Shown: piece by piece, positions 1 through 64,000 of the stretch
How the letters are laid out: every line of letters starts with the position of its first letter
How positions within the stretch are numbered: position 1 is the first letter of the stretch
Assembly: GCA_022760735.1 (NCBI GenBank)
Contig: JAKELU010000001.1
Location: 2,383-66,382 of the forward strand
Direction of reading: 5' to 3'
Length of the DNA stretch: 64,000 bases
Origin: Firmicutes bacterium FC7
GTDB taxonomy: Bacteria > Bacillota > Clostridia > Tissierellales > Tissierellaceae
The notes under the pieces: model-generated
Database searches by the model: none
What the model saw: the letters and a program-made list of their open reading frames with translations, nothing else
Told to the model about the DNA's origin: nothing
Translations under genes and position numbers: made by a program

Positions 1-6
1 AAAAAA

Positions 7-84
7 TGGGGTGGATGATGGGATTCGAACCCACGACCTCCAGAGCCACAATCTGGCGCCCTAACCAACTAGGCCACATCCACC
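7..84 (-). tRNA. tRNA-His (anticodon GTG)
   Basis: The minus strand folds into a full cloverleaf: a 7-bp acceptor stem (11-17 with 77-83), an anticodon stem CCAGA/TCTGG around a 7-base loop TTGTGGC, and an encoded CCA at 7-9. The loop gives anticodon GTG (His). Two tRNA-His identity features are present: a C discriminator at position 10 and an encoded G-1 at 84. It lies downstream of tRNA-Gly and is probably co-transcribed with it. Confidence 0.97.
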
Positions 85-117
85 ATATTATATTAATTTT
101 TAGCTTCCGCCCTTCTC

Positions 118-191
118 TGGAGCGGGTGAAGGGAATCGAACCCTCGTAGCTGGCTTGGGAAGCCAGTGCTCTACCACTGAGCTACACCCGC
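118..191 (-). tRNA. tRNA-Gly (anticodon CCC)
   Basis: The minus strand gives a 74-base tRNA with acceptor stem 122-128/185-191, T discriminator and encoded CCA. The anticodon arm is CTGGC-TTCCCAA-GCCAG, so the anticodon is CCC, reading GGG glycine codons. It is first in a two-tRNA transcript with tRNA-His, 33 bases apart. Confidence 0.97.
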
Positions 192-254
192 GACATATAA
201 ATGTGGATTTGCCTTCACGGGTTTGCCAAAACTACTGACTGCTAACAATATAAG

Positions 255-283
255 ATTATATCACCTATTTTAATACTTGTCAA
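255..283 (-). promoter_or_regulatory. Consensus promoter of the tRNA-Gly/tRNA-His transcript
   Basis: The minus strand shows TTGACA (278-283), exactly 17 bases, then TATAAT (255-260). Both boxes match the housekeeping sigma consensus perfectly, as expected for a stable-RNA promoter. Transcription should start near 248, about 57 bases before tRNA-Gly. Confidence 0.85.
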
Positions 284-375
284 TAAAAATATTTTGTTTT
301 TTATAAGTAACTCAGTAAGTATTATTGACACAGTATTATAATTATATAACCTAACATTCCTGAAGTCAAGTAAAA

Positions 376-1122
376 TTATTTAACTATCGCTTCCTTTTTC
401 TTTTTCACCATACTTACAATTAATGCTTCAAGAAAAACTATAACAACTTGCATAAAACCTTGTTTAACTATTATAACAGGATAAAGTGCAAAAATACAAG
501 TAGATAATAAAGAACTATATAAAATACTTCCACTACTTTTATATATTATTGTTAACATAAAACTTAAGCCTACTAGGTAAGCGGCAAACTGCGAATAAAA
601 TTGTGGTAATATGATGAATTTAGGTATAAAAATCAATGGTAAAAACCATAAAGACCAAATAAGTCCAGTTGAAATCATAGATTTCCAATATCCATTCTTA
701 ACTTCTAATGCAGGTTGAAGTATACTTCTCCACCCGATTTCCTGAGAACCAAATAAAACCAACATTATTGGCAAAGAGATGAAGAAATTTTTAAAATCAC
801 CATAACTTTGAACATTGTTCAAGGATATATTTAACCCATAATGAACTATCGTAAAAAATGGTATTAATAAAATGTACTTTTTTGAATCTGAAATCAGATA
901 TTTCTCCTTAAACTCTATCAAACCACCTAGACTATCAATTTTTAAACTATATACTATAATAGATGAAATAATTGGACCCAAGCATCCTAAAGTAAATAAC
1001 ACTATGTAAAAAGTATTGGAGAAAACATCACCAAATGGTATTCTGCTATATACTATTATTCCAAAGCATATATAGCTAATTGCAAACGAAATCAATAAAT
1101 ATATTTTACTACTTTTATTCAA
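376..1122 (-). CDS. CPBP-family membrane protein with degenerate active site
   Basis: A 248-residue, very hydrophobic protein with about seven to eight membrane segments and the layout of CPBP (CAAX protease/bacteriocin-processing, 'Abi') intramembrane proteases. The family motifs are recognisable but altered. The usual EExxxR is Q127-E-I-G-W-R132, the usual WxLWHLPL is WSLWFLPL with Phe at 160, and the third-motif His region reads SSLLST with no His. With three of the expected metal-binding or catalytic residues gone, proteolysis is unlikely. The gene has a good ribosome-binding site (AAGGAGG). It follows the symporter gene on the same strand, but a terminator-like hairpin lies between them, so it need not be functionally linked. 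Confidence 0.75.
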   Translation of the reverse strand: MNKSSKIYLLISFAISYICFGIIVYSRIPFGDVFSNTFYIVLFTLGCLGPIISSIIVYSLKIDSLGGLIEFKEKYLISDSKKYILLIPFFTIVHYGLNISLNNVQSYGDFKNFFISLPIMLVLFGSQEIGWRSILQPALEVKNGYWKSMISTGLIWSLWFLPLIFIPKFIILPQFYSQFAAYLVGLSFMLTIIYKSSGSILYSSLLSTCIFALYPVIIVKQGFMQVVIVFLEALIVSMVKKKKEAIVK

Positions 1123-1151
1123 TGTTGTTTTTCCTCCTTAGACATTTATAT

Positions 1152-1177
1152 AAAGAGGCAGAATGCTCTGCCCCTTT
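1152..1177 (-). terminator. Hairpin after the NSS symporter gene
   Basis: On the minus strand the arms AAAGGGGCAGA and TCTGCCTCTTT pair across a 4-base loop, with one G-U pair. The hairpin sits 18 bases past the symporter stop. The following run is only moderately T-rich, so termination may be partial. Confidence 0.55.
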
Positions 1178-1194
1178 AATCCGATAAATTTATA

Positions 1195-2529
1195 TTAGAA
1201 TGCAACCTTCATAAATAGAGCCACTGCACATAAGATTATGGCAAATGGTACATATACATATTTTCCAATGTTATGCCATAAGTCCCCTTGTTTTTTCTTA
1301 GCTCCCTTGTTTATTTCATCTAATAAGTCTTCTTTTTTCATAATCCAGAACCAAGATATAGCCCCTAAAGTAGCACCTATCGGAATAATGTATATGGATA
1401 CAATATCCATCCAAGGTCCCCACTTAAATATAGGCTCCATGTTTACACCTATACCAAAACATACAACAGCTAAAATCGCAAGCATTACATTACGTTTTAA
1501 TTTTGGAAATTTATACATTAAAGATTCGCCTACTACCTCAAACATATTTTGTAAAGAAGAAACTCCTCCAAATACTACAGCTGTAAATAATATAATTGCA
1601 AATAATCTACCTAATGGCATATTTTGAAGAATCTTTGGTAATGTTACAAATAATAATCCTGGACCAGATGCAACATCAACATCATAAGCAAAACAAGCTG
1701 GTATCATAACCAAAGCAGCTGTTATTGCTGCTATAGTATCAAATATAGCTGTATTCTTTGCACCATCAACAACATCTTCAGAATCAGGTAAATATGCACC
1801 ATATACTATCATACCGCTTCCTGTTACTGATAATGAGAAGAAAGCTTGTCCCATAGCCCAAATCCAAACCATTGGATCCTTTAAAGCTTCCCATCTTGGT
1901 GTGAACATAAACTTATATCCTTCTACCGCTCCTGGTAAGAATGCAACTCTTATAGCTAATATAATAAATAATATAAAAAACAATGGCATCATTACTTTAT
2001 TTGTCTTCTCAATACTATCTGCTCCAAGTGTTAGTGTAAGTAATGTTCCCACTACTACTATTAGATGATATGGAACTACAGAGTAATCTGTCATTGAAAA
2101 CGATTCAAACCAAGTACCTGTATCAACAGTCATTAGAGTACCAGTTACAGACTGTGTCCATCCTTTAAGTACATAAGAAATTATAACTGCATATCCTATA
2201 GCAATGCACATTGAACCTGATAATGGAAGCCAACCAACGTATTTCCCAATACCCTCTTTTCCACCTGAACGCCATGCATACTCATACGAACCAACTGTAC
2301 CAGTCTTTGATCTACGTCCTATAGCATATTCGGCTGATAGACCAACGTAGCTGAAAATTACAATAAATATTAGATATGCTACTAAAAAAGCTCCCCCACC
2401 GTTACTTCCTAATTTATATGGGAAACCCCACACGTTTGCCATACCTACCGCTGAACCTACACAGGCTAAAATAAAGCCCCATTTTGATGCAAATTTACTT
2501 GTTCCACCCTTTGTATTTTGAGATTCCAT
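1195..2529 (-). CDS. Neurotransmitter:sodium symporter (NSS) family amino-acid transporter, probably for tyrosine
   Basis: A 444-residue integral membrane protein with the LeuT/NSS fold signature in TM1 (GSAVGMANVWGFPYKLG, residues 26-42) and a Gly-rich start of TM1b/TM2. Its length fits bacterial 11-12-TM NSS members such as Tyt1 and MhsT, which move aromatic or hydrophobic amino acids with Na+. The residue equivalent to the LeuT gate Arg30 (WRFPY) is Gly35 here. Tyrosine is inferred as substrate because the promoter region carries the same 17-base palindromic element, in the same position, as the tyrosine phenol-lyase gene 3 kb away. It is transcribed alone from a near-consensus promoter. 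Confidence 0.88.
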   Translation of the reverse strand: MESQNTKGGTSKFASKWGFILACVGSAVGMANVWGFPYKLGSNGGGAFLVAYLIFIVIFSYVGLSAEYAIGRRSKTGTVGSYEYAWRSGGKEGIGKYVGWLPLSGSMCIAIGYAVIISYVLKGWTQSVTGTLMTVDTGTWFESFSMTDYSVVPYHLIVVVGTLLTLTLGADSIEKTNKVMMPLFFILFIILAIRVAFLPGAVEGYKFMFTPRWEALKDPMVWIWAMGQAFFSLSVTGSGMIVYGAYLPDSEDVVDGAKNTAIFDTIAAITAALVMIPACFAYDVDVASGPGLLFVTLPKILQNMPLGRLFAIILFTAVVFGGVSSLQNMFEVVGESLMYKFPKLKRNVMLAILAVVCFGIGVNMEPIFKWGPWMDIVSIYIIPIGATLGAISWFWIMKKEDLLDEINKGAKKKQGDLWHNIGKYVYVPFAIILCAVALFMKVAF

Positions 2530-2673
2530 GAAATACCTCCTTGATAACTTAAATATTTTTATGATTCATGAGGTCATTTCTTAAAAGCAAATAGGTTCTT
2601 CTGTTAACGTTTTCATCTCAATCAAATCCAGCCGAATTATGTAATATCACCCCTTTTAATAGTTATGTATAAC

Positions 2674-2690
2674 GCATGATGCATCATTAT
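2674..2690. promoter_or_regulatory. Palindromic operator upstream of the symporter gene
   Basis: The sequence gcatgatgcatcattat contains the perfect 12-bp palindrome ATGATGCATCAT (2676-2687). It begins about eight bases after the predicted start point of the symporter transcript. The identical 17 bases recur at 6022-6038 at almost the same distance from the tyrosine phenol-lyase promoter. The position suits a repressor. The GntR/FCD regulator encoded at 6164-6826 is the obvious candidate, but this is inference. Confidence 0.7.
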
Positions 2691-2701
2691 AGACCAGTTT
2701 T

Positions 2702-2730
2702 ATTGTATTATTTTTTATAAATTTTGTCAA
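2702..2730 (-). promoter_or_regulatory. Promoter of the symporter gene
   Basis: The minus strand has TTGACA (2725-2730), a 17-base spacer and TACAAT (2702-2707). Transcription should begin near 2695, leaving a leader of about 165 bases that starts with the palindromic operator. Confidence 0.8.
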
Positions 2731-2775
2731 TATAAAATGATAAAATATTATCAATATCCTAAGCTATAATCTTTA

Positions 2776-3825
2776 TTAATCAAACATTGATAATTGCTCT
2801 AAATCCATAGATATTAAATTAGAAACCGACAATCCAATTAGTCTCAATTTATTCTCTAAGTTCATATCCAAAAGCAAATTTTCAGATATAGAATAAATAT
2901 CTTCAGCATTCCTAATATAATTATTTATTGTTTTGCTCTTTGTGTGTTGAGAGAAATTTTCATCCTTTGTTTTAACTGTAATTGTTCTTCCTTGTACACC
3001 TTTATTTTTCATATCCAACGCAATTTCATAAGAAAATTCACGCAAATAAGCTTTTAGTATTTCAATGTCATCAGTACTTTCATTAAAAGTTGTTTCAGAA
3101 CCAATTGACTTTCTTTCGCGTGAAGTATTTACTTTTCTATGATCTATTCCACGTATCCTATCATATATTTCACTTCCTGATTTCCCGAATAATTCAATTA
3201 AAAACTCTTCTGATAACCTCATTAAATCTTCAACTTTAAAAATTCCTATATCATTTAATTTTTTTGCAGATTTTTTTCCTATTCCATATATGGATTTTAC
3301 CGGTAAAGACAATAATATTTCAGGCACCATATCACTTGTTATAACCTTAATTCCATTAGGTTTATTCCAGTCTGATGCAAGCTTAGCTAAAAATTTATTA
3401 TATGAAATGCCTACAGATAAAGTTAACCCTGTTTCTATAAGTACCTTTTTTTTAATCATCTTAGCTATATACAATGGATCTTCTTTTACATCTGCAATAT
3501 CTAAATATGCTTCATCAATCGAGACTTGTTCAATAACATCTGTTACCTCATAAAGAATATCCATAACTGTATTAGATACTTCCCTATATCTATCCATTCT
3601 AGGTTGAATAAAAATCCCATGTGGACACAGCTCTCTTGCCATAAATATTGGCATTGCAGAGTGAATTCCATATTTTCTTGCCTCATAATTTGCAGTAGTT
3701 ACTATTCCATGCCTACTTTTACCACCTACTATAACAGGATGGCCTTTCAACTTAGGATTATCTTGTTCCTCTACTGATGCATAAAAAGCATCCATGTCTA
3801 TGTGTATTATTGATAACTTCTCCAT
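2776..3825 (-). CDS. dinB: DNA polymerase IV (Y-family translesion polymerase)
   Basis: A 349-residue Y-family polymerase used to copy past DNA damage. The N-terminus reads HIDMDAFYASVEE, with the first catalytic Asp and the steric-gate region. SIDEAYLD supplies the second acidic pair, followed by helix-hairpin-helix thumb motifs (IYGIGKKSAKKL) and a little-finger domain. The C-terminal QLSMFD resembles a beta-clamp-binding peptide. The start at 3825 is chosen because GGGAG lies seven bases upstream and the family begins just before HIDMD; the upstream 11 codons of the open frame are not needed. It is divergent from the FMN reductase gene. Confidence 0.96.
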   Translation of the reverse strand: MEKLSIIHIDMDAFYASVEEQDNPKLKGHPVIVGGKSRHGIVTTANYEARKYGIHSAMPIFMARELCPHGIFIQPRMDRYREVSNTVMDILYEVTDVIEQVSIDEAYLDIADVKEDPLYIAKMIKKKVLIETGLTLSVGISYNKFLAKLASDWNKPNGIKVITSDMVPEILLSLPVKSIYGIGKKSAKKLNDIGIFKVEDLMRLSEEFLIELFGKSGSEIYDRIRGIDHRKVNTSRERKSIGSETTFNESTDDIEILKAYLREFSYEIALDMKNKGVQGRTITVKTKDENFSQHTKSKTINNYIRNAEDIYSISENLLLDMNLENKLRLIGLSVSNLISMDLEQLSMFD

Positions 3826-3945
3826 TACATTACTCCCATTCCGACTCAAATTAATCATAATTAATTAGAAAAATAATTTAACTTTCTGATTTAAATAATA
3901 AACCATGGGTATATTTATATCAAGAGTCACTAACAAATAGTAAGT

Positions 3946-3975
3946 TTGTAAATAAAAATAATAAAATATTATAAT
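3946..3975 (+). promoter_or_regulatory. Promoter of the FMN reductase gene
   Basis: TTGTAA (3946-3951), an 18-base spacer and TATAAT (3970-3975). The predicted start lies only about a dozen bases before the ribosome-binding site GGAGG, giving a very short leader. Confidence 0.55.
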
Positions 3976-3993
3976 ATAAATGGAGGTTTTGTG

Positions 3994-4548
3994 ATGATAA
4001 AGATAGGTATAATTATTGGAAGTACACGACCGGGAAGAAATGCTGAACAAGTTGCTAAATGGTACTATGAAATTGCAAAAAAAAGAACAGATGCTGAATT
4101 TGAATTAATAGATATTGCAGATTATGATTTACCTCTATTAGATGAGGCTCTGCCTGCTGGATGGAATCAATACGCAAATGAACATACAAAAAAATGGGCT
4201 TCTAAGATTGCAGAATTCGACGGATACGTAATGGTAACGCCAGAATATAATCACTCAACGTCAGCGGCATTGAAGAACGCCATTGATTACTTGGCAGTTG
4301 AGTGGGCTAATAAGGCAGTAGCATTTGTTAGTTATGGAAGTGCAATGGGTGTTAGAGCAGTTGAACATTTAAGACAAATAGCTGGAGAACTTCAAATGGC
4401 TGATGTTCGTCAACAAGTAATGTTCTCACTATTTACAGATTTTGAAGATATGAGCATATTTAAACCTGCTGAAAATAAAGTAGAAGATGTAAATGTTCAA
4501 TTAGACCAACTTATCGCTTGGTCAAAGGCATTAAAAACAATTAGATAG
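3994..4548 (+). CDS. NAD(P)H-dependent FMN reductase family flavoprotein
   Basis: A 184-residue soluble flavodoxin-fold protein. The phosphate-binding loop GSTRPGRN follows the first strand, TPEYNHS is the typical flavin-contact motif, and the SYGSAMGVRAVEHLRQ segment is standard for the NADPH-dependent FMN/azo/quinone reductase family. ATG at 3994 is preferred over GTG at 3991 because GGAGG then sits seven bases upstream. It is a monocistronic gene with its own promoter and terminator. The physiological substrate cannot be told from sequence. Confidence 0.93.
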   Translation: MIKIGIIIGSTRPGRNAEQVAKWYYEIAKKRTDAEFELIDIADYDLPLLDEALPAGWNQYANEHTKKWASKIAEFDGYVMVTPEYNHSTSAALKNAIDYLAVEWANKAVAFVSYGSAMGVRAVEHLRQIAGELQMADVRQQVMFSLFTDFEDMSIFKPAENKVEDVNVQLDQLIAWSKALKTIR

Positions 4549-4549
4549 A

Positions 4550-4586
4550 AAAAATAACGGCTGTTTTAATGACAGCCGTTATTTTT
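4550..4586. terminator. Bidirectional terminator between FMN reductase and tyrosine phenol-lyase
   Basis: A 15-bp perfect stem (4550-4564 with 4572-4586) with a GC core (acggctgt) flanked by A and T runs on both sides. It sits between two convergent genes and can stop transcription in both directions; it ends two bases from the phenol-lyase stop codon. Confidence 0.92.
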
Positions 4587-4588
4587 AT

Positions 4589-6038
<1,450 letters not shown>

Positions 6039-6047
6039 TATGACTAA

Positions 6048-6076
6048 ATTTTAACATTCTTTTTATTAATTGTCAA
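6048..6076 (-). promoter_or_regulatory. Promoter of tyrosine phenol-lyase
   Basis: The minus strand shows TTGACA (6071-6076), 17 bases, then TAAAAT (6048-6053). It is near consensus and thus likely strong unless repressed. It lies back to back with the regulator promoter. Confidence 0.82.
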
Positions 6077-6104
6077 TAATCTTTAATGATTATTTATTTT
6101 GTTT

Positions 6105-6133
6105 TTGTAATAAACAAACATTTATATTATAAT
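6105..6133 (+). promoter_or_regulatory. Promoter of the GntR-type regulator gene
   Basis: TTGTAA (6105-6110), 17 bases, TATAAT (6128-6133), followed by a leader of about 24 bases to the chosen start codon. The palindromic operator is about 70 bases upstream of this -35 box, so autoregulation through that site is not obvious. Confidence 0.65.
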
Positions 6134-6163
6134 ATCCATAGTACAGAAAGTAGGGGTTTTGAG

Positions 6164-6826
6164 ATGAAGATAGAAAAGAGGACATTAAGCGATCAAATTT
6201 ACCAAGTTTTAAAGATGGAAATATTACAAAAAAAGATCCAATTTGACGAAAAACTTGTTAATAGAACACTACAAAAGCGTTTTGGCGTTAGTTCTACGCC
6301 TATAAGAGATGCAATAAATCGTCTTTATGCAGATGGACTAGTAGATAATATAACCAATTCTGGTGCAAAGGTCATATCCTTTAATCTTGATTTTGCTATA
6401 GAAATAAACGAATTACTCGTTATGCTTATTGCTGGAGGTATGAGATTATCTTTTAAAAAAGGTGATTTGGATAAAATATGTAAAGACCTTAAACACTGGA
6501 TAGAGCTACAACGTGAGTGTATTGGAACAGATAAGTTCTTTGAATATGACTATAAGTTCCACAAAACCTTTATTGATCATTGCAATAACAGAAACTTGAA
6601 GGATATTTACAAAAAGTATCATGTACTTCATGAGATATTGGTTAGATCCTTCCATGATGGAAACGAACAGGGGATGCAAGAAAATTCAATAAGAACCCAC
6701 GAAGAAATTCTAAAATCTGTTGAAAACAGAGAATTAGATTCAGCTATTACCTTAACTCAGCAGCATTACGAAATTGCAGAACAATGGTTTAGAAAGATGT
6801 TTAGCGAAATCAGCGATTCTAATTAA
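6164..6826 (+). CDS. GntR family transcriptional regulator, FCD subgroup
   Basis: A 220-residue regulator. Residues 1-70 form the winged helix (TLSDQIYQVLKMEIL, then RFGVSSTPIRDAINRL and DGLVDN). The rest is an all-helical FCD effector domain with the expected acidic and His metal or ligand residues (EYDYKFHKTFIDHC, RTHEEIL, QQHYEIAE). FCD regulators usually bind small carboxylates or amino acids and release palindromic operators. The start at 6164 is preferred because AGTAGGGG lies upstream; the 26 upstream codons overlap the promoter. Its divergence from tyrosine phenol-lyase and the shared palindrome at the symporter suggest it governs tyrosine uptake and breakdown; the effector is not known. 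Confidence 0.9.
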   Translation: MKIEKRTLSDQIYQVLKMEILQKKIQFDEKLVNRTLQKRFGVSSTPIRDAINRLYADGLVDNITNSGAKVISFNLDFAIEINELLVMLIAGGMRLSFKKGDLDKICKDLKHWIELQRECIGTDKFFEYDYKFHKTFIDHCNNRNLKDIYKKYHVLHEILVRSFHDGNEQGMQENSIRTHEEILKSVENRELDSAITLTQQHYEIAEQWFRKMFSEISDSN

Positions 6827-6846
6827 TAATTAATGCATAAGCTAAA

Positions 6847-6887
6847 AAAGCCGATAACACAAAATGTTTTTGTAGATTATCGGCTTT
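6847..6887. terminator. Bidirectional terminator after the GntR regulator
   Basis: Arms aaagccgataa (6847-6857) and ttatcggcttt (6877-6887) pair perfectly, with a further short stem inside. It lies between the convergent GntR and AraC genes and has A/T runs on both sides. Confidence 0.85.
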
Positions 6888-6898
6888 GTCTAATTTAT

Positions 6899-7762
6899 TT
6901 ATTTCTTTCTAACAGGAATCCATACTTCGCTATAGGCATAACCTTGCTTTTCTTCATTCATCCTAGTAAAAGAAAATGTAGGCGAATTGATTACTTCATA
7001 ATCAGAAGAAGGAAGCCATTCTGTATATACTTTTGCCATAGTTTCTTGTAGAGTTGATGGAAATGGTCCTTCATTTGGAAATACAGCCCATGTACCCGCT
7101 TCTACTGATACCTTATCTAAATGATTGCTAACCTCATCTTCAGTAGTTAAAACACCTATTAAATGAGTTAAATCTCCTTCTTCTTTTAAGAAATTAAAAT
7201 CAGCATCATATGAAGCATTAACTATTTCATAAGGTTCTATATTTTGAAGAGAGCGCATCTCTTCTCTTTGTTCAGCAGTTATACTCTGTGCAAGCTTAAC
7301 AATTTCGTTATTTACACCTTCAAACTGCATAGGTACTCTCCTACTGACTCCAACTAAATTAAAAGCTGGCTTTTCTTCAATTCTAAATTCCATACTAATT
7401 CCTCCCTTAACTGTTATTACGAATGAAAGTTTGGGAAATGACTTGCTCATGCCTTTCTTAATTGCATCTGATGGTAAAAATCCACTCCATTTCTTAAATG
7501 CTCGAGTAAAGCCATCCAGTGATTGATAACCATATTTATATGCAACATCCGTTACTTTTTCTCCATTTAATAAATCCTTATTCGCTTCAGATAATTTTCT
7601 GTTTTTTATATATTCACTAAGACTCATCCCAGAAAGGTAAAAAAATATTTTCCTAAAGTGGTAGTCAGAAACCCCAGCAAATTCAGAAATCGCTTCAAGA
7701 TTTATATCATCTGTTAAATGGGTGTCAATATATTCAATCACTTTACTTAATTCCTTTAGCAT
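6899..7762 (-). CDS. AraC family regulator with GyrI-like effector domain
   Basis: A 287-residue protein. The AraC-type double helix-turn-helix lies at the N-terminus (residues 1-105: LEAISEFAGVSDYHFRKIF and VTDVAYKYGYQSLDGFTRAF). It is followed by a GyrI-like small-molecule-binding domain (from MEFRIEEKPAFNLVGV to the end). This domain order is typical of drug- or stress-responsive regulators such as Rob/BmrR-like proteins. The start at 7762 has a perfect GGAGG seven bases upstream; the 40 extra upstream codons are spurious. No target gene is adjacent, so its regulon is unknown. Confidence 0.92.
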   Translation of the reverse strand: MLKELSKVIEYIDTHLTDDINLEAISEFAGVSDYHFRKIFFYLSGMSLSEYIKNRKLSEANKDLLNGEKVTDVAYKYGYQSLDGFTRAFKKWSGFLPSDAIKKGMSKSFPKLSFVITVKGGISMEFRIEEKPAFNLVGVSRRVPMQFEGVNNEIVKLAQSITAEQREEMRSLQNIEPYEIVNASYDADFNFLKEEGDLTHLIGVLTTEDEVSNHLDKVSVEAGTWAVFPNEGPFPSTLQETMAKVYTEWLPSSDYEVINSPTFSFTRMNEEKQGYAYSEVWIPVRKK

Positions 7763-7862
7763 ACATTCCCTCCTTTCATAACTAAATAGTATCAAAACAA
7801 TTCTAAGAATACTCGACTCTTCTAATACAAAATTTATCGTATTGGTCATGGTAGCCTCAGAA

Positions 7863-7910
7863 AAAAATCTGCACAACAACAATTATTAACATGTTTGTGT
7901 GCAGATTTTT
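7863..7910 (-). terminator. Terminator of the gerM-rph-rdgB run
   Basis: The minus strand carries AAAAATCTGCAC (7899-7910) pairing with GTGCAGATTTTT (7863-7874) across a 24-base loop, and ends in a T run. It starts seven bases beyond the rdgB stop. Confidence 0.8.
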
Positions 7911-7916
7911 ATTCTT

Positions 7917-8504
7917 CTATAATCTTTCTATGATCTTCCTCAACTCTTTAAGAGCCAATGCTCTATGGCTTATTCTATTTTTTATATCATGGCCAAGTTC
8001 AGCAAAAGTTTTATCGTATCCTTCGGGAATAAATAATGGATCGTAACCAAAGCCATTTTGGCCTTTAGGTTCCTTACCAATTTTCCCCCTACATATGCCT
8101 TCTGCTATTATTTCCTCTTTATCTTCTGTTATTAGTGCTATAACGGTTTTAAAATAGGCACTTCTATTTTCTACATTTTCTAACTTCTTAATTAACTTCT
8201 CACAGTTTTTCTTGTCATTTCCATCTTCTCCAGCATATCTTGAGGAATATACTCCAGGCTCACCGTTTAAAGCATTAACAAAGAGACCAGTATCATCTGC
8301 AATAACCATGTAATCAGTTTTTTCAGATAAAGCTCTTGCTTTTTTTAAGCTATTTTCTTCTAGTGTTTTTCCATCTTCCTCTACGTCTAGTTCTTTCAGT
8401 CCAATATCATTCTTAGATAAAACTTCAATATTTAAATCATGTAATATTTCTCTTATCTCTAATATTTTATGTTCATTTCCTGTTGAAACTACCAGTTTTT
8501 TCAT
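7917..8504 (-). CDS. rdgB: XTP/dITP diphosphatase (house-cleaning nucleotide hydrolase)
   Basis: A 195-residue Ham1/RdgB enzyme that removes inosine and xanthosine triphosphates from the nucleotide pool. Family motifs are present: STGNEHKILEI at the N-terminus, ADDTGLFVNALNGEPGVYSS, FGYDPLFIPEG and HRALALKEL. It lies eight bases after rph, as in Bacillus (gerM-rph-ysnA), and is surely in the same transcript. Confidence 0.96.
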   Translation of the reverse strand: MKKLVVSTGNEHKILEIREILHDLNIEVLSKNDIGLKELDVEEDGKTLEENSLKKARALSEKTDYMVIADDTGLFVNALNGEPGVYSSRYAGEDGNDKKNCEKLIKKLENVENRSAYFKTVIALITEDKEEIIAEGICRGKIGKEPKGQNGFGYDPLFIPEGYDKTFAELGHDIKNRISHRALALKELRKIIERL

Positions 8505-8511
8505 TTCATTT

Positions 8512-9255
8512 TTACTCCTTAATACCTATAAGATTGGCAATATCGCCTAACACTTCTTTCTGTTTTGATATTAATTCCCTATTTCCCTTTTCAGCCAAGT
8601 CTAATAGAGTATTTAATTCTATTCTTGAAAATGTGGCATTTTCACCTGTACCTTGAATCTCAACATAATCTCCTTTATCCGTCATAACCACGTTCATATC
8701 AACTAAGGCAATATGGTCCTCTTCATAGCACAGATCAAGTATTGGTCCCTCGTTACCTATTCCAACGCTAACAGCAGAAACAAAGTTAGTTATAGGGATT
8801 TGGCTAATATGGCCTTCCTTATGTAATTTATATAAAGCATCAACTAATGCTATAAAGCCGCCGGTTATAGAAGCAGTTCTTGTTCCTCCATCAGCTTGTA
8901 TAACATCACAATCTATCCAGATAGTTCTTTCCCCAACTTTAGTAAGGTCTATAACACTTCTTAAGGCCCTTCCTATAAGTCTTTGAATTTCTTGACTTCT
9001 TCCATCAACTCTACCTTTAGAAGAATCTCTTACCTTTCTAGAAATAGTTGATCCTGGTAGCATCGAATATTCTGCTGTTACCCATCCAGTTCCTGTACCC
9101 TTTAAAAATGGAGGTACCTTATCATCTACCATTGCAGTACATATAACCTTTGTATTTCCCATTTCAATTAATACAGAACCATAGGGATGCATTAAATAGT
9201 TCCTTGTAATTTTTACTTCTCTTAATTCATCATTTTTTCTATTGTCTAATCTCAT
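8512..9255 (-). CDS. rph: Ribonuclease PH
   Basis: A 247-residue phosphorolytic 3'-exoribonuclease that trims tRNA 3' ends. [16 protein letters not shown] is the standard start. [18 protein letters not shown], the [17 protein letters not shown] block and [18 protein letters not shown] provide the RNA- and phosphate-binding core. The neighbours gerM-like and rdgB follow the conserved Firmicute order. The 300-base gap upstream holds the hairpin element at 9446-9510. Confidence 0.97.
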
Positions 9256-9299
9256 TTAAATCTCTCCAATCTAATTACTTATTTTATCAGAGTCCTTAA

Positions 9300-9325
9300 G
9301 AATTGACAATTGAGAATTGACAATT
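9300..9325. repeat. Short tandem direct repeat in the gerM-rph gap
   Basis: The 12-mer gaattgacaatt occurs at 9300-9311 and 9314-9325, separated by two bases. The unit is partly palindromic (aattg/caatt). No gene is seen in 9256-9559; it holds only this repeat and the hairpin element at 9446-9510. Confidence 0.6.
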
Positions 9326-9445
9326 ATTCGGGTCAGTCATATTAGGTTTGGATAACTATTTATATGTTTTGCATAAATAGGCTTAGTATGTAAGTTATTT
9401 AAGTATATCATTATCTCTTTATATCTAATTTTAAATAAAATAAAT

Positions 9446-9510
9446 GGAGATTCCTTGATTTAGCTGGTAACGTCTTAGAAAGTACATTCCAACTGTCACA
9501 AGAAATCCCC
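9446..9510 (-). other. Long hairpin element between gerM-like gene and rph
   Basis: Read on the minus strand, this 65-base stretch folds almost end to end. GGGGATTTCTTG pairs with CAAGGAATCTCC (12 pairs, two of them G-U), AGTTGG with CCAGCT, AATGT with ACGTT and CTT with AAG. The G-U pairs form only in minus-strand RNA, the direction of the operon. It has no T run, so it is not a simple terminator. It could be a REP/MITE-like palindromic element, an mRNA-processing or stability hairpin, or part of the rph leader. No known RNA family was recognised. Confidence 0.55.
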
Positions 9511-9559
9511 TGCTAAGATTATTATAGACTTAATAATTTTAAATTATAAAAATATCTAA

Positions 9560-10549
9560 TTAATATTCATTAGCAAATACAGGAACAGATGTATTGATTA
9601 TTTCTTCTCCTACTAATACTTCTACAGCTTCTATTTCATCAAATTCGCTGAGAGTTAAGCCGATATTCTTAATTAAATCATCAACTGTTGCATCTATTGT
9701 TAACATACTCTCTGCACCTAGATTAATATCAACATATGCTGTACCATCCTTTATTTCTACTCCTTGGAATTCTGCATCAAATGGTATGTCAGATGTCAAG
9801 CCTGAATCTTCTGGTGGCCCCTCAAATAGAAGATCTAAAGCTGTAAAAACGTTTGACACAGGTGCCATTGTAGGAATAGTAACAGGAACAAAATATTCAA
9901 AATCAGTATCTGAACTACCTTTATAATATACTACTACATTTGATCTTCCGTCCCCTGGATTTCCTAATAAGTTTATATTTTCCCTAGTTAGAACTGAAGC
10001 TACACTAGTTCCATTTCTTAATGAATTTATTTCTTTTCCTTCAACTAATATTTTTACCTCGTTAATTGTTGGGAATTCAGTTAAAGTATATACAACACCC
10101 TTAAGTAAATTTTCTTCATCCTTTTTAGAATCTTTGTTTAGGAATTCTTCAGAAAAATCAACCTTACACAAACCTGTATCAGGATCAATTGACATACCAT
10201 ATATTTCAGTACCTGCTGGAATAAGTGGTAATAATCCAGTTGAACTTAATGATTCCCTTAACTCAGGTGTATCAATCATATTTCTTAGAGTAACTTTTGC
10301 TATACCTTCCTCCCAAGGAATCCTTCTCATAACAGGTACAATATATCCATTTTCATCTTGGAAGTATAATACTGTTTTTCTCATACCTTCCTCTTCTACG
10401 ATATCTAAAATGCTATCATCAGAGCTTACTATTTCAATTTGATCTGGAACCTCTGAGATATCATCAGAAACAAGATTTCTTCCTAATGTAACAGCCGTTA
10501 TTACTAATACAACTATAATAGCAAATATGGCTATTCTTCTATTTACCAT
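9560..10549 (-). CDS. gerM: GerMN domain membrane-anchored/exported protein (GerM-like)
   Basis: A 329-residue protein with an N-terminal hydrophobic anchor (RRIAIFAIIVVLVITAVTLG, residues 4-23). Two GerMN domains follow: roughly residues 80-185 (VTLRNMID...LLPLIPAGTEI...KVDFSEEFL) and 205-310 (ALDLLFEGP...GTAYVDINLGAE). GerM in Bacillus acts in spore coat assembly and germination and in sporulation channel assembly. The same gerM-rph-rdgB order supports the name. The start at 10549 is chosen because the GGGGGG ribosome-binding site falls inside the longer open frame. Confidence 0.85.
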   Translation of the reverse strand: MVNRRIAIFAIIVVLVITAVTLGRNLVSDDISEVPDQIEIVSSDDSILDIVEEEGMRKTVLYFQDENGYIVPVMRRIPWEEGIAKVTLRNMIDTPELRESLSSTGLLPLIPAGTEIYGMSIDPDTGLCKVDFSEEFLNKDSKKDEENLLKGVVYTLTEFPTINEVKILVEGKEINSLRNGTSVASVLTRENINLLGNPGDGRSNVVVYYKGSSDTDFEYFVPVTIPTMAPVSNVFTALDLLFEGPPEDSGLTSDIPFDAEFQGVEIKDGTAYVDINLGAESMLTIDATVDDLIKNIGLTLSEFDEIEAVEVLVGEEIINTSVPVFANEY

Positions 10550-10616
10550 AACTAACCCCCCTATCATAATACTAGTATATTATATTAGAGGGGTTGTTAG
10601 ACTATGAATAAAATAC

Positions 10617-11138
10617 TTATTTTTTAATATTACTAAAATACCCACCACTAATCGGATTGATATTGTTTACTGTTATGAAAGCATCTGCTTCATGCTCATA
10701 TACAAGTTTCTTTAAATTGTTTAAATCTTTTCTGTTTAAGGCAATATTTAGTACTTCCTTAGGGCCATTTATTCCCTCTCCTCGAATTATAGTTACTCCA
10801 AAGCCATGCTCTCTAAGCGAATCTACTAAATCGTGATTCTCTGAATTTTTTAATATAATTTGTGCAGAAAGATTTCCTAAAGCTATTTTATTTTCAATTG
10901 TAATTCCAACAAAGTTTCCTGTAGCAAAACCTAGACAATATGCAAATAACTTCAAAGGGTCATCTAAACTGCTTACCACTGAGCTTAATGCAGTAACGTA
11001 AATTCCAACTTCAAAAAATCCTATCGCTGCTGCCTGAACCTTTCTTCCCTGTACTACCATCAATGTTCTGATTGTTGCCAATGTTACGTCCATGACCCTA
11101 GCCATAAATATAATAACGTAACTGAAAATTAATGACAT
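10617..11138 (-). CDS. DUF2179 / UPF0316 family membrane protein
   Basis: A 173-residue protein with about three membrane helices in the first 95 residues (including MARVMDVTLATIRTLMVVQG and FEVGIYVTALSSVV), then a soluble alpha/beta DUF2179 domain (residues 100-165, ending VNNINPISGGYFSN). The family is widespread in Firmicutes; DUF2179 domains also end YitT-type proteins. No biochemical function is established. It lies between the amidase and gerM-like genes. Confidence 0.85.
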   Translation of the reverse strand: MSLIFSYVIIFMARVMDVTLATIRTLMVVQGRKVQAAAIGFFEVGIYVTALSSVVSSLDDPLKLFAYCLGFATGNFVGITIENKIALGNLSAQIILKNSENHDLVDSLREHGFGVTIIRGEGINGPKEVLNIALNRKDLNNLKKLVYEHEADAFITVNNINPISGGYFSNIKK

Positions 11139-11190
11139 ATAAATCCCCTTTCAAAAATAATGTGGGAAGGTCTCCCTCCCCACTAATATT

Positions 11191-13305
11191 TTAATACATT
11201 TCAAAGTAATTTTGAATACCATTTACTAATCCTTGAACAACTAGATTGTGATGATTTTGATCAATTATTCTCAACTCTTCTTGTGCATTTGATAAATATC
11301 CAACTTCAACTAGTACAGCAGGCATATTAGTTTCTCTAATTACAACAAGTCCAGGCCTTTGAATAATTCCTCTATCAACACCTTTTGTACTTGCTATAAT
11401 TCCCTTTCTAACAGCATCTGCTAAAGGATATTGATCCTCTGTCTTGGCAGTTCCCTTTTCCCTTGGACAATAAAGAATTTCTAAACCATTAATATCCTTA
11501 TTTATTGTTGAGTTATGATGGATACTAACAAATATATCTGCATTATTACGGTTTGCAATATTAGCTCTTTCATATAAATCTACAAATGTATCATCAGTTC
11601 TTGTCATTATAACATTATATCCAAGAGACTCAAGTAAACTTTGAGTCTTTAAAGCAATTTGTAGATTTACATCTTTTTCTTTCGTACCGTTAGGAGAAAT
11701 AGCACCTGGGTCCTTTCCACCATGACCAGCATCTATAACTATTGTTTTATCCGTATATGGTATACTAGGGTCCCTTTTTACTGAAACCACTATTTTTTCA
11801 TCTTTTCTGCTTGAAAAAAGATCGTATACAATACCTCTTTTAAAGGTAATTGAAATAATCTTATTATCAGCTTTCTGAGTTACTTCAATATACTCAATGA
11901 AGTTGTCCTTTATAGCCGTAATCCCTTCTGCAATGGATATACTTTCACTTGGTATTTTTATATCCATTTTCTTTAATGTAGCATCGTATTCAACATCATA
12001 CTTTGTTTTTTCATCATTTTTAATTGTAATATATCTTTCGTTATTGTAAGTTTCATAAGATATAAATTCCCAAATACTCTTTTCAGGAGTAATTACTAAC
12101 ATATCTTTATCTCTTTCAATAGATATATTAGGTTCATTTACTCCATCCACCATGTCTAATACTATCCTAACGATTCTATCGTTAGGACTGTAATTTGAGT
12201 CACCTGCAAATTGTGATACTCTTACTTTTTTAATAAATCCAGCTTGTACATCATATTCATAAATTTTTTCTTTAAGGTTTGTATCTAATAGGTCAATTAC
12301 TATTCTTTCAGGAGATTTTAGCTTCAATACATTATATTGTACGTTTTCCATACCTTCAATAATTAGTGAATCTTTACCGTCAACTTCTTTAACTCTAATC
12401 CCATCAAACTCATATTCTTCAAAGGTTAATATTGTAGTCTTTCCATCTGATGAAGTATAAAAATCATAATCGCACTCATCATCAAGCTGTACAACAATCC
12501 TAGTAATATATGGATTAGTATCATATTGAGAATATGTTACTCTTTTAATATATTCATCATTAACGGAAATATCACCAGGTGTGTCTCCTTTGATTGTTTT
12601 AAGCTTTGAGTTCTCAATATCTACTATAAGCTTATTAGAATCTGGTAAAAATATCGCATCGAATTTGATAGCTCTATCACTATCAACAACCACCCTGTGT
12701 TTCGAAGTGCTTCCTTTTACAACTCTAATATTGCTTATAGTTGCAACATCTACTTCTTCTTCATCCTTAGGACTAGGAGTTATAATAGGGTTTAATTCAA
12801 TTACCTCTACATCTTCATCTGGAGAATTTATAAAAGGTACTTCATTGTTTTCGTCCCAGCCAACTTCATATCCTAATACCTCTGAAATAAATCTAACAGG
12901 TACCATTGTCCTAGAATCATTATTGCTAAATGTAACTAGTTTTGGTATCGAGTTAGTGTCTAATGTCTTTACTTGATTGTTTACAACTACTTTGTTACTG
13001 TCTATTGTTAATTTAACTTCATTATTTCCATGTTGTACTGTGGCAGTTTTTGTCGATTGTTCCCAGTCTACTTTTGCACCGAAACTTTCAGCTACAAATC
13101 TAATTGGTACCAAAGTTCTATCTATATATATAAATGATGGAACGTCAGACTTAAAGACTTGTCCATCTAATAAAACTCCGACTTCCTTTACTTGAACCTT
13201 ACTGCCATTCATACTTACATTTATAAAGCCATTGGCACCAAAAGCAATGGAATTAACCGTTAACAGAATTAAAAGTAGTGACAATACCACCAACCATCGT
13301 TTCAT
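11191..13305 (-). CDS. N-acetylmuramoyl-L-alanine amidase with copper-amine-oxidase-N and AMIN domains
   Basis: A 704-residue secreted peptidoglycan amidase. A signal peptide (residues 1-23) is followed by a copper-amine-oxidase-N-type repeat domain (DRTLVPIRFVAESFGAKVDW; MVPVRFISEVLGYEVGW), then AMIN-like beta domains in the middle. The C-terminal Amidase_3 domain has its zinc and catalytic residues: DAGHGGKDPG, ERANIANR, SIHHN and VEVGYLSN. It cuts the amide between MurNAc and L-Ala, probably in cell separation or wall turnover. It is transcribed alone from a near-consensus promoter. Confidence 0.95.
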   Translation of the reverse strand: MKRWLVVLSLLLILLTVNSIAFGANGFINVSMNGSKVQVKEVGVLLDGQVFKSDVPSFIYIDRTLVPIRFVAESFGAKVDWEQSTKTATVQHGNNEVKLTIDSNKVVVNNQVKTLDTNSIPKLVTFSNNDSRTMVPVRFISEVLGYEVGWDENNEVPFINSPDEDVEVIELNPIITPSPKDEEEVDVATISNIRVVKGSTSKHRVVVDSDRAIKFDAIFLPDSNKLIVDIENSKLKTIKGDTPGDISVNDEYIKRVTYSQYDTNPYITRIVVQLDDECDYDFYTSSDGKTTILTFEEYEFDGIRVKEVDGKDSLIIEGMENVQYNVLKLKSPERIVIDLLDTNLKEKIYEYDVQAGFIKKVRVSQFAGDSNYSPNDRIVRIVLDMVDGVNEPNISIERDKDMLVITPEKSIWEFISYETYNNERYITIKNDEKTKYDVEYDATLKKMDIKIPSESISIAEGITAIKDNFIEYIEVTQKADNKIISITFKRGIVYDLFSSRKDEKIVVSVKRDPSIPYTDKTIVIDAGHGGKDPGAISPNGTKEKDVNLQIALKTQSLLESLGYNVIMTRTDDTFVDLYERANIANRNNADIFVSIHHNSTINKDINGLEILYCPREKGTAKTEDQYPLADAVRKGIIASTKGVDRGIIQRPGLVVIRETNMPAVLVEVGYLSNAQEELRIIDQNHHNLVVQGLVNGIQNYFEMY

Positions 13306-13352
13306 TATATAACCTCCCTTTATACCTCCTCCTTCGTAATCTACCTAAGTTA

Positions 13353-13382
13353 TTTATATCACTTAAGGAAATATAATGTCAA
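13353..13382 (-). promoter_or_regulatory. Promoter of the amidase gene
   Basis: The minus strand has TTGACA (13377-13382), an 18-base spacer and TATAAA (13353-13358). The leader is about 40 bases and includes the GGAGG-type ribosome-binding site. Confidence 0.65.
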
Positions 13383-13430
13383 TGAATTGGGAATTTTGTA
13401 ATGGTATTGTAATGGTTATGTAATAATGAC

Positions 13431-14420
13431 TTATTTTTTTAGTGCTCTATATAATTCATCACTTCCGGGAGGGTCAATTTCATATTGAACACCATCCTTA
13501 ATGCAATAAATTCCTTCTTCTATTACCTCTCCGATTAGGGTTGCCTTGATATTGTATTTATTTAATTCTCCCTTTAATTCCTCAAAGTTTTTCTCACTAA
13601 TTATGATTAACATGCTTCCACTTGAGATTAATCTGTGAGGATCTATATTTAATACATTACAAATTTCTCTTGTAACGTCCTTAATAGGTATTTTCTCTTC
13701 ATAGATTATCAAGCCTTTCTTAATGGCTAAAGCAGCCTCCCAAGCAGCTCCATAAACACCACCTTCTGTTATATCATGCATATAAAGTGCATTATATTTA
13801 TTAGCTATAACCCCTTCCTTAACAACACTCAACATTTTGTCCATGTTCGCTGCTTCCTCTAACTTCTCCTTGCTTATGCTGTCAATTAATTTATCTTTTA
13901 GTTCCTTTGAAATAATCGAAGTTCCTTCAATACCTATATATTTAGTAATTACAACCTTATCTCCAACCTTTATATTCTCATAATTTTGTAACTTGCATTT
14001 TAGCTGTTTTCCTATTACTGTAGTGCTTACTACCACCTTATTTACGCTATCAGTTACTTCTGTATGTCCACCTATAATTTCTACATTTACTTCAGCTGCA
14101 GCCTCTGAAGCATCCTTCATAATCTGTTCAAGTTCTTTTTCAGATGTCCCAGGCGGACAAAGAATTGTCATTAAAACTGCTATAGGTTCTGCTCCACTAG
14201 TACTAACATCGTTACACGAAATATGTATAGCTAGTCTACCTATATCCTTTGTGGTCCCAGTTATAGGATCAGTACTTAAAACACAGACGCTATCACCAAA
14301 ATCAATAATACCGTTGTCTTCACCTATTGCCGCCCTTACAAGCACTTCTTTTCTCTTATTTTTTATATTATGAAAAACTATTTTTTCTAAAACTTCATTT
14401 GGTACTTTCCCAATCTCCAT
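13431..14420 (-). CDS. AIR-synthase-like (HypE/ThiL/PurM fold) protein
   Basis: A 329-residue member of the AIR-synthase superfamily. The N-terminal half has the ATP-binding signature (AAIGEDNGIIDFG, STDPITGTTKDIGRLAIHISCNDVSTSGAEP), and IIGGHTEVTDSV resembles HypE. The C-terminal half has HDITEGGVYGAAWE. HypE itself ends in a cysteine that carries the cyanide precursor; this protein ends ELYRALKK and lacks it. No hydrogenase genes are nearby. It is therefore an orphan AIRS-like ATP-using enzyme of unknown substrate. Confidence 0.85.
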   Translation of the reverse strand: MEIGKVPNEVLEKIVFHNIKNKRKEVLVRAAIGEDNGIIDFGDSVCVLSTDPITGTTKDIGRLAIHISCNDVSTSGAEPIAVLMTILCPPGTSEKELEQIMKDASEAAAEVNVEIIGGHTEVTDSVNKVVVSTTVIGKQLKCKLQNYENIKVGDKVVITKYIGIEGTSIISKELKDKLIDSISKEKLEEAANMDKMLSVVKEGVIANKYNALYMHDITEGGVYGAAWEAALAIKKGLIIYEEKIPIKDVTREICNVLNIDPHRLISSGSMLIIISEKNFEELKGELNKYNIKATLIGEVIEEGIYCIKDGVQYEIDPPGSDELYRALKK

Positions 14421-14559
14421 TATTTGACCTCCTCACGAGTCGACTAATTATATAATAACAAAATTTCTAAATATTTCAATCTATCTACAATTCTCTAAAC
14501 AAGGATAATAAATTCATATATGGACAAAATAAATATACACCCAAGATAGGAGGAATATT

Positions 14560-14739
14560 ATGATACAATGCTCTGAAAAATGTATTCATGAAAATGATGG
14601 TTTATGTACTTTAAAAGAAGTTACACACCCTTCTAAAACTCCTATTAAGAACTGCCCTTATTATTCAAAAAGGGAATATAGAAGCTCTTTAACATCTATG
14701 AAAGATGATACTAACCATATCCCGCCTCCAATACATTAA
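14560..14739 (+). CDS. Small Cys-rich protein (59 aa)
   Basis: A complete 59-residue frame with a textbook AGGAGG six bases before ATG and a strong terminator after it. It begins MIQCSEKCIHENDGLCTL and has Cys at 4, 8, 16 and 32, in the pattern C-x3-C-x7-C-x15-C, followed by a basic and then Pro-rich tail ending PPPIH. Similar short proteins with this Cys pattern are common in clostridia and sometimes carry the misleading label hydroxymyristoyl-ACP dehydratase; no such enzyme domain is present. A metal (zinc or iron) site is plausible. It lies on the opposite strand to its neighbours, between the AIRS-like gene and gatB. Confidence 0.8.
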   Translation: MIQCSEKCIHENDGLCTLKEVTHPSKTPIKNCPYYSKREYRSSLTSMKDDTNHIPPPIH

Positions 14740-14746
14740 ATTGTAA

Positions 14747-14776
14747 AAGACTCAGTTGTCAAAACAACTGAGTCTT
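14747..14776. terminator. Terminator serving the small Cys-rich gene and gatB
   Basis: A 13-bp perfect stem (aagactcagttgt with acaactgagtctt) and a four-base loop lie between the convergent small gene and the gat operon. The flanking T run on the plus side is short, but the stem is strong in both directions. Confidence 0.75.
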
Positions 14777-14781
14777 CTCGC

Positions 14782-16212
14782 TTATCTTTCATTTATTATT
14801 TCCAATAACATTTTATTTACTAGTTGAGGATTTGCTTTTCCTCTAGATGCTTTCATTATTTGACCTACAAGGAAGCCTAATGCTCTGTCTTTTCCATTCT
14901 TATAGTCAATAATTGATTGCTCATTCTCAGATAATACTTTTTCAATTATTTCCTTTAAGGCACCTTCATCACTTATCTGAATTAAGCCCTTTTCCTTAAC
15001 TATAGTTTCTGGAGATTTTCCTGTATCAAACATCTCCTTTAGAACCTTCTTACCGGTATTGTTATTGATTTTTCCATCTCTAATTAATATTAATAACTCT
15101 GCCAAATCCTTTGGTTTAAGATTTGATTCTTCTATTTCGATTTCATCATCATTTAATCTTCTAAGAACATCGCCCATTATCCAATTGCTTACAAGTTTGC
15201 TATCATCAATATATTTTAATGTATCCTCAAAGAATATGGATAACTCTTTAGATTGAGTTAAAACTCCAGCATCATAGTCTGATAGATTGTACTCTTTTAT
15301 AAATCTTTCCTTTTTAGCATGAGGTAGCTCTGGTAAGGACTTTCTTATTTCCTCTATCCATTCACCTGCTATCTTAATAGGCGGAATATCCCCATCTTCT
15401 GCGAATCTATAATCGCTTACCCCAAATTTCTTTCTCATTATGATGGTTTCACCCTTGGTTTCATCCCATCTTCTTGTCTCTCTATCAGTATTGCTACCAG
15501 CTTCTAATAGTTCAATATGTCTCTTTTCCTCAAATTCAATTGCTTTTACAACAGCTTTAAAGGAATTAAGATTTTTTATTTCTGTAATATTTGATTTAAC
15601 ATTACTCTTAGTATTTACAACATTAATATTAACATCGCATCTTAAGGAACCCTCTTCCATCTTTACATTGGAGACACCTATATATTTTAATATAGCCCTT
15701 AGTTTGTCAAGAAATAGCTTAGCTTCTTCTGCAGAATTTATATCAGGGTTAGTTACTATTTCTATAAGAGGAACACCGGCTCTGTTGAAATCTATCAAAG
15801 TCATACCATCCTCTGAGTGTAATTGCTTTCCAGTGTCTTCTTCTATATGGATTCTATTAAGAGTAATTTTTTTAGTTCCTTCTTCAAGTTCTATCTCTAT
15901 ATATCCACCATCACAGAATGGTATTTCTGCTTGTGATATTTGATAGCCCTTTGTTAAATCAGGGTAGAAATAATTCTTTCTATCCATTTTAATAATATTT
16001 GAGATACTTCCATTAAAAGCTATACCTGCTTTTATACCATATTCTAGTGCCTCTTTATCTAAAACTGGTAGAGCACCTGGTAATCCTAGGCATATAGGGC
16101 AAACCAGTGTATTAGCTTCAGCTCCGTACTCATTAGGACAATTACAGAATATTTTATGTTTTGTTGCTAATTCTACGTGAATTTCTAAACCAATAATAGT
16201 CTTATAAGCCAT
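14782..16212 (-). CDS. gatB: Asp-tRNA(Asn)/Glu-tRNA(Gln) amidotransferase subunit B
   Basis: A 476-residue GatB, the kinase/tRNA-recognition subunit that activates Glu-tRNA(Gln) (or Asp-tRNA(Asn)) with ATP. The start is diagnostic (GLEIHVELATKHKIFCNCPN, then CPICLGLPGALPVLD), with DRKNYFYPDLTKGYQISQ in the core and a C-terminal YqeY-like tail (GFLVGQIMKASRGKANPQLV). Its start codon shares one base with the gatA stop (TAATG), so translation is coupled. Confidence 0.98.
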   Translation of the reverse strand: MAYKTIIGLEIHVELATKHKIFCNCPNEYGAEANTLVCPICLGLPGALPVLDKEALEYGIKAGIAFNGSISNIIKMDRKNYFYPDLTKGYQISQAEIPFCDGGYIEIELEEGTKKITLNRIHIEEDTGKQLHSEDGMTLIDFNRAGVPLIEIVTNPDINSAEEAKLFLDKLRAILKYIGVSNVKMEEGSLRCDVNINVVNTKSNVKSNITEIKNLNSFKAVVKAIEFEEKRHIELLEAGSNTDRETRRWDETKGETIIMRKKFGVSDYRFAEDGDIPPIKIAGEWIEEIRKSLPELPHAKKERFIKEYNLSDYDAGVLTQSKELSIFFEDTLKYIDDSKLVSNWIMGDVLRRLNDDEIEIEESNLKPKDLAELLILIRDGKINNNTGKKVLKEMFDTGKSPETIVKEKGLIQISDEGALKEIIEKVLSENEQSIIDYKNGKDRALGFLVGQIMKASRGKANPQLVNKMLLEIINER

Positions 16213-17657
16213 TATAACACCGCCCTTTCATAGCCTAAACCTGCTTTTATAACATTTGCATCTTTAAATCTATCTCCTATAATTTGTAGTCCTACAGGTA
16301 ATCCATCAACTGTTCCCATAGGCACAGACATTGAACATAGCCCCGCTAAGTTTACTGGAACAGTATAAAGGTCTGCCTTATACATTTCAATAGGATCATT
16401 TATAACTGAATTGAATTCATATGGTAGTATAGGTGACGCAAGTGATAGGATTATATCATGATTTGCAAATACTCTATCAAAATCTTGCTTGATTAGAGTT
16501 CTTACCTTTAAGGCCTTTTTATAGGATTCTTCAGCTAATCCTTTACTTAAAGCATAAGTTCCTACCATTATTCTTCTCTTTACTTCTTCTCCAAAGCCCT
16601 CTGTTCTAGTATTCTTATATAATTCATCTAGGGTATTGTACTCTTCAGCTCTGTGGCCAAATCTTATACCATCATATCTAGACATGTTTGAACTAACTTC
16701 ACAGGACATTATTATATAGTAAGTCTCTAATGCATATTCTAAATGTGGTAATGATACAATTTCTATTTTTGCTCCTGAATTTTCAAATACCTTTAGTGCA
16801 TTATCGAATTGTGCCTGTACTTCTTTATTTGAAGGTCCTAACTCTATGTATTCCTTTGGGATTGCAACAGTCATACCTTCAAGGTAATTTATCCTCTCAT
16901 TTAAATCTATTGAAATAGGTAGATCTGATTTCTTTGATGATGTGGAGTCCTTCATATCATAACCTGTAACAGCGTTTAACATTAGAAGTGCATCTTTTAC
17001 ATCCCTACCAAATACTCCTACTTGGTCTAGGGTATTTGCCATTGGAATAACTCCATATCTTGATATCATACCATAGGTAGGTTTTAATCCAACTACTCCA
17101 CAGAAGCTAGCTGGTTGTCTAACGGATCCACCAGTATCAGTACCCAATGCCAATGGCACTTCATTTGCACCTACTGCAGCTGCCGAGCCACCGGAAGAAC
17201 CTCCAGGCACCATATTTTTATTTATTGGGTTTTTAGTTGGTCCAAAGTATGATGTTTCAGTTGACCCCCCCATTGCAAACTCATCTAAATTAGTCTTTCC
17301 AATTACAATCCCATCATTAGCTTTAATCTTTTCAATTACTGTAGCATTATATGGTGGAATAAAATTTTCAAGTATTTTAGATGCACAAGTAGTTCTCAAG
17401 TTCTTAGTTGCTATATTGTCCTTAATTCCGATAGGCAATCCAGCAAGTAACCCTAATTCTTCATTGTTTTTTATTTTTTCATCTATTCTTTCAGCTTCTT
17501 TTAGCGCTTCTTCTTTATTTAATGTGATAAACGCATTTATTTCTGGTTCAACTTCTTCTATTTTCTTTATATGAGCTTCCAATAATTCTCTGCTGGAAAT
17601 TTCCTTATTTAAAATTTTCTCTTTCATTTCCCAAGCCTTTAAACTTGTAATATCCAC
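16212..17657 (-). CDS. gatA: Asp-tRNA(Asn)/Glu-tRNA(Gln) amidotransferase subunit A
   Basis: A 481-residue amidase-signature enzyme that releases ammonia from glutamine for GatB. The Ser-cisSer-Lys triad is visible: GIKDNI (Lys), GGSSGGS (cis-Ser) and GTDTGGSVRQPASFCG (nucleophilic Ser). Second gene of gatCAB, 13 bases after gatC and overlapping gatB by one base. Confidence 0.98.
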   Translation of the reverse strand: MDITSLKAWEMKEKILNKEISSRELLEAHIKKIEEVEPEINAFITLNKEEALKEAERIDEKIKNNEELGLLAGLPIGIKDNIATKNLRTTCASKILENFIPPYNATVIEKIKANDGIVIGKTNLDEFAMGGSTETSYFGPTKNPINKNMVPGGSSGGSAAAVGANEVPLALGTDTGGSVRQPASFCGVVGLKPTYGMISRYGVIPMANTLDQVGVFGRDVKDALLMLNAVTGYDMKDSTSSKKSDLPISIDLNERINYLEGMTVAIPKEYIELGPSNKEVQAQFDNALKVFENSGAKIEIVSLPHLEYALETYYIIMSCEVSSNMSRYDGIRFGHRAEEYNTLDELYKNTRTEGFGEEVKRRIMVGTYALSKGLAEESYKKALKVRTLIKQDFDRVFANHDIILSLASPILPYEFNSVINDPIEMYKADLYTVPVNLAGLCSMSVPMGTVDGLPVGLQIIGDRFKDANVIKAGLGYERAVL

Positions 17658-17670
17658 AATATCACCCCTT

Positions 17671-17955
17671 CTACTCTACGACTTTCATTATTTTGAAGTA
17701 GCCGTACTTTTGCTCTTTTGTATTTTGAAGAACCTCTTCTCTAGTTAATGTTGCGTTTCCTTCATAATCCTTTAAAATATACGTATCATCATTAACTTGG
17801 TAAGTTGGTTCTACATTTTCTGTATCAACCTCTTTTATTTTATCGACAAATTTTAATAGTTGAGTAAACTTTTCAATAGCACTATCTAATTCGTCAGTGG
17901 AGATGTTTAATTTTGCAATATCTGCAATATACATTATATCTTCCTTAGAAACCAT
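17671..17955 (-). CDS. gatC: Asp-tRNA(Asn)/Glu-tRNA(Gln) amidotransferase subunit C
   Basis: A 94-residue GatC that ties GatA and GatB together. YIADIAKLNISTDEL and QLLKFVDKIKEVDTENVEPTY are the family's N-terminal helix and linker. First gene of the operon, with a GGAGG ribosome-binding site. The gat operon lies about 150 bases downstream of ligA. Confidence 0.95.
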   Translation of the reverse strand: MVSKEDIMYIADIAKLNISTDELDSAIEKFTQLLKFVDKIKEVDTENVEPTYQVNDDTYILKDYEGNATLTREEVLQNTKEQKYGYFKIMKVVE

Positions 17956-18101
17956 TAAATCCTTCCTCCTCCGTTTTTATGTAAGCCTATGATAATATAA
18001 ATCGGTTCTCTGTTCACTATGTTTATATTACCATAAGCTTTTATTCTCTAATCTATATAATATTGTATATTTATAAAAAAATCTAAGATATTTATTATTA
18101 A

Positions 18102-22317
<4,216 letters not shown>

Positions 22318-22558
22318 TATTCCACCATCCTAACTATTCTCTATTTAATTATATAGTATTGGTGGTAGAAATCCAATAAAAAAACCCGCTGACAGGAAAT
22401 TTGGGCTATATAATTTTTGATGTTGGTGCAATAAATATTATAGCTAAATCTAGTTATACTAAAGATACCTTTAGGGAAGTAATTTATTTACTACTTATCT
22501 TTTGCATTCTTTGATTTGACTTAGATGAGATTATTAATGAAAATAATAAGGTGGTTAC

Positions 22559-23314
22559 ATGTATTTATATATAATTAAGTTTAAAAATATGGATTTAATT
22601 AAGATAGGACTATCATCAAGTGATATGAGAATTACACAACTTATGAGAGCTTATAAGGATATAGCTGTTGATTTAGATAGTTCATTTAAAGTCACTGCCA
22701 AATTTGAGTACGATTTAAAGATGTTAGAAAAGCAACTTCTGAATGATTATATCGAGTATAAGATAGAGGATGAACAATTTAACAAAAGGATAGGATATAA
22801 AGAACTACGAAAAGGAATTATATTAAACTCAGTATTAGATGATATCAACTATAAAGCAAAAAAGTTCCCTAATAAGGAATTTAAGTTACATAAAGGTATT
22901 AAATTAGAGAGCAGTAAAACTTGGGAAGAAAAAAATAAAGAAATTCGAGAAAATAATAATAAAGTAAAAGAGAATTATTTGACTTTCTTAAAAGTCCATA
23001 AAGATAATATCTCTGAGATTACAATTAGGAATAATGGTGCTAAAGTTAAATTTTGTAATGTTAATACTATTGACGCAGAAAAAAAATATAGAGCTATAGG
23101 TATGAGTTTATCATTTAGTAGTGATTACAATATATGTAGTTTTTCGGTATCTTCAGCCAAATATTATGTGAAGTCTCAGGAACTTATATTTGATTTAGAG
23201 TGGCAATTAGATTTAGCAGATGTAGAAATACTTAACTGGTTCTTAAAAGATTTTTTTAAGACTATTTATTATATTAATCTAGATAATGTAAAGAAACTGA
23301 CAAATAATCTCTAA
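22559..23314 (+). CDS. T5orf172 / GIY-YIG-like domain protein, function unknown
   Basis: A 251-residue protein. Residues 1-95 look like the T5orf172 (MUG113) branch of the GIY-YIG fold: YLYIIKFKNMDLIKIGLSS, an Arg-rich helix DMRITQLMRAY, and LEKQLLNDYIEYKIEDEQF with the conserved Glu. The rest (95-251) is Lys-rich, then a beta-rich domain I do not recognise. The ribosome-binding site AAGGTGG is good. It is on the plus strand, isolated, AT-richer than neighbours and beside a decayed insertion sequence, so it may be horizontally acquired. Roles in such families include nuclease or phage-related functions; none can be assigned here. The 240 bases upstream hold no recognisable gene. Confidence 0.65.
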   Translation: MYLYIIKFKNMDLIKIGLSSSDMRITQLMRAYKDIAVDLDSSFKVTAKFEYDLKMLEKQLLNDYIEYKIEDEQFNKRIGYKELRKGIILNSVLDDINYKAKKFPNKEFKLHKGIKLESSKTWEEKNKEIRENNNKVKENYLTFLKVHKDNISEITIRNNGAKVKFCNVNTIDAEKKYRAIGMSLSFSSDYNICSFSVSSAKYYVKSQELIFDLEWQLDLADVEILNWFLKDFFKTIYYINLDNVKKLTNNL

Positions 23315-23517
23315 ATTTTTAGAGAGTCTGTAATAGTTTTGTGCTTATAAAGTTAATTTGCACTTAACTGCAAGAATTAAATATTTGATATTTGGAAATT
23401 AAAGGTACATTTATTTACTTTTTAGTTTCTCAAAATATTTTGATTTTATGCATTAAATTTGTAACTATTTGGAATAATTTAAAATGAGAATTTTATTCTC
23501 AAATGCGACTTTCTGAA

Positions 23518-23561
23518 AGAGACTATAGAAGGAAAGATGACTTTTCTTTTCTATAGTCTCT
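23518..23561. terminator. Strong inverted repeat/terminator beside the IS remnant
   Basis: A 13-bp perfect stem (agagactatagaa at 23518-23530 with ttctatagtctct at 23549-23561) followed by a T-rich run on the plus side. It can end the plus-strand gene 200 bases upstream. It also abuts the decayed transposase, so part of it could derive from the element's terminal sequence. Confidence 0.65.
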
Positions 23562-23589
23562 ATTTATTTTTAATGGTAACTGTCTATTC

Positions 23590-24595
23590 GACCTTCAAAG
23601 AAAATTATTTAGCTGGTTTAATATTTAGGTACCAATTTAGGTAACGCTGAGTCCATTTCTTTATATGCATTTTGACTTGCTAAATACAGCATTTTCTCTA
23701 AAGATTGATACGATTGAAATACTGACTTTGTCTTAGTGACTTTCCTTAATTGTCTATGGAATCCCTCTATTATATTTGTAGTATACATTATGGTCCGTAT
23801 CTCAATTGGGTATTTAAAGAATGTTGATAATACATCCCAATTTATTTCAGCGCATATGGGTATTTCTTACCCCATTTGCCTTCTAAGATTTTTAAATTCT
23901 CAAACGCAACATCTTCATTAACAGCTTTATATACATTTTAAAAATCTCTAGCAAATTCTTTTATATCTTTGTAACTAACATATTTGAAAGAATTTCTAAG
24001 CTGGTGTATTATACATCTTTGAATTTCTGCTTTTGGATAAGAACTTGAATCGCTTCTGTGAGTCCAGTTAATCCATCTACGCTAAATATTAAAATCTCTT
24101 CTACACCTCTATTTTTAAGATCATTTAATACTCCTAACCAAAATTTTGATGACTCATTCTCACCAATCCAGATCCCTATTACTTCTTTTAATCCATCTAA
24201 ATTGACTCCTAATACTACATAAGCTGCTTTACTCTTAATTTGACCATCTTCTCTTACTTTGTAATGGATAGCATCCATGAAGACGAAAGGATAGATGGGC
24301 TCTAAAGGTCTATTTTGCCATTCTTTAATTTATGGTAGCAAACTATCTGTTATTTTATTTACCATTTCTGCTGATAATTCAATTCCGTAGATATCTTTGA
24401 TTTGATCGTGAATATTTCTAGTTGACATACCCCTTGAATAAAGTGATATTACCTTTTCTTCTATTCCTGAGATGTCTCGTTTGTTCTTTGGAACTACTAT
24501 TGGTTCAAATTCTCCGTTTCTATCTCTAGGTATTTCTAGAGGTATTTCGCCAAATTGATTTTTAACAGTTTTTTCACCTAATTGTATAGTGTAAC
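23590..24595 (-). pseudogene. Decayed IS256-family transposase
   Basis: Conceptual minus-strand translation follows an IS256-type (mutator) transposase across the region but is broken repeatedly. The N-terminal part (FGEIPLEIPRDRNGEFEP and SLYSRGMSTRNIHDQI) ends at an in-frame TAA before IKEWQNRPLEPIYP. A 90-residue open piece (24009-24278: MDAIHYKV, GIWIGENESSKFWLGVLN, FSVDGLTGL) then shifts frame before RCIIHQLRNSFKYVSYKD. Further stops and shifts follow through the C-terminal part. About 70 N-terminal residues are absent. No intact terminal repeats or target duplication were identified, so the element is dead and probably old. Confidence 0.88.
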
Positions 24596-24663
24596 AAAAG
24601 AGATTTCCATAAAGAAATAGGGTATCAGAATACTCCTATATGGCTTAAAAAAGTAAATACTTA

Positions 24664-24696
24664 AAGAAAAAACAACCTTAGGAGTTGTTTTTTCTT
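24664..24696 (-). terminator. Terminator of the polyferredoxin gene
   Basis: A 13-bp perfect stem (aagaaaaaacaac with gttgttttttctt) and a seven-base loop, nine bases past the stop codon. The stem's own A/T runs supply the T tract on either strand. Confidence 0.8.
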
Positions 24697-24704
24697 ATAC
24701 ATAA

Positions 24705-25436
24705 TTATTCATTTACTTCTTGCTTCAAGGATAATATACCAATAGGACAATTAACTACACAAGTAGAACATTTAATACAGTTTATATCATCAAACTGGTT
24801 GTTTTCATTGAAATTTAAATAAGGTTGCAATTGGAATGGGCACACTTTTTCACATAGTCCACAGCTTTTACATTTTTCTTTACTTTCTATTGTTATTTTT
24901 TTATTTGTTTTCCTTGTAACACCAAGTTTTCTACCTATCAAATAAGATATCTTTTGCATACTACCCATTGGACAGAACTGACACCAAGTTCTTGGATTTA
25001 CAACTATTGCAAAAAGGCCTCCAACTATCATAACCATTAAATAAGTATTAGAAAATATAGCTCCTAATTTATCTAAAAAATCATAAGTACCCCAAAAATG
25101 AACTATACTTAATATCCTTCGGATAAAATTCCACATAAAAAATATTAAAAACACAAGTATTGTATATTTAGATTTAAATATTTGAGGAATCTTTTTATTC
25201 TTACTAATTGGTAATAGTAGTGAATCGAAGAAACTTCCATGAGGACATATGTTGCCACACCAGTACCTTCCAGAGAAAAATGACGTTATTATAAGTCCTG
25301 TCATAATTAGTACAACTAACAGCCCAATCTTCGGTTCCCACTGTCCCCCAATGGCAACTAATACTGTAAAAATGCAACCATACTTTCTTAAATTTGTAAA
25401 AGTACGATTAGTTTTTATATAGTATTGCTTCTTCAT
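24705..25436 (-). CDS. Membrane polyferredoxin, NapH/4Fe-4S binding family
   Basis: About 243 residues with four membrane segments. Two cytoplasmic Cys motifs typical of NapH-like electron carriers flank the helices (CGNICPHG and CQFCPMG). The C-terminus has two ferredoxin-type [4Fe-4S] motifs (CKSCGLCEKVCP and CIKCSTCVVNCP). It should pass electrons between a quinol or flavin donor and an unidentified partner; no reductase is adjacent. The start codon is uncertain: ATG at 25436 is preferred because an AAAGGA site precedes it, but ATG at 25463 is possible. Confidence 0.85.
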   Translation of the reverse strand: MKKQYYIKTNRTFTNLRKYGCIFTVLVAIGGQWEPKIGLLVVLIMTGLIITSFFSGRYWCGNICPHGSFFDSLLLPISKNKKIPQIFKSKYTILVFLIFFMWNFIRRILSIVHFWGTYDFLDKLGAIFSNTYLMVMIVGGLFAIVVNPRTWCQFCPMGSMQKISYLIGRKLGVTRKTNKKITIESKEKCKSCGLCEKVCPFQLQPYLNFNENNQFDDINCIKCSTCVVNCPIGILSLKQEVNE

Positions 25437-25558
25437 ATCAAGTATCATCCTTTCATATGTCATTTTCTATATACCCCCCACAGGTATATTATTAGTATAT
25501 GAAGTGATGATAGAAAAGTCAATATGTAAATAAAATATAATATTTCTAAATTTATTAC

Positions 25559-25587
25559 TTGCTAAATATTTTTAATTGTGTTATACT
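25559..25587 (+). promoter_or_regulatory. Promoter of the cold-shock gene
   Basis: TTGCTA (25559-25564), 17 bases, TATACT (25582-25587). The resulting leader is about 120 bases, the length expected of csp mRNAs, whose 5' ends fold into a temperature-sensitive structure. Confidence 0.55.
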
Positions 25588-25713
25588 TAAGCATAACTTA
25601 AATGAAGAGTAAATAGTAGCACAAATGAATTTATATACCTTTATATGTGTATCTAAAATTGTTAGTTGCAATATTGAAGTAATTTAAGAAATAAAAATTA
25701 GGAGGTACACATA

Positions 25714-25914
25714 ATGAAGGGTACTGTTAAATGGTTTAACGCAGAAAAAGGATTTGGATTTATTACTGGGAAAGACGGAAATGATGTTTTCGCACACTTC
25801 TCACAAATTCAAAAAGAAGGTTTCAAATCATTAGAAGAAGGCCAAAACGTTGAATTCGATGTAGTTCAAGGTCAAAAAGGTCTTCAAGCTGAAAATATTT
25901 CTATTATTGATTAA
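25714..25914 (+). CDS. cspA: Cold-shock domain protein
   Basis: A 66-residue CspA-type RNA chaperone made of one OB fold. RNP1 (KGFGFITG) and RNP2 ([10 protein letters not shown]) are intact, and the start [14 protein letters not shown] is standard. AGGAGG precedes the ATG. It is monocistronic, with a long leader and a strong terminator. Confidence 0.97.
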
Positions 25915-25930
25915 TAATAACGGATATTTT

Positions 25931-25960
25931 ACCCCTAGAATTAAATTCTAGGGGTTTTTT
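25931..25960 (+). terminator. Terminator of the cold-shock gene
   Basis: The stem acccctagaat/attctaggggt with a three-base loop is followed directly by a six-T run: a classic intrinsic terminator 16 bases past the stop. Confidence 0.92.
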
Positions 25961-26060
25961 ATTACTCAACTCTTTTTAAAAACAACCGTAAAACTGACAT
26001 AATCAAAGTAAAAGAGTTATTTTATAATACTAATTGAATTTACTACTTAATAAGAAGATA

Positions 26061-26645
26061 TTACCTACTCGTATAATCATTTACATACTCAGTGATTATT
26101 AATGGTGATTTAGCACTTATTATATTAATTTTTTCATCCTTATCTGTTTCTAACACTAATAAGGAGAAGCCTTCAACATTTCTTTCTCCATGATTATCTA
26201 TTGATAAGACAAAATCATTCATAGAAAATATAGTAACTATCTGTGATCCTTTAAGAGTGTACTCGTCTCCTTGGTTTAGAATTTGCATCTTTGCAAGACT
26301 TCCACTCTTTACTATGAAATTGTAATCTCTGCAATCCAGAGTATTTTTTGAATAAGTAGTCCATGAACCATCAAAATACTCTACTTCATACTTATCTAAT
26401 TCTCTATTATATAATCTTTCATGATATAAGCTTAGTTTCCCCTCTAGAGGAAGTATATATCTTTGATAACCAGTAAAGTCTGAAAATTTTGATTCAGTAG
26501 ATGTAAAAGTAGCTGATGAAACTCTCCATATGAAATTTCTCTCAGAAAAAACTGCCTCCTCTGGGTATATTGCTAATTGAGTAGTTTCTCCACCAGCCCA
26601 TTTCGTGGTTATAAAATCTTCTTTCTTGATAATTTTCTCTTTCAT
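26061..26645 (-). CDS. hutD: HutD family protein
   Basis: About 194 residues of the HutD cupin-like family, which accompanies histidine-utilisation genes; in Pseudomonas it is thought to limit hut operon activity. The hallmark N-terminus (KKEDFITTKWAGGETTQLAIYP, then FIWRVSSATFTSTESKFSDF) is clear. Last gene of the gltS-ftcD-cyclodeaminase-hutD run, 15 bases after the cyclodeaminase gene. The start is ambiguous between 26657 and 26645; the latter leaves room for an AAGGG site. Confidence 0.88.
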   Translation of the reverse strand: MKEKIIKKEDFITTKWAGGETTQLAIYPEEAVFSERNFIWRVSSATFTSTESKFSDFTGYQRYILPLEGKLSLYHERLYNRELDKYEVEYFDGSWTTYSKNTLDCRDYNFIVKSGSLAKMQILNQGDEYTLKGSQIVTIFSMNDFVLSIDNHGERNVEGFSLLVLETDKDEKINIISAKSPLIITEYVNDYTSR

Positions 26646-26660
26646 AATTAGCTTCATCCC

Positions 26661-27224
26661 TTAACCTATTTTTAATTCTTGTATAGCCTTTTTAAACTCG
26701 TTAATCTTAGCTTCATCTTTTACAAGCGGCAAATTTGCTTCTATATTCATTAAGCATCCATTAGTTCCAATTTTAGCAAGTTCGTATCCTATTACTAAAT
26801 CAGAATGGCAGTTAGGATTTGTCTTGCCTTCTAATTCAATACCAATATCATAAACTCTTCTACATAGTTTTGCATTTTCCATTGGTGAAGTAGCACCAAC
26901 TATTCCTGCATTTGCAATAGCTTGTTTTCTAATTTCTTTTTCTTCTTCAGTTTCTTTAGGTAATTTATATGCATCTCTAATAATACCATATGCATTTGCA
27001 TCATTTACTACGCCAGCAAGTAACTTATCTCTTAGCTCCTCTAACTCCTTAGCATACTCTAATTGTTTTTCAGGCGCAATACCAAAATCCTTTTTTGTAG
27101 ATAGTTTGCAAACCATGCCTATAAGTCCACAAGCTTTAGCTCCAGCAAGAGCTGATGCACTACCTCCACCTACTGTTACATCATCTGTATCTAAGATTAA
27201 GTCTAATACTTCTTTAAAGTCCAT
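26661..27224 (-). CDS. fchA: Formimidoyltetrahydrofolate cyclodeaminase family protein
   Basis: A 187-residue single-domain FTCD_C protein. It converts 5-formimino-THF to methenyl-THF plus ammonia, the step after formiminoglutamate transfer. The conserved TVGGGSASALAGAKACGLIGMVCKL segment lies at residues 16-40, and the remaining helices match the family. The start at 27224 has GGAGG seven bases upstream. It follows ftcD after a 108-base gap containing a long hairpin. Confidence 0.92.
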   Translation of the reverse strand: MDFKEVLDLILDTDDVTVGGGSASALAGAKACGLIGMVCKLSTKKDFGIAPEKQLEYAKELEELRDKLLAGVVNDANAYGIIRDAYKLPKETEEEKEIRKQAIANAGIVGATSPMENAKLCRRVYDIGIELEGKTNPNCHSDLVIGYELAKIGTNGCLMNIEANLPLVKDEAKINEFKKAIQELKIG

Positions 27225-27275
27225 ATAATTTCCTCCGTTCTTAAATTTATGCGTCATCAATTATCACCTAAATGA

Positions 27276-27317
27276 ATACAATTAAAGACCCGCTTAAAAG
27301 TGAGTCTTTAATTGTAT
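27276..27317 (-). other. Intra-operon hairpin between ftcD and the cyclodeaminase gene
   Basis: A perfect 14-bp stem (atacaattaaagac with gtctttaattgtat) around a 14-base loop, 16 bases after the ftcD stop. No T run follows it on the minus strand, so it probably acts as an mRNA-stability or processing structure, or a weak attenuator, that sets the ratio of upstream to downstream products. Confidence 0.7.
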
Positions 27318-27332
27318 CTTTATAAATCTTTT

Positions 27333-28232
27333 CTATTGTTGGTCTAACAATCTTTTTTCTAGAATTTGATCCAAGCTAAAGTTTTCTATTTGTAGATAGT
27401 ACTCTGCAACGTCAAGTAAAGATTTCATAGGAACAGTACCGATAACTTCACTGCCTACTACATTTACTCCATATCTTCTTGCTTCCATCTTTACCATTTC
27501 AAAAGCTTGATAAACTGCTGATTTTTCATAGTTAACTAGATTCATTGAAACTTGAGTTTGATTTCTTTCTTCTAGCTTTAACCCTATAGCTTTTACATAT
27601 CTTAATCCACCGCCAATGTGTCTTACTCTTTTTGCGATTTTATTTGCAATTTCCACATCTGGTGTATCTAAATTTATATTAAATGCTACTAGTGGAACTC
27701 TAGCACCTACTGCTGTGCATCCACTCTTTACATTCATTTCTTGAGGACCAAAATCTGGCTTCCACTCTTCTTCTTTAATTTTTTCAAAGAAACCTTCATA
27801 TTGACCTTTTCTAACATCTGCAAGATTTTTTCTTGCTGGTGTGGATGCTGCATCTTCATATAGATATACTGGAATTCCCCAGCTTCCTATTTCAGCACCT
27901 ACTTCTTTTGCAATTTCCACGCACTCAGTAATTGTTACATTTGATACAGGTGTAAATGGAATAACATCTGTTGCTCCCATTCTAGGATGGGCACCCTCAT
28001 GCTTTGACATATCTATAAGTTCTGCAGCTTTTTTTGCTGTATTAATAGCAGCTTCCTTTACTTGCTCAGGAGTACCTATCATTGTAAGAACTGTTCTATT
28101 GTGATCCTTATCTGATGAATAGTCTAATATTATAACTCCTTCGACTTTTCTAGCTTCATCTATTATTTTTTCTACAATCTCCTCATCTCTACCTTCACTA
28201 AAATTCGGAACACATTCCATTAGTTTTTTCAT
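27333..28232 (-). CDS. ftcD: Glutamate formimidoyltransferase
   Basis: A 299-residue single-domain enzyme moving the formimino group from N-formimino-L-glutamate to tetrahydrofolate, yielding glutamate. ECVPNFSEGRDEEIVEKI, the DHNRTVLTMIG strand, EGAHPRMGATDVIPF (catalytic His) and the RHIGGGLRYVKAIGL block match FTCD_N. Together with the cyclodeaminase it makes the two-protein bacterial equivalent of mammalian FTCD. hutH, hutU and hutI are not in the window. Confidence 0.96.
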   Translation of the reverse strand: MKKLMECVPNFSEGRDEEIVEKIIDEARKVEGVIILDYSSDKDHNRTVLTMIGTPEQVKEAAINTAKKAAELIDMSKHEGAHPRMGATDVIPFTPVSNVTITECVEIAKEVGAEIGSWGIPVYLYEDAASTPARKNLADVRKGQYEGFFEKIKEEEWKPDFGPQEMNVKSGCTAVGARVPLVAFNINLDTPDVEIANKIAKRVRHIGGGLRYVKAIGLKLEERNQTQVSMNLVNYEKSAVYQAFEMVKMEARRYGVNVVGSEVIGTVPMKSLLDVAEYYLQIENFSLDQILEKRLLDQQ

Positions 28233-28253
28233 ATTATCTCCTCCTAATTGTCA

Positions 28254-29492
28254 TTACAATATACTTTCAACAAAAGTCTTAATAAACCAGATAGTTTGTG
28301 GTTGATAAATAATATCTACTAAAAATGCTCCAACTATCGGAACTATCATCATAGCCTTTCTGCTCATTCCATATCTTTCATTAACAGCAGTCATATTAAC
28401 TATTGCAGAAGGAGTAGCCCCTAGTCCATGACCACATAGACCTGCGCACATAACGGCTGCATCATAGTTTTTACCTAGTATTCTAAATACTACAAAGTAA
28501 GCTAGTAATATCATCATGACTACTTGAGCAAAAACTACTATTAAAACTCCACCTATTAATCCAGCTAATTCCCAAAGCTTTAGAGTCATAAGAGCTAGTG
28601 ATAAATAAAGGTTTAGCATTACATTTCCAATTTCATCAACTAAAGTAAAATCAAACTTATAGAAATTGAATTTCTCATTTGCGTTTCGAAGGATTACAGC
28701 TACAAACATAGCACCTACATAAGTAGGGAATCCCATGTTTATTATGTCGCTAATCCATTTAGATATAATAGTTCCTATAGCCATACAAATAATTATAGCA
28801 GATACATTTTTAATTATATCAAGAGAGCTTAATTTCTCACCTATGCCTACATTAATTTCAGTAACAGATGTATCAAAAGCATCGTCCTCATCTGGTCTTA
28901 GATTATATTTTTCTATAAGTCTTCTACCTAATGGTCCTCCAACAAGTACGGCTGTTATAAGCCCAAAAGTTGCTGCTGCTGCCCCAACTAACGGTGCTAC
29001 ATCATACCCCATTTCAGCAAAAGTAGTTCCATATGAAAGTGCTGCTCCATGACCACCTATCATAGAAATAGCGCTAGCAAGCAAAGCATATGGTGCCTCT
29101 AAGCCTATTACTTTAGAAACTCCTATACCTAATATATTTTGAAGTATTGATATAATTCCTGCTACAAGCCAGTATACGACTAATAGCTTTCCACCTTTCT
29201 TTAATAATTTAAAGCTTGCACCTAGTCCTACTGTTGTAAAGAATGCTAACATGAAAGTGTCTTGAAAAATGTTGTCAAACTTAAAATTAAAAGTATTAGT
29301 TGAATAACCAGCCCAAGTAATAAACATGAAAATGAATCCACCAATAACTGGCGCCGGAATACAGTATTTCTCAAGTATTTTTACTTTATTTTTTACATAA
29401 TATCCTAAAAGTAATAATATTGCGGCAAAAGCTAATGTTACAGCTGAATTCACATTAATTACGGTAATACCATCGACAAATTCAAAGCCCAT
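28254..29492 (-). CDS. gltS: Sodium/glutamate symporter
   Basis: A 412-residue GltS (ESS family) transporter with about 10-12 membrane helices and the paired re-entrant loop motifs (SMIGGHGAALSYG at residues 142-154 and CAGLCGHGLGATPSAIVNM near 350). It imports glutamate with Na+. First gene of a run with ftcD, the cyclodeaminase gene and hutD. It has a 170-base leader from a sigma-54 promoter and an AGGAGG ribosome-binding site. Confidence 0.95.
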   Translation of the reverse strand: MGFEFVDGITVINVNSAVTLAFAAILLLLGYYVKNKVKILEKYCIPAPVIGGFIFMFITWAGYSTNTFNFKFDNIFQDTFMLAFFTTVGLGASFKLLKKGGKLLVVYWLVAGIISILQNILGIGVSKVIGLEAPYALLASAISMIGGHGAALSYGTTFAEMGYDVAPLVGAAAATFGLITAVLVGGPLGRRLIEKYNLRPDEDDAFDTSVTEINVGIGEKLSSLDIIKNVSAIIICMAIGTIISKWISDIINMGFPTYVGAMFVAVILRNANEKFNFYKFDFTLVDEIGNVMLNLYLSLALMTLKLWELAGLIGGVLIVVFAQVVMMILLAYFVVFRILGKNYDAAVMCAGLCGHGLGATPSAIVNMTAVNERYGMSRKAMMIVPIVGAFLVDIIYQPQTIWFIKTFVESIL

Positions 29493-29670
29493 GAAATAAC
29501 CTCCTATTGTTTTAAAATTATAAGTGTTTTTAAATATTGGGTCCTAGCGTAAGCTGTTATATCAGTAGGAACATTCAATTTTTAAATCCAGAAAATTATA
29601 AATAAGCTCCTCCTTTCATCAGATTTTTCGTATTAATTAATACCTCCTACTAACATGTTGAATACTTATA

Positions 29671-29688
29671 TTGCATAATTCATGCCAA
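29671..29688 (-). promoter_or_regulatory. Sigma-54 (-24/-12) promoter of the gltS-ftcD operon
   Basis: The minus strand reads TTGGCATGAATTATGCAA: GG and GC dinucleotides exactly 10 bases apart, with a TTGGCAYG -24 element and an ATGCA -12 element (one mismatch from TTGCA). Start expected near 29661. No competing sigma-A promoter was evident. The adjacent gene encodes an NtrC-type activator with GAFTGA, the sigma-54 contact loop, which supports the call. Confidence 0.82.
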
Positions 29689-29702
29689 CTTTGAAAACGT
29701 AT

Positions 29703-29727
29703 ACAAACCTGAATATTTCAGGCTTGT
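29703..29727. promoter_or_regulatory. Candidate activator-binding dyad upstream of the sigma-54 promoter
   Basis: A 25-bp inverted repeat with arms acaaacctgaa and ttcaggcttgt (one mismatch) around tat. It is centred at 29715, about 54 bases upstream of the predicted start, and has no terminator-like T run. It is a good candidate binding site for the neighbouring NtrC-type regulator, though closer to the promoter than most enhancers. Confidence 0.55.
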
Positions 29728-29769
29728 CCCCAAAAGTTTTATTAATTTACTTTGTTACCATGCAAAAAT

Positions 29770-29809
29770 AACCCTGCAAAATTTGCATGCCGGCAAATTT
29801 TGCAGGGTT
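29770..29809 (-). terminator. Terminator of the sensor kinase/activator operon
   Basis: A 17-bp perfect stem (aaccctgcaaaatttgc with gcaaattttgcagggtt), six-base loop, then ATTTTTG on the minus strand. It starts three bases after the regulator stop and isolates it from the gltS promoter. Confidence 0.93.
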
Positions 29810-29812
29810 GTT

Positions 29813-31153
29813 CTAAAGATCGTATTCTTTGATTTTATATCTTAGCGTTCTTTCTCCAATCCCTAAACTATCAGCAGTTCTCTTTCTATTTTGCTCATTA
29901 TTTTTAAGTGCAAATTCTATAACCTTCTTTTCTATTTCCTTCATATTTTCGCCTTCATAAATCTTTATATATTTTTTCCCTAACTCATTTCTTTTTGTAC
30001 TTTCCTGTGTATTAATAAATAGTAAGTCAGATTCAATATAATCAGAAGTACTCAAAAGAACAGCTCTTTGTATCATATTTTCTAACTCTCTAATATTTCC
30101 TTTAAAACTATAATTACTAAGAATTTCATAAGCTTGATCAGTAATTCCTTTAATTTTTTTATCGAAAGAAATATTATATTTGTCTATAAAGTAAGGTATT
30201 AAATATTTTAAATCCTCTATACGATCCCTTAAAGGAGGTGCTACTAAATTAATCACATTAATTCTATAATATAGATCTTCTCTAAAATTTCCTTTCTTTA
30301 CTTCCTCCCTTAAATTTCTATTTGTTATACAAATTATTCTTACATCAACTTTATATGTTCTTTCATCTCCAATTTGTCTAACTTCCTTATCTTGTAAGAA
30401 TCTTAAAAGCTTTGATTGCAGTCTTAAATCCATCTCTCCTATTTCATCAAGCAATAAAGTTCCCTTATCAGCTCTTCTTATAATACCAATCTCATCCTTA
30501 AAGGCTCCTGTAAATGCTCCTTTTTTATATCCAAAGAGCTCACTTTCCAAAAGATCACCTGGCATAGCTGCACAGTTTATAGCTACAAATGGCTTATCAG
30601 CACGTTTACTCGATGTATGTATTTTGTGAGCTATAAGCTCTTTACCTGTTCCACTTTCCCCAGTAATTAAAACTGTTGCATCAGTGTCTTTTATTTTATT
30701 AATGACATTAATGATCTCCTTTATATGTGGAGATTCTCCTATTATATCCTTTTTTATATGCCCCTCAAGAGTATTAATCTTTTGTGTCATTTCTAACTTT
30801 TCTACCGCTTTATTCAGTAATAATAACAACTGTTCACTGTCAATCGGCTTAGTTATAAAGTAATATGCTCCTGATTTTATTGCATTTATTGAATTTTCTA
30901 TTGTCGAATATGCAGTCATGATAATTATAATAGCTTGAGGATCTATCTTTAAAATCTTCTCCATTAGATCAAGTCCACTATCTTCTTTTAATCTTAAATC
31001 TAGAAGTACTAAAGAAATTCCTTCTCTTTTAAATATTTCTAGTGCTTCATTTGAATTGTCACTTGTAAAAACTTCAAAACTATCCCCTAAAAGAAAGTTT
31101 AGAGATCTTAGGATCTTTGGTTCATCATCAACTATTAAAAGTTTATTCTTCAT
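29813..31153 (-). CDS. NtrC-family sigma-54-dependent response regulator
   Basis: A 446-residue activator in three parts. The receiver domain (1-120) has an acidic pair (IVDDEP) and phospho-Asp in LVLLDLRLK. The AAA+ domain (about 140-370) has Walker A GESGTGKE, GAFTGA for sigma-54 contact, and Walker B LLLDEIGEM. A Fis-type helix-turn-helix ends the protein (NRKRTADSLGIGERTLRYKIKEY). It overlaps the upstream kinase gene by 11 bases, forming a two-component pair. The likely target is the sigma-54 promoter of gltS immediately downstream; whether it has others is unknown. Confidence 0.95.
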   Translation of the reverse strand: MKNKLLIVDDEPKILRSLNFLLGDSFEVFTSDNSNEALEIFKREGISLVLLDLRLKEDSGLDLMEKILKIDPQAIIIIMTAYSTIENSINAIKSGAYYFITKPIDSEQLLLLLNKAVEKLEMTQKINTLEGHIKKDIIGESPHIKEIINVINKIKDTDATVLITGESGTGKELIAHKIHTSSKRADKPFVAINCAAMPGDLLESELFGYKKGAFTGAFKDEIGIIRRADKGTLLLDEIGEMDLRLQSKLLRFLQDKEVRQIGDERTYKVDVRIICITNRNLREEVKKGNFREDLYYRINVINLVAPPLRDRIEDLKYLIPYFIDKYNISFDKKIKGITDQAYEILSNYSFKGNIRELENMIQRAVLLSTSDYIESDLLFINTQESTKRNELGKKYIKIYEGENMKEIEKKVIEFALKNNEQNRKRTADSLGIGERTLRYKIKEYDL

Positions 31154-32726
31154 TTAGCTCACCCTTTTTTGTCTTTACAATAATACACATTCCTTTGTGT
31201 TCGCCATCACTTTTTGCAGAGATACTGCCACCATTTTCATCTACAATCTGCTTTACTATAAACATCCCCACACCGTTACCTGAAACCTTTGTTGTATAAA
31301 ATGGTTCAAAAATATATTGGATGTTATCTTCATTCATTCCATAACCATTGTCTTTGAAATACAATATTATTTCCTCATCAGATTCAACGGCTGATATTTC
31401 AATAATCGGACTTTCAACATCTTTTACAGCATCCATACTATTAAGCAGAATATTCAATACCATCTGTTTAAATTGAGAAATATCAAACTTTATATAATAA
31501 GATTTATCAACATCAATCTTTAATTCTATATTTTTTATCTGCAACTTAAATAGTTTAATTGAGTTAATTAATTCTTCATATAGATTAAAATCTTCTATAA
31601 CAGGTTTTCGCGGAGAAGTATATTCCATAAACTCCTTTATTAATGCATCTATCCTATCAATTTCTTCTGGAATGTCCTCAGATGCAGCCATCAAAAACTC
31701 CTTATCATCTATCTTGCTTTTCATTTGACTTGAATATAATTTAATTGAAGTCAGAGGATTTCTTATTTCATGGGCAACGGAAGATATTATTTTATCCATA
31801 AACTGCATTTTATCATAATGTCTAAGCTCATTTATAAGCGCTTTTTGCTCTTCTGTCTTAACTTCTATTGTTTCTTTTAACTGTTTATTAAAACTTTGAA
31901 CAACTAATACTACAAATACCAAAGCGCCACATATCCCTAGGGATACCTTCAATAAAATTTCATATCGAGTTTTCATATTCTTTATAGGTGTTCCAAACCA
32001 TTTCCTATACAAAGAATCATACATCCCATTTTCCTGAATTTCAGCTATTCCTCTATTAAGTTTTTCTAAAAGCTCCTCATTATCTAAAGCAACTGCCATG
32101 GCATATTTTTGCTCATTTAATGTATCTCCTACAATTTTTACAAGATCAATACAATTTTTCTCCTTGCAAAGATAATTAACGGTAGTGGTATTTCCAATTA
32201 GCGCATCAACATCACCAACTAGTAATGCATTTAACGCTTCTTCCAATGAATCATATTGAAATATTGTTACATCTTTTAATTTACTTATATCTTTATATAT
32301 AATATCTTCCTTATTTAATGCAATAGTCTTACCTTCTAAATCCTTATTGCTATATATTGTTCTATTATCATCTAGTACAAATATTGACTGAGAATTTACT
32401 AAAAGCGAATCAGTAAATAAGAATTTGTATTTTCTTTCGTCTGACTCTTTCATGCCTTGAATTATATCGGCTTGTCCACGATCTATGGCGTAATATGCAT
32501 CCTCCCATTTCATTGGTATAAATTCAAAGTTTATACCCGTTACTAGACTTATAGCCTTGATTATGTCAACATTAAAACCTTTAAATACTCCATCAGAATC
32601 GACATATTCATATGGTGGAAATTGTTTATCTCCTGCAACTCTATAAGTTTCTGAAAAAGAAATGGATGGATAAGATATTAAAATATTAATTATAACGCAT
32701 AGTATTATAACTATTCTCTTTTTCAT
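31143..32726 (-). CDS. Histidine kinase with extracellular amino-acid-binding (SBP_bac_3) sensor
   Basis: A 527-residue membrane kinase. A signal peptide (1-25) leads to a periplasmic-binding-protein-type domain of family 3 (about 28-245: GDKQFPPYEYVDSDGVFKGF, DIIQGMKESDERKYKFLFTD, DALIGNTTTV). One membrane helix (about 258-280) follows, then the dimerisation domain with phospho-His in SVAHEIRNPLTS and an ATPase domain (NILLNSMDAV, DNGYGMNED, GNGVGMFIVKQI). Family 3 binding domains usually bind polar amino acids, so the ligand is probably an amino acid; glutamate or histidine fits the target operon but is inferred. Confidence 0.93.
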   Translation of the reverse strand: MKKRIVIILCVIINILISYPSISFSETYRVAGDKQFPPYEYVDSDGVFKGFNVDIIKAISLVTGINFEFIPMKWEDAYYAIDRGQADIIQGMKESDERKYKFLFTDSLLVNSQSIFVLDDNRTIYSNKDLEGKTIALNKEDIIYKDISKLKDVTIFQYDSLEEALNALLVGDVDALIGNTTTVNYLCKEKNCIDLVKIVGDTLNEQKYAMAVALDNEELLEKLNRGIAEIQENGMYDSLYRKWFGTPIKNMKTRYEILLKVSLGICGALVFVVLVVQSFNKQLKETIEVKTEEQKALINELRHYDKMQFMDKIISSVAHEIRNPLTSIKLYSSQMKSKIDDKEFLMAASEDIPEEIDRIDALIKEFMEYTSPRKPVIEDFNLYEELINSIKLFKLQIKNIELKIDVDKSYYIKFDISQFKQMVLNILLNSMDAVKDVESPIIEISAVESDEEIILYFKDNGYGMNEDNIQYIFEPFYTTKVSGNGVGMFIVKQIVDENGGSISAKSDGEHKGMCIIVKTKKGELNEE

Positions 32727-32853
32727 TTTTCATCACCATTTATGAAAATATATAATTTAATCAATTTTCATTCCCATAAATATAGTATCATAGAAGTTTA
32801 CATTAATAAATAAATCTCTTGTAACAAGTCCTTTCTCTGCTGAAAAGTATGCA

Positions 32854-32925
32854 CTATTCTAGGTTTTGAACCACCTGAAAAGCAAACCTATTTTCTTCTA
32901 GTATCTTGCTATCGATCCTACTCAT
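32854..32925 (-). CDS. Possible tiny coupled ORF (23 aa)
   Basis: A 23-codon frame beginning MSRIDSKILEENRFAF overlaps the stop of the preceding lipoprotein fragment (ATGAG) and could be translated by coupling. Codon use looks ordinary, but there is no homologue I recognise. The next bases (to about 32770) stay open in another frame, reading AEKGLVTRDLFINVNFYD, so this may instead be the wreck of a larger gene. Confidence 0.3.
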   Translation of the reverse strand: MSRIDSKILEENRFAFQVVQNLE

Positions 32926-33543
32926 TTATCTCTTCTACTTTAATTTTAAGTAATAATACATTTTTATCTTCATTTATCATTTCTTTTATAGATGTTTCAT
33001 CTTGGTAATCATACCCTACTCTAATTTGGTTATTAGCTTGGCGATATACAGCAATTACTTTTTCTTCACCTGGCTCTAATCCAATAGTTTCCTCGCCTAT
33101 GGCATAATCCCACATGCTAATATTTGCATCATTAAATAAACTTATATCAATTGATTGAGGTTGAGTTTTTGTTCCTATAGAATATATGAACATTTTTGGC
33201 TCCTCTATATCCGGATTTATAATTCCAAAGCCCATCTACCTTCCTCAACTGAATTAGGAAATGATCCGCAAGAAAGTTCCATAAATTGTGAAGCTTCAAT
33301 TGGGTTGCCATTACTATATCCCTCTACCCATATAGTCACCCAACTTTTATCTGCCCTAGTTAATTTTAAGTTAAAATCAAATAAAATCCCCAAATTTAAG
33401 TCTTTAAATGTCTTTATGTAATCTGAATTAGGATTTGAAGAAATATACGCAATTTTATCTACTTCGCTTACATTATTACATCCAATAATTAAAGTTAACA
33501 CTAAAATTAATACTATTAAATACAAATTATATTTTCTAAACAA
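32918..33543 (-). pseudogene. Small lipoprotein gene interrupted by a frameshift
   Basis: Two overlapping frames look like one protein of about 205 residues. The 5' piece (33217-33543) has a lipoprotein signal (LTLIIGC) and reads to ...SVEEGRWALEL; the 3' piece (32918-33235) resumes as GFGIINPDIEEPKMF. The switch lies within about 20 bases near 33230, so a single-base indel would explain it. Both halves keep normal codon use and are otherwise undamaged, so the break is recent or a sequencing error. Function unknown; the protein would sit on the outer face of the membrane. Confidence 0.7.
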
Positions 33544-33662
33544 AGTACACCTCCATAATTAGAAGAATCTTTTGATTGAATTTTTATTTAATCAGATTCA
33601 TATCCTATACTCTTTAAAATTTTATGCTATATTAAAATCAAACTAGTATTTGATAAATTATT

Positions 33663-33679
33663 AGGTAAATTATACCATA
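33663..33679 (-). promoter_or_regulatory. Extended -10 promoter of the frameshifted lipoprotein gene
   Basis: The minus strand carries TATGGTATAATTTACCT, an extended -10 (TGGTATAAT) with no clear -35. The same 17 bases occur at 36787-36803 before another small membrane-protein gene. The stretch also holds a nearby small hairpin (33705-33733, cgccgctgaa with ttcagtggc). Confidence 0.5.
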
Positions 33680-33752
33680 CAATTTTAATCATCTACCATA
33701 AATAACAAAACGCCGCTGAAATTATTCAGTGGCTAATTGTTCATTTATGATT

Positions 33753-34274
33753 TTAATACAAATTAATCCAATATCTTTGGGTTATTCTATCCCCTTCTTG
33801 TACTTCATTTTCCAATACTCCACCATTTTTTATAATGGTTTTTGCAGATGCAATATTGTCTTTATCGCATGTTATTAGAACTCTATCTATATTTAATCTT
33901 TTACACTCTCTTAGTGCTAAAGATAACATTTCTGTTGCATAACCTTTCTGTCTTTCGGACCTTCTCACACTATAGCCTATATGTCCGCCAAAGTTTAACA
34001 AAAAGTCATTTAATCTATGTCTAATGTCAATCATACCTATTAACTTATCATCATTCGTTATAGCCAAAAATGTAGTAGCTGGAACCAAACCATCTTGAAC
34101 TGTTTCTTCCTTCATATTAGATAGCAAATCCCTGTACCATTCCTCAAAGGTTTCAGCATTTCTTAATCCAGCAGTACCATCCATACTATCTCTGTTTTCA
34201 ATAAACTCTTTCTTATATTCCATTACTTTTTCCTTATATTCTGGTGTTGGTAAAATCAATTTTATGCGGTTCAT
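33753..34274 (-). CDS. GNAT family N-acetyltransferase
   Basis: A 173-residue acetyl-CoA-dependent acetyltransferase. GHIGYSVRRSERQKGYATEMLSLAL is motif A, with the acetyl-CoA phosphate loop RxxxxGYA. VLITCDKDNIASAKTIIKNGGVLEN is motif B. Its closest type is the YxeL/RimJ-like group seen in Firmicutes; the acceptor substrate cannot be told. GGAGG lies seven bases before the start. Confidence 0.9.
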   Translation of the reverse strand: MNRIKLILPTPEYKEKVMEYKKEFIENRDSMDGTAGLRNAETFEEWYRDLLSNMKEETVQDGLVPATTFLAITNDDKLIGMIDIRHRLNDFLLNFGGHIGYSVRRSERQKGYATEMLSLALRECKRLNIDRVLITCDKDNIASAKTIIKNGGVLENEVQEGDRITQRYWINLY

Positions 34275-34301
34275 ATATACCCTCCAAATAAAAGCTTTAT
34301 T

Positions 34302-34838
34302 TTATTCACTAAGAATAAAATCTGTAATTTTTGTTTCTTCCCATTCTACACCATTAGGAGAAATATTAGAATACAGTGTCATGCCATTTTCATCAACAAT
34401 GACTTTAAAATCAAAATTCATCTCCCTTGGTTGCAAGTATTCATCATACATTTGCTGATAGTTCTTATTCCCACTTTCCTTTGCTTCTTTAATATATCCC
34501 ACAGTATCTGGATCTTTATCATAATTTTTTACTATGAGTGTATAGAAAAATGTTGCTTCTATTATACCGTTTACTTCTTCTTCCTTGTAATTAGATATTT
34601 TGAAATCTAATAGCTCATAATATGGAGAAAAGGCTTCAATACATTCATTTTTCATATATTTGCTTATTTTATCATAGGTTGTTTCTTCAGCTATTATATT
34701 ATCGGCTTTTTCTAAATCAATAGCAGTTACACCTTCATTAGTTATATCATTATTTTCTTTTGATGCATCTATATCCTTGCAGGCGGAAACTCCAATTAAA
34801 ATAAATATTGATAATAAAATTAATATTAGTTTTTTCAT
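34302..34838 (-). CDS. Lipoprotein of unknown function
   Basis: A 178-residue protein with a lipoprotein signal ending IGVSAC (lipobox Cys about residue 20), an acidic linker, then a cystatin/NTF2-like-looking alpha+beta domain (NGIIEATFFYTLIVKNYDKDP, EMNFDFKVIVDENGMTLYS). No family was recognised. The start at 34838 is chosen because AGGAGG lies six bases upstream and would otherwise be coding. Confidence 0.75.
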   Translation of the reverse strand: MKKLILILLSIFILIGVSACKDIDASKENNDITNEGVTAIDLEKADNIIAEETTYDKISKYMKNECIEAFSPYYELLDFKISNYKEEEVNGIIEATFFYTLIVKNYDKDPDTVGYIKEAKESGNKNYQQMYDEYLQPREMNFDFKVIVDENGMTLYSNISPNGVEWEETKITDFILSE

Positions 34839-34936
34839 CTTTATCCTCCTCATAAAATAGACATTATATCTATTCTTATTTTAATAATATGTAAACTTTA
34901 CAATTATTCTACAGTTCTAAATACCTGTACATATCT

Positions 34937-35578
34937 TTAAATGATATTCACTACTTCAAATAAATTGTGTGATTTTAATTTAATAAAGTTTATAAACTCT
35001 TCCACATTATGAGACGATAAATCTTTCTTTTGTAAAACAGTTACTCTATCATTCCAAATTAAGATAAATAAATCCTCTGTGATGAAAATTTTTTCTATTT
35101 TACTATAGTCAATTGAATCATTGCCTCCTAATTGTACTTTATCATTAGTAAAGGCAACAGTAACTTTTCCCGAAGGAATTTCATTATATCCGTTAAATAA
35201 CTGTATCGCAGCTTTATCAAATGACGTTAGCTTTTCCTTTTTCAATTTACTCCCATATCTAAATTTTAATATTCCTATTACTATAGCAAAAACACTTACT
35301 AGCAACGGTACCAGCATTTCCTCGGGTTTCATTAGGGAAGGAATTAATATAAAAAAACCTAGGAGAAGTAAAAGTATTCCATATATCTTATTTCTCCTAC
35401 GGCGCTTTTTTAACACTTCTTCAGAGACTTTTATCCTCGAATTTATTATATCTATATACTTCCACATCTGTGGGTGTTCTTTTCTTGAAATTAATTCCGT
35501 TCTATTTTCTAATACCTTACTCACTTGTTGCGTGAATGTTACTTCATTATACTTAGTTAATACAAAAACAAACTCCAT
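34937..35578 (-). CDS. YcxB-like membrane protein
   Basis: A 213-residue protein with a short N-terminal strand region, two adjacent membrane helices (about residues 66-105: IYGILLLLLGFFILI and LVPLLVSVFAIVIGIL), and a C-terminal PH-like domain (VTVAFTNDKVQLGG, IEKIFITEDLFILIW, KKDLSSHNVEEFINFIK) typical of YcxB-like proteins. Function of the family is unknown. The start at 35578 has AAGGAG six bases upstream. Confidence 0.7.
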   Translation of the reverse strand: MEFVFVLTKYNEVTFTQQVSKVLENRTELISRKEHPQMWKYIDIINSRIKVSEEVLKKRRRRNKIYGILLLLLGFFILIPSLMKPEEMLVPLLVSVFAIVIGILKFRYGSKLKKEKLTSFDKAAIQLFNGYNEIPSGKVTVAFTNDKVQLGGNDSIDYSKIEKIFITEDLFILIWNDRVTVLQKKDLSSHNVEEFINFIKLKSHNLFEVVNII

Positions 35579-35640
35579 ACATTTCTCCTTATACAATCGT
35601 ATTTTTTTACTAAATCGACACATTGTTTAAACTATCTTCA

Positions 35641-36147
35641 TTAATTTGTAATAATTTTATTAAAGTCTTTCCTAATTTCATTATAAAGATTATATATCGA
35701 CTCAAGCATATAAACATCATCATTTAACATTATATTCTCTTTACCTTCTATTCTTTTCAATAGATTTTCATAGTATATACTTGTACTATCTAAATTTATT
35801 TCTTCCACATATTTATACTTATCCCATAGCTTTTGTATTTCATTACTTACATCTTTATTTATGAAGTCAGCCTTTTTCTTAAATTCAAACACACTTCTCT
35901 CTAAATCGTCATGATACATAGTAAGAAGTTCTATATCTTTATATTCTATATATACTTCATCTTTATTTGAAGTGATATTATCAATCTTGACTTTACTTTT
36001 AATAATTAAATTGCTAATCCTGGTTATAAATTGATCTTTATCTACTTCTATATATCTCCTGAGTCTGGCATTAATACCAATAGTATAGAGTAATATAACA
36101 ACTAAAAGTATCAATATTATCGTCTTCCACTTATTAAGTATTGCCAA
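35641..36147 (-). CDS. Hypothetical protein with one N-terminal membrane helix
   Basis: A 168-residue protein with a single membrane segment (about residues 8-24) and a Lys/Asp-rich helical ectodomain; no recognisable family. It starts with TTG at 36147, preceded by a strong GGGGGAG site. It sits in a run of small unannotated envelope genes on the same strand. Confidence 0.65.
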   Translation of the reverse strand: MAILNKWKTIILILLVVILLYTIGINARLRRYIEVDKDQFITRISNLIIKSKVKIDNITSNKDEVYIEYKDIELLTMYHDDLERSVFEFKKKADFINKDVSNEIQKLWDKYKYVEEINLDSTSIYYENLLKRIEGKENIMLNDDVYMLESIYNLYNEIRKDFNKIITN

Positions 36148-36260
36148 TTTAACTCCCCCTCTCGTAATTAAAATATTTGTACATAATACTACTAATGTAC
36201 ATTTTATAAATTATGTGTCATACAGGCATTTAAGGATTATCCCAATAACTTTACCTGAAA

Positions 36261-36662
36261 TTAAAATTTAATTCTTTTTATCAAGTGCTTTATAATAAAA
36301 TGATACGCAACCACGGTAAAAATAGGTATTACCACTAAATAAGAAATAATGTTAAATGGAGTAAAGTTCATTGTATTTGATACCTCACCATATTCTAAAA
36401 AATATCTACATAGCATTCCTAATCCAGTTAAAATCAAACTTGCAACATATACAAATTTCTCTTTATTTATGCCGTAAGTTCCTGCAAATCCTAACCCGAT
36501 AATTCCATAAGAAGCAATCACTAAATATGCCTTATTGAAATCAAAAGGAGAACGCTCATTTGCAAAAGGAAATATAACGCAACCAGCAAATATGATATAT
36601 CCTAATATAATTTTTTTAGGTATCTTGGGATGATTCTCTAAATATAATCTAAATTTATTCAT
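36261..36662 (-). CDS. Small four-helix membrane protein, unknown
   Basis: A 133-residue protein with four predicted membrane helices (KIILGYIIFAGCVIF, LVIASYGIIGLGFAG, VYVASLILTGLGMLC and IISYLVVIPIFTVVAYHF). No family recognised. ATG at 36662 is chosen because GGAGG lies five bases before it; the longer frame would need a TTG. Confidence 0.65.
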   Translation of the reverse strand: MNKFRLYLENHPKIPKKIILGYIIFAGCVIFPFANERSPFDFNKAYLVIASYGIIGLGFAGTYGINKEKFVYVASLILTGLGMLCRYFLEYGEVSNTMNFTPFNIISYLVVIPIFTVVAYHFIIKHLIKRIKF

Positions 36663-36786
36663 AATGTCCTCCAATCTAAATGCCAAATTATCTTTACACT
36701 ATACAAATAATAACACTATACAAATAATATTTGTTACATACAAAACTACTTATATGTCATATAAACTCTTTATTTTAATTACCATA

Positions 36787-36803
36787 AGGTAAATTATACC
36801 ATA
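36787..36803 (-). promoter_or_regulatory. Extended -10 promoter of the four-helix protein gene
   Basis: The same 17 bases as at 33663-33679, giving TGGTATAAT on the minus strand. The 357-base gap 36687-37043 otherwise contains a weak hairpin (36834-36862), the ORF fragment at 36877-36984 and the aroK terminator. Confidence 0.45.
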
Positions 36804-36876
36804 TATTTCAATTAACTAGTATAATATTAAAAAGCCACTAAAATAAAACTTTCAGCGGCTTATTTGTTAAGATTAC

Positions 36877-36984
36877 CTATTCAAAGAATTCCTTAGGATA
36901 GATAACAGTTCCTGATATACCTGTTAGACTTCCACTCTCTAATTCTAATGCCATGAAGGAATCATCTGGTACATTTTTATCCAT
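36877..36984 (-). pseudogene. Gene fragment (C-terminal 35 codons of an unknown protein)
   Basis: A 35-codon frame begins MDKNVPDDSFMALELESG and ends in YPKEFFE before a TAG. Its composition and codon use look like a real protein's C-terminus, but it has no ribosome-binding site and lies just past the aroK terminator. It is probably the tail of a gene lost by deletion. Confidence 0.4.
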
Positions 36985-36998
36985 TACAAAAAATAAAA

Positions 36999-37027
36999 CA
37001 GAGCAGAAGTCTAAAATATCTACTCTG
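36999..37027 (-). terminator. Terminator of the aroA-aroC-aroK operon
   Basis: On the minus strand CAGAGTAGA pairs with TCTGCTCTG (one G-U pair), followed by TTTTATTTTTT. It lies 17 bases after the aroK stop. Confidence 0.85.
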
Positions 37028-37043
37028 AAAAAAATATATCTTA

Positions 37044-37544
37044 TTAATGCTCTATGGCTTTAGTTAATCTATCTAAAACAACTTCTAAATCACTATCATT
37101 CATCAACTCATAATCACAGGAATTTTTATAGATGTTATATCTCTCCTTGAATAAATCATATAGTTTTTCCTTACCATCTTTGAGCAAAGGTCGGCTAAGG
37201 ACATCTATATCTGATAGTATATGATCTATAGGTCTATTTATAAAAACAATGAAACCATTTTTCTTTAAATTTTCAATGTTCCTAGGATTTTTAATTACTC
37301 CTCCACCTGTATCTATAATCAAACCTGTTTCTTTACTTATATCTTCAACAGCTTTGGATTCTAGTTTTCTAAAATAATCCTCACCGAATTTAAATATATC
37401 ATTAATTGTTTTTCCTTCTTTATTTTGTATATAATCATCTATACTAAATAATTTCATATTAATTTTATCAGAAATTAGTTTGCCAATAGTAGTTTTACCA
37501 CTACCAGGCATCCCAATTAAAACTAAGTTTGCCTTGTTTCTCAA
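37044..37544 (-). CDS. aroK: Shikimate kinase
   Basis: A 166-residue P-loop kinase making shikimate 3-phosphate. LVLIGMPGSGKTTIGK is the Walker A loop, DDYI and the GGG of DTGGGVI bind shikimate, and SRPLL is the lid. It begins with TTG at 37544, overlapping the aroC stop (TTGA), with GGAGG seven bases upstream. Last gene of the operon. Confidence 0.95.
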   Translation of the reverse strand: MRNKANLVLIGMPGSGKTTIGKLISDKINMKLFSIDDYIQNKEGKTINDIFKFGEDYFRKLESKAVEDISKETGLIIDTGGGVIKNPRNIENLKKNGFIVFINRPIDHILSDIDVLSRPLLKDGKEKLYDLFKERYNIYKNSCDYELMNDSDLEVVLDRLTKAIEH

Positions 37545-38626
37545 ATGTACTCCTCCATTAATAAATCTAATATTACCAATGCAGTAGCTGCCTCTAATAC
37601 AGGAACTGCCCTTACAACTATAGTTGGATCATGTCTTCCTACTACATTTATTTCAACATTTTCCTTTGTCTCCATATTGATTGTTCTCTGAGTTCGTGCA
37701 ATAGAAGATGTTGGTTTCATAGCAACCCTAAAAATTATAGGCATTCCATTCGTGATACCACCAAGTATTCCCCCATTGTTATTGGTGTGGGTTTTTACTG
37801 ATGATCCCTCATAATAAAACTCATCATTTGACTCTGAACCTTTCATTTTAGTGATATCAAACCCAGCACCAAATTCAATACCTTTTACGCCTGGAATTGA
37901 AAAAATCATTTGCGAAAGTCTACTTTCAACAGAATCAAAAAACGGACTACCAAGACCTGCCAATGGATTTATAACACCAACTTCTATAACTCCACCTACT
38001 GAATCCATTTCAGACTTGGCCTTTAAGATTAATTCCTCCATTTGTCTAGCCTTTTCATCATTTATAGTTGGGAATCTCTTATTTCTTAATTTTTCTACTA
38101 TGTTTTCATCTAGTTCAATACCTAAAAATGATTCTTCTGATATGTTTCCAATACCCTGAATATGGCTTGTAATTAAAATTTTCCTTTCCTTTAATATCTG
38201 TTTAGCTATTGCTCCAGCAAAAACAATTGGAGCCGTTATCCTTCCAGAAAAATGTCCTCCACCTCTATAATCATTGTATCCATGATACTTTAATTTCCCA
38301 GTATAATCAGCATGACCTGGTCTAGCTATATTCTTTATTTTTTCATAATCCTTTGAATGTATGTTGGTGTTTTTTATCACTATACAAAGAGGTGTCCCAG
38401 TTGTTCTATTGTTAAAGTATCCACTTATTATCTCAAATTCATCAGCTTCTTTTCTTGTAGTAGCTAGTATATCCTTACCTGGAGCTCTTCTTTCCATTTC
38501 TTTTTTTATATACTCTAAATCTAACTCTATTCCAGGAGGTAATCCATCAATATTTATTCCAATGGCAGGTCCATGAGATTCCCCAAATATCGATAATTTA
38601 ATTTTTTTCCCCCATATTGAACTCAT
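37541..38626 (-). CDS. aroC: Chorismate synthase
   Basis: A 361-residue FMN-dependent enzyme closing the shikimate pathway (EPSP to chorismate). GESHGPAIG, the RRAPGK loop, GRITAPIVFAGAIAKQIL, GVKGIEFGAGF and RHDPTIVVRAVPVLEAATALV are standard family blocks. Its first 29 bases overlap the end of aroA, so the two are translationally linked. Confidence 0.97.
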   Translation of the reverse strand: MSSIWGKKIKLSIFGESHGPAIGINIDGLPPGIELDLEYIKKEMERRAPGKDILATTRKEADEFEIISGYFNNRTTGTPLCIVIKNTNIHSKDYEKIKNIARPGHADYTGKLKYHGYNDYRGGGHFSGRITAPIVFAGAIAKQILKERKILITSHIQGIGNISEESFLGIELDENIVEKLRNKRFPTINDEKARQMEELILKAKSEMDSVGGVIEVGVINPLAGLGSPFFDSVESRLSQMIFSIPGVKGIEFGAGFDITKMKGSESNDEFYYEGSSVKTHTNNNGGILGGITNGMPIIFRVAMKPTSSIARTQRTINMETKENVEINVVGRHDPTIVVRAVPVLEAATALVILDLLMEEYI

Positions 38627-39887
38627 TAACCTTCCCTCCTAGACTTTTAAAATCCTCCCAAAAGTTCGGATATGATTTCTTAACTGCATCACTATTTAAA
38701 ATTTTAACATCATTTTTACACCTAATAGAAGCTATTGCTAGAGACATTGCAATCCTATGGTCATTCCAACTATCTACAGTTCCTCCATCCAAACTATCAA
38801 CGCCATTAATCATAAGCCCATCCTCTAACTCTTTAATATTAGCACCTAATTTATTTAACTCAGTAGAAATTGCCTTTAATCTATCAGATTCTTTAATTCT
38901 TAATCTAGAAGCATTGACTATTCTAGTCTCACCTTCACTTACTGCTGCAAGAACTGTGATTATAGGTATTATATCAGGACATTGAGATCCATCTATTGAA
39001 ATTGCTCTTGTATTTGAGGATCTAGTTACAATAGTTGAGCCATCTATCTTTAATGATCCATTCATTTCCTTAATTAATTCTACTATTGCCTTGTCACCCT
39101 GTAAAGAACTTGGATTTAAACCTTCGGAATGTATCTCCTCTCCCAATATACCACCTACAAGCCAAAACGCAGCCTGTGAGTAATCTCCCTCTACTCTATA
39201 ATTATTTTTAATAAATTTTTGATTACCTCTTATATAAAATTCTTTATACCCCTTATTTTCTATTTTAATGCCAAATTTGTTTAGTACATCTAATGTTAAA
39301 TCAACATATCCTTTTGATTCTAAATCTGTAGTTATGATTATTCTAGAGTCGCCTTCTAAAAAAGGAAGTGTAAACATTAAGCCAGTTATAAATTGTGAGC
39401 TAATATTCCCTTCTACTTTATAGTCTCCTGGCTTAAATTTACCCTCTACTTCTAAGGGTAATTTACCATTTTTATTGGTATATCTAATCCCCTGCTCTTT
39501 AAAAATTCTATAATAGGTATCTAGTGGCCTACCAACAAGTTTACCTCTACCAGTAAAAGATATTTTTTCATTGTATAACAATGAGATTGGTATCAAAAAT
39601 CTTAAAGTTGAACCGGATTCCTTACAATCAATTATTTCTCCAGGTTTAAATTGAGGAAAACCCCCTTTTACACTAACTTGATTTTCCCCAACTTTGTCTA
39701 TCTCTGCTCCTAACTTTTTCATGGCCTCAATTGTTGCAATAATATCATCTGAAAATATGATATTTTCAATAATACTCTCTCCGTTAGCTAATGCAGCACA
39801 GATAATTGCTCTATGGCATAGGCTCTTTGAGGGAGGTATTTGTATTTTCCCCATTAATCTACTGGGTTTTATCTCTACATATTTCAC
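38598..39887 (-). CDS. aroA: EPSP synthase (3-phosphoshikimate 1-carboxyvinyltransferase)
   Basis: A 429-residue enzyme joining shikimate 3-phosphate and PEP. PPSKSLCHRAIICAALANGES, ESGSTLRFLIPISLL, GRPLDTYYRI and SWNDHRIAMSLAIA are the substrate-binding blocks. The loop reads ESGSTLRF rather than GNAGTA, which points to the class II type. It appears to start with GTG at 39887; the ribosome-binding site is weak. First gene of aroA-C-K. Confidence 0.95.
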   Translation of the reverse strand: MKYVEIKPSRLMGKIQIPPSKSLCHRAIICAALANGESIIENIIFSDDIIATIEAMKKLGAEIDKVGENQVSVKGGFPQFKPGEIIDCKESGSTLRFLIPISLLYNEKISFTGRGKLVGRPLDTYYRIFKEQGIRYTNKNGKLPLEVEGKFKPGDYKVEGNISSQFITGLMFTLPFLEGDSRIIITTDLESKGYVDLTLDVLNKFGIKIENKGYKEFYIRGNQKFIKNNYRVEGDYSQAAFWLVGGILGEEIHSEGLNPSSLQGDKAIVELIKEMNGSLKIDGSTIVTRSSNTRAISIDGSQCPDIIPIITVLAAVSEGETRIVNASRLRIKESDRLKAISTELNKLGANIKELEDGLMINGVDSLDGGTVDSWNDHRIAMSLAIASIRCKNDVKILNSDAVKKSYPNFWEDFKSLGGKVNEFNMGEKN

Positions 39888-39909
39888 CTTATTTTCTCAC
39901 CCTATAATA

Positions 39910-40041
39910 TTATTTGGTTTTATTAGTTTTAATTATATTCTCCAATAGTTGTTTTAATTTTCCTTTAGTATTGCTAGTTTCTTTGTTTGTACCCCATTCT
40001 TTTATTCTCTTACTTTGCTTTTTATCGCAGCAATTAGCCAT
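39910..40041 (-). CDS. Small basic protein with N-terminal Cys pair (43 aa)
   Basis: A 43-codon frame starts MANCCDKKQSKRIKEWG and ends in a Lys-rich tail (IIKTNKTK). An AGGAG site lies nine bases upstream. It fills the gap between the DMT transporter and aroA and is same-strand. About a third of residues are Lys, Arg or His. Function unknown; the short length keeps confidence moderate. Confidence 0.5.
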   Translation of the reverse strand: MANCCDKKQSKRIKEWGTNKETSNTKGKLKQLLENIIKTNKTK

Positions 40042-40134
40042 ACCATATCTCTCCTTTACAATTTTACGTATCTATTATAGCAGAATTAAAATTTAATGTA
40101 TATAAAAACACTAGGATTTACCTTGAATTAAATC

Positions 40135-41016
40135 TTACTCAAATAATCCAAGTATAAATATCCCTGCCATAACCATAGCTATTACAATATATTGCTTATA
40201 GTTTAATCTTTCTTTTAAAAATATTCTACCAAGTAAAACAGATACAATACTATAACTTGCAATCATAGGTGCTACAACTACAGAATTTGTATCTAATGCA
40301 TAAACATAAAAAAATTGGCCAGCAGTTTCAAATATTGCTGCGAATAATTTATCTTTTTCTTTATAAAATAGAAATTTCTGTCTTTTGATTAAAATAATAT
40401 AAAAAAGTGAGATAACTCCACAGAGAAGAAAAGTAAGTTCATATGATATTAAGGCTTCTTCAGGGCTCATTAGACGACTTAGGTAAACATCATCTAAGAA
40501 AGTACCCATAGCATCTACAATAGCATAGAGAATGGGAAATATCAGAGCAAGCGCACCTAATCTTTTTCCTGATAAATAATCCTCTGAAAGTTTTCTTTCT
40601 ATGGATGCGATTGCAATAAGACCTATTGTTATAATAGTTATAGCAAAAAATTGCATAGAGTTCATTCTCTTGCCTAAAACTATAAATGCTAAAATTCCAG
40701 CAATGGCACCAGAAGTATTACTTACTGGTGAATTAATAGAAACTTCTAAATACCTAAGTCCTACATAACCTAATGCCATCGATAAAATATACATGGCTGA
40801 TACAGGTAGATACTTTATAATATTTGCAGGATTATATTGCCAGTTCATCTTCATAAGTTCAAAAATCGCCTGAATCCCCATTATTAGACCAACCATGACT
40901 ACAATTCTTAAATGACTATATCTATCATTTGGGTCTGTACCTTTCTTGTAAAAAAGATCAGCTATCCCCCATAATAAAATTGTTAGTACTGCTGATACAT
41001 ACCAATTAAATATCAC
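40135..41016 (-). CDS. EamA/DMT family transporter
   Basis: A 293-residue protein with about ten membrane helices in two repeats, the second ending SVLLGRIFLKERLNYKQYIVIAMVMAGIF, the usual EamA signature (IFLKERL). First repeat: LAFIVLGKRMNSMQFFAITIITIGLIAIA. It belongs to the drug/metabolite transporter superfamily; the substrate is unknown. Upstream of aroA on the same strand, without clear linkage. Confidence 0.9.
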   Translation of the reverse strand: MIFNWYVSAVLTILLWGIADLFYKKGTDPNDRYSHLRIVVMVGLIMGIQAIFELMKMNWQYNPANIIKYLPVSAMYILSMALGYVGLRYLEVSINSPVSNTSGAIAGILAFIVLGKRMNSMQFFAITIITIGLIAIASIERKLSEDYLSGKRLGALALIFPILYAIVDAMGTFLDDVYLSRLMSPEEALISYELTFLLCGVISLFYIILIKRQKFLFYKEKDKLFAAIFETAGQFFYVYALDTNSVVVAPMIASYSIVSVLLGRIFLKERLNYKQYIVIAMVMAGIFILGLFE

Positions 41017-41108
41017 TATTTACCTCCTAATTTCAATAAATAATACATATATGGTCTTAGATTTACTTATATAAAGTACCCACTAAGTTATCTTATAAAA
41101 CATAAATG

Positions 41109-41139
41109 AGAGGCTTAAACTTGTTATGTTTAAGCCTCT
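41109..41139 (-). terminator. Terminator of the ABC exporter operon
   Basis: A 12-bp perfect stem (agaggcttaaac with gtttaagcctct), seven-base loop, five bases past the permease stop. Confidence 0.82.
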
Positions 41140-41143
41140 TGTT

Positions 41144-43732
41144 TTAGATTATCTCCTGTTTGAGTGAATCTATTATATTTTCTTTTTTAATCTTTGCGCT
41201 TGAGTAAAGCATTGTTACTCCAACTATAATAAATACTGCAACAATTGTAATTATAATATTTATCCATGGAATAGTAAAGTCATAGCTAAAACTTATGTTT
41301 AAGTTCCTATGCATTAGATACATTAATGCTATACTTATTGGGAGCCCATACATTAGAGCCTTGAGACCATAAAATATGCTTTCATAATTAATCATTTTAC
41401 TAAAACTGCTTGGAGTCATACCTACAGATTTTAGCATTGCAAATTCTCTTTTTCTAAGAGCAATACTTGTTGATATTGTATTTAATATGTTTGCAATACA
41501 GATAGCAGTTATTAACGTTATAAAACCATAGATAAATACAGACATTAGTAAAATCATTTGCTGTTCATTTTGTCTTACCTGATGTACATTATATATATAG
41601 AGATTAATATCCTGGATTTCTTCAATCTCCTTTTCAAGCTCCATTGGATTATCTGTCTTAATATATAGTTCTGATGTGATATTATATTCAACATCTTTAT
41701 TATCAACAATTCTTTTTAAGACATCTCTTGAAACTATTATATTTAAACCACCTATATTATCTGTACTACTTATGCCCAATGGAAGTTTATCTGTTAAAGC
41801 TGCTATTTCAATTGTAGCTAGTGATATTTCCTCGTCATCGTCAATATATTTTAAATCTAGCTTATCTCCCTTGGTTGTTTTGATAGTCTTTTCTTGAACA
41901 TATTTGCCTACATTACCATCTTGATATTTCATAGTATCTATAACTATGCCCTGTGGATTATCTGTTTGCTTTAATGCTTCAAAATCAACACCTACTTCCT
42001 TAGAATACTCCATTAAAGATTCATCATCTAAGGCTTTAACATCTACATAATACGGATATTTCCCATCCTTATTTTCATATTCATAAAATTGCATTAAATA
42101 ATCTGAAATTTTGGCCTTATCTACCCACGCCCTTGCAACTATTGTATTTATTGATGTTGATTCTTTTACATTATCAAGCATCTGGATTTGATTAATTATT
42201 TCTTCTTGTTCTTGTTCATCATCCATATTTACATGTACTAATATATCAAAATTTATTCCATATTGAGTAAGTATTAAGGATTTTTCTAAACTTGATGTAA
42301 AATATGATACTGATAAATATAATACTATGCTTATAATCAAAGAGAAGACTGTTGCTTTATATCTACTTTTATTTCTTTTTAAGTTCTTAAGTCCCAAATC
42401 TCCTTCTATTCCAAATAGCATTCGAGTAAGCTTAGATGTTTTTACTTCCTTATTAGATAATTTAATATCAGCTGTTTGCCTTATGGCATCAATTGCAGAT
42501 ATATTCGATGCCCTTTTGGCAGGAATAAATGTTGAAATAAGAATTGTAGTTATTGATATTAATATAGAAATTATTATAGTCGATGGTAATATGACTACTT
42601 TAAATTTTTCTGTAATGTTTAAAACTCCTTCAATTATTGGGTTAATTGCAAAAAATGTTATACTGATACCTACAAAACCAGCAAGAATACCAATGGGAAT
42701 ACTAATTGCTCCGATTACAACTCCTTCAAAGAAAACAGAATTTCTCTTCTGCTTTTTTGTTGCACCCACACTGGACAGCATTCCAAGGTGTCTAGATCTC
42801 TCAGACACAGAAATTGCAAAGGCATTATAGATTAACGATATAGAACCAACTATAATGATTACCATAATAATTGCTGATAAATTGACCAGCATCTTTCTTA
42901 CAGAATCATTCTTAATTACTCCATAATATCTTAATAGTTCATTGTTAAAGTAAAATTCTTCTATACTATTCTTCGCGGCAATTTCTTCAGCATGTTTAAA
43001 TAAAGAGCCCTTTACCTTGTTAAAAGTTATATAAACATCAACAGCATCATCTTTATCTAAGATATTTTCGTCTATATAAGATATTGCAGTATACCCCGGT
43101 GACCATGCATATTCCCAATTAGGACTTTCAATAATTCCAACGATTTTATAAACCTTAGTAAATTCTGTTGTTAGTACCTCTTTAATACCATCCTTATCCC
43201 TTTGCAAGGGGTTATTTCGGATAATAAAGTCATTTGATCCATCAAGCATGTATCTATGACCAATACCAAGTGAGATTTCATCTCCAATACTTAAATTAAC
43301 CTTTCCATAACTTATTATAGATTGCGAAATTACTAATTCATTGTTATTTGCTGGTAATCTTCCCTCAACTAACTTGATAGGTTTACTTTTAAACCCAGCT
43401 TCATTCAACTCTTCTATAAACAAATATGGTTTGTTTTGATTCTGACTACCTTTAAGTGGGGAAAATCCCAAATCTCTGCTTAGATATAAACTTTTAGTTT
43501 CTTCGTCATTTTCTAGCGCTTCAAGTTGCCCTATATTTACATTCTTATAATTAATATGCCATTCACCGTCTTTTGCAATAGTTTGTCTAATTAACAAATC
43601 TAAAAATGATACTCCTATTGTAGCTACAGCAGTTATCATTGCAACTGAAATGATTGCACCAATTATTGTTACTAATGTTCTTTTCTTATTTAGCATTAAA
43701 TGTCTAATAGTAAGCTTATTTACTATATTCAC
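41144..43732 (-). CDS. ABC transporter permease (FtsX/MacB-like, two-domain)
   Basis: An 862-residue permease with an N-terminal helix (about 20-40), a large extracellular domain, a first FtsX block (about 275-400: GSISLIYNAFAISVSERSRHLGML and SSVGATKKQ), a second extracellular domain, and a C-terminal FtsX block (LNTISTSIALRKREFAMLKSVGMTPSSF). It probably moves or resists a lipophilic molecule or peptide rather than importing nutrients. It begins with GTG and overlaps the ATPase gene by four bases (GTGA). A two-component system lies just upstream. Confidence 0.9.
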   Translation of the reverse strand: MNIVNKLTIRHLMLNKKRTLVTIIGAIISVAMITAVATIGVSFLDLLIRQTIAKDGEWHINYKNVNIGQLEALENDEETKSLYLSRDLGFSPLKGSQNQNKPYLFIEELNEAGFKSKPIKLVEGRLPANNNELVISQSIISYGKVNLSIGDEISLGIGHRYMLDGSNDFIIRNNPLQRDKDGIKEVLTTEFTKVYKIVGIIESPNWEYAWSPGYTAISYIDENILDKDDAVDVYITFNKVKGSLFKHAEEIAAKNSIEEFYFNNELLRYYGVIKNDSVRKMLVNLSAIIMVIIIVGSISLIYNAFAISVSERSRHLGMLSSVGATKKQKRNSVFFEGVVIGAISIPIGILAGFVGISITFFAINPIIEGVLNITEKFKVVILPSTIIISILISITTILISTFIPAKRASNISAIDAIRQTADIKLSNKEVKTSKLTRMLFGIEGDLGLKNLKRNKSRYKATVFSLIISIVLYLSVSYFTSSLEKSLILTQYGINFDILVHVNMDDEQEQEEIINQIQMLDNVKESTSINTIVARAWVDKAKISDYLMQFYEYENKDGKYPYYVDVKALDDESLMEYSKEVGVDFEALKQTDNPQGIVIDTMKYQDGNVGKYVQEKTIKTTKGDKLDLKYIDDDEEISLATIEIAALTDKLPLGISSTDNIGGLNIIVSRDVLKRIVDNKDVEYNITSELYIKTDNPMELEKEIEEIQDINLYIYNVHQVRQNEQQMILLMSVFIYGFITLITAICIANILNTISTSIALRKREFAMLKSVGMTPSSFSKMINYESIFYGLKALMYGLPISIALMYLMHRNLNISFSYDFTIPWINIIITIVAVFIIVGVTMLYSSAKIKKENIIDSLKQEII

Positions 43733-44412
43733 TGACGAATCACCTCGTCCTTAGCAATCTTTCCATCTTCTATAGCTATAATTCTATCCGCCTGTAATGC
43801 AATGTTCTCATCATGAGTAATTACAATTAAGGTTTGCTCATAAGTTTTATTGAACATCTTTAAAAGTGAAATAATTTCTTTGCTGTTTTTGCTATCAAGA
43901 TTACCTGTAGGCTCATCAGCTAACATTATTGCAGGATTGCTTATTATCGCTCTTCCTATGGATACCCTTTGCTGTTGTCCACCAGAAAGCTGATTAGGAA
44001 GGTGCTTTAGTCTATCTTTTAATCCAAGTATTTTTACAATATTGTTAAAGTGTGCCTTGTCAACCTTATGACCGTCTAGTAATAATGGCAATGTAATATT
44101 CTCTTCTACATTAAGCACTGGAATTAAATTATAAAACTGATATATAAGTCCTATTTGTCTTCGCCTAAAAATAGCAAGTTGTGTTTCATCTAATTTATAA
44201 ATATCTGAATCTTCAATTAAAACCCTGCCGCTAGTTGGCTTGTCAACTCCTCCAAGTAAGTGTAACAATGTTGATTTACCTGATCCCGAAGGACCAATAA
44301 TTGCTACAAACTCACCTTTTTTAACTGAAAAACTAATATCATTTAAAGCTTTTACAGCAGTTTCTCCACTGCCATATACTTTAGACAGATTTTCTACTCT
44401 TAATATTTCCAT
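43729..44412 (-). CDS. ABC transporter ATPase (MacB/LolD/BceA type)
   Basis: A 227-residue ATPase with GPSGSGKSTLLHLLGG (Walker A), QLSGGQQQRVSIGRA (signature), IMLADEPTGNLDSKNS (Walker B) and a THDEN His switch. LADEPTGNLD is typical of the FtsX-coupled exporter class. Pairs with the permease that overlaps its stop codon. Confidence 0.95.
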   Translation of the reverse strand: MEILRVENLSKVYGSGETAVKALNDISFSVKKGEFVAIIGPSGSGKSTLLHLLGGVDKPTSGRVLIEDSDIYKLDETQLAIFRRRQIGLIYQFYNLIPVLNVEENITLPLLLDGHKVDKAHFNNIVKILGLKDRLKHLPNQLSGGQQQRVSIGRAIISNPAIMLADEPTGNLDSKNSKEIISLLKMFNKTYEQTLIVITHDENIALQADRIIAIEDGKIAKDEVIRQ

Positions 44413-44504
44413 ACTAACCCTCCAAATATTTTGCTAACTTTAGTATATCTGTCCAAAATGACTATAAGGTGACTCAATTATTACAATTTAGTCACCTTTG
44501 ATCC

Positions 44505-45530
44505 TTATACTATTTGCTTATAAAATTTAATACTAAATTGTGTTCCTTCATTTTTCTTACTCTTTACTGTTAAATCCCCATTTTGACTCTCTACAATGCT
44601 CTTTGCCATAGCTAGCCCAATACCAACACTATCACTGCTAGCATTTTTCCCCTTGTAGAACCTTTTAAAAATATAGGGCAGGTCTTCCTTATCAATTCCA
44701 TTCCCATTATCAGATATTTTTATTTCAGTGTATAATGGATTTTCTTCATAAGATATTGTTATACTTCCAGTTCTATTAGTATGTTCAATACAATTCTTAA
44801 CTATATTTATTATGGCCTCTGCTGTCCAATTAAAATCACCAGTGAAAGCCACATCTGAATCACCTTCTATAATCAAGTTTTGTTCCTTTAATTCTAATGG
44901 TATAAGCAAGGCATTTATTGCTTTTTTTATAAGTTCTGATACATTTACCATCTCTCTTTTAAAGCTAATAGTACCTGCGTCAATCTTAGATAACTTCAAT
45001 AGTGATGTTAAAAGCCATTCCATCCTATCTAACTGTGCCTGAATAATTTTAGTAAACTCCATTCTTTTTTCTGCTTCCAAGTTTTCATTACTTAACAAGT
45101 CTGTCATTACCATCATTGAAGTTAACGGTGTCTTCAATTGATGAGATATATCAGATAAAGAATCTGCCAACAGTTTCTTTTCTCTTTTTTCATATTCTCC
45201 ATACTTAGAAAGTATTAGGGTAACCTTATATATTTCATTTTTTAATATACTAAGTTCTCCCTCAACGTTATCCCTAATATCCATGGAAAAATCTCCACTA
45301 CTAATTGTTCGTAAATATTCCGATAGCTTTTTGATTTCCTCATATCTCTTTTTGGTATAAAAAATGCAAAAATAGATAAGTAAGATACAAGTAATCATTG
45401 TTACAATTCCTAAAAACACATTAAATACTAATATAATAATAGTTCCAACAATGGATATAATTAGCATTAAAACAAGTAGGTTCCTAAAATCCTTATTTCT
45501 TAGCAAATTAATCACCAGCCTTATATCCAA
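44505..45530 (-). CDS. Sensor histidine kinase paired with the ABC exporter
   Basis: A 341-residue kinase with two close membrane helices (about 16-55) and almost no extracellular loop, then phospho-His in DISHQLKTPLTSMM and an ATPase domain (NIVKNCIEHTNR, DNGNGIDKEDLPYIFKRFYKG, GIGLAMAKSIVE). Kinases without an outer sensor usually take their signal from the linked ABC transporter, as in Bce-type systems. Its start lies inside the end of the regulator gene (23-base overlap). Confidence 0.92.
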   Translation of the reverse strand: MDIRLVINLLRNKDFRNLLVLMLIISIVGTIIILVFNVFLGIVTMITCILLIYFCIFYTKKRYEEIKKLSEYLRTISSGDFSMDIRDNVEGELSILKNEIYKVTLILSKYGEYEKREKKLLADSLSDISHQLKTPLTSMMVMTDLLSNENLEAEKRMEFTKIIQAQLDRMEWLLTSLLKLSKIDAGTISFKREMVNVSELIKKAINALLIPLELKEQNLIIEGDSDVAFTGDFNWTAEAIINIVKNCIEHTNRTGSITISYEENPLYTEIKISDNGNGIDKEDLPYIFKRFYKGKNASSDSVGIGLAMAKSIVESQNGDLTVKSKKNEGTQFSIKFYKQIV

Positions 45531-46185
45531 GCCCCCTAACAGTTTTAATAACTTTAGGGTTTTGAGGATCGTCCTCTATTTTTTCTCGTATTCTCTTAAT
45601 ATATACTGTCAATGTATTATCATTTACAAAATCTCCTGCTACATCCCATATGCTCTCTAACAGCTGATTTCTAGTTAAAATTTGTCCCATATTATTAAAG
45701 AAAGTTAATAATAGTCTATATTCCAATGCAGTAAGGTTTATTTCCTCCCCACCTTTATAGACTTTTGCTTCTAAGGTATTAATCTTTATATTTCCCAATT
45801 CAATAATAGACTTTGAGTCATCATCCTTTTGATATCTACGCAATACTGACTTTATCCTTGAAACTAGCTCTCTAATTCGAAATGGCTTAGTTACATAATC
45901 GTCTGCACCCATATCAAGTCCCATTACAACATTTACTTCATCATCACATGCAGTCAAAAATATTATAGGTGTATCGCTTCTATCTCGTACCATTTTACAT
46001 AGTTCATAACCACTACCATCTGGTAATGTCACATCTAATAGTATTAGATCAAATTTCTTTCCTTCTATTTGCTTTTTACCACATGCTACATCATAACAAA
46101 TAGTAATATCATATCCTTCCTGCTGAAGGGAGTATTCCAATCCTGCTGCTATAGTTTTATCATCTTCTACTAATAGTACCTTCAA
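45508..46185 (-). CDS. OmpR-family response regulator
   Basis: A 225-residue regulator with receiver (VEDDKTIAAGLEYSL; phospho-Asp in ILLDVTLPDG; Lys in DDYVTKPFRI) and winged-helix DNA-binding domain (EINLTALEYRLLLTFFNNMG, DNTLTVYIKRIREKIEDDPQNPKVIKTVRGLGY). It leads the regulator-kinase-ABC exporter run; an extended -10 (TGGTATAAT, near 46215-46220) lies before it. Confidence 0.93.
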   Translation of the reverse strand: MKVLLVEDDKTIAAGLEYSLQQEGYDITICYDVACGKKQIEGKKFDLILLDVTLPDGSGYELCKMVRDRSDTPIIFLTACDDEVNVVMGLDMGADDYVTKPFRIRELVSRIKSVLRRYQKDDDSKSIIELGNIKINTLEAKVYKGGEEINLTALEYRLLLTFFNNMGQILTRNQLLESIWDVAGDFVNDNTLTVYIKRIREKIEDDPQNPKVIKTVRGLGYKAGD

Positions 46186-46238
46186 GTTATCACTCCTTTC
46201 AATAACATAGTAATATTATACCAATTTTGGATTTAAAA

Positions 46239-46267
46239 AAAGCAACAATCCATAGACTGTTGCCTTT
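46239..46267 (-). terminator. Terminator of the VanY/R/S-like operon
   Basis: Minus-strand arms AAGGCAACAGT and ATTGTTGCTTT pair with two G-U pairs, followed by a T run. It lies 12 bases after the kinase stop and just before the next operon's promoter. Confidence 0.8.
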
Positions 46268-46278
46268 AGTATAAAATA

Positions 46279-47412
46279 TTATGATGGTATAGTTATTGTA
46301 AATGTAGTATTCTCTACATTACTTTCTACTGTTATTGTCCCATTATGGGCTAAGATAATTTCTTTAGCAATAGCAAGGCCTAATCCTGCTCCCCCTGTAT
46401 TTGTTGATCTGGCTGAATCAAGTCGATAAAATTTATCAAAAATAGTATCAAGTTTATGGGGTGGAATAGGATCCCCTTGATTCCTAAAAGTAATAGTGAT
46501 ATTGTCTATATTTTTAAAAGCAGAAATTTCTATAATACTATTTTCATAGCTGTAGGCTATAGCATTTTTTAAAATATTGTTGAATACACGTGCAAGTTTA
46601 TCAGCATCTCCTACCAAGATTAAATCATCGGGCACAGAAATAACTACCTGTTTTCCTTGAGGTTCTAGCAATGGATAAAACTCTTCAACTAACTGGTGAA
46701 ACATAAACTCAAGCTTTATTTTACCTTTATTCAAAACAATGGACTGTAGATTAAATCGTGTTATATCAAAGAACTCGTTAATTAATTCCTCTAATCTATT
46801 AGCTTTCTCTAAAGCTATACGAACATATTTCACTTTTTGATTCATGGGCATATCAGGCTCTTCATCTAAAAGACTTAAATATCCGATTATAGAAGCTAAA
46901 GGTGTTTTTAGGTCATGGGCTAAATAAGTAATCAGGTCATTTTTCCGTTGCATTTCGGTTTGCACAAGTTGCTGATTCTTTTGAGACATTGCTTTTATCC
47001 TCATAAGTTGTGTTTCAATTTCTGAATACTTTTTGGGTAGCATTAATTCATCCATATCTGAATTAAAAAGCGAATTGACTGAACTTGTAAAAATCGATAT
47101 ATCTTTTTTACTTCTGTAACGCCCATAGAAATATGCAGTAATACTTGTGGTAAAAACCAAAAGTATTATAAATGAAACTAATACAGCTATAAGAAATTGC
47201 TTTATTTCATACCAACTTTTAAATAAAACTCCTAGTTTATCTGGGCTTTTATACCATGGTTCAATAATAAAGTTATCATAAAACCACTCTTTTACTACTC
47301 CATTAAAGCTCCTATTCAACATAAACAATGCTAAGGTAAATATAATAATTCCAGTGATCAAGAGAGATACATTTATTGCCTTCTTTTTATCATTTTTCAA
47401 TTTTATAACCAA
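46279..47412 (-). CDS. VanS-like sensor histidine kinase
   Basis: A 377-residue kinase with two membrane helices (about 14-34 and 70-92) around a short outer loop. The dimerisation motif YLAHDLKTPLASIIGYLSLLDEEPDMP is highly characteristic of VanS-type kinases, followed by EELINEFFDITRFNLQ and an ATPase domain (NILKNAIAYSYE, FRNQGDPIPPHKL, GGAGLGLAIAKEI). The start is TTG at 47412 or 47400. It overlaps the VanR-like gene. Confidence 0.9.
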   Translation of the reverse strand: MVIKLKNDKKKAINVSLLITGIIIFTLALFMLNRSFNGVVKEWFYDNFIIEPWYKSPDKLGVLFKSWYEIKQFLIAVLVSFIILLVFTTSITAYFYGRYRSKKDISIFTSSVNSLFNSDMDELMLPKKYSEIETQLMRIKAMSQKNQQLVQTEMQRKNDLITYLAHDLKTPLASIIGYLSLLDEEPDMPMNQKVKYVRIALEKANRLEELINEFFDITRFNLQSIVLNKGKIKLEFMFHQLVEEFYPLLEPQGKQVVISVPDDLILVGDADKLARVFNNILKNAIAYSYENSIIEISAFKNIDNITITFRNQGDPIPPHKLDTIFDKFYRLDSARSTNTGGAGLGLAIAKEIILAHNGTITVESNVENTTFTITIPS

Positions 47413-48100
47413 CTCCCCATACGGTTTTTATATATTTAGGGTGTTCTGCAGAATCATGCATTTTTTCTCTTAAATGTCTTATGTGCACCATTACCGTATT
47501 ATTGCTGTTACTAAAATATTTATCCCCCCACACTTCACGAAATAGTTCCTCAGCACTAACTACACGCCCTTTGTTTGATGCTAACACCCATAGAATTGAA
47601 AATTCAGTTGGGGTTAAATCAATTTTTCTTTCATTTACTATACATTCATGAGTATCCTTGTTCAACACTACACCAGAAAACTCAATTATATTCTCATCAT
47701 TTAATGTTTTTTTTGAATTATACTTGATATATCTTCGTAATTGTGCTTTAACACGGGCTACGAGTTCTAATGGCTTAAAGGGTTTAGTAATATAATCATC
47801 AGCACCAAGTGTTAATCCGGTAATTTTATCGATTTCTTCTACTTTTGCCGTCAACATAATTATAGGAAAATTGAAATTTTCCCTAATCTTTTGGCATAGT
47901 GTAAAACCATCAATATCTGGAAGCATAACATCAAGTATTGCAAGGTCTAACCTCTCTAAACTAACACACTTTAATGCATCCTGTCCATTGTAAAATTTAT
48001 GAACTAGAAAACCTTCATTCCTTAAATACACTTCAATTAGGTCAGCTATTACTTGCTCATCGTCTACAACTAATATATTAATTCCCATATGGTTCATCAT
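47390..48100 (-). CDS. VanR-like response regulator
   Basis: A 236-residue OmpR-type regulator closely resembling VanR: ILVVDDEQVIADLIEVYLRNE, LDLAILDVMLPDIDGFTLCQ, IIMLTAKVEEIDKITGL and LGADDYITKPFKPLELVARV. Its winged helix ends HIRHLREKMHDSAEHPKYIK. Seven bases after the D,D-carboxypeptidase gene and overlapping the kinase by 23 bases. The start may be ATG at 48088 rather than 48100. Confidence 0.93.
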   Translation of the reverse strand: MMNHMGINILVVDDEQVIADLIEVYLRNEGFLVHKFYNGQDALKCVSLERLDLAILDVMLPDIDGFTLCQKIRENFNFPIIMLTAKVEEIDKITGLTLGADDYITKPFKPLELVARVKAQLRRYIKYNSKKTLNDENIIEFSGVVLNKDTHECIVNERKIDLTPTEFSILWVLASNKGRVVSAEELFREVWGDKYFSNSNNTVMVHIRHLREKMHDSAEHPKYIKTVWGVGYKIEK

Positions 48101-48106
48101 CCTTCT

Positions 48107-49081
48107 TTAGTTACTTAGAAACTTTCCATATATCGTTAAAGCATCCTTTATATGATACTGTTCTGTATAATTATTCCCCGCCGCTCCTGCTGTTACTAAG
48201 AGATATTCACTACCATTTTTTTCAGCTAAGCTAGCCAAGCAAAGTCCAGCTTCTTCAGTATAACCAGTCTTTCCACCAAGAATTTTTCCTCCATCAAATG
48301 TTAAAGCGTTTGTTTTCTTAAGCAATGTGCTATATAAGGTAATTCCATCGGGATGACGATTTGTACTTGAAGTAGAATGAATCATTGTGGTAAATATCTC
48401 ATAAAATACTTCATTATTAAGTGCATATTCAAGTAGCTTGGCTATATCTTTTACTGTAGTATAATGATTATCATCGTGAAGTCCTGTGGCATTTGTAAAA
48501 TGGGTATCCTCCATCCCAATTTCTATTGCCTTCTTATTCATTAACTTTGAAAATTCACTTTCTGAACCAGAGACTCTAAGAGCTAGCCCTATTGAAGCTT
48601 CAGCTCCAGAAGGTAGTAGAGTCCCGTATAACAAATCAATTGCCGCTACTTCTTCCCCAGGTAAAAATCCAGCCATTGAAGCATTAGCATTGTACAGGTC
48701 AGAAAAAATCTCTCTCGGAAGAATGATTAGTTCATTTAAATCAGAAATATTTTCAATCGCTACCAAAACAGTCATAATCTTTGTAAGCGAAGCAGGAAAA
48801 ATTCTCTCCTCACTTCCTCTTTCAAAGACAACATAATGATTCTTTAAATTAACCAGTATTACATGTGGACTATTTAACTCTCCTAATATATCTTGATGTA
48901 CGATTGTTTTGGCTTGTTCTGATAAATGATAACTTGCATTATCTGGTATTTTGCTATTATCAATTGAGAGATATTTAATAATAGTTTTATATGATTTAAA
49001 TATCAATAAAGCAATAATTAAGGTTAATATACAATTTCTACGATATTTACTACTTCTCCTAGCATTTCTTTTTTGTCGCAT
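48107..49081 (-). CDS. Serine-type D-Ala-D-Ala carboxypeptidase (VanY-like/DacA family)
   Basis: A 324-residue membrane-anchored penicillin-binding-type carboxypeptidase that removes the terminal D-Ala from cell-wall stem peptides. Anchor at about residues 16-34. Catalytic motifs: S98-x-x-K101 (PASLTKIM), S-G-A at 157-159 where many relatives have SGN, and K270-T-G (GGKTGYT). There is a Pro/basic-poor N-terminus and no clear C-terminal amphipathic anchor. First gene of an operon with VanR/VanS-like regulators, so its level is likely induced by wall stress or glycopeptides. No vanH, ligase or vanX gene is near. Confidence 0.9.
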   Translation of the reverse strand: MRQKRNARRSSKYRRNCILTLIIALLIFKSYKTIIKYLSIDNSKIPDNASYHLSEQAKTIVHQDILGELNSPHVILVNLKNHYVVFERGSEERIFPASLTKIMTVLVAIENISDLNELIILPREIFSDLYNANASMAGFLPGEEVAAIDLLYGTLLPSGAEASIGLALRVSGSESEFSKLMNKKAIEIGMEDTHFTNATGLHDDNHYTTVKDIAKLLEYALNNEVFYEIFTTMIHSTSSTNRHPDGITLYSTLLKKTNALTFDGGKILGGKTGYTEEAGLCLASLAEKNGSEYLLVTAGAAGNNYTEQYHIKDALTIYGKFLSN

Positions 49082-49149
49082 TAAAACACATCCTTTCTAT
49101 GGTCTATTTAACCATAAAAGAAAGAAATGTGTTTTAATTATTGCTTATC

Positions 49150-49165
49150 AAAATCTTAAGATTTT
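49150..49165. promoter_or_regulatory. Perfect 16-bp palindrome upstream of the VanY-like gene
   Basis: AAAATCTTAAGATTTT lies 69-84 bases before the carboxypeptidase start and 15 bases after the stop of the GIY-YIG gene. It could be a regulator site for the operon or a weak terminator; no T run supports the latter. Confidence 0.4.
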
Positions 49166-49180
49166 CTTATGTGATAGATT

Positions 49181-49525
49181 TTAATAAAATTCTATGTTTT
49201 CTTCTGCTAATTTTTCTTTCCACACGAACTTCATTACTTCCAGTTCTTCACTATAATCAGTCTTAGATTCATCCTTGTCATATTTTAACCTCTCAAGAAT
49301 TTCTATTGTGAAGTTCTCTTCACCATATTCTTTCCATTCTCTTTGAAGTTCTTCATTAGGATGACCGCCTGAATTAAGTTGAAATCTTGTTCTGTTTATA
49401 TATCCATTCAGATTTTGCGATGTTACAATAAAGCATTTGTTAGTCTTATTTGAACGTACAATAAATATACCCATATCAGGTCTCATCTGCTTATACTGTT
49501 CTTTAAGCTCTTTTTTTCTATCCAA
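49181..49525 (-). CDS. GIY-YIG nuclease family protein
   Basis: A 114-residue protein of a Firmicute GIY-YIG subgroup: GIFIVRSNKTNKCFIVTSQN corresponds to the GIY..YIG strands, RTRFQLNSGGHPNEELQREW to the Arg helix, and EENFTIEILERL with the later Glu/Asp-rich part. The canonical Tyr residues are replaced (GIF; CFI), so catalytic activity is uncertain. Isolated; function unknown. Confidence 0.8.
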   Translation of the reverse strand: MDRKKELKEQYKQMRPDMGIFIVRSNKTNKCFIVTSQNLNGYINRTRFQLNSGGHPNEELQREWKEYGEENFTIEILERLKYDKDESKTDYSEELEVMKFVWKEKLAEENIEFY

Positions 49526-49612
49526 TTTTTATACCCCATTTCATCTGTTTTCTTATTATCAGTACAAGTATAAATATATATCTATTTTTTGTCAAACAGA
49601 AGGTAAAAAAAT

Positions 49613-49632
49613 AGAGACCTTTGAAGGTCTCT
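49613..49632 (-). terminator. Terminator of the small exosporium-like protein gene
   Basis: Minus strand: AGAGACCTT pairs with AAGGTCTCT across two bases, then a seven-T run. It starts 15 bases past the stop. Confidence 0.85.
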
Positions 49633-49647
49633 TGTATTATGAAAAAC

Positions 49648-50115
49648 TTATCTTCTTATAACAGTTGCTGTAAATGTTATAGGACCTAAAAGATTAACAT
49701 CATCATCGTCTGTAGATATTACCAAAGAGTAATTCACAGGTCCTGCTTGAGTTATAACATCTACTGTCTGAACAGGTATTAGTGCTAAATCATCATCTTC
49801 GCTTCCGTCTACATTCACTATAAACTGATAAATTACATCGCCATTTTTTCGAATTCTTGTATCAATTTCAACAGGAGAATTTGAATTATTATCTATCCTA
49901 AATAGTCCATTAATCCAAATCTCATCCCCAGGTTCAAGCCCAAATAACATTACATTCGCAACCTGAGTTGGGTTGTTTGGTTCTTCTGAAACTCGTATAG
50001 GTTCTACTGGATTAAGAGTTTCCCATGCAAAATCCTTAAAAATAGATTGACTAGTAATATCCGAATTACATTGACAACCATATTTATTGACTATGCTTCC
50101 TACAATCTTTGACAT
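49648..50115 (-). CDS. Hypothetical beta-rich protein
   Basis: A 155-residue soluble protein with no membrane segment. It begins MSKIVGSIVNKYGCQCN and has repeated beta strands with Asp-rich turns (STDDDDVNLLGP, DGSEDDDLALI). The jelly-roll-like layout recalls C-terminal domains of exosporium or collagen-like spore surface proteins, but this is only a resemblance. ATG at 50115 is preferred (GGTGAT upstream); ATG at 50151 is possible. Confidence 0.55.
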   Translation of the reverse strand: MSKIVGSIVNKYGCQCNSDITSQSIFKDFAWETLNPVEPIRVSEEPNNPTQVANVMLFGLEPGDEIWINGLFRIDNNSNSPVEIDTRIRKNGDVIYQFIVNVDGSEDDDLALIPVQTVDVITQAGPVNYSLVISTDDDDVNLLGPITFTATVIRR

Positions 50116-50192
50116 TTGTATATCACCTTCATACTTATATATTTCACTCATTAATAGAGCTAATATATAATATGAAAGACTTTAGATATTTG

Positions 50193-50852
50193 TTATTTTA
50201 TAGGCACTATAGCAAGATTATCTATTTTTAACTTATCTCCCACGTCAAACTTCACTGCATTTTTAAACAATGGTCCATCAAAGGCAAATGTATGATATTC
50301 ACCATTTTCACCACATATATCTGCACCTGATTTTTCTATTTCATCAGCTACTTCCCTTGTAAGTACTTTTCCCACAAAGTATTCTGGCATTCTAGAAGTG
50401 TCCACTACAGTTATCAAAGTCTTAAAACCTAGGTCTATAAACTCATATACAAGCTTTTTTCTTGATTCTTTCCATAGCGGAAAAAATGCTTCTAGGCCTA
50501 CCGCTTTGCATCTTTGTGTACACCATTCTAGATGTCCCTCTAAATCTATGTCCCCAAAAACACAATATTCAGCACCATTTTCCTTTGCTTCACGAAGCTT
50601 TGCTTCAAATTTTTCAGTATATTCATCACCTTTTGTCCTTATTAGGGAAATAGGGATATTCATCTCTTTTGATATATTGTCTAATATATTTTGTGGTATT
50701 CCGTGAAACCAAGTTCTTTCTTTATCTACATTAAATGTAGTAATTAGTTCCATTGGTATCATGCCCAGCTTAATGGCTCTATAAATTGCTAATGTACTGT
50801 CCTTGCCTCCACTATATGAGGCCACAAATTTTCTTCCTTTATATCTATCCAT
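50193..50852 (-). CDS. DUF71/COG2102 ATPase (diphthine-ammonia-ligase-like), probable B12 salvage protein
   Basis: A 219-residue PP-loop ATPase: SYSGGKDSTLAIYRAI is the PP-loop, followed by FGDIDLEGHLEWCTQRC and GENGEYHTFAFDGPLF, the DUF71 signature. Archaeal and eukaryal relatives (Dph6) amidate diphthine, which bacteria lack. A bacterial branch was linked to cobalamin salvage by gene neighbourhood, and here the gene is last in a cobalamin-riboswitch operon after btuF, btuC and btuD. A role in amidating a B12 precursor is inferred. Confidence 0.88.
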   Translation of the reverse strand: MDRYKGRKFVASYSGGKDSTLAIYRAIKLGMIPMELITTFNVDKERTWFHGIPQNILDNISKEMNIPISLIRTKGDEYTEKFEAKLREAKENGAEYCVFGDIDLEGHLEWCTQRCKAVGLEAFFPLWKESRKKLVYEFIDLGFKTLITVVDTSRMPEYFVGKVLTREVADEIEKSGADICGENGEYHTFAFDGPLFKNAVKFDVGDKLKIDNLAIVPIK

Positions 50853-50876
50853 ACTATTACTCCTATTTTTCTTTCT

Positions 50877-51647
50877 TTAGAATTCAGATAACATTTCCCA
50901 TTTCTTTAAAGAATCTAACATAAATCCTACTACATCCATACTGTATACTTTGTTTAATACGTTACTAGTTACAGCCTTATTAGCACTTCCACAGGATACT
51001 ATTCTACCCTCTTCTAGTATTAAAAATTTATCACCAAGCCTCATAGCGAGATTTATATCATGTAAGACCCCAACTATAGAATGACCTTTCTCCTTGGACC
51101 ACTCTTTTAAATAATCTATAAGTTCTGCCTGATACTTTAAATCCAAATGATTAGTAGGTTCGTCTAACAAAATAATATTAGGCTCCTGTGCCAATGTACG
51201 TGCTAAAAAAACTCTCTGAAGCTGCCCACCTGAAAGTTCATTTATTTGCTTATCTTTTTGCTCGTATAGTCCAACTGCCTTTAAGCACTTTTCCACACAT
51301 CTTTTATCATAGGACGTTGGCCCCTTAAATACTCCCTTCATATGCAAATACCTGCCTAGTAATACGGTCTCATATACGGAATATGAAAAGAATATAGATG
51401 ATAATTGGCTCATAACAGCTATTTTACTAGCAATTTCCTTTCTTTTCATATTACCTATATCTTTTCCTTCTACTAAAATCTTTCCTTTACAAGGAATAAG
51501 ACCAGCTATTGCCTTAATAAGGGTAGTTTTTCCACATCCATTTGGCCCAAGTATACATAGATTTTCGCCATAATTAAGACTTAAAGATATATCCTTAATT
51601 ACGTCTATTCCATCATAACCTGCACTTACATTTTTTAGTTCTAACAT
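50877..51647 (-). CDS. btuD: Cobalamin ABC importer ATPase
   Basis: A 256-residue FecCD/BtuD-type ATPase with GPNGCGKTTLIKAIAG (Walker A), ELSGGQLQRVFLARTLAQ (signature), IILLDEPTNHLDLKYQ (Walker B) and a LHDINLAMRLGD switch region. It lies three bases after the permease gene. Iron-siderophore systems look alike; the riboswitch decides for cobalamin or a corrinoid. Confidence 0.93.
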   Translation of the reverse strand: MLELKNVSAGYDGIDVIKDISLSLNYGENLCILGPNGCGKTTLIKAIAGLIPCKGKILVEGKDIGNMKRKEIASKIAVMSQLSSIFFSYSVYETVLLGRYLHMKGVFKGPTSYDKRCVEKCLKAVGLYEQKDKQINELSGGQLQRVFLARTLAQEPNIILLDEPTNHLDLKYQAELIDYLKEWSKEKGHSIVGVLHDINLAMRLGDKFLILEEGRIVSCGSANKAVTSNVLNKVYSMDVVGFMLDSLKKWEMLSEF

Positions 51648-51650
51648 ATA

Positions 51651-52670
51651 TCATCTAACCTTTCGTTTTGAAAAATAAACATGGGCAAAAAATGGTGCAC
51701 CAATTAATGCTGTAACTGCTCCTACTGGTAGCTCCGAAGGTGATATTATAGTTCTGGCTATTAAATCACATATTACCATAAAGGCTCCCCCTATGAACAT
51801 GGACATTGGAATAACTATTTTATGTGATGAACCAAAAAAATTTCTAACAACATGAGGTGCTATTAAATCAATAAATCCAATGACTCCAACAAAGGAAATA
51901 GCACTTCCTGTTAAGCCTGCGGACAATCCTAATAGAATCCACTTTACCTTATGTGTCTCAACTCCTATAGCTGAAGCTTGATCCTCTCCGAAGGTCATCA
52001 AATCAAGCTCTCTTGAATACCTCATTAAAATTATTACTCCAATAACTACAATCGGAAGCAGTATTATTACACTTGACCATTCCCTTGAAGAGAAACTACC
52101 CATTTGCCAGAATAATAACTGTTGGACATGCTCCCTTCCCAAAGCAGACATAAGGGTTAAAATTGCATTAATAAATAAGGAAAATACCATTCCTACTAAT
52201 ATAATAGTATTGTTAGACATATTCTTATCTAATTTAGATGTAAAAGTTATTGCTAAAAAAACTGTTAGTAGCCCAAAGGTCAAACCAAATACAGGTAGGG
52301 TAAACATACCTAAAAAAGGTATGCTTAATCCTGTAATTATAATTATCCCAGCACCTACTGAGGCCCCTGATGAAACCCCTAAAGTATAGGAGGAAGCAAG
52401 TGGATTCTTAAGTACTGACTGCATTACAGTACCACTAACTGCCAATGCTCCTCCAACTATAAAAGCAAGGAGTGTACGTGGTATTCTTAAATTCCATACT
52501 ATAGAAACTGAAGCATCTGGAATATCACCTAAAGGTTTAGAAAACATCCTACTTATTAATATATTTATAGTAGTTTTAGGCGGTACATAAATGCTTCCAA
52601 TGCCTATGCCCAATATAATCACAATAATGCATATTAACAAGGTAATTAATATTTTTACTTTCGTCTTCAT
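51651..52670 (-). CDS. btuC: Cobalamin ABC importer permease
   Basis: A 339-residue FecCD/BtuC-type permease with about ten membrane helices. LRIPRTLLAFIVGGALAVSG and VMQSVLKNPLASSYTLGVSSGA are the classical family block, and SFVGVIGFIDLIAPHVVRNFFG is the coupling-helix block. Two bases after the binding-protein gene. Confidence 0.94.
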   Translation of the reverse strand: MKTKVKILITLLICIIVIILGIGIGSIYVPPKTTINILISRMFSKPLGDIPDASVSIVWNLRIPRTLLAFIVGGALAVSGTVMQSVLKNPLASSYTLGVSSGASVGAGIIIITGLSIPFLGMFTLPVFGLTFGLLTVFLAITFTSKLDKNMSNNTIILVGMVFSLFINAILTLMSALGREHVQQLLFWQMGSFSSREWSSVIILLPIVVIGVIILMRYSRELDLMTFGEDQASAIGVETHKVKWILLGLSAGLTGSAISFVGVIGFIDLIAPHVVRNFFGSSHKIVIPMSMFIGGAFMVICDLIARTIISPSELPVGAVTALIGAPFFAHVYFSKRKVR

Positions 52671-52672
52671 AA

Positions 52673-53626
52673 TTAATCAAACTTATCAGGATATACTGCC
52701 TTTGCCATTTCTTCTAAAGCTATTACAATATTGTGATCAGGGACGGAACTTTTCATATTGTCAACATAGTAAACTTCATCGTTTTTTATTGCTTTTACAT
52801 TTTCCCAGCCAGAACGAGATTTTATTTCTTCCACAGGATTTTCTATATAATTTACATTTGTGATTATAACATCTGGATCTGCAGCTAAAACTGCCTCATC
52901 TGAAACTGATATCCAACTTTCTTGATCACCTAAAGCATTTACTGCTCCTATTATTTCAAGCATTTCATGTAAGAACACACCTTTACCAAAACTGTACATA
53001 TATGGTGCTGCACCTATTTCAAAGTAAACTGTTTTCTTTTCAGTAATTGTATCTCCTATTTCTTTAAATTCAGCTATTATTTCTTTCATATTATCTACTA
53101 TTTCTTGCCCTTTTTCCTCTTCACCTACAACCTTTGAGATGAACATAATATCATTATATATTTCTTCTATGCTTTTACTTGAAGGAATATAAACTACTGG
53201 TATTCCTAAATCAGAAACAGGTTTTAATGGATTATTTCCTTCTACCATCATCATACCCGTTGCAAATATTAAGTCTGGATTTAATGCAATTATTTGCTCA
53301 ATATCAGGAGACATTAAATCTATATATGGTAAATCCTCAGGTAAAATTCCTAAAGTTTTAGTTTGTGCATCTGATGCTATGATTTTATCCTTAAAGCCTA
53401 ATTCTACTAAAATCTCAGCATTTGAAGGCCCTAAAGGTATAATTGTATTTATTTCTTCAGGAATCATGATTTCATTGCCTTCTGAATCTACTACTACATT
53501 TGGGGCATTACCCTCATTTAGCTCTTGACTTTGCTCTGTTTGTTCTTGTTTAGCTGTACATCCACTCAATATTGAAATTACTAAAATAATTATAATCCCT
53601 ATAGAAAATATATTTTTCTTTTTCAT
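52673..53626 (-). CDS. btuF: Cobalamin-binding lipoprotein
   Basis: A 317-residue Fe/B12-type solute-binding lipoprotein with lipobox ILSGC (Cys about 23), a short acidic linker, and the periplasmic-binding fold (IIPLGPSNAEILVELGFKDKI, IEQIIALNPDLIFA, AADPDVIITN, GWENVKAIKNDEVY). First coding gene behind the cobalamin riboswitch. Confidence 0.93.
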   Translation of the reverse strand: MKKKNIFSIGIIIILVISILSGCTAKQEQTEQSQELNEGNAPNVVVDSEGNEIMIPEEINTIIPLGPSNAEILVELGFKDKIIASDAQTKTLGILPEDLPYIDLMSPDIEQIIALNPDLIFATGMMMVEGNNPLKPVSDLGIPVVYIPSSKSIEEIYNDIMFISKVVGEEEKGQEIVDNMKEIIAEFKEIGDTITEKKTVYFEIGAAPYMYSFGKGVFLHEMLEIIGAVNALGDQESWISVSDEAVLAADPDVIITNVNYIENPVEEIKSRSGWENVKAIKNDEVYYVDNMKSSVPDHNIVIALEEMAKAVYPDKFD

Positions 53627-53684
53627 TTCATCCCTCCATTGTCATTTAAATTAAATACTTTGTCACTCACTAGGTCATAAAAAA

Positions 53685-53969
53685 ACGTCCCGGATACTCC
53701 GAAACGTAAATAACCACAAATAAACTTTGGGACAGTTATCCCAATACTTATTAAGTTACTATTACCCTATCCGTGTAGAGCATAGCATTTGCGGTATTTA
53801 CGCAAATAATATTGGCAGGTATTCCGACTTAGAGTTCATCGCTTGTTTTTAGCCTTCCCAGATTTCTCCAGTGGCTTGCTTTCGCATAAAAACAGCTCTC
53901 TCATCACGGCAGCAGGACTGTTTAGGATTTTAACCTAATTCCCTATTAACACATTTTGTGACCAATATT
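53685..53969 (-). promoter_or_regulatory. Cobalamin riboswitch with terminator
   Basis: The minus strand shows the cobalamin aptamer from 53969 to 53808: outer stem AATATTGG/CCAATATT, GGGAATTAGGTT, CCTGCTGCCGTGATG, AGCCACTGG with GGGAAGGC, GCGATGA, and the B12-box-like AAGTCGGAATACCTGCC. An expression platform follows. It ends in a hairpin (acgtttcgga with tccgggacgt, at 53685-53707) and a seven-T run. Ligand binding should stop transcription of btuFCD-DUF71. Confidence 0.95.
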
Positions 53970-53990
53970 AAGTTTATTTAATTCAAACTT

Positions 53991-54019
53991 AGTATATTAT
54001 ACCTTTTTTATTCTGTCAA
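53991..54019 (-). promoter_or_regulatory. Promoter of the cobalamin operon
   Basis: TTGACA (54014-54019), 17 bases, TATACT (53991-53996) on the minus strand. The start near 53984 is about 15 bases before the aptamer. The remaining 54020-54178 holds no gene I can see. Confidence 0.8.
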
Positions 54020-54178
54020 TATGAATTGAACTACACGTTATAGTATTACAAGTATAATTACTCAGATAAAAAATCCTACAACCCATTATAAACTCTTGGA
54101 TTTCGGGATTTCATTTATATATGTATTATAGTAACTATCTGCTAATTGCCTATAAGTAAAAATACTTAAATAAACAAT

Positions 54179-54215
54179 AAAAAGATTGAAAGAATTTTTT
54201 CCATTCAACCTTTTT
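54179..54215 (-). terminator. Terminator of the diguanylate cyclase gene
   Basis: Minus-strand arms AAAAAGGTTGAA and TTCAATCTTTTT pair with one G-U pair, and the stem ends in a T run. It begins ten bases after the stop. Confidence 0.82.
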
Positions 54216-54224
54216 ACGCTTAAT

Positions 54225-55265
54225 CTATACTATTTTTTTACTCTTTTTTTTGTCTAAATACATTCTTCTATCTGCTAAAGCCATTAAATCATTTATTGAA
54301 ACAATATCTTTTTCATCGGAATATGCTATTCCATAAGCAAAACTAATCTTTATGTTAGCGCTTTCATCATTAAAGTCTGAAACCTTCTTCTCCAAGGTCA
54401 TAATATATTTATCCATCATTTTCTTTGGAATATTTTCGAATAAACCGATGAATTCATCTCCTCCATTACGACATATAAAACCGTAATTAACACTTATATC
54501 TCTAAGAATATATCCAAATTCCCTAATTAAATTATCTCCCATATCATGGCCATATGTGTCATTTGTCGCTTTTAAATTGTTTAAATCAATAAATATACAA
54601 GCTAAATTTGGTAGTCTGTCCATCTTAGAATACTCTTTTACTACTTGGTCACAACGTACTCTATTTGGCAACTTAGTTAAAGGATCTATATATGCTATTT
54701 TAGACAAATTCATGTTGTTCCTATTTAGGTGGATATATTTATATAAAGCATACATATAGATAATTAAGACCATAAAGCTTAAGAACATGAGCGTACGTTT
54801 AAGTGATAAAATTTTTTCCATTTTTAACTCAGAAGTTTCTTGAGCTATTAATACTAGCTTATTTCCTAAAGCAAAATTTGTCTCACTTAATTTGTAGATA
54901 TTTCCTATATCACCTGTTTCTCTAAAGCTATAAATTTCATTTACTAAATTATCCCATTGATTTTCAAATTCTAATAATGCATCTTGAAAATCTGGACTCT
55001 TAATTGTTTTTATTCTAAAGATGCCTGCTTCACCTTTGAGCTCATCAATAATACCATTTAACAGTCCAATGTAACTATCCATATGTTTATTAGATATCTC
55101 TTGATTTACAATATGTTGAACTCCACCTCTTAATAAGCTAGAAAAATTTATTGTTCTGGCATCACCGTATAAGTCATCAAAAGTTTGAAAAGCCATTAGC
55201 AAAAATACAATTATAATAATAAATATAACAGGTATAGCGCCTTTAAACAATTTGTTAACTCCCAT
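54225..55265 (-). CDS. Membrane-bound diguanylate cyclase (GGDEF)
   Basis: A 347-residue protein making cyclic di-GMP. Two membrane helices (about 8-28 and 160-180) flank a helical extracellular domain, and the GGDEF domain fills the C-terminus (DPLTKLPNR, CIFIDLNNLKATNDTYGHDMGD, CRNGGDEFIGLFENI). The active-site GGDEF is intact; no RxxD inhibitory site was evident. No EAL domain is present. The start at 55265 has GGGGGG four bases upstream. Confidence 0.93.
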   Translation of the reverse strand: MGVNKLFKGAIPVIFIIIIVFLLMAFQTFDDLYGDARTINFSSLLRGGVQHIVNQEISNKHMDSYIGLLNGIIDELKGEAGIFRIKTIKSPDFQDALLEFENQWDNLVNEIYSFRETGDIGNIYKLSETNFALGNKLVLIAQETSELKMEKILSLKRTLMFLSFMVLIIYMYALYKYIHLNRNNMNLSKIAYIDPLTKLPNRVRCDQVVKEYSKMDRLPNLACIFIDLNNLKATNDTYGHDMGDNLIREFGYILRDISVNYGFICRNGGDEFIGLFENIPKKMMDKYIMTLEKKVSDFNDESANIKISFAYGIAYSDEKDIVSINDLMALADRRMYLDKKKSKKIV

Positions 55266-55335
55266 TAAGCCCCCCACAATTAATGACATAATTTATTTAA
55301 TAATACCACTATTCTGAAAAAAAGGTAGGGATTTT

Positions 55336-57423
55336 TTATATCCCTACTTTATCTAATTCATCTAAATTGTATTGTTCTATTAACCTCATTAATTTAATAG
55401 CATACTCTGGATCAGTCGCATAACCTGCCCGCTTCAATGCCCAAGCACCTTGAGTATAATCAAACATTACCTCCCTAAAGCCTGTATATCTATCTCTATT
55501 TAAAAATTCCTTGTGGTCTGCCCAACTTTCTTCTGGACTGTTATATGCTCTAAATTCAGCATCTATTCTATAGGTTACTCCATTGTAAACCTCCCAAGTA
55601 TTAGAAGTTACACTTCCTGCTGAACCAACACCCTTTATTCCAAATAAATTATTAGATAATTGACCAGTATATTTATCAACTGGAACACTTTGACCCCAAC
55701 CAGTTTCTAGGATAGATTGAGCTGTCTGTAAAGCAGCGGACATTCCAGTCTTTTCATAGTATTTTTTAGAAAGATTAGATGCAAAACCTAGATAATTATT
55801 TTTCTCAATTATAGGCTTTGGTCCAAATGTTTCTCCAAGGAAAATCTTAAATGTAATTTGTTCACTTGTAATCTTCGTCCCTTTATATCTACCTTCTGCC
55901 TGTATTACCCAGTCTCCATCAAGACCTGTTGGATTGAATGTATATTCCGCAGGCAAAGCTAAATTTGAGGCTAGTACTTTTGTTGCACCAGTCTTAGTGT
56001 TCTTTAATGTATAACTTATAGAATCAATTTGTACATTACTTGATGCCTTAAGTTTTACTTCTTCTGATACTACTTGTTTAGGTCCTATTCCTGCTATTAA
56101 TAGTTTTGGACTTCCATCCACAGTTACTCTTATTGGTTCACTATCATAGACTACACCAGCAGAAACCACTCTAACAATTAATTCCTTAACTCCAGAATCT
56201 TCTGGGCTTGGATTCCAAGTATATCCTCCATAAGGTATTGTTGCTAAAACCTTAACATAACCTGTATTTACGTCTTTCATTAAATATTGTGTTTCACTAA
56301 CATCAAAGTTTCTCTTGGCTATTAGATTTACAGATTTATTTATTGTACTTCCAGCTGTTACGCCACTTAATTCTAAATATCTTTCAACTGCCACTTGAAT
56401 ATTTACAGGTGCACTAGAATACTGATTATCATTGTGGTCATATGCTATAACCCTTACAGTATAATTACCATTTTGCTTCAACTCAGGACTCCAGTTATAA
56501 GTTCCCAGCGGATCTTGAATATCAGTTACAGTTACTTTTCCTGTATTTAAATTGATAAATTCATATTTAATATATTTAGGAAAGAAGTTAATATCTGCAC
56601 CAATAGAAGCAGTTTTTGTAATAACTTGTCCATTATATATTCCCTTTAAACTTATTTGTGGCTCAATTTTAATGTTTACAGAGACTGAATCTCCTGCAAT
56701 AAACTTTCCGTTTTTATCATATATTGCCCCAACTAATATTTTACTTCCGTTATCCTTTAACTTTGGTAGATAAGTATAATTTCCGTTTATATCTTTACCT
56801 CTAGCAATAATGAAACCTTTTGAAGTAGAAGGATCTAATAATAGAAATCTTACTTCATTTCCATCTGCCATATATTCTGAAGATGCACCAAGTTGAAGAT
56901 TAGTTTTTCCCTTTATAACTTGTCCATTTTCATGGGATAATAACTTTACATTAAAGAAATCTGTATCCTCTGATGGTAAATTAGAATCTATTATAACTGT
57001 TCTAGTTGCTTCATCCCAATCAATTCCAATATCTAGAGCATTACTAACTAGTCTTAATGGTACATAGGTACGATCATTTATAATCTTTGGAGCTACATCA
57101 CTTAATTCATAATCCATACCATTATCATAAGCAACTAATTGACTTCCTATTCTTAATAAAACTGAATTATCATTATCTTCAACTAATACTGTTCTGTCTG
57201 CTTCATCCCAATATACTTTAGCTCCAAGTTCCTCTGAAATAAAACGAATTGGTACTAAGGTTCTATCATTTTCAATAATAGGACTAGACAATTTTGTTAT
57301 GTCTTTTCCATTAACAACTAAACTTATTGGTTTAGCTGCAATAGCTTCTCTATTTGGACTTCCACTAAATAGAAGGGAACCTGTCATACAAAATAACAAT
57401 AATTTCTTTTTAAACTTCTTCAT
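55336..57423 (-). CDS. Secreted glucosaminidase with copper-amine-oxidase-N and repeat domains
   Basis: A 695-residue exported wall hydrolase. Signal peptide (1-28), copper-amine-oxidase-N-type domain (about 30-148: DRTLVPIRFISEELGAKVYW and DRTYVPLRLVSNALDIGIDW), then about four Ig-like repeats (150-525) that each carry a YTWNPS/YNWSPEL-type strand and a GTVxKxxxL core. The C-terminal glucosaminidase domain (545-690) has catalytic Glu in QSILETGWGQS and the later EFRAYNSPEESWADH. It cuts GlcNAc-MurNAc bonds. The Ig-like repeats probably hold the enzyme on the wall. Confidence 0.93.
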   Translation of the reverse strand: MKKFKKKLLLFCMTGSLLFSGSPNREAIAAKPISLVVNGKDITKLSSPIIENDRTLVPIRFISEELGAKVYWDEADRTVLVEDNDNSVLLRIGSQLVAYDNGMDYELSDVAPKIINDRTYVPLRLVSNALDIGIDWDEATRTVIIDSNLPSEDTDFFNVKLLSHENGQVIKGKTNLQLGASSEYMADGNEVRFLLLDPSTSKGFIIARGKDINGNYTYLPKLKDNGSKILVGAIYDKNGKFIAGDSVSVNIKIEPQISLKGIYNGQVITKTASIGADINFFPKYIKYEFINLNTGKVTVTDIQDPLGTYNWSPELKQNGNYTVRVIAYDHNDNQYSSAPVNIQVAVERYLELSGVTAGSTINKSVNLIAKRNFDVSETQYLMKDVNTGYVKVLATIPYGGYTWNPSPEDSGVKELIVRVVSAGVVYDSEPIRVTVDGSPKLLIAGIGPKQVVSEEVKLKASSNVQIDSISYTLKNTKTGATKVLASNLALPAEYTFNPTGLDGDWVIQAEGRYKGTKITSEQITFKIFLGETFGPKPIIEKNNYLGFASNLSKKYYEKTGMSAALQTAQSILETGWGQSVPVDKYTGQLSNNLFGIKGVGSAGSVTSNTWEVYNGVTYRIDAEFRAYNSPEESWADHKEFLNRDRYTGFREVMFDYTQGAWALKRAGYATDPEYAIKLMRLIEQYNLDELDKVGI

Positions 57424-57548
57424 AGAAATCTCCTTTCTGCATCCTTAGTTTGATTCATTGATTAATCTTTTAATTTTACTTTAAAATAATTATATCATAG
57501 TTCAATTATTAAACTTGTTACAAAGTTATTACATTGTTTTTCCATGTA

Positions 57549-57579
57549 AAAAAGTGCCATTAACTTAACGGCACTTTTT
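57549..57579 (-). terminator. Terminator of the DUF3006 gene operon
   Basis: Minus strand AAAAAGTGCCGTTAA pairs with TTAATGGCACTTTTT (one G-U pair), with a single-base turn; the stem ends in a T run nine bases past the stop. Confidence 0.9.
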
Positions 57580-57587
57580 ATTCTGAA

Positions 57588-57797
57588 CTATTCCTCGAAT
57601 AAATTATTAAATTTTTCCTTAATCAGCTCTTCTCTAATAGCTGTCTCCTCATAATCTACAAGGATTTTAATAACATCTCCTTCCTTAACCTCTTTAGGTA
57701 AGATTTTTATAGGAATATTAACTATATCCTTGTTTTCTAGCTCAACGACAGCATATTCTTCTTCAAATCTATCGATTACAAATTTCAACTCTTTCAC
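57588..57797 (-). CDS. DUF3006 family small protein
   Basis: A 69-residue DUF3006 protein, an all-beta fold (KFVIDRFEEEYAVVELENKDIVNIP, KEGDVIKILVD). It typically follows a ComEC-like metallo-beta-lactamase gene, as it does here, 19 bases downstream. Function unknown; a partner or inhibitor of the neighbouring hydrolase has not been shown. Confidence 0.88.
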   Translation of the reverse strand: MKELKFVIDRFEEEYAVVELENKDIVNIPIKILPKEVKEGDVIKILVDYEETAIREELIKEKFNNLFEE

Positions 57798-57816
57798 CTC
57801 TCATATTAGGTAGCTA

Positions 57817-58680
57817 TTAGTGTGTATAAGTATAAAAATCTATTATAGTTCCATCACTAGTGGAAATAATGGTTCCCATCTCATCAGTTCTTAGAACCTC
57901 TATATTTTTCTCCCCTAATAGTTCAATTATTTCCCTATGAGGATGTCCATATTCATTATCCTTGCCAACTGATATTACAGCATATTTTGGATTAACTGCA
58001 TTTAGGAATTCCTCTGATGTAGATGTTGTACTTCCATGATGGCCAATTTTAAGGACGTCTGAATCTAGGATCTCAATGTTGTTCTCAAGCATTTCTTTTT
58101 CTGAAAGCACCTCAGCATCCCCAGTAAATATATAGGAGTTTTCCCCATGAATAAGCTTAACAACTACAGAATAATTATTTAATTCCTTATATTCTTCACT
58201 ATTGGGAGCAAGTATAATTAACGTTGCATCGTTTAGAGTATATTCCTTACCTACTATAGGGTAGGTAATCTTCAACCCCTTGTTACTTATACTACTAAGT
58301 ACATCTTCAAAGGTTTTAGTTGTATGCATTATTTTGGGCATTATAATTTTTTCTATATCAAAATTATCAATAACATCATCTAATCCACCTATGTGGTCTT
58401 CATGAGGATGAGTTCCTATTATATACTTTAACTTATTTATACCCTGCTCTTTTATATAGTTCACAACCATATCGCCATCTGCATTATTACCAGCATCTAT
58501 TAGCATCGCTTCTTCTCCACTTTTTATCAGTATTGAATCCGCTTGGCCTACATCAATAAAGTGTACTTCCAAATTAGAAGTAGCCTCATTATATATAGGT
58601 TGTGATCCTTCATTTCCAAAAATATTGACTAGCAGTACTATGACCAACGCAAAAACAAGATTAATAACCTTTTTCTTCAT
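57817..58680 (-). CDS. ComEC/Rec2-like metallo-beta-lactamase-fold hydrolase
   Basis: A 287-residue exported metallohydrolase. N-terminal hydrophobic segment (about 5-22), then the MBL fold with HFIDVGQADSILIKSG, the zinc motif THPHEDHIGG, the phosphate-side LKIGHHGSTTSTSEEFL, and VGKDNEYGHPHREII. This matches the isolated ComEC C-terminal domain family, which is nuclease-like; here the channel domain of ComEC is missing. ATG at 58680 is preferred because the signal sequence starts there; an upstream start at 58737 is possible. Confidence 0.88.
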   Translation of the reverse strand: MKKKVINLVFALVIVLLVNIFGNEGSQPIYNEATSNLEVHFIDVGQADSILIKSGEEAMLIDAGNNADGDMVVNYIKEQGINKLKYIIGTHPHEDHIGGLDDVIDNFDIEKIIMPKIMHTTKTFEDVLSSISNKGLKITYPIVGKEYTLNDATLIILAPNSEEYKELNNYSVVVKLIHGENSYIFTGDAEVLSEKEMLENNIEILDSDVLKIGHHGSTTSTSEEFLNAVNPKYAVISVGKDNEYGHPHREIIELLGEKNIEVLRTDEMGTIISTSDGTIIDFYTYTH

Positions 58681-58739
58681 ATTATCTGTCTTCCCCTTTC
58701 TTCTGTCAAAATATTGTTCCTGACCACATATACCCAATT

Positions 58740-61700
58740 TTAGTCGTTTGCCTTCATAGAGTCAACCATTTCAATATTTTTGAGCTTCCTATACATAAAT
58801 ATATTCACAATAACAGAAAAGATGATTGTTATAAATCCTGCCATTACATAGCTTAATCTACTAATGTCTCTTCCAAACATAAATTCTGGATTTTCAACGG
58901 TAAGTATTACAAAACTATGAAGTAATCTTCCTAATACTAATCCTACTAATGTTCCAATAATGCATAATATTGATGTTTCTCGAAAAATATATGCTGCCAC
59001 TTCTTCATGATGAAATCCCAAAACTTTTAAGGTTGCCAATTCTTTTCTTCTTTCATTGATATTTATATTATTTAAATTGTAAAGAACTATAAAGGCCAAA
59101 GCTCCCGAAGCAATTATAATTACTATTACTATATAGTTGATACTATTTAATAGATTATCAAAGGTTGTTTTTGTCTGAGATATAAATTCAGCGTTCATTA
59201 TTGCTTCATTTGACAACAGTTCTCCTATAAACTCATCCTGCATATTTGGACTTAAGTTTATAGTATCAACTAAAATTTTATTGATGACTTTTTCAGATTG
59301 GAATTCTTTTTTGTACATTTTTTCATTAAAATATACATAATTACCTAAATAATTCTCAGTAATATCAGTTACAGTAAACTCTGAAATGTGCCCATCTGAA
59401 TTTTCAAGCTTAAATTTATCGCCTATTTTTAAACCTAAGATTTCAGATATCTTTTCAGTAATGACTACTGATGAATCACTAAGTTTTATACCCTCAGCTG
59501 TTTTTCGTTCAATTAGACTTACAAACTTACTAAATATTTGCTTATCTTCATAAACAAATATGCTTACCTCTAAATCCTCATCATATGTGACTTCCCCCTG
59601 ATCAATATAAACTTCTAGGTAGTCCTCAACTCTTGAATCTTCATTTAAGAAACTAACAAGATCATCTTTTGACTTATCTTCATCTAAATCAATCTGCACA
59701 TCATATTTAAATATGTCAACATATTGTTTTGTAGCAACTATACCGATTGAATCCCTTAAGCCAAATCCTGTTAAAAGCAAGGCTGTACAACCCGAAATTC
59801 CTATTACTGTCATAAAAAAGTGCTTTTTGTATCTAAAAATATTTCTAGCAGTTGATTTGGCATTAAAGCTCATTCTAGACCATATAAAAGTTACATGTTC
59901 TAACAATATTCTCTTTCCAGCTTTAGGAGCTCTTGGAAGCATTAAGGTTGAAGGTTTTTCCTTTAGTGCCTCATTACATGCATAGATAGTTGCACCTATT
60001 GTGCTTAAAATAGCCAATCCAGAGGAGACTATTGCAATATTAGCATTAAATGGTGCGATAAATTCTGGCAAATGAAATAAAGTATTGTACGCATCATAAA
60101 TTATGATTGGTAGGACCTTAAATCCAACTACTAGTCCAAATATACTACCTAATACACTAGCAAGACCACAATATATGATATATTTTAAAATTATTGATCC
60201 CTTAGTATACCCTAAGGCTTTTAAAGTCCCGATTTGGATACGCTCTTCTTCAACCATTCTAGTCATAGTTGTTAAAGATACTAAAGCCGATATTAAATAG
60301 AAAAATATTGGGAATACTTTTGCTACTGCAGCAACTTTTTCAGAGTTCATTTCAAAGCTTACATAGCTAATATTAGAATCTCTATCTAGTACATACCATT
60401 CAGGAATCTCTAGGTCATTTATTTCCTTTTCAGCTTCTTTAATATCCTTTAGAGCATCAGCTAGTTCCTGTTCTACCTCTAGCTTTGCCTCTAAGTATTC
60501 TCTTTCTCCATCGGAAAGCTCTAAGAGGCCTTCTTTGTAATCTCTCTTTCCTTTAGCCAGCTCAATTTCTGCATCTCTTATTTCCCTATTTGCCTTTTCT
60601 ATTTCCTCTTGAAACTTCTTCTCAGCATCAGCTAATTCTTTTACTCCATCATTATATTCCTTCCAGCCATCGTCAAGTTCTTTCCGTCCATCATAGTATT
60701 TCTTATAACCATCCTCTAACTCTATCCTTGCATCTTCTAGCTTGATGCGTCCTTCTTCTAATTCAGCCCATGCATCTTTCAATTTAGTACGATTCTCTTC
60801 TAGCTCTTCTCCTGCCTTTATTAATTTTTTCTCTGCTTTCTCAATCTCTCTTTTACCTTCTTTCATCTCATCTCGCCCATCAAAGTATTTATCCCATCCT
60901 CTTTCTAATTCTCTTCTAGCATAATTTAGCTGGGATTCACCATTTTTTATAGCCTTCCAATTTCCATAAAGGATATCTGAATTTTTAGGAAAAACTTCTA
61001 AATTTGAATATAAAGTCTGCAAGCCATTATTTAAATTAGATAACTGTAAATTATATTTTGCAAGCTCAGATTCTAAGTAAGCTAATTGTTCTTGCTGTTC
61101 ATCATCTAAAATTTCTAGACTTTTCAAAAATGCTATTTTACTTTCCATCTCATTAATACCAGCTTCTAACTGCAGTTTAGTGTTTTCCAATTCTATAATC
61201 TGGTTTTCTATTCCTCCAATCATTTGAGCAAGTACTACATCTAAAGCCCCTTTAATCGCGCCAGTACTGTCTCCTTCCATCGCTTTAAAGAGCTCATCTC
61301 CGGATGAATAGCCAATTGCACTAGCAATAGGTGCCATTAATTCTTCAAATTTAGCTTTATTAGCATTCAATTCTCTAATTCCTTTAGCTAATTCAGCTTC
61401 CCCAGCTTCTAATTCTTCTCTACCTTTTTCTAACTCTCTTTCTCCTCTTCTAATTTTTCTCTTAGCATCCTCAAGCTCTTTTAATCCATCGAGGTACTCC
61501 TTCTCTCCTTTATCAAACTCTTCCTGCGCTTGTTCAAGTTCTCTTTTTGCATCAAGGTATTCAGCATAACCTTTAAGATATTCACTCTGTCCATCTTGTA
61601 GTTCTATCCATGCATCTGCTAGCTCTTTCTCACCATCTTCCAATTCAATAAGAGCATCAGCTAATTTCTTTTTTGCATCTTCAATTTCCTTTTGAGCATC

Positions 61701-62702
61701 AATTGTCTCTTGCTCTAAAGTCTCTTTTGCATCAGCTAGTTCCTTTTCTCCATCTATTAATTTCTTAAATGCATCACTAAGCTCTACTTTCCCATCTTCA
61801 ATTTTCTTTAAAGCATCAGCCAATTCTTGTTCTGCTTTTAATTTACCTTCCTCATACTCTCTCTTTCCATCTTCTAATTTTTCCTTTGCTTCAGCCAATA
61901 CATCATTATATCTTATTAAGGATCTATCCTTTCCTAATTCCTCTAGCTTCTGAACAATATTTTCAATTTTTTCTTCATATTCAGCAGAAAATGTATTAAG
62001 CTCTTTTACATCTTTAACAGTTAGATAAAAATCAGTATATACATCTAGGGCATAGCTATCCTCATCAACATAGATAATTGTACCTAATCTGCCGTTTCCA
62101 ACATTTGATCTTTCTCTTTCTTTAGAAAAGTGAAATGGATTTGATACTATACCTACAACCGTAAATTCTGTTGTATTATATATATCTGGGATATCATCAT
62201 AATTATCATTTTCTTTAGAAATAGTAAATTTTGTACCTACTTTATAATTGCTTAAGAAAGTGCCACCAATTTCTACTAAACATTCATCTTTCTTTTGAGG
62301 TAGACGACCTTCAATTAACGTAAGCCTGTTTAAATAATTTTTGTTATTGAATTTATTTATTAGATCAAGTCCATAAATCCTTGTTGCTATTATTTCATTT
62401 TCTTCGGTTTCCATAAGAGTGTCTGTTACAAAAGCAGGCATAATCTCATCAATATATTCCATATCAGACAAAACATTCATGTCATCCTTTGTAAGCCCCA
62501 TAGTAGACTTTATAAATATATCAGCCACATTATTTTTATCATAATATTTATCAACAGTTAAATGCATATCCGGTGTAGTGACTAATAGTCCTGATAAAAA
62601 CCCAACTCCTAAGGCGACTATGCTAAATATAGCCACAAACCTACCAAAACTTCCCTTTATTTCACGAACTATTATCTTTGAATAGGTCCTTTTCACTACC
62701 AC
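58740..62702 (-). CDS. Giant ABC transporter permease with two coiled-coil segments
   Basis: A 1320-residue FtsX-type permease. TM1 is at about 20-42, followed by a beta-rich extracellular domain (to 240). A long Glu/Lys/Asp-rich coiled coil follows (about 265-455), a helical hairpin domain (460-590), and a second coiled coil (about 595-770), both built from repeats like LEDGxxEL and ELADAxxxL. The first FtsX block is at about 800-900 (TTMTRMVEEERIQIGTLKALGYT) and the second in the C-terminus (ININERRKELATLKVLGFH). This architecture occurs in Firmicute ABC3-type transporters; the substrate is unknown. Overlaps the ATPase gene by seven bases. Confidence 0.92.
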   Translation of the reverse strand: MVVKRTYSKIIVREIKGSFGRFVAIFSIVALGVGFLSGLLVTTPDMHLTVDKYYDKNNVADIFIKSTMGLTKDDMNVLSDMEYIDEIMPAFVTDTLMETEENEIIATRIYGLDLINKFNNKNYLNRLTLIEGRLPQKKDECLVEIGGTFLSNYKVGTKFTISKENDNYDDIPDIYNTTEFTVVGIVSNPFHFSKERERSNVGNGRLGTIIYVDEDSYALDVYTDFYLTVKDVKELNTFSAEYEEKIENIVQKLEELGKDRSLIRYNDVLAEAKEKLEDGKREYEEGKLKAEQELADALKKIEDGKVELSDAFKKLIDGEKELADAKETLEQETIDAQKEIEDAKKKLADALIELEDGEKELADAWIELQDGQSEYLKGYAEYLDAKRELEQAQEEFDKGEKEYLDGLKELEDAKRKIRRGERELEKGREELEAGEAELAKGIRELNANKAKFEELMAPIASAIGYSSGDELFKAMEGDSTGAIKGALDVVLAQMIGGIENQIIELENTKLQLEAGINEMESKIAFLKSLEILDDEQQEQLAYLESELAKYNLQLSNLNNGLQTLYSNLEVFPKNSDILYGNWKAIKNGESQLNYARRELERGWDKYFDGRDEMKEGKREIEKAEKKLIKAGEELEENRTKLKDAWAELEEGRIKLEDARIELEDGYKKYYDGRKELDDGWKEYNDGVKELADAEKKFQEEIEKANREIRDAEIELAKGKRDYKEGLLELSDGEREYLEAKLEVEQELADALKDIKEAEKEINDLEIPEWYVLDRDSNISYVSFEMNSEKVAAVAKVFPIFFYLISALVSLTTMTRMVEEERIQIGTLKALGYTKGSIILKYIIYCGLASVLGSIFGLVVGFKVLPIIIYDAYNTLFHLPEFIAPFNANIAIVSSGLAILSTIGATIYACNEALKEKPSTLMLPRAPKAGKRILLEHVTFIWSRMSFNAKSTARNIFRYKKHFFMTVIGISGCTALLLTGFGLRDSIGIVATKQYVDIFKYDVQIDLDEDKSKDDLVSFLNEDSRVEDYLEVYIDQGEVTYDEDLEVSIFVYEDKQIFSKFVSLIERKTAEGIKLSDSSVVITEKISEILGLKIGDKFKLENSDGHISEFTVTDITENYLGNYVYFNEKMYKKEFQSEKVINKILVDTINLSPNMQDEFIGELLSNEAIMNAEFISQTKTTFDNLLNSINYIVIVIIIASGALAFIVLYNLNNININERRKELATLKVLGFHHEEVAAYIFRETSILCIIGTLVGLVLGRLLHSFVILTVENPEFMFGRDISRLSYVMAGFITIIFSVIVNIFMYRKLKNIEMVDSMKAND

Positions 62703-63406
62703 TCTATCCTTTCTACAGGCTGAGGATTATCATTCTTATACATAGATTCAACAGTTCCATTCTTTATATGTATAACCCTATCAGCCATTGGTGCAATTGC
62801 TAGATTATGAGTAATCACAATAACGGTTTTTCCTGTTTTTCTACAGCTATCCTGTAATAGCTTTAGTATGTTTTTGCCTGTATTATAATCAAGTGCACCA
62901 GTCGGTTCATCACATAGAAGTATTTTGGGATTTTTTGCTAGGGCTCTTGCTATGGAGACCCTCTGTTGTTCTCCACCTGATAATTGAGCTGGAAAATTAT
63001 GCATTCTATCCTTTAACCCGACCTGAGCCAGAACCTCTTTTGGATTCAAGGGATTTTTGCTAAGCTCTGCTGATAATTCTACATTTTCTAAGGCAGTCAA
63101 ATTCTGAACTAAATTATAGAACTGGAATACGAAACCAACATCATATCGCCTATAATCTGTTAGCTGTCTTTCATTAAATTTGCTTATTTCCTTTCCATCA
63201 AGCATAATAGTCCCACTACTACAAGAGTCCATTCCTCCTATCATATTTAAGACGGTGGTTTTCCCAGCACCACTTGGTCCAACTATTACACAAAATTCCC
63301 CTTTGTCAATAGTTAGACTGATGTTGTTTGCAGCAGCAATTTTATGCTCTCCCATCTGATAATATTTGCATACATTTTCTAGCACAACATAATCCTTCAT
63401 TTGCAT
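62696..63406 (-). CDS. ABC transporter ATPase (LolD/MacB type)
   Basis: A 236-residue ATPase: [18 protein letters not shown] (Walker A), [16 protein letters not shown] (signature), [16 protein letters not shown] (Walker B), THNLA His switch. It powers the giant permease, with which it overlaps by seven bases. It lies 16 bases after the MarR-type gene in the same operon. Confidence 0.95.
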
Positions 63407-63422
63407 TCTCCTTCACATTCGT

Positions 63423-63854
63423 CTACACATTATGCCTCTTCATAATATCAACTGATAAATCAATCAATCTTATAAGTTCAAGTGTATTCTCTTCACCTAA
63501 TTCCTTAACTATTATTTCAAACAAATTCTCAACATTCTCCTGTTTTTCTCTAATAAATGACAATCCATCATAAGTTATTAATACTCTCACCTTTCGTCTA
63601 TCTTCCTCAGATGCTATCGTATCTACATAGCCCTTTTTCCTTAGAGTATTTAGTGCAGCTGTAATCCTTGGCCTTGATATGTGCAGCTCTTCACTAAGCA
63701 TAGATGGATAAACCTCAGTATTTTTATTGTTAGAAAGAAAATATAATATGTATAATTCCCCTTGTAAAAACTCAATTAATTGACTAAAAGCCTCCATGTA
63801 ATAGATCTTACCTAGGGAGTCTATTAATTTATCCTTTAAACTCATTTCATACAT
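63423..63854 (-). CDS. MarR family transcriptional regulator
   Basis: A 143-residue winged-helix regulator: YPSMLSEELHISRPRITAALNTLRKKGYVD is helix-turn-helix plus wing start, and EDRRKVRVLITYDG is the wing. GGAGG lies six bases before the start. First gene of the ABC exporter operon; a 33-bp dyad sits over the promoter's -10 region, so it is probably an autorepressor released by the exporter's substrate. Confidence 0.93.
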   Translation of the reverse strand: MYEMSLKDKLIDSLGKIYYMEAFSQLIEFLQGELYILYFLSNNKNTEVYPSMLSEELHISRPRITAALNTLRKKGYVDTIASEEDRRKVRVLITYDGLSFIREKQENVENLFEIIVKELGEENTLELIRLIDLSVDIMKRHNV

Positions 63855-63871
63855 ATTAAACCTCCATAATT

Positions 63872-63904
63872 AATTAATAGCGTTAATAGTTAACACTATT
63901 AATT
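63872..63904. promoter_or_regulatory. 33-bp dyad operator for the MarR-type regulator
   Basis: Nested inverted repeats: AATTAATAG and CTATTAATT (63872-63880, 63896-63904) around GTTAA-TAG-TTAAC (63882-63894), all centred at 63888. Fourteen of sixteen symmetric pairs match. It overlaps the -10 box and the start point. Confidence 0.75.
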
Positions 63905-63930
63905 ATATTATAGTGATTAATATTCTACAA
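63902..63930 (-). promoter_or_regulatory. Promoter of the MarR/ABC exporter operon
   Basis: Minus strand TTGTAG (63925-63930), 17 bases, TATAAT (63902-63907); the start near 63895 falls within the dyad operator. Confidence 0.7.
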
Positions 63931-63932
63931 CA

Positions 63933-63964
63933 AAAAAGCAATAATTTTTCAATTATTGCTTTTT
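63933..63964. terminator. Terminator at the window edge
   Basis: A 14-bp stem (aaaaagcaataatt with aattattgcttttt) and four-base loop, with A/T tracts on both sides. It separates the MarR promoter from whatever lies beyond. The last 36 bases are too short to assign. Confidence 0.75.
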
Positions 63965-64000
63965 GGGGGCTTCTTACATTAACAAGAACTTCTAACTCTT

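Follow-up and report, generated by a model that had tools for sequence, protein, structure and literature searches.

A DUF71-B12 protein in a cobalamin-riboswitch operon and its possible role in corrinoid amidation

What do the bacterial DUF71 proteins encoded beside B12 genes do? This question has stood since 2012, when the DUF71-B12 subgroup and its link to B12 were published (de Crecy-Lagard et al., 2012; PMC3541065). An earlier note on the DNA considered here correctly stated that one branch of the bacterial DUF71 proteins had been tied to salvage of B12, and held the reaction to be unproven; no report of it was found in the open literature searched. The gene in question lies in the window, i.e. 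the whole stretch of 64,000 nucleotides analysed. Among the readings compared, amidation of a corrin side chain, which had been the earlier note's guess, fits the genome contexts best.

Operon layout and control elements

The DUF71 gene belongs to a compact unit with the following features.

53991..54019, minus strand: sigma-70-like promoter, TTGACA-17-TATACT (consensus scan, 11/12 bases; pattern match only)
53797..53981, minus strand: cobalamin riboswitch aptamer, RF00174 (103.2 bits, gathering score 31.5, E 1e-24)
53685..53707, minus strand: intrinsic-terminator-like hairpin between aptamer and btuF (10 pairs, 5 G-C, loop 3, T run; pattern match only)
52673..53626, minus strand: btuF-like substrate-binding lipoprotein, 317 aa (PF01497, 116.6 bits)
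51651..52670, minus strand: btuC-like permease, 339 aa (PF01032, 315.9 bits)
50877..51647, minus strand: btuD-like ABC ATPase, 256 aa (PF00005, 120.6 bits)
50193..50852, minus strand: DUF71-B12 PP-loop protein, 219 aa (PF01902, 133.1 bits, cut-off 23.2)
49648..50151, minus strand: same-strand ORF, 167 aa, family not recognised in a Pfam search

The RF00174 match is full-length (model 1-189 in a covariance-model scan), and the hairpin at 53685..53707 is the probable expression platform of the riboswitch. Terminator-like sites are commoner in the 64-kb window than in shuffled sequences (7 vs 1.8), and promoter-like sites are not (30 vs 24.9). The genes follow in the order btuF-btuC-btuD-DUF71 with intergenic gaps of 2, 3 and 24 bases, and a pattern scan of the minus strand found no terminator-like site between them. 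Because no NCBIfam match listed for btuF, btuC or btuD reaches its cut-off (for btuD, the best 25 of 194), these genes are called Btu on the strength of their families, the riboswitch and their context. The cobalamin-riboswitch btuFCD operon described earlier is thus confirmed by the RF00174 score and the three Pfam matches upstream of DUF71, but the upper limit of 53969 then given to it was too short, since 53981 is the outer end of the riboswitch leader and 54019 that of the promoter-like site. DUF71 had also been called the last gene; it does come after btuFCD, but the operon may run on, as the ORF at 50151-49648, for which a Pfam search to E 1 gave no match, precedes the next minus-strand terminator-like site (49632-49613) and may be cotranscribed with the operon.

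Family, fold and ATP site of the DUF71 protein

The gene is the sole PF01902 match in the host genome (profile search), and its product carries SGGKDS at residues 14-19 and GENGEYHT at residues 181-188. The latter contains the signature ENGE[FY]H (E182 N183 G184 E185 Y186 H187), which replaces EGGE/DXE. With PF01902, this signature and a B12-transport neighbourhood (btuFCD and RF00174 directly upstream), the protein is a member of the DUF71-B12 subgroup.

The fold, strongly predicted by a model with a pLDDT of 97.7, is that of the diphthine-ammonia ligase Dph6: comparison with PH1257 (2d13) gave a Z of 27.1 and with PF0828 (3rk1) a Z of 25.2, over 202-204 aligned residues with an rmsd of 1.9. 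Membership of the PP-loop/Dph6 family, as first proposed, therefore stands, the PP-loop being intact. The PF0828 ATP-site residues S12, G13, G14, K15, D16, H48 and T189 are all kept, as are E78, E183 and E186, whereas identity in the structural alignment is 26%, S44, Y45, Y103, Q104 and A149 are changed, several EF-2-facing residues differ and the window protein has a bacterial B12 context. Moreover, Dph6 E188 is replaced by His187, a histidine found in 93 of the 93 rows checked; as E188 is thought to be catalytic in Dph6, the chemistry may differ from that of Dph6.

The DUF71 tree comprised 94 rows, six fragmentary ORFs being left out. PADLOC gave no match, and a scan of viral contigs found no relative. 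A plasmid search returned 27 records, every one below 60% identity; seven of the regions were opened, of which two were unannotated and the remaining five had no B12-named feature.

Genome contexts and candidate reactions

Gene content was scanned for 50 of the 80 named loci, chosen by us to comprise the nearest 28 and 22 others as a spread. In 13 of 20 window-clade loci, B12 genes stand no more than 9 kb from DUF71, and a B12-class riboswitch heads the DUF71 unit or cluster in 8 of the 19 clade loci scanned with Rfam (a simple regular expression had overlooked most of these riboswitches); both observations count in favour of the corrinoid-ligase reading given below. The corrinoid-amidating gene cbiP stands within 121 bases of DUF71 in six of the 20 loci (L019, L020, L022, L023, L026 and L029), which favours corrin amidation, and in L021 a broken cbiP abuts DUF71. 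The genomes of L019, L020, L022 and L026 gave no CbiC match, so that cbiP probably serves salvage there. In two clade members, G171 and G177, both metagenome assemblies of unknown completeness, DUF71 lies within riboswitch-headed btu operons, and CbiB, CobS and CbiC were not found; cobyric acid production would thus be a dead end in these genomes, and a reaction on an imported corrinoid would still be sensible. Against this reading, of five more loci from the window's class only L158 showed B12 genes within the stretch fetched.

We tentatively favour, with a probability of roughly 0.4, a reading in which the window operon serves B12-regulated corrinoid import and salvage, and DUF71 is an ATP- and ammonia-dependent ligase that restores corrinoid carboxamides. 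Judging from the layout, scarcity of adenosylcobalamin would make the riboswitch let transcription pass the terminator, BtuFCD would bring corrinoids in, and the DUF71-B12 protein would act on the corrinoid so imported. ATP in the PP-loop pocket would adenylate a free corrin-ring carboxylate with release of PPi, and ammonia would displace AMP to form the carboxamide, making under-amidated or hydrolysed corrinoids usable. Riboswitch, gene order, family, fold, ATP-site residues and the E188-to-His change come from the sequence, directly or by strong prediction; the corrinoid as substrate, ammonia as the attacking group and which way the reaction runs are inferred. An amide-forming ligase is preferred because the protein shares its fold and its ATP-site residues with Dph6, which uses ATP to form an amide in its own pathway (PMC3541065). 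Several observations count against amidation. The host has CbiB, CbiP and a near-complete de novo cobamide gene set, and does not obviously need a second amidating enzyme; the histidine at the Dph6 E188 position may mean that the chemistry has changed; DUF71 copies in riboflavin operons are left unexplained; in seven of the 20 clade loci no seed-matched B12 gene stands closer than 9 kb to DUF71; and DUF71 is absent from the four nearest relatives drawn (one of the same family, three of the same order), so that it is either dispensable or recently gained.

The cobyric acid synthase CbiP of the host, 283 aa long, has no glutaminase domain. The same holds for all four CbiP-bearing genomes in the window's six-member subclade, but for none of 10 among the other clade members. 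A tie between glutaminase-less CbiP and DUF71 is only suggestive: the association (3/5 against 4/77, p 0.0037) was drawn post hoc and drops to p 0.18 without G000 and G145, the genomes that suggested it, while in G073 and G098 a CbiP of this type occurs without DUF71, and the poorly resolved CbiP tree (24 rows) shows neither a single nor a multiple origin. There is a slim chance that, in the window's lineage, CbiP without its glutaminase runs on free ammonia, with the DUF71 ligase as a partner or back-up using ATP and ammonia, corrinoid amidation having been rebuilt without glutamine.

The published proposal sees in DUF71-B12 a stand-in for the amidohydrolase CbiZ, and reports mutual exclusion of DUF71 and CbiZ in bacteria together with clustering with cbiB (PMC3541065). 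DUF71 would then cleave pseudo-B12 to adenosylcobyric acid, or open another salvage route, and CbiB would rebuild the cofactor. The host fits, having CbiB and, in a whole-genome profile search, no CbiZ (PF01955) match, and cbiB and cobD adjoin DUF71 in L019, L020, L025, L026 and L029. CbiZ is also missing from all 20 window-clade genomes, although this is unremarkable at a background of 12%. Among 169 genomes of the same phylum, however, 17 had DUF71, counted whether or not in a B12 context, 20 had CbiZ and two had both, where chance would give 2.0 (Fisher 'less' p 0.68). The motif GENGE[YF]HT is present in each of these two genomes, and a profile search found CbiZ in 13 of 51 DUF71 genomes. 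Only 25 of 85 CbiB genomes have DUF71 or CbiZ and 60 have neither; CbiB is absent from 9 of the 17 DUF71 genomes and unmatched in G171, G177 and G019, where DUF71 lies beside B12 genes. In addition, amide hydrolysis needs no ATP. The exclusion and the CbiB rule claimed in 2012 were not reproduced, rather than disproved, since the sample and the B12-only subset differ (PMC3541065), and the CbiZ-type function becomes less likely after this comparison of many genomes; we regard it as unlikely.

It is similarly doubtful that the target of DUF71 is, instead of the corrin ring, the lower ligand, the nucleotide loop or a dimethylbenzimidazole (DMB) precursor derived from a flavin. In eight loci (L048, L053, L058, L064, L098, L121, L127 and L130) cobT, cobU or cobS adjoins DUF71. 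BluB makes DMB from FMN, and riboflavin genes do neighbour some copies: in L122, from the window's sub-clade, DUF71 closes a ribD-ribE-ribBA-ribH run that has an FMN riboswitch at its head, and the order in L055 and L067 is ribE-DUF71-ribBA-ribH. Yet L055 and L067 gave no FMN riboswitch when scanned with Rfam, the remaining clade loci had no riboflavin gene matched next to DUF71, and 6 of 20 clade genomes gave no CobS match.

A ligase for the f side chain, joining cobyric acid to aminopropanol or another amino alcohol with ATP to give cobinamide, would bypass CbiB and CobD. The one-contig, 100% complete genome G019 suggests it, with a cluster btuF-btuC-btuD/cobU-cobS-cbiP-HAD-cobT-DUF71 that, unlike the related cluster in L058, has neither cbiB nor cobD, and with no CbiB match genome-wide, as do the 12 of 67 DUF71 genomes with CobS and no CbiB. 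Cobinamide salvage is, however, independent of CbiB, hence CobS without CbiB is common; several clade members have cbiB and cobD beside DUF71, and G171 and G177 lack CobS and CbiB alike. We consider such a ligase very unlikely.

Two replacements were rejected: that of a corrinoid adenosyltransferase, as a PduO-like gene (PF01923, 40.7 bits) directly precedes DUF71 in L027, and that of CobU, which occurs together with DUF71 in the clusters L048, L053, L058, L098, L121 and L127. A true Dph6, the name given by automatic annotation, is rejected as practically excluded, for despite the shared fold and TIGR03679 (Dph6_archaeal) as best NCBIfam match, the 112 bits are well under the cut-off of 197.3, E188 is His, the five further residues named above differ and bacteria lack diphthamide (PMC3541065).

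Known systems and significance

The window protein agrees with the published DUF71-B12 subgroup (PF01902/COG2102; PMC3541065) in family, in the ENGE[FY]H signature, in coming from a bacterium and in its btuFCD neighbourhood, and shows no basic difference from it. New here are the compact riboswitch-run operon in a host whose de novo gene set is nearly complete and the failure to reproduce the CbiZ exclusion; the locus is, as was suggested, a clean test case, though the copy itself is ordinary. CbiZ, an adenosylcobinamide/pseudo-B12 amidohydrolase, is likewise encoded near cobamide genes, but is of a different family (PF01955), PF01902 being the only Pfam match of the window protein, and does not require a PP-loop. 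The cobamide phosphodiesterase CbiR, which is not a CbiZ either, also has its gene in the vicinity of cobamide and transport genes; it is again of a different family from DUF71, and hydrolyses the phosphoribosyl bond (PMC7733943). CbiP, which amidates corrinoid carboxylates and often adjoins DUF71 in the window clade, is unrelated in fold and normally carries a glutaminase domain of its own.

The automatic label 'diphthine--ammonia ligase' misleads for bacterial genes of this kind. Our survey shifts the first substrates to be tested towards whole imported corrinoids and their carboxylates, beyond CbiZ-type cleavage alone. If the partnership with a glutaminase-less CbiP were true, it would represent a two-enzyme, ammonia-dependent amidation and repair of corrinoids coupled to B12 import; and if DUF71 restores corrinoid amides, a repair or upgrade step would be added to microbial B12 sharing.

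The riboswitch operon and its DUF71 protein

The riboswitch-controlled btuFCD-DUF71 operon proposed in the earlier note is borne out by a full cobalamin riboswitch, by the gene order and by short gaps. After a terminator-like hairpin come btuF, btuC, btuD and the gene for a 219-aa PF01902 (DUF71) protein, separated by 2, 3 and 24 bases, and a scan of the window found no same-strand terminator-like site between these four genes.

Features of the operon in the window
54019-53991, minus: promoter-like site (pattern scan)
53981-53797, minus: full cobalamin riboswitch, RF00174, 103.2 bits
53707-53685, minus: terminator-like hairpin between aptamer and btuF (pattern scan)
50151-49648, minus: 167-aa ORF without a Pfam match, after DUF71 and ahead of the following terminator-like hairpin

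With a terminator placed after the aptamer and ahead of btuF, the leader probably works as an OFF switch by attenuation. DUF71 closes the btuFCD-DUF71 run, but it may not end the operon, because the next same-strand terminator-like site comes only after the 167-aa ORF, which could be where the unit really ends. Equivalent btu-DUF71 units occur under three B12 riboswitch families: Cobalamin (RF00174), AdoCbl-II (RF01689; L027:7343-7414, a locus of genome G177) and AdoCbl (RF01482; L021:5721-5863, of genome G171).

Membership of the Dph6/PP-loop family is upheld by structure and by the ATP-site residues. The predicted model (pLDDT 97.7, pTM 0.93, 67 aligned relatives as input) is closest to PH1257 (2d13; Z 27.1, rmsd 1.9, 204 aligned), with ATP-bound PF0828 (3rk1) at Z 25.2, rmsd 1.9 and 202 aligned, and a Foldseek search agreed on these structures. 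Residues S12, G13, G14, K15, D16, H48 and T189 of PF0828 are retained, as are E78 (variable within the clade of the window protein), E183 and E186; S44, Y45, Y103, Q104 and A149 are changed, and E188 is replaced by H187. A pattern search of 93 trimmed rows recovered this His in 92, and inspection by eye showed it in the last one, L123, the named loci having been collected with two search patterns of which one included it; it also occurs in 17/17 genomes found by Pfam alone, independently of that pattern. The protein shares the ENGE[FY]H signature given for DUF71-B12 (PMC3541065), and reaches 112 bits against the 197.3 required by the NCBIfam Dph6 equivalog.

Cobamide genes of the host and its relatives

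The host genome (2.5 Mb, 99.3% complete) carries a single PF01902 gene and matches to CbiB, CobS and CbiC, with no match to CbiZ. Its four cobalamin riboswitches precede the window operon; a contig C7 cluster that combines cbiA, cbiP, cbiB, cobD, cbiK, cbiC, cbiD and other cbi genes with genes for cobalt transport and another btuFCD-like set (cbiA, cbiP and cbiK named by NCBIfam, the others by whole-genome family search or ORF reading); cobT on C41; and, on C19 (L117:4912-6493), genes for an ECF S-component and an AIRS-like protein, which we take to be probably cblT-cblS, for alpha-ribazole salvage. Contig C18 holds cobU, cobS and a cobC-like gene. Given this gene content, the riboswitches and the importers, the host is very likely able both to make cobamides de novo and to import them.

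A tree built from 94 DUF71 rows places the window protein in a 20-member clade (support 99/97) whose named members are all Bacillota. B12 genes lie within 9 kb of DUF71 at 13 of the 20 loci; the seven loci with none within that distance count against a DUF71-B12 link, as does a set of five further DUF71 loci from the window's class, among which only L158 has B12 genes in the stretch fetched. A B12-class riboswitch leads the DUF71 unit or cluster at 8 of the 19 clade loci scanned, which were all but L032; the eight are the window, L020, L021, L022, L026, L027, L028 and L029. Presence is patchy, since PF01902 was found in 8/118 genomes of the class (seven above cut-off) but in no genome among the four closest relatives in the draw.

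L019 reads btuF-btuC-btuD-cbiB and next cobD-cbiP-DUF71; L025, cbiB-cobD-DUF71; L021, AdoCbl riboswitch, btuF, btuC, btuD, broken cbiP and DUF71; and L027, AdoCbl-II riboswitch, btuF, btuC, then a PduO-like gene followed by DUF71, the gene for a small Cys-rich protein and btuD. CbiB, CobS and CbiC were all without a match in G171 and G177, both metagenome assemblies of unestablished completeness. Outside the clade, genome G019 (one contig, 100% complete) gave no CbiB match, and its riboswitch-headed cluster (L121:9933-19270) runs btuF-btuC-btuD/cobU-cobS-cbiP-HAD-cobT-DUF71, with a btuD-cobU fusion ORF and neither cbiB nor cobD.

A short form of CbiP

By alignment the host CbiP, of 283 aa, lacks the GATase_3 domain and retains the synthetase domain and C-terminal tail.

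CbiP genes without GATase_3
L111:2700-3551: host, contig C7
L019:8400-9293
L127:5391-6299
L163, L164, L165, L166, L167

Within the clade, a six-row sub-clade holding the window protein (100/93) has the short form in all four CbiP-bearing genomes (the host G000, G169, G175 and, in pieces with no GATase part, G171); the rest of the clade has full-length CbiP in 10/10. Short CbiP also occurs in G145, G090 (two tandem copies, L163), G073, G098 and G225. Among the 169 same-phylum genomes surveyed, DUF71 accompanies short CbiP in 3/5 and full CbiP in 4/77 (p 0.0037), a comparison prompted by G000 and G145; without these two, p is 0.18. Neither requires the other, as two short-CbiP genomes lack DUF71. 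No spare glutaminase of GATase_3 type was seen in the host, where the remaining matches to the family model fall within cbiA only, and the literature searched, including passages of PMC4403557, yielded no CbiP form without a glutaminase domain. At G193:C63:12280-13083 (the genome of L043) a CbiP match covers the glutaminase half only (230-478 of 480) and adjoins a CobS match.

Candidate reactions

The link between a bacterial DUF71 branch and B12 salvage, mentioned in the earlier note, is indeed published: DUF71-B12 was predicted in 2012 to stand in for bacterial CbiZ, either cleaving pseudo-B12 or opening a different way to salvage it, and its reaction was not settled (PMC3541065). A 2016 table still gives the function as unknown (PMC5041015). 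That the reaction is yet to be proven, as the note held, agrees with our search of the open literature, most subscription journals lying outside it, which found no later paper reporting one.

We put the probability at about 0.4 that DUF71 carries out ATP-dependent amidation of a free carboxylate on an imported corrinoid, the simplest way to upgrade it and the best remaining bet; the amine donor may be other than ammonia. Such upgrading is suggested because DUF71 accompanies the importer whether the host is a full producer or apparently lives by uptake only, because it adjoins cbiP where the host shows no CbiC match, and because its ATP site belongs to the carboxylate-adenylating type. The rest of the probability is shared by rivals and reactions left unnamed.

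Action on a flavin or a lower ligand is kept alive by riboflavin-operon copies. In G148, of the window's sub-clade, DUF71 ends a ribD-ribE-ribBA-ribH-DUF71 run headed by an FMN riboswitch (L122:5373-9799, contig C12). Some 8.5 kb further on lies a distinct btuFCD-cobT-cobU-cobS cluster, also led by a riboswitch. In two loci from other parts of the tree, L055 and L067, the order near 9300-12300 is ribE-DUF71-ribBA-ribH, with no FMN riboswitch match in either.

The 2012 proposal of a CbiZ-like job is weakened by our survey. In one set of 169 same-phylum genomes, mutually related and with DUF71 not restricted to copies in B12 contexts, DUF71 occurs in 17, CbiB in 85 and CbiZ in 20. DUF71 and CbiZ are not mutually exclusive, meeting in two genomes against 2.0 expected (Fisher 'less' p 0.68), and both of these, G066 and G090, bear GENGE[YF]HT. 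DUF71 occurs independently of CbiB (p 0.80), and 25/85 CbiB genomes have CbiZ or DUF71. Among 67 DUF71 genomes (17 from this draw and 50 of 80 named loci), CbiB was matched in 41, CobS in 52, CbiC in 20 and CbiZ in 15; CobS stands without CbiB in 12, and CbiB, CobS and CbiC are all missing in 14. The window clade (n=20) has all three in eight, lacks only CbiC in five and has none in six, G148 having CobS alone; CbiZ is in 0/20, unremarkable against a 12% background. Cobyric acid production would be a dead end in hosts such as G171, G177 and G019, without a CbiB match, the first two being the most telling examples.

The window DUF71 is confirmed as a well-formed addition to the known DUF71-B12 kind, not a new kind, and may serve its host by upgrading imported corrinoids.
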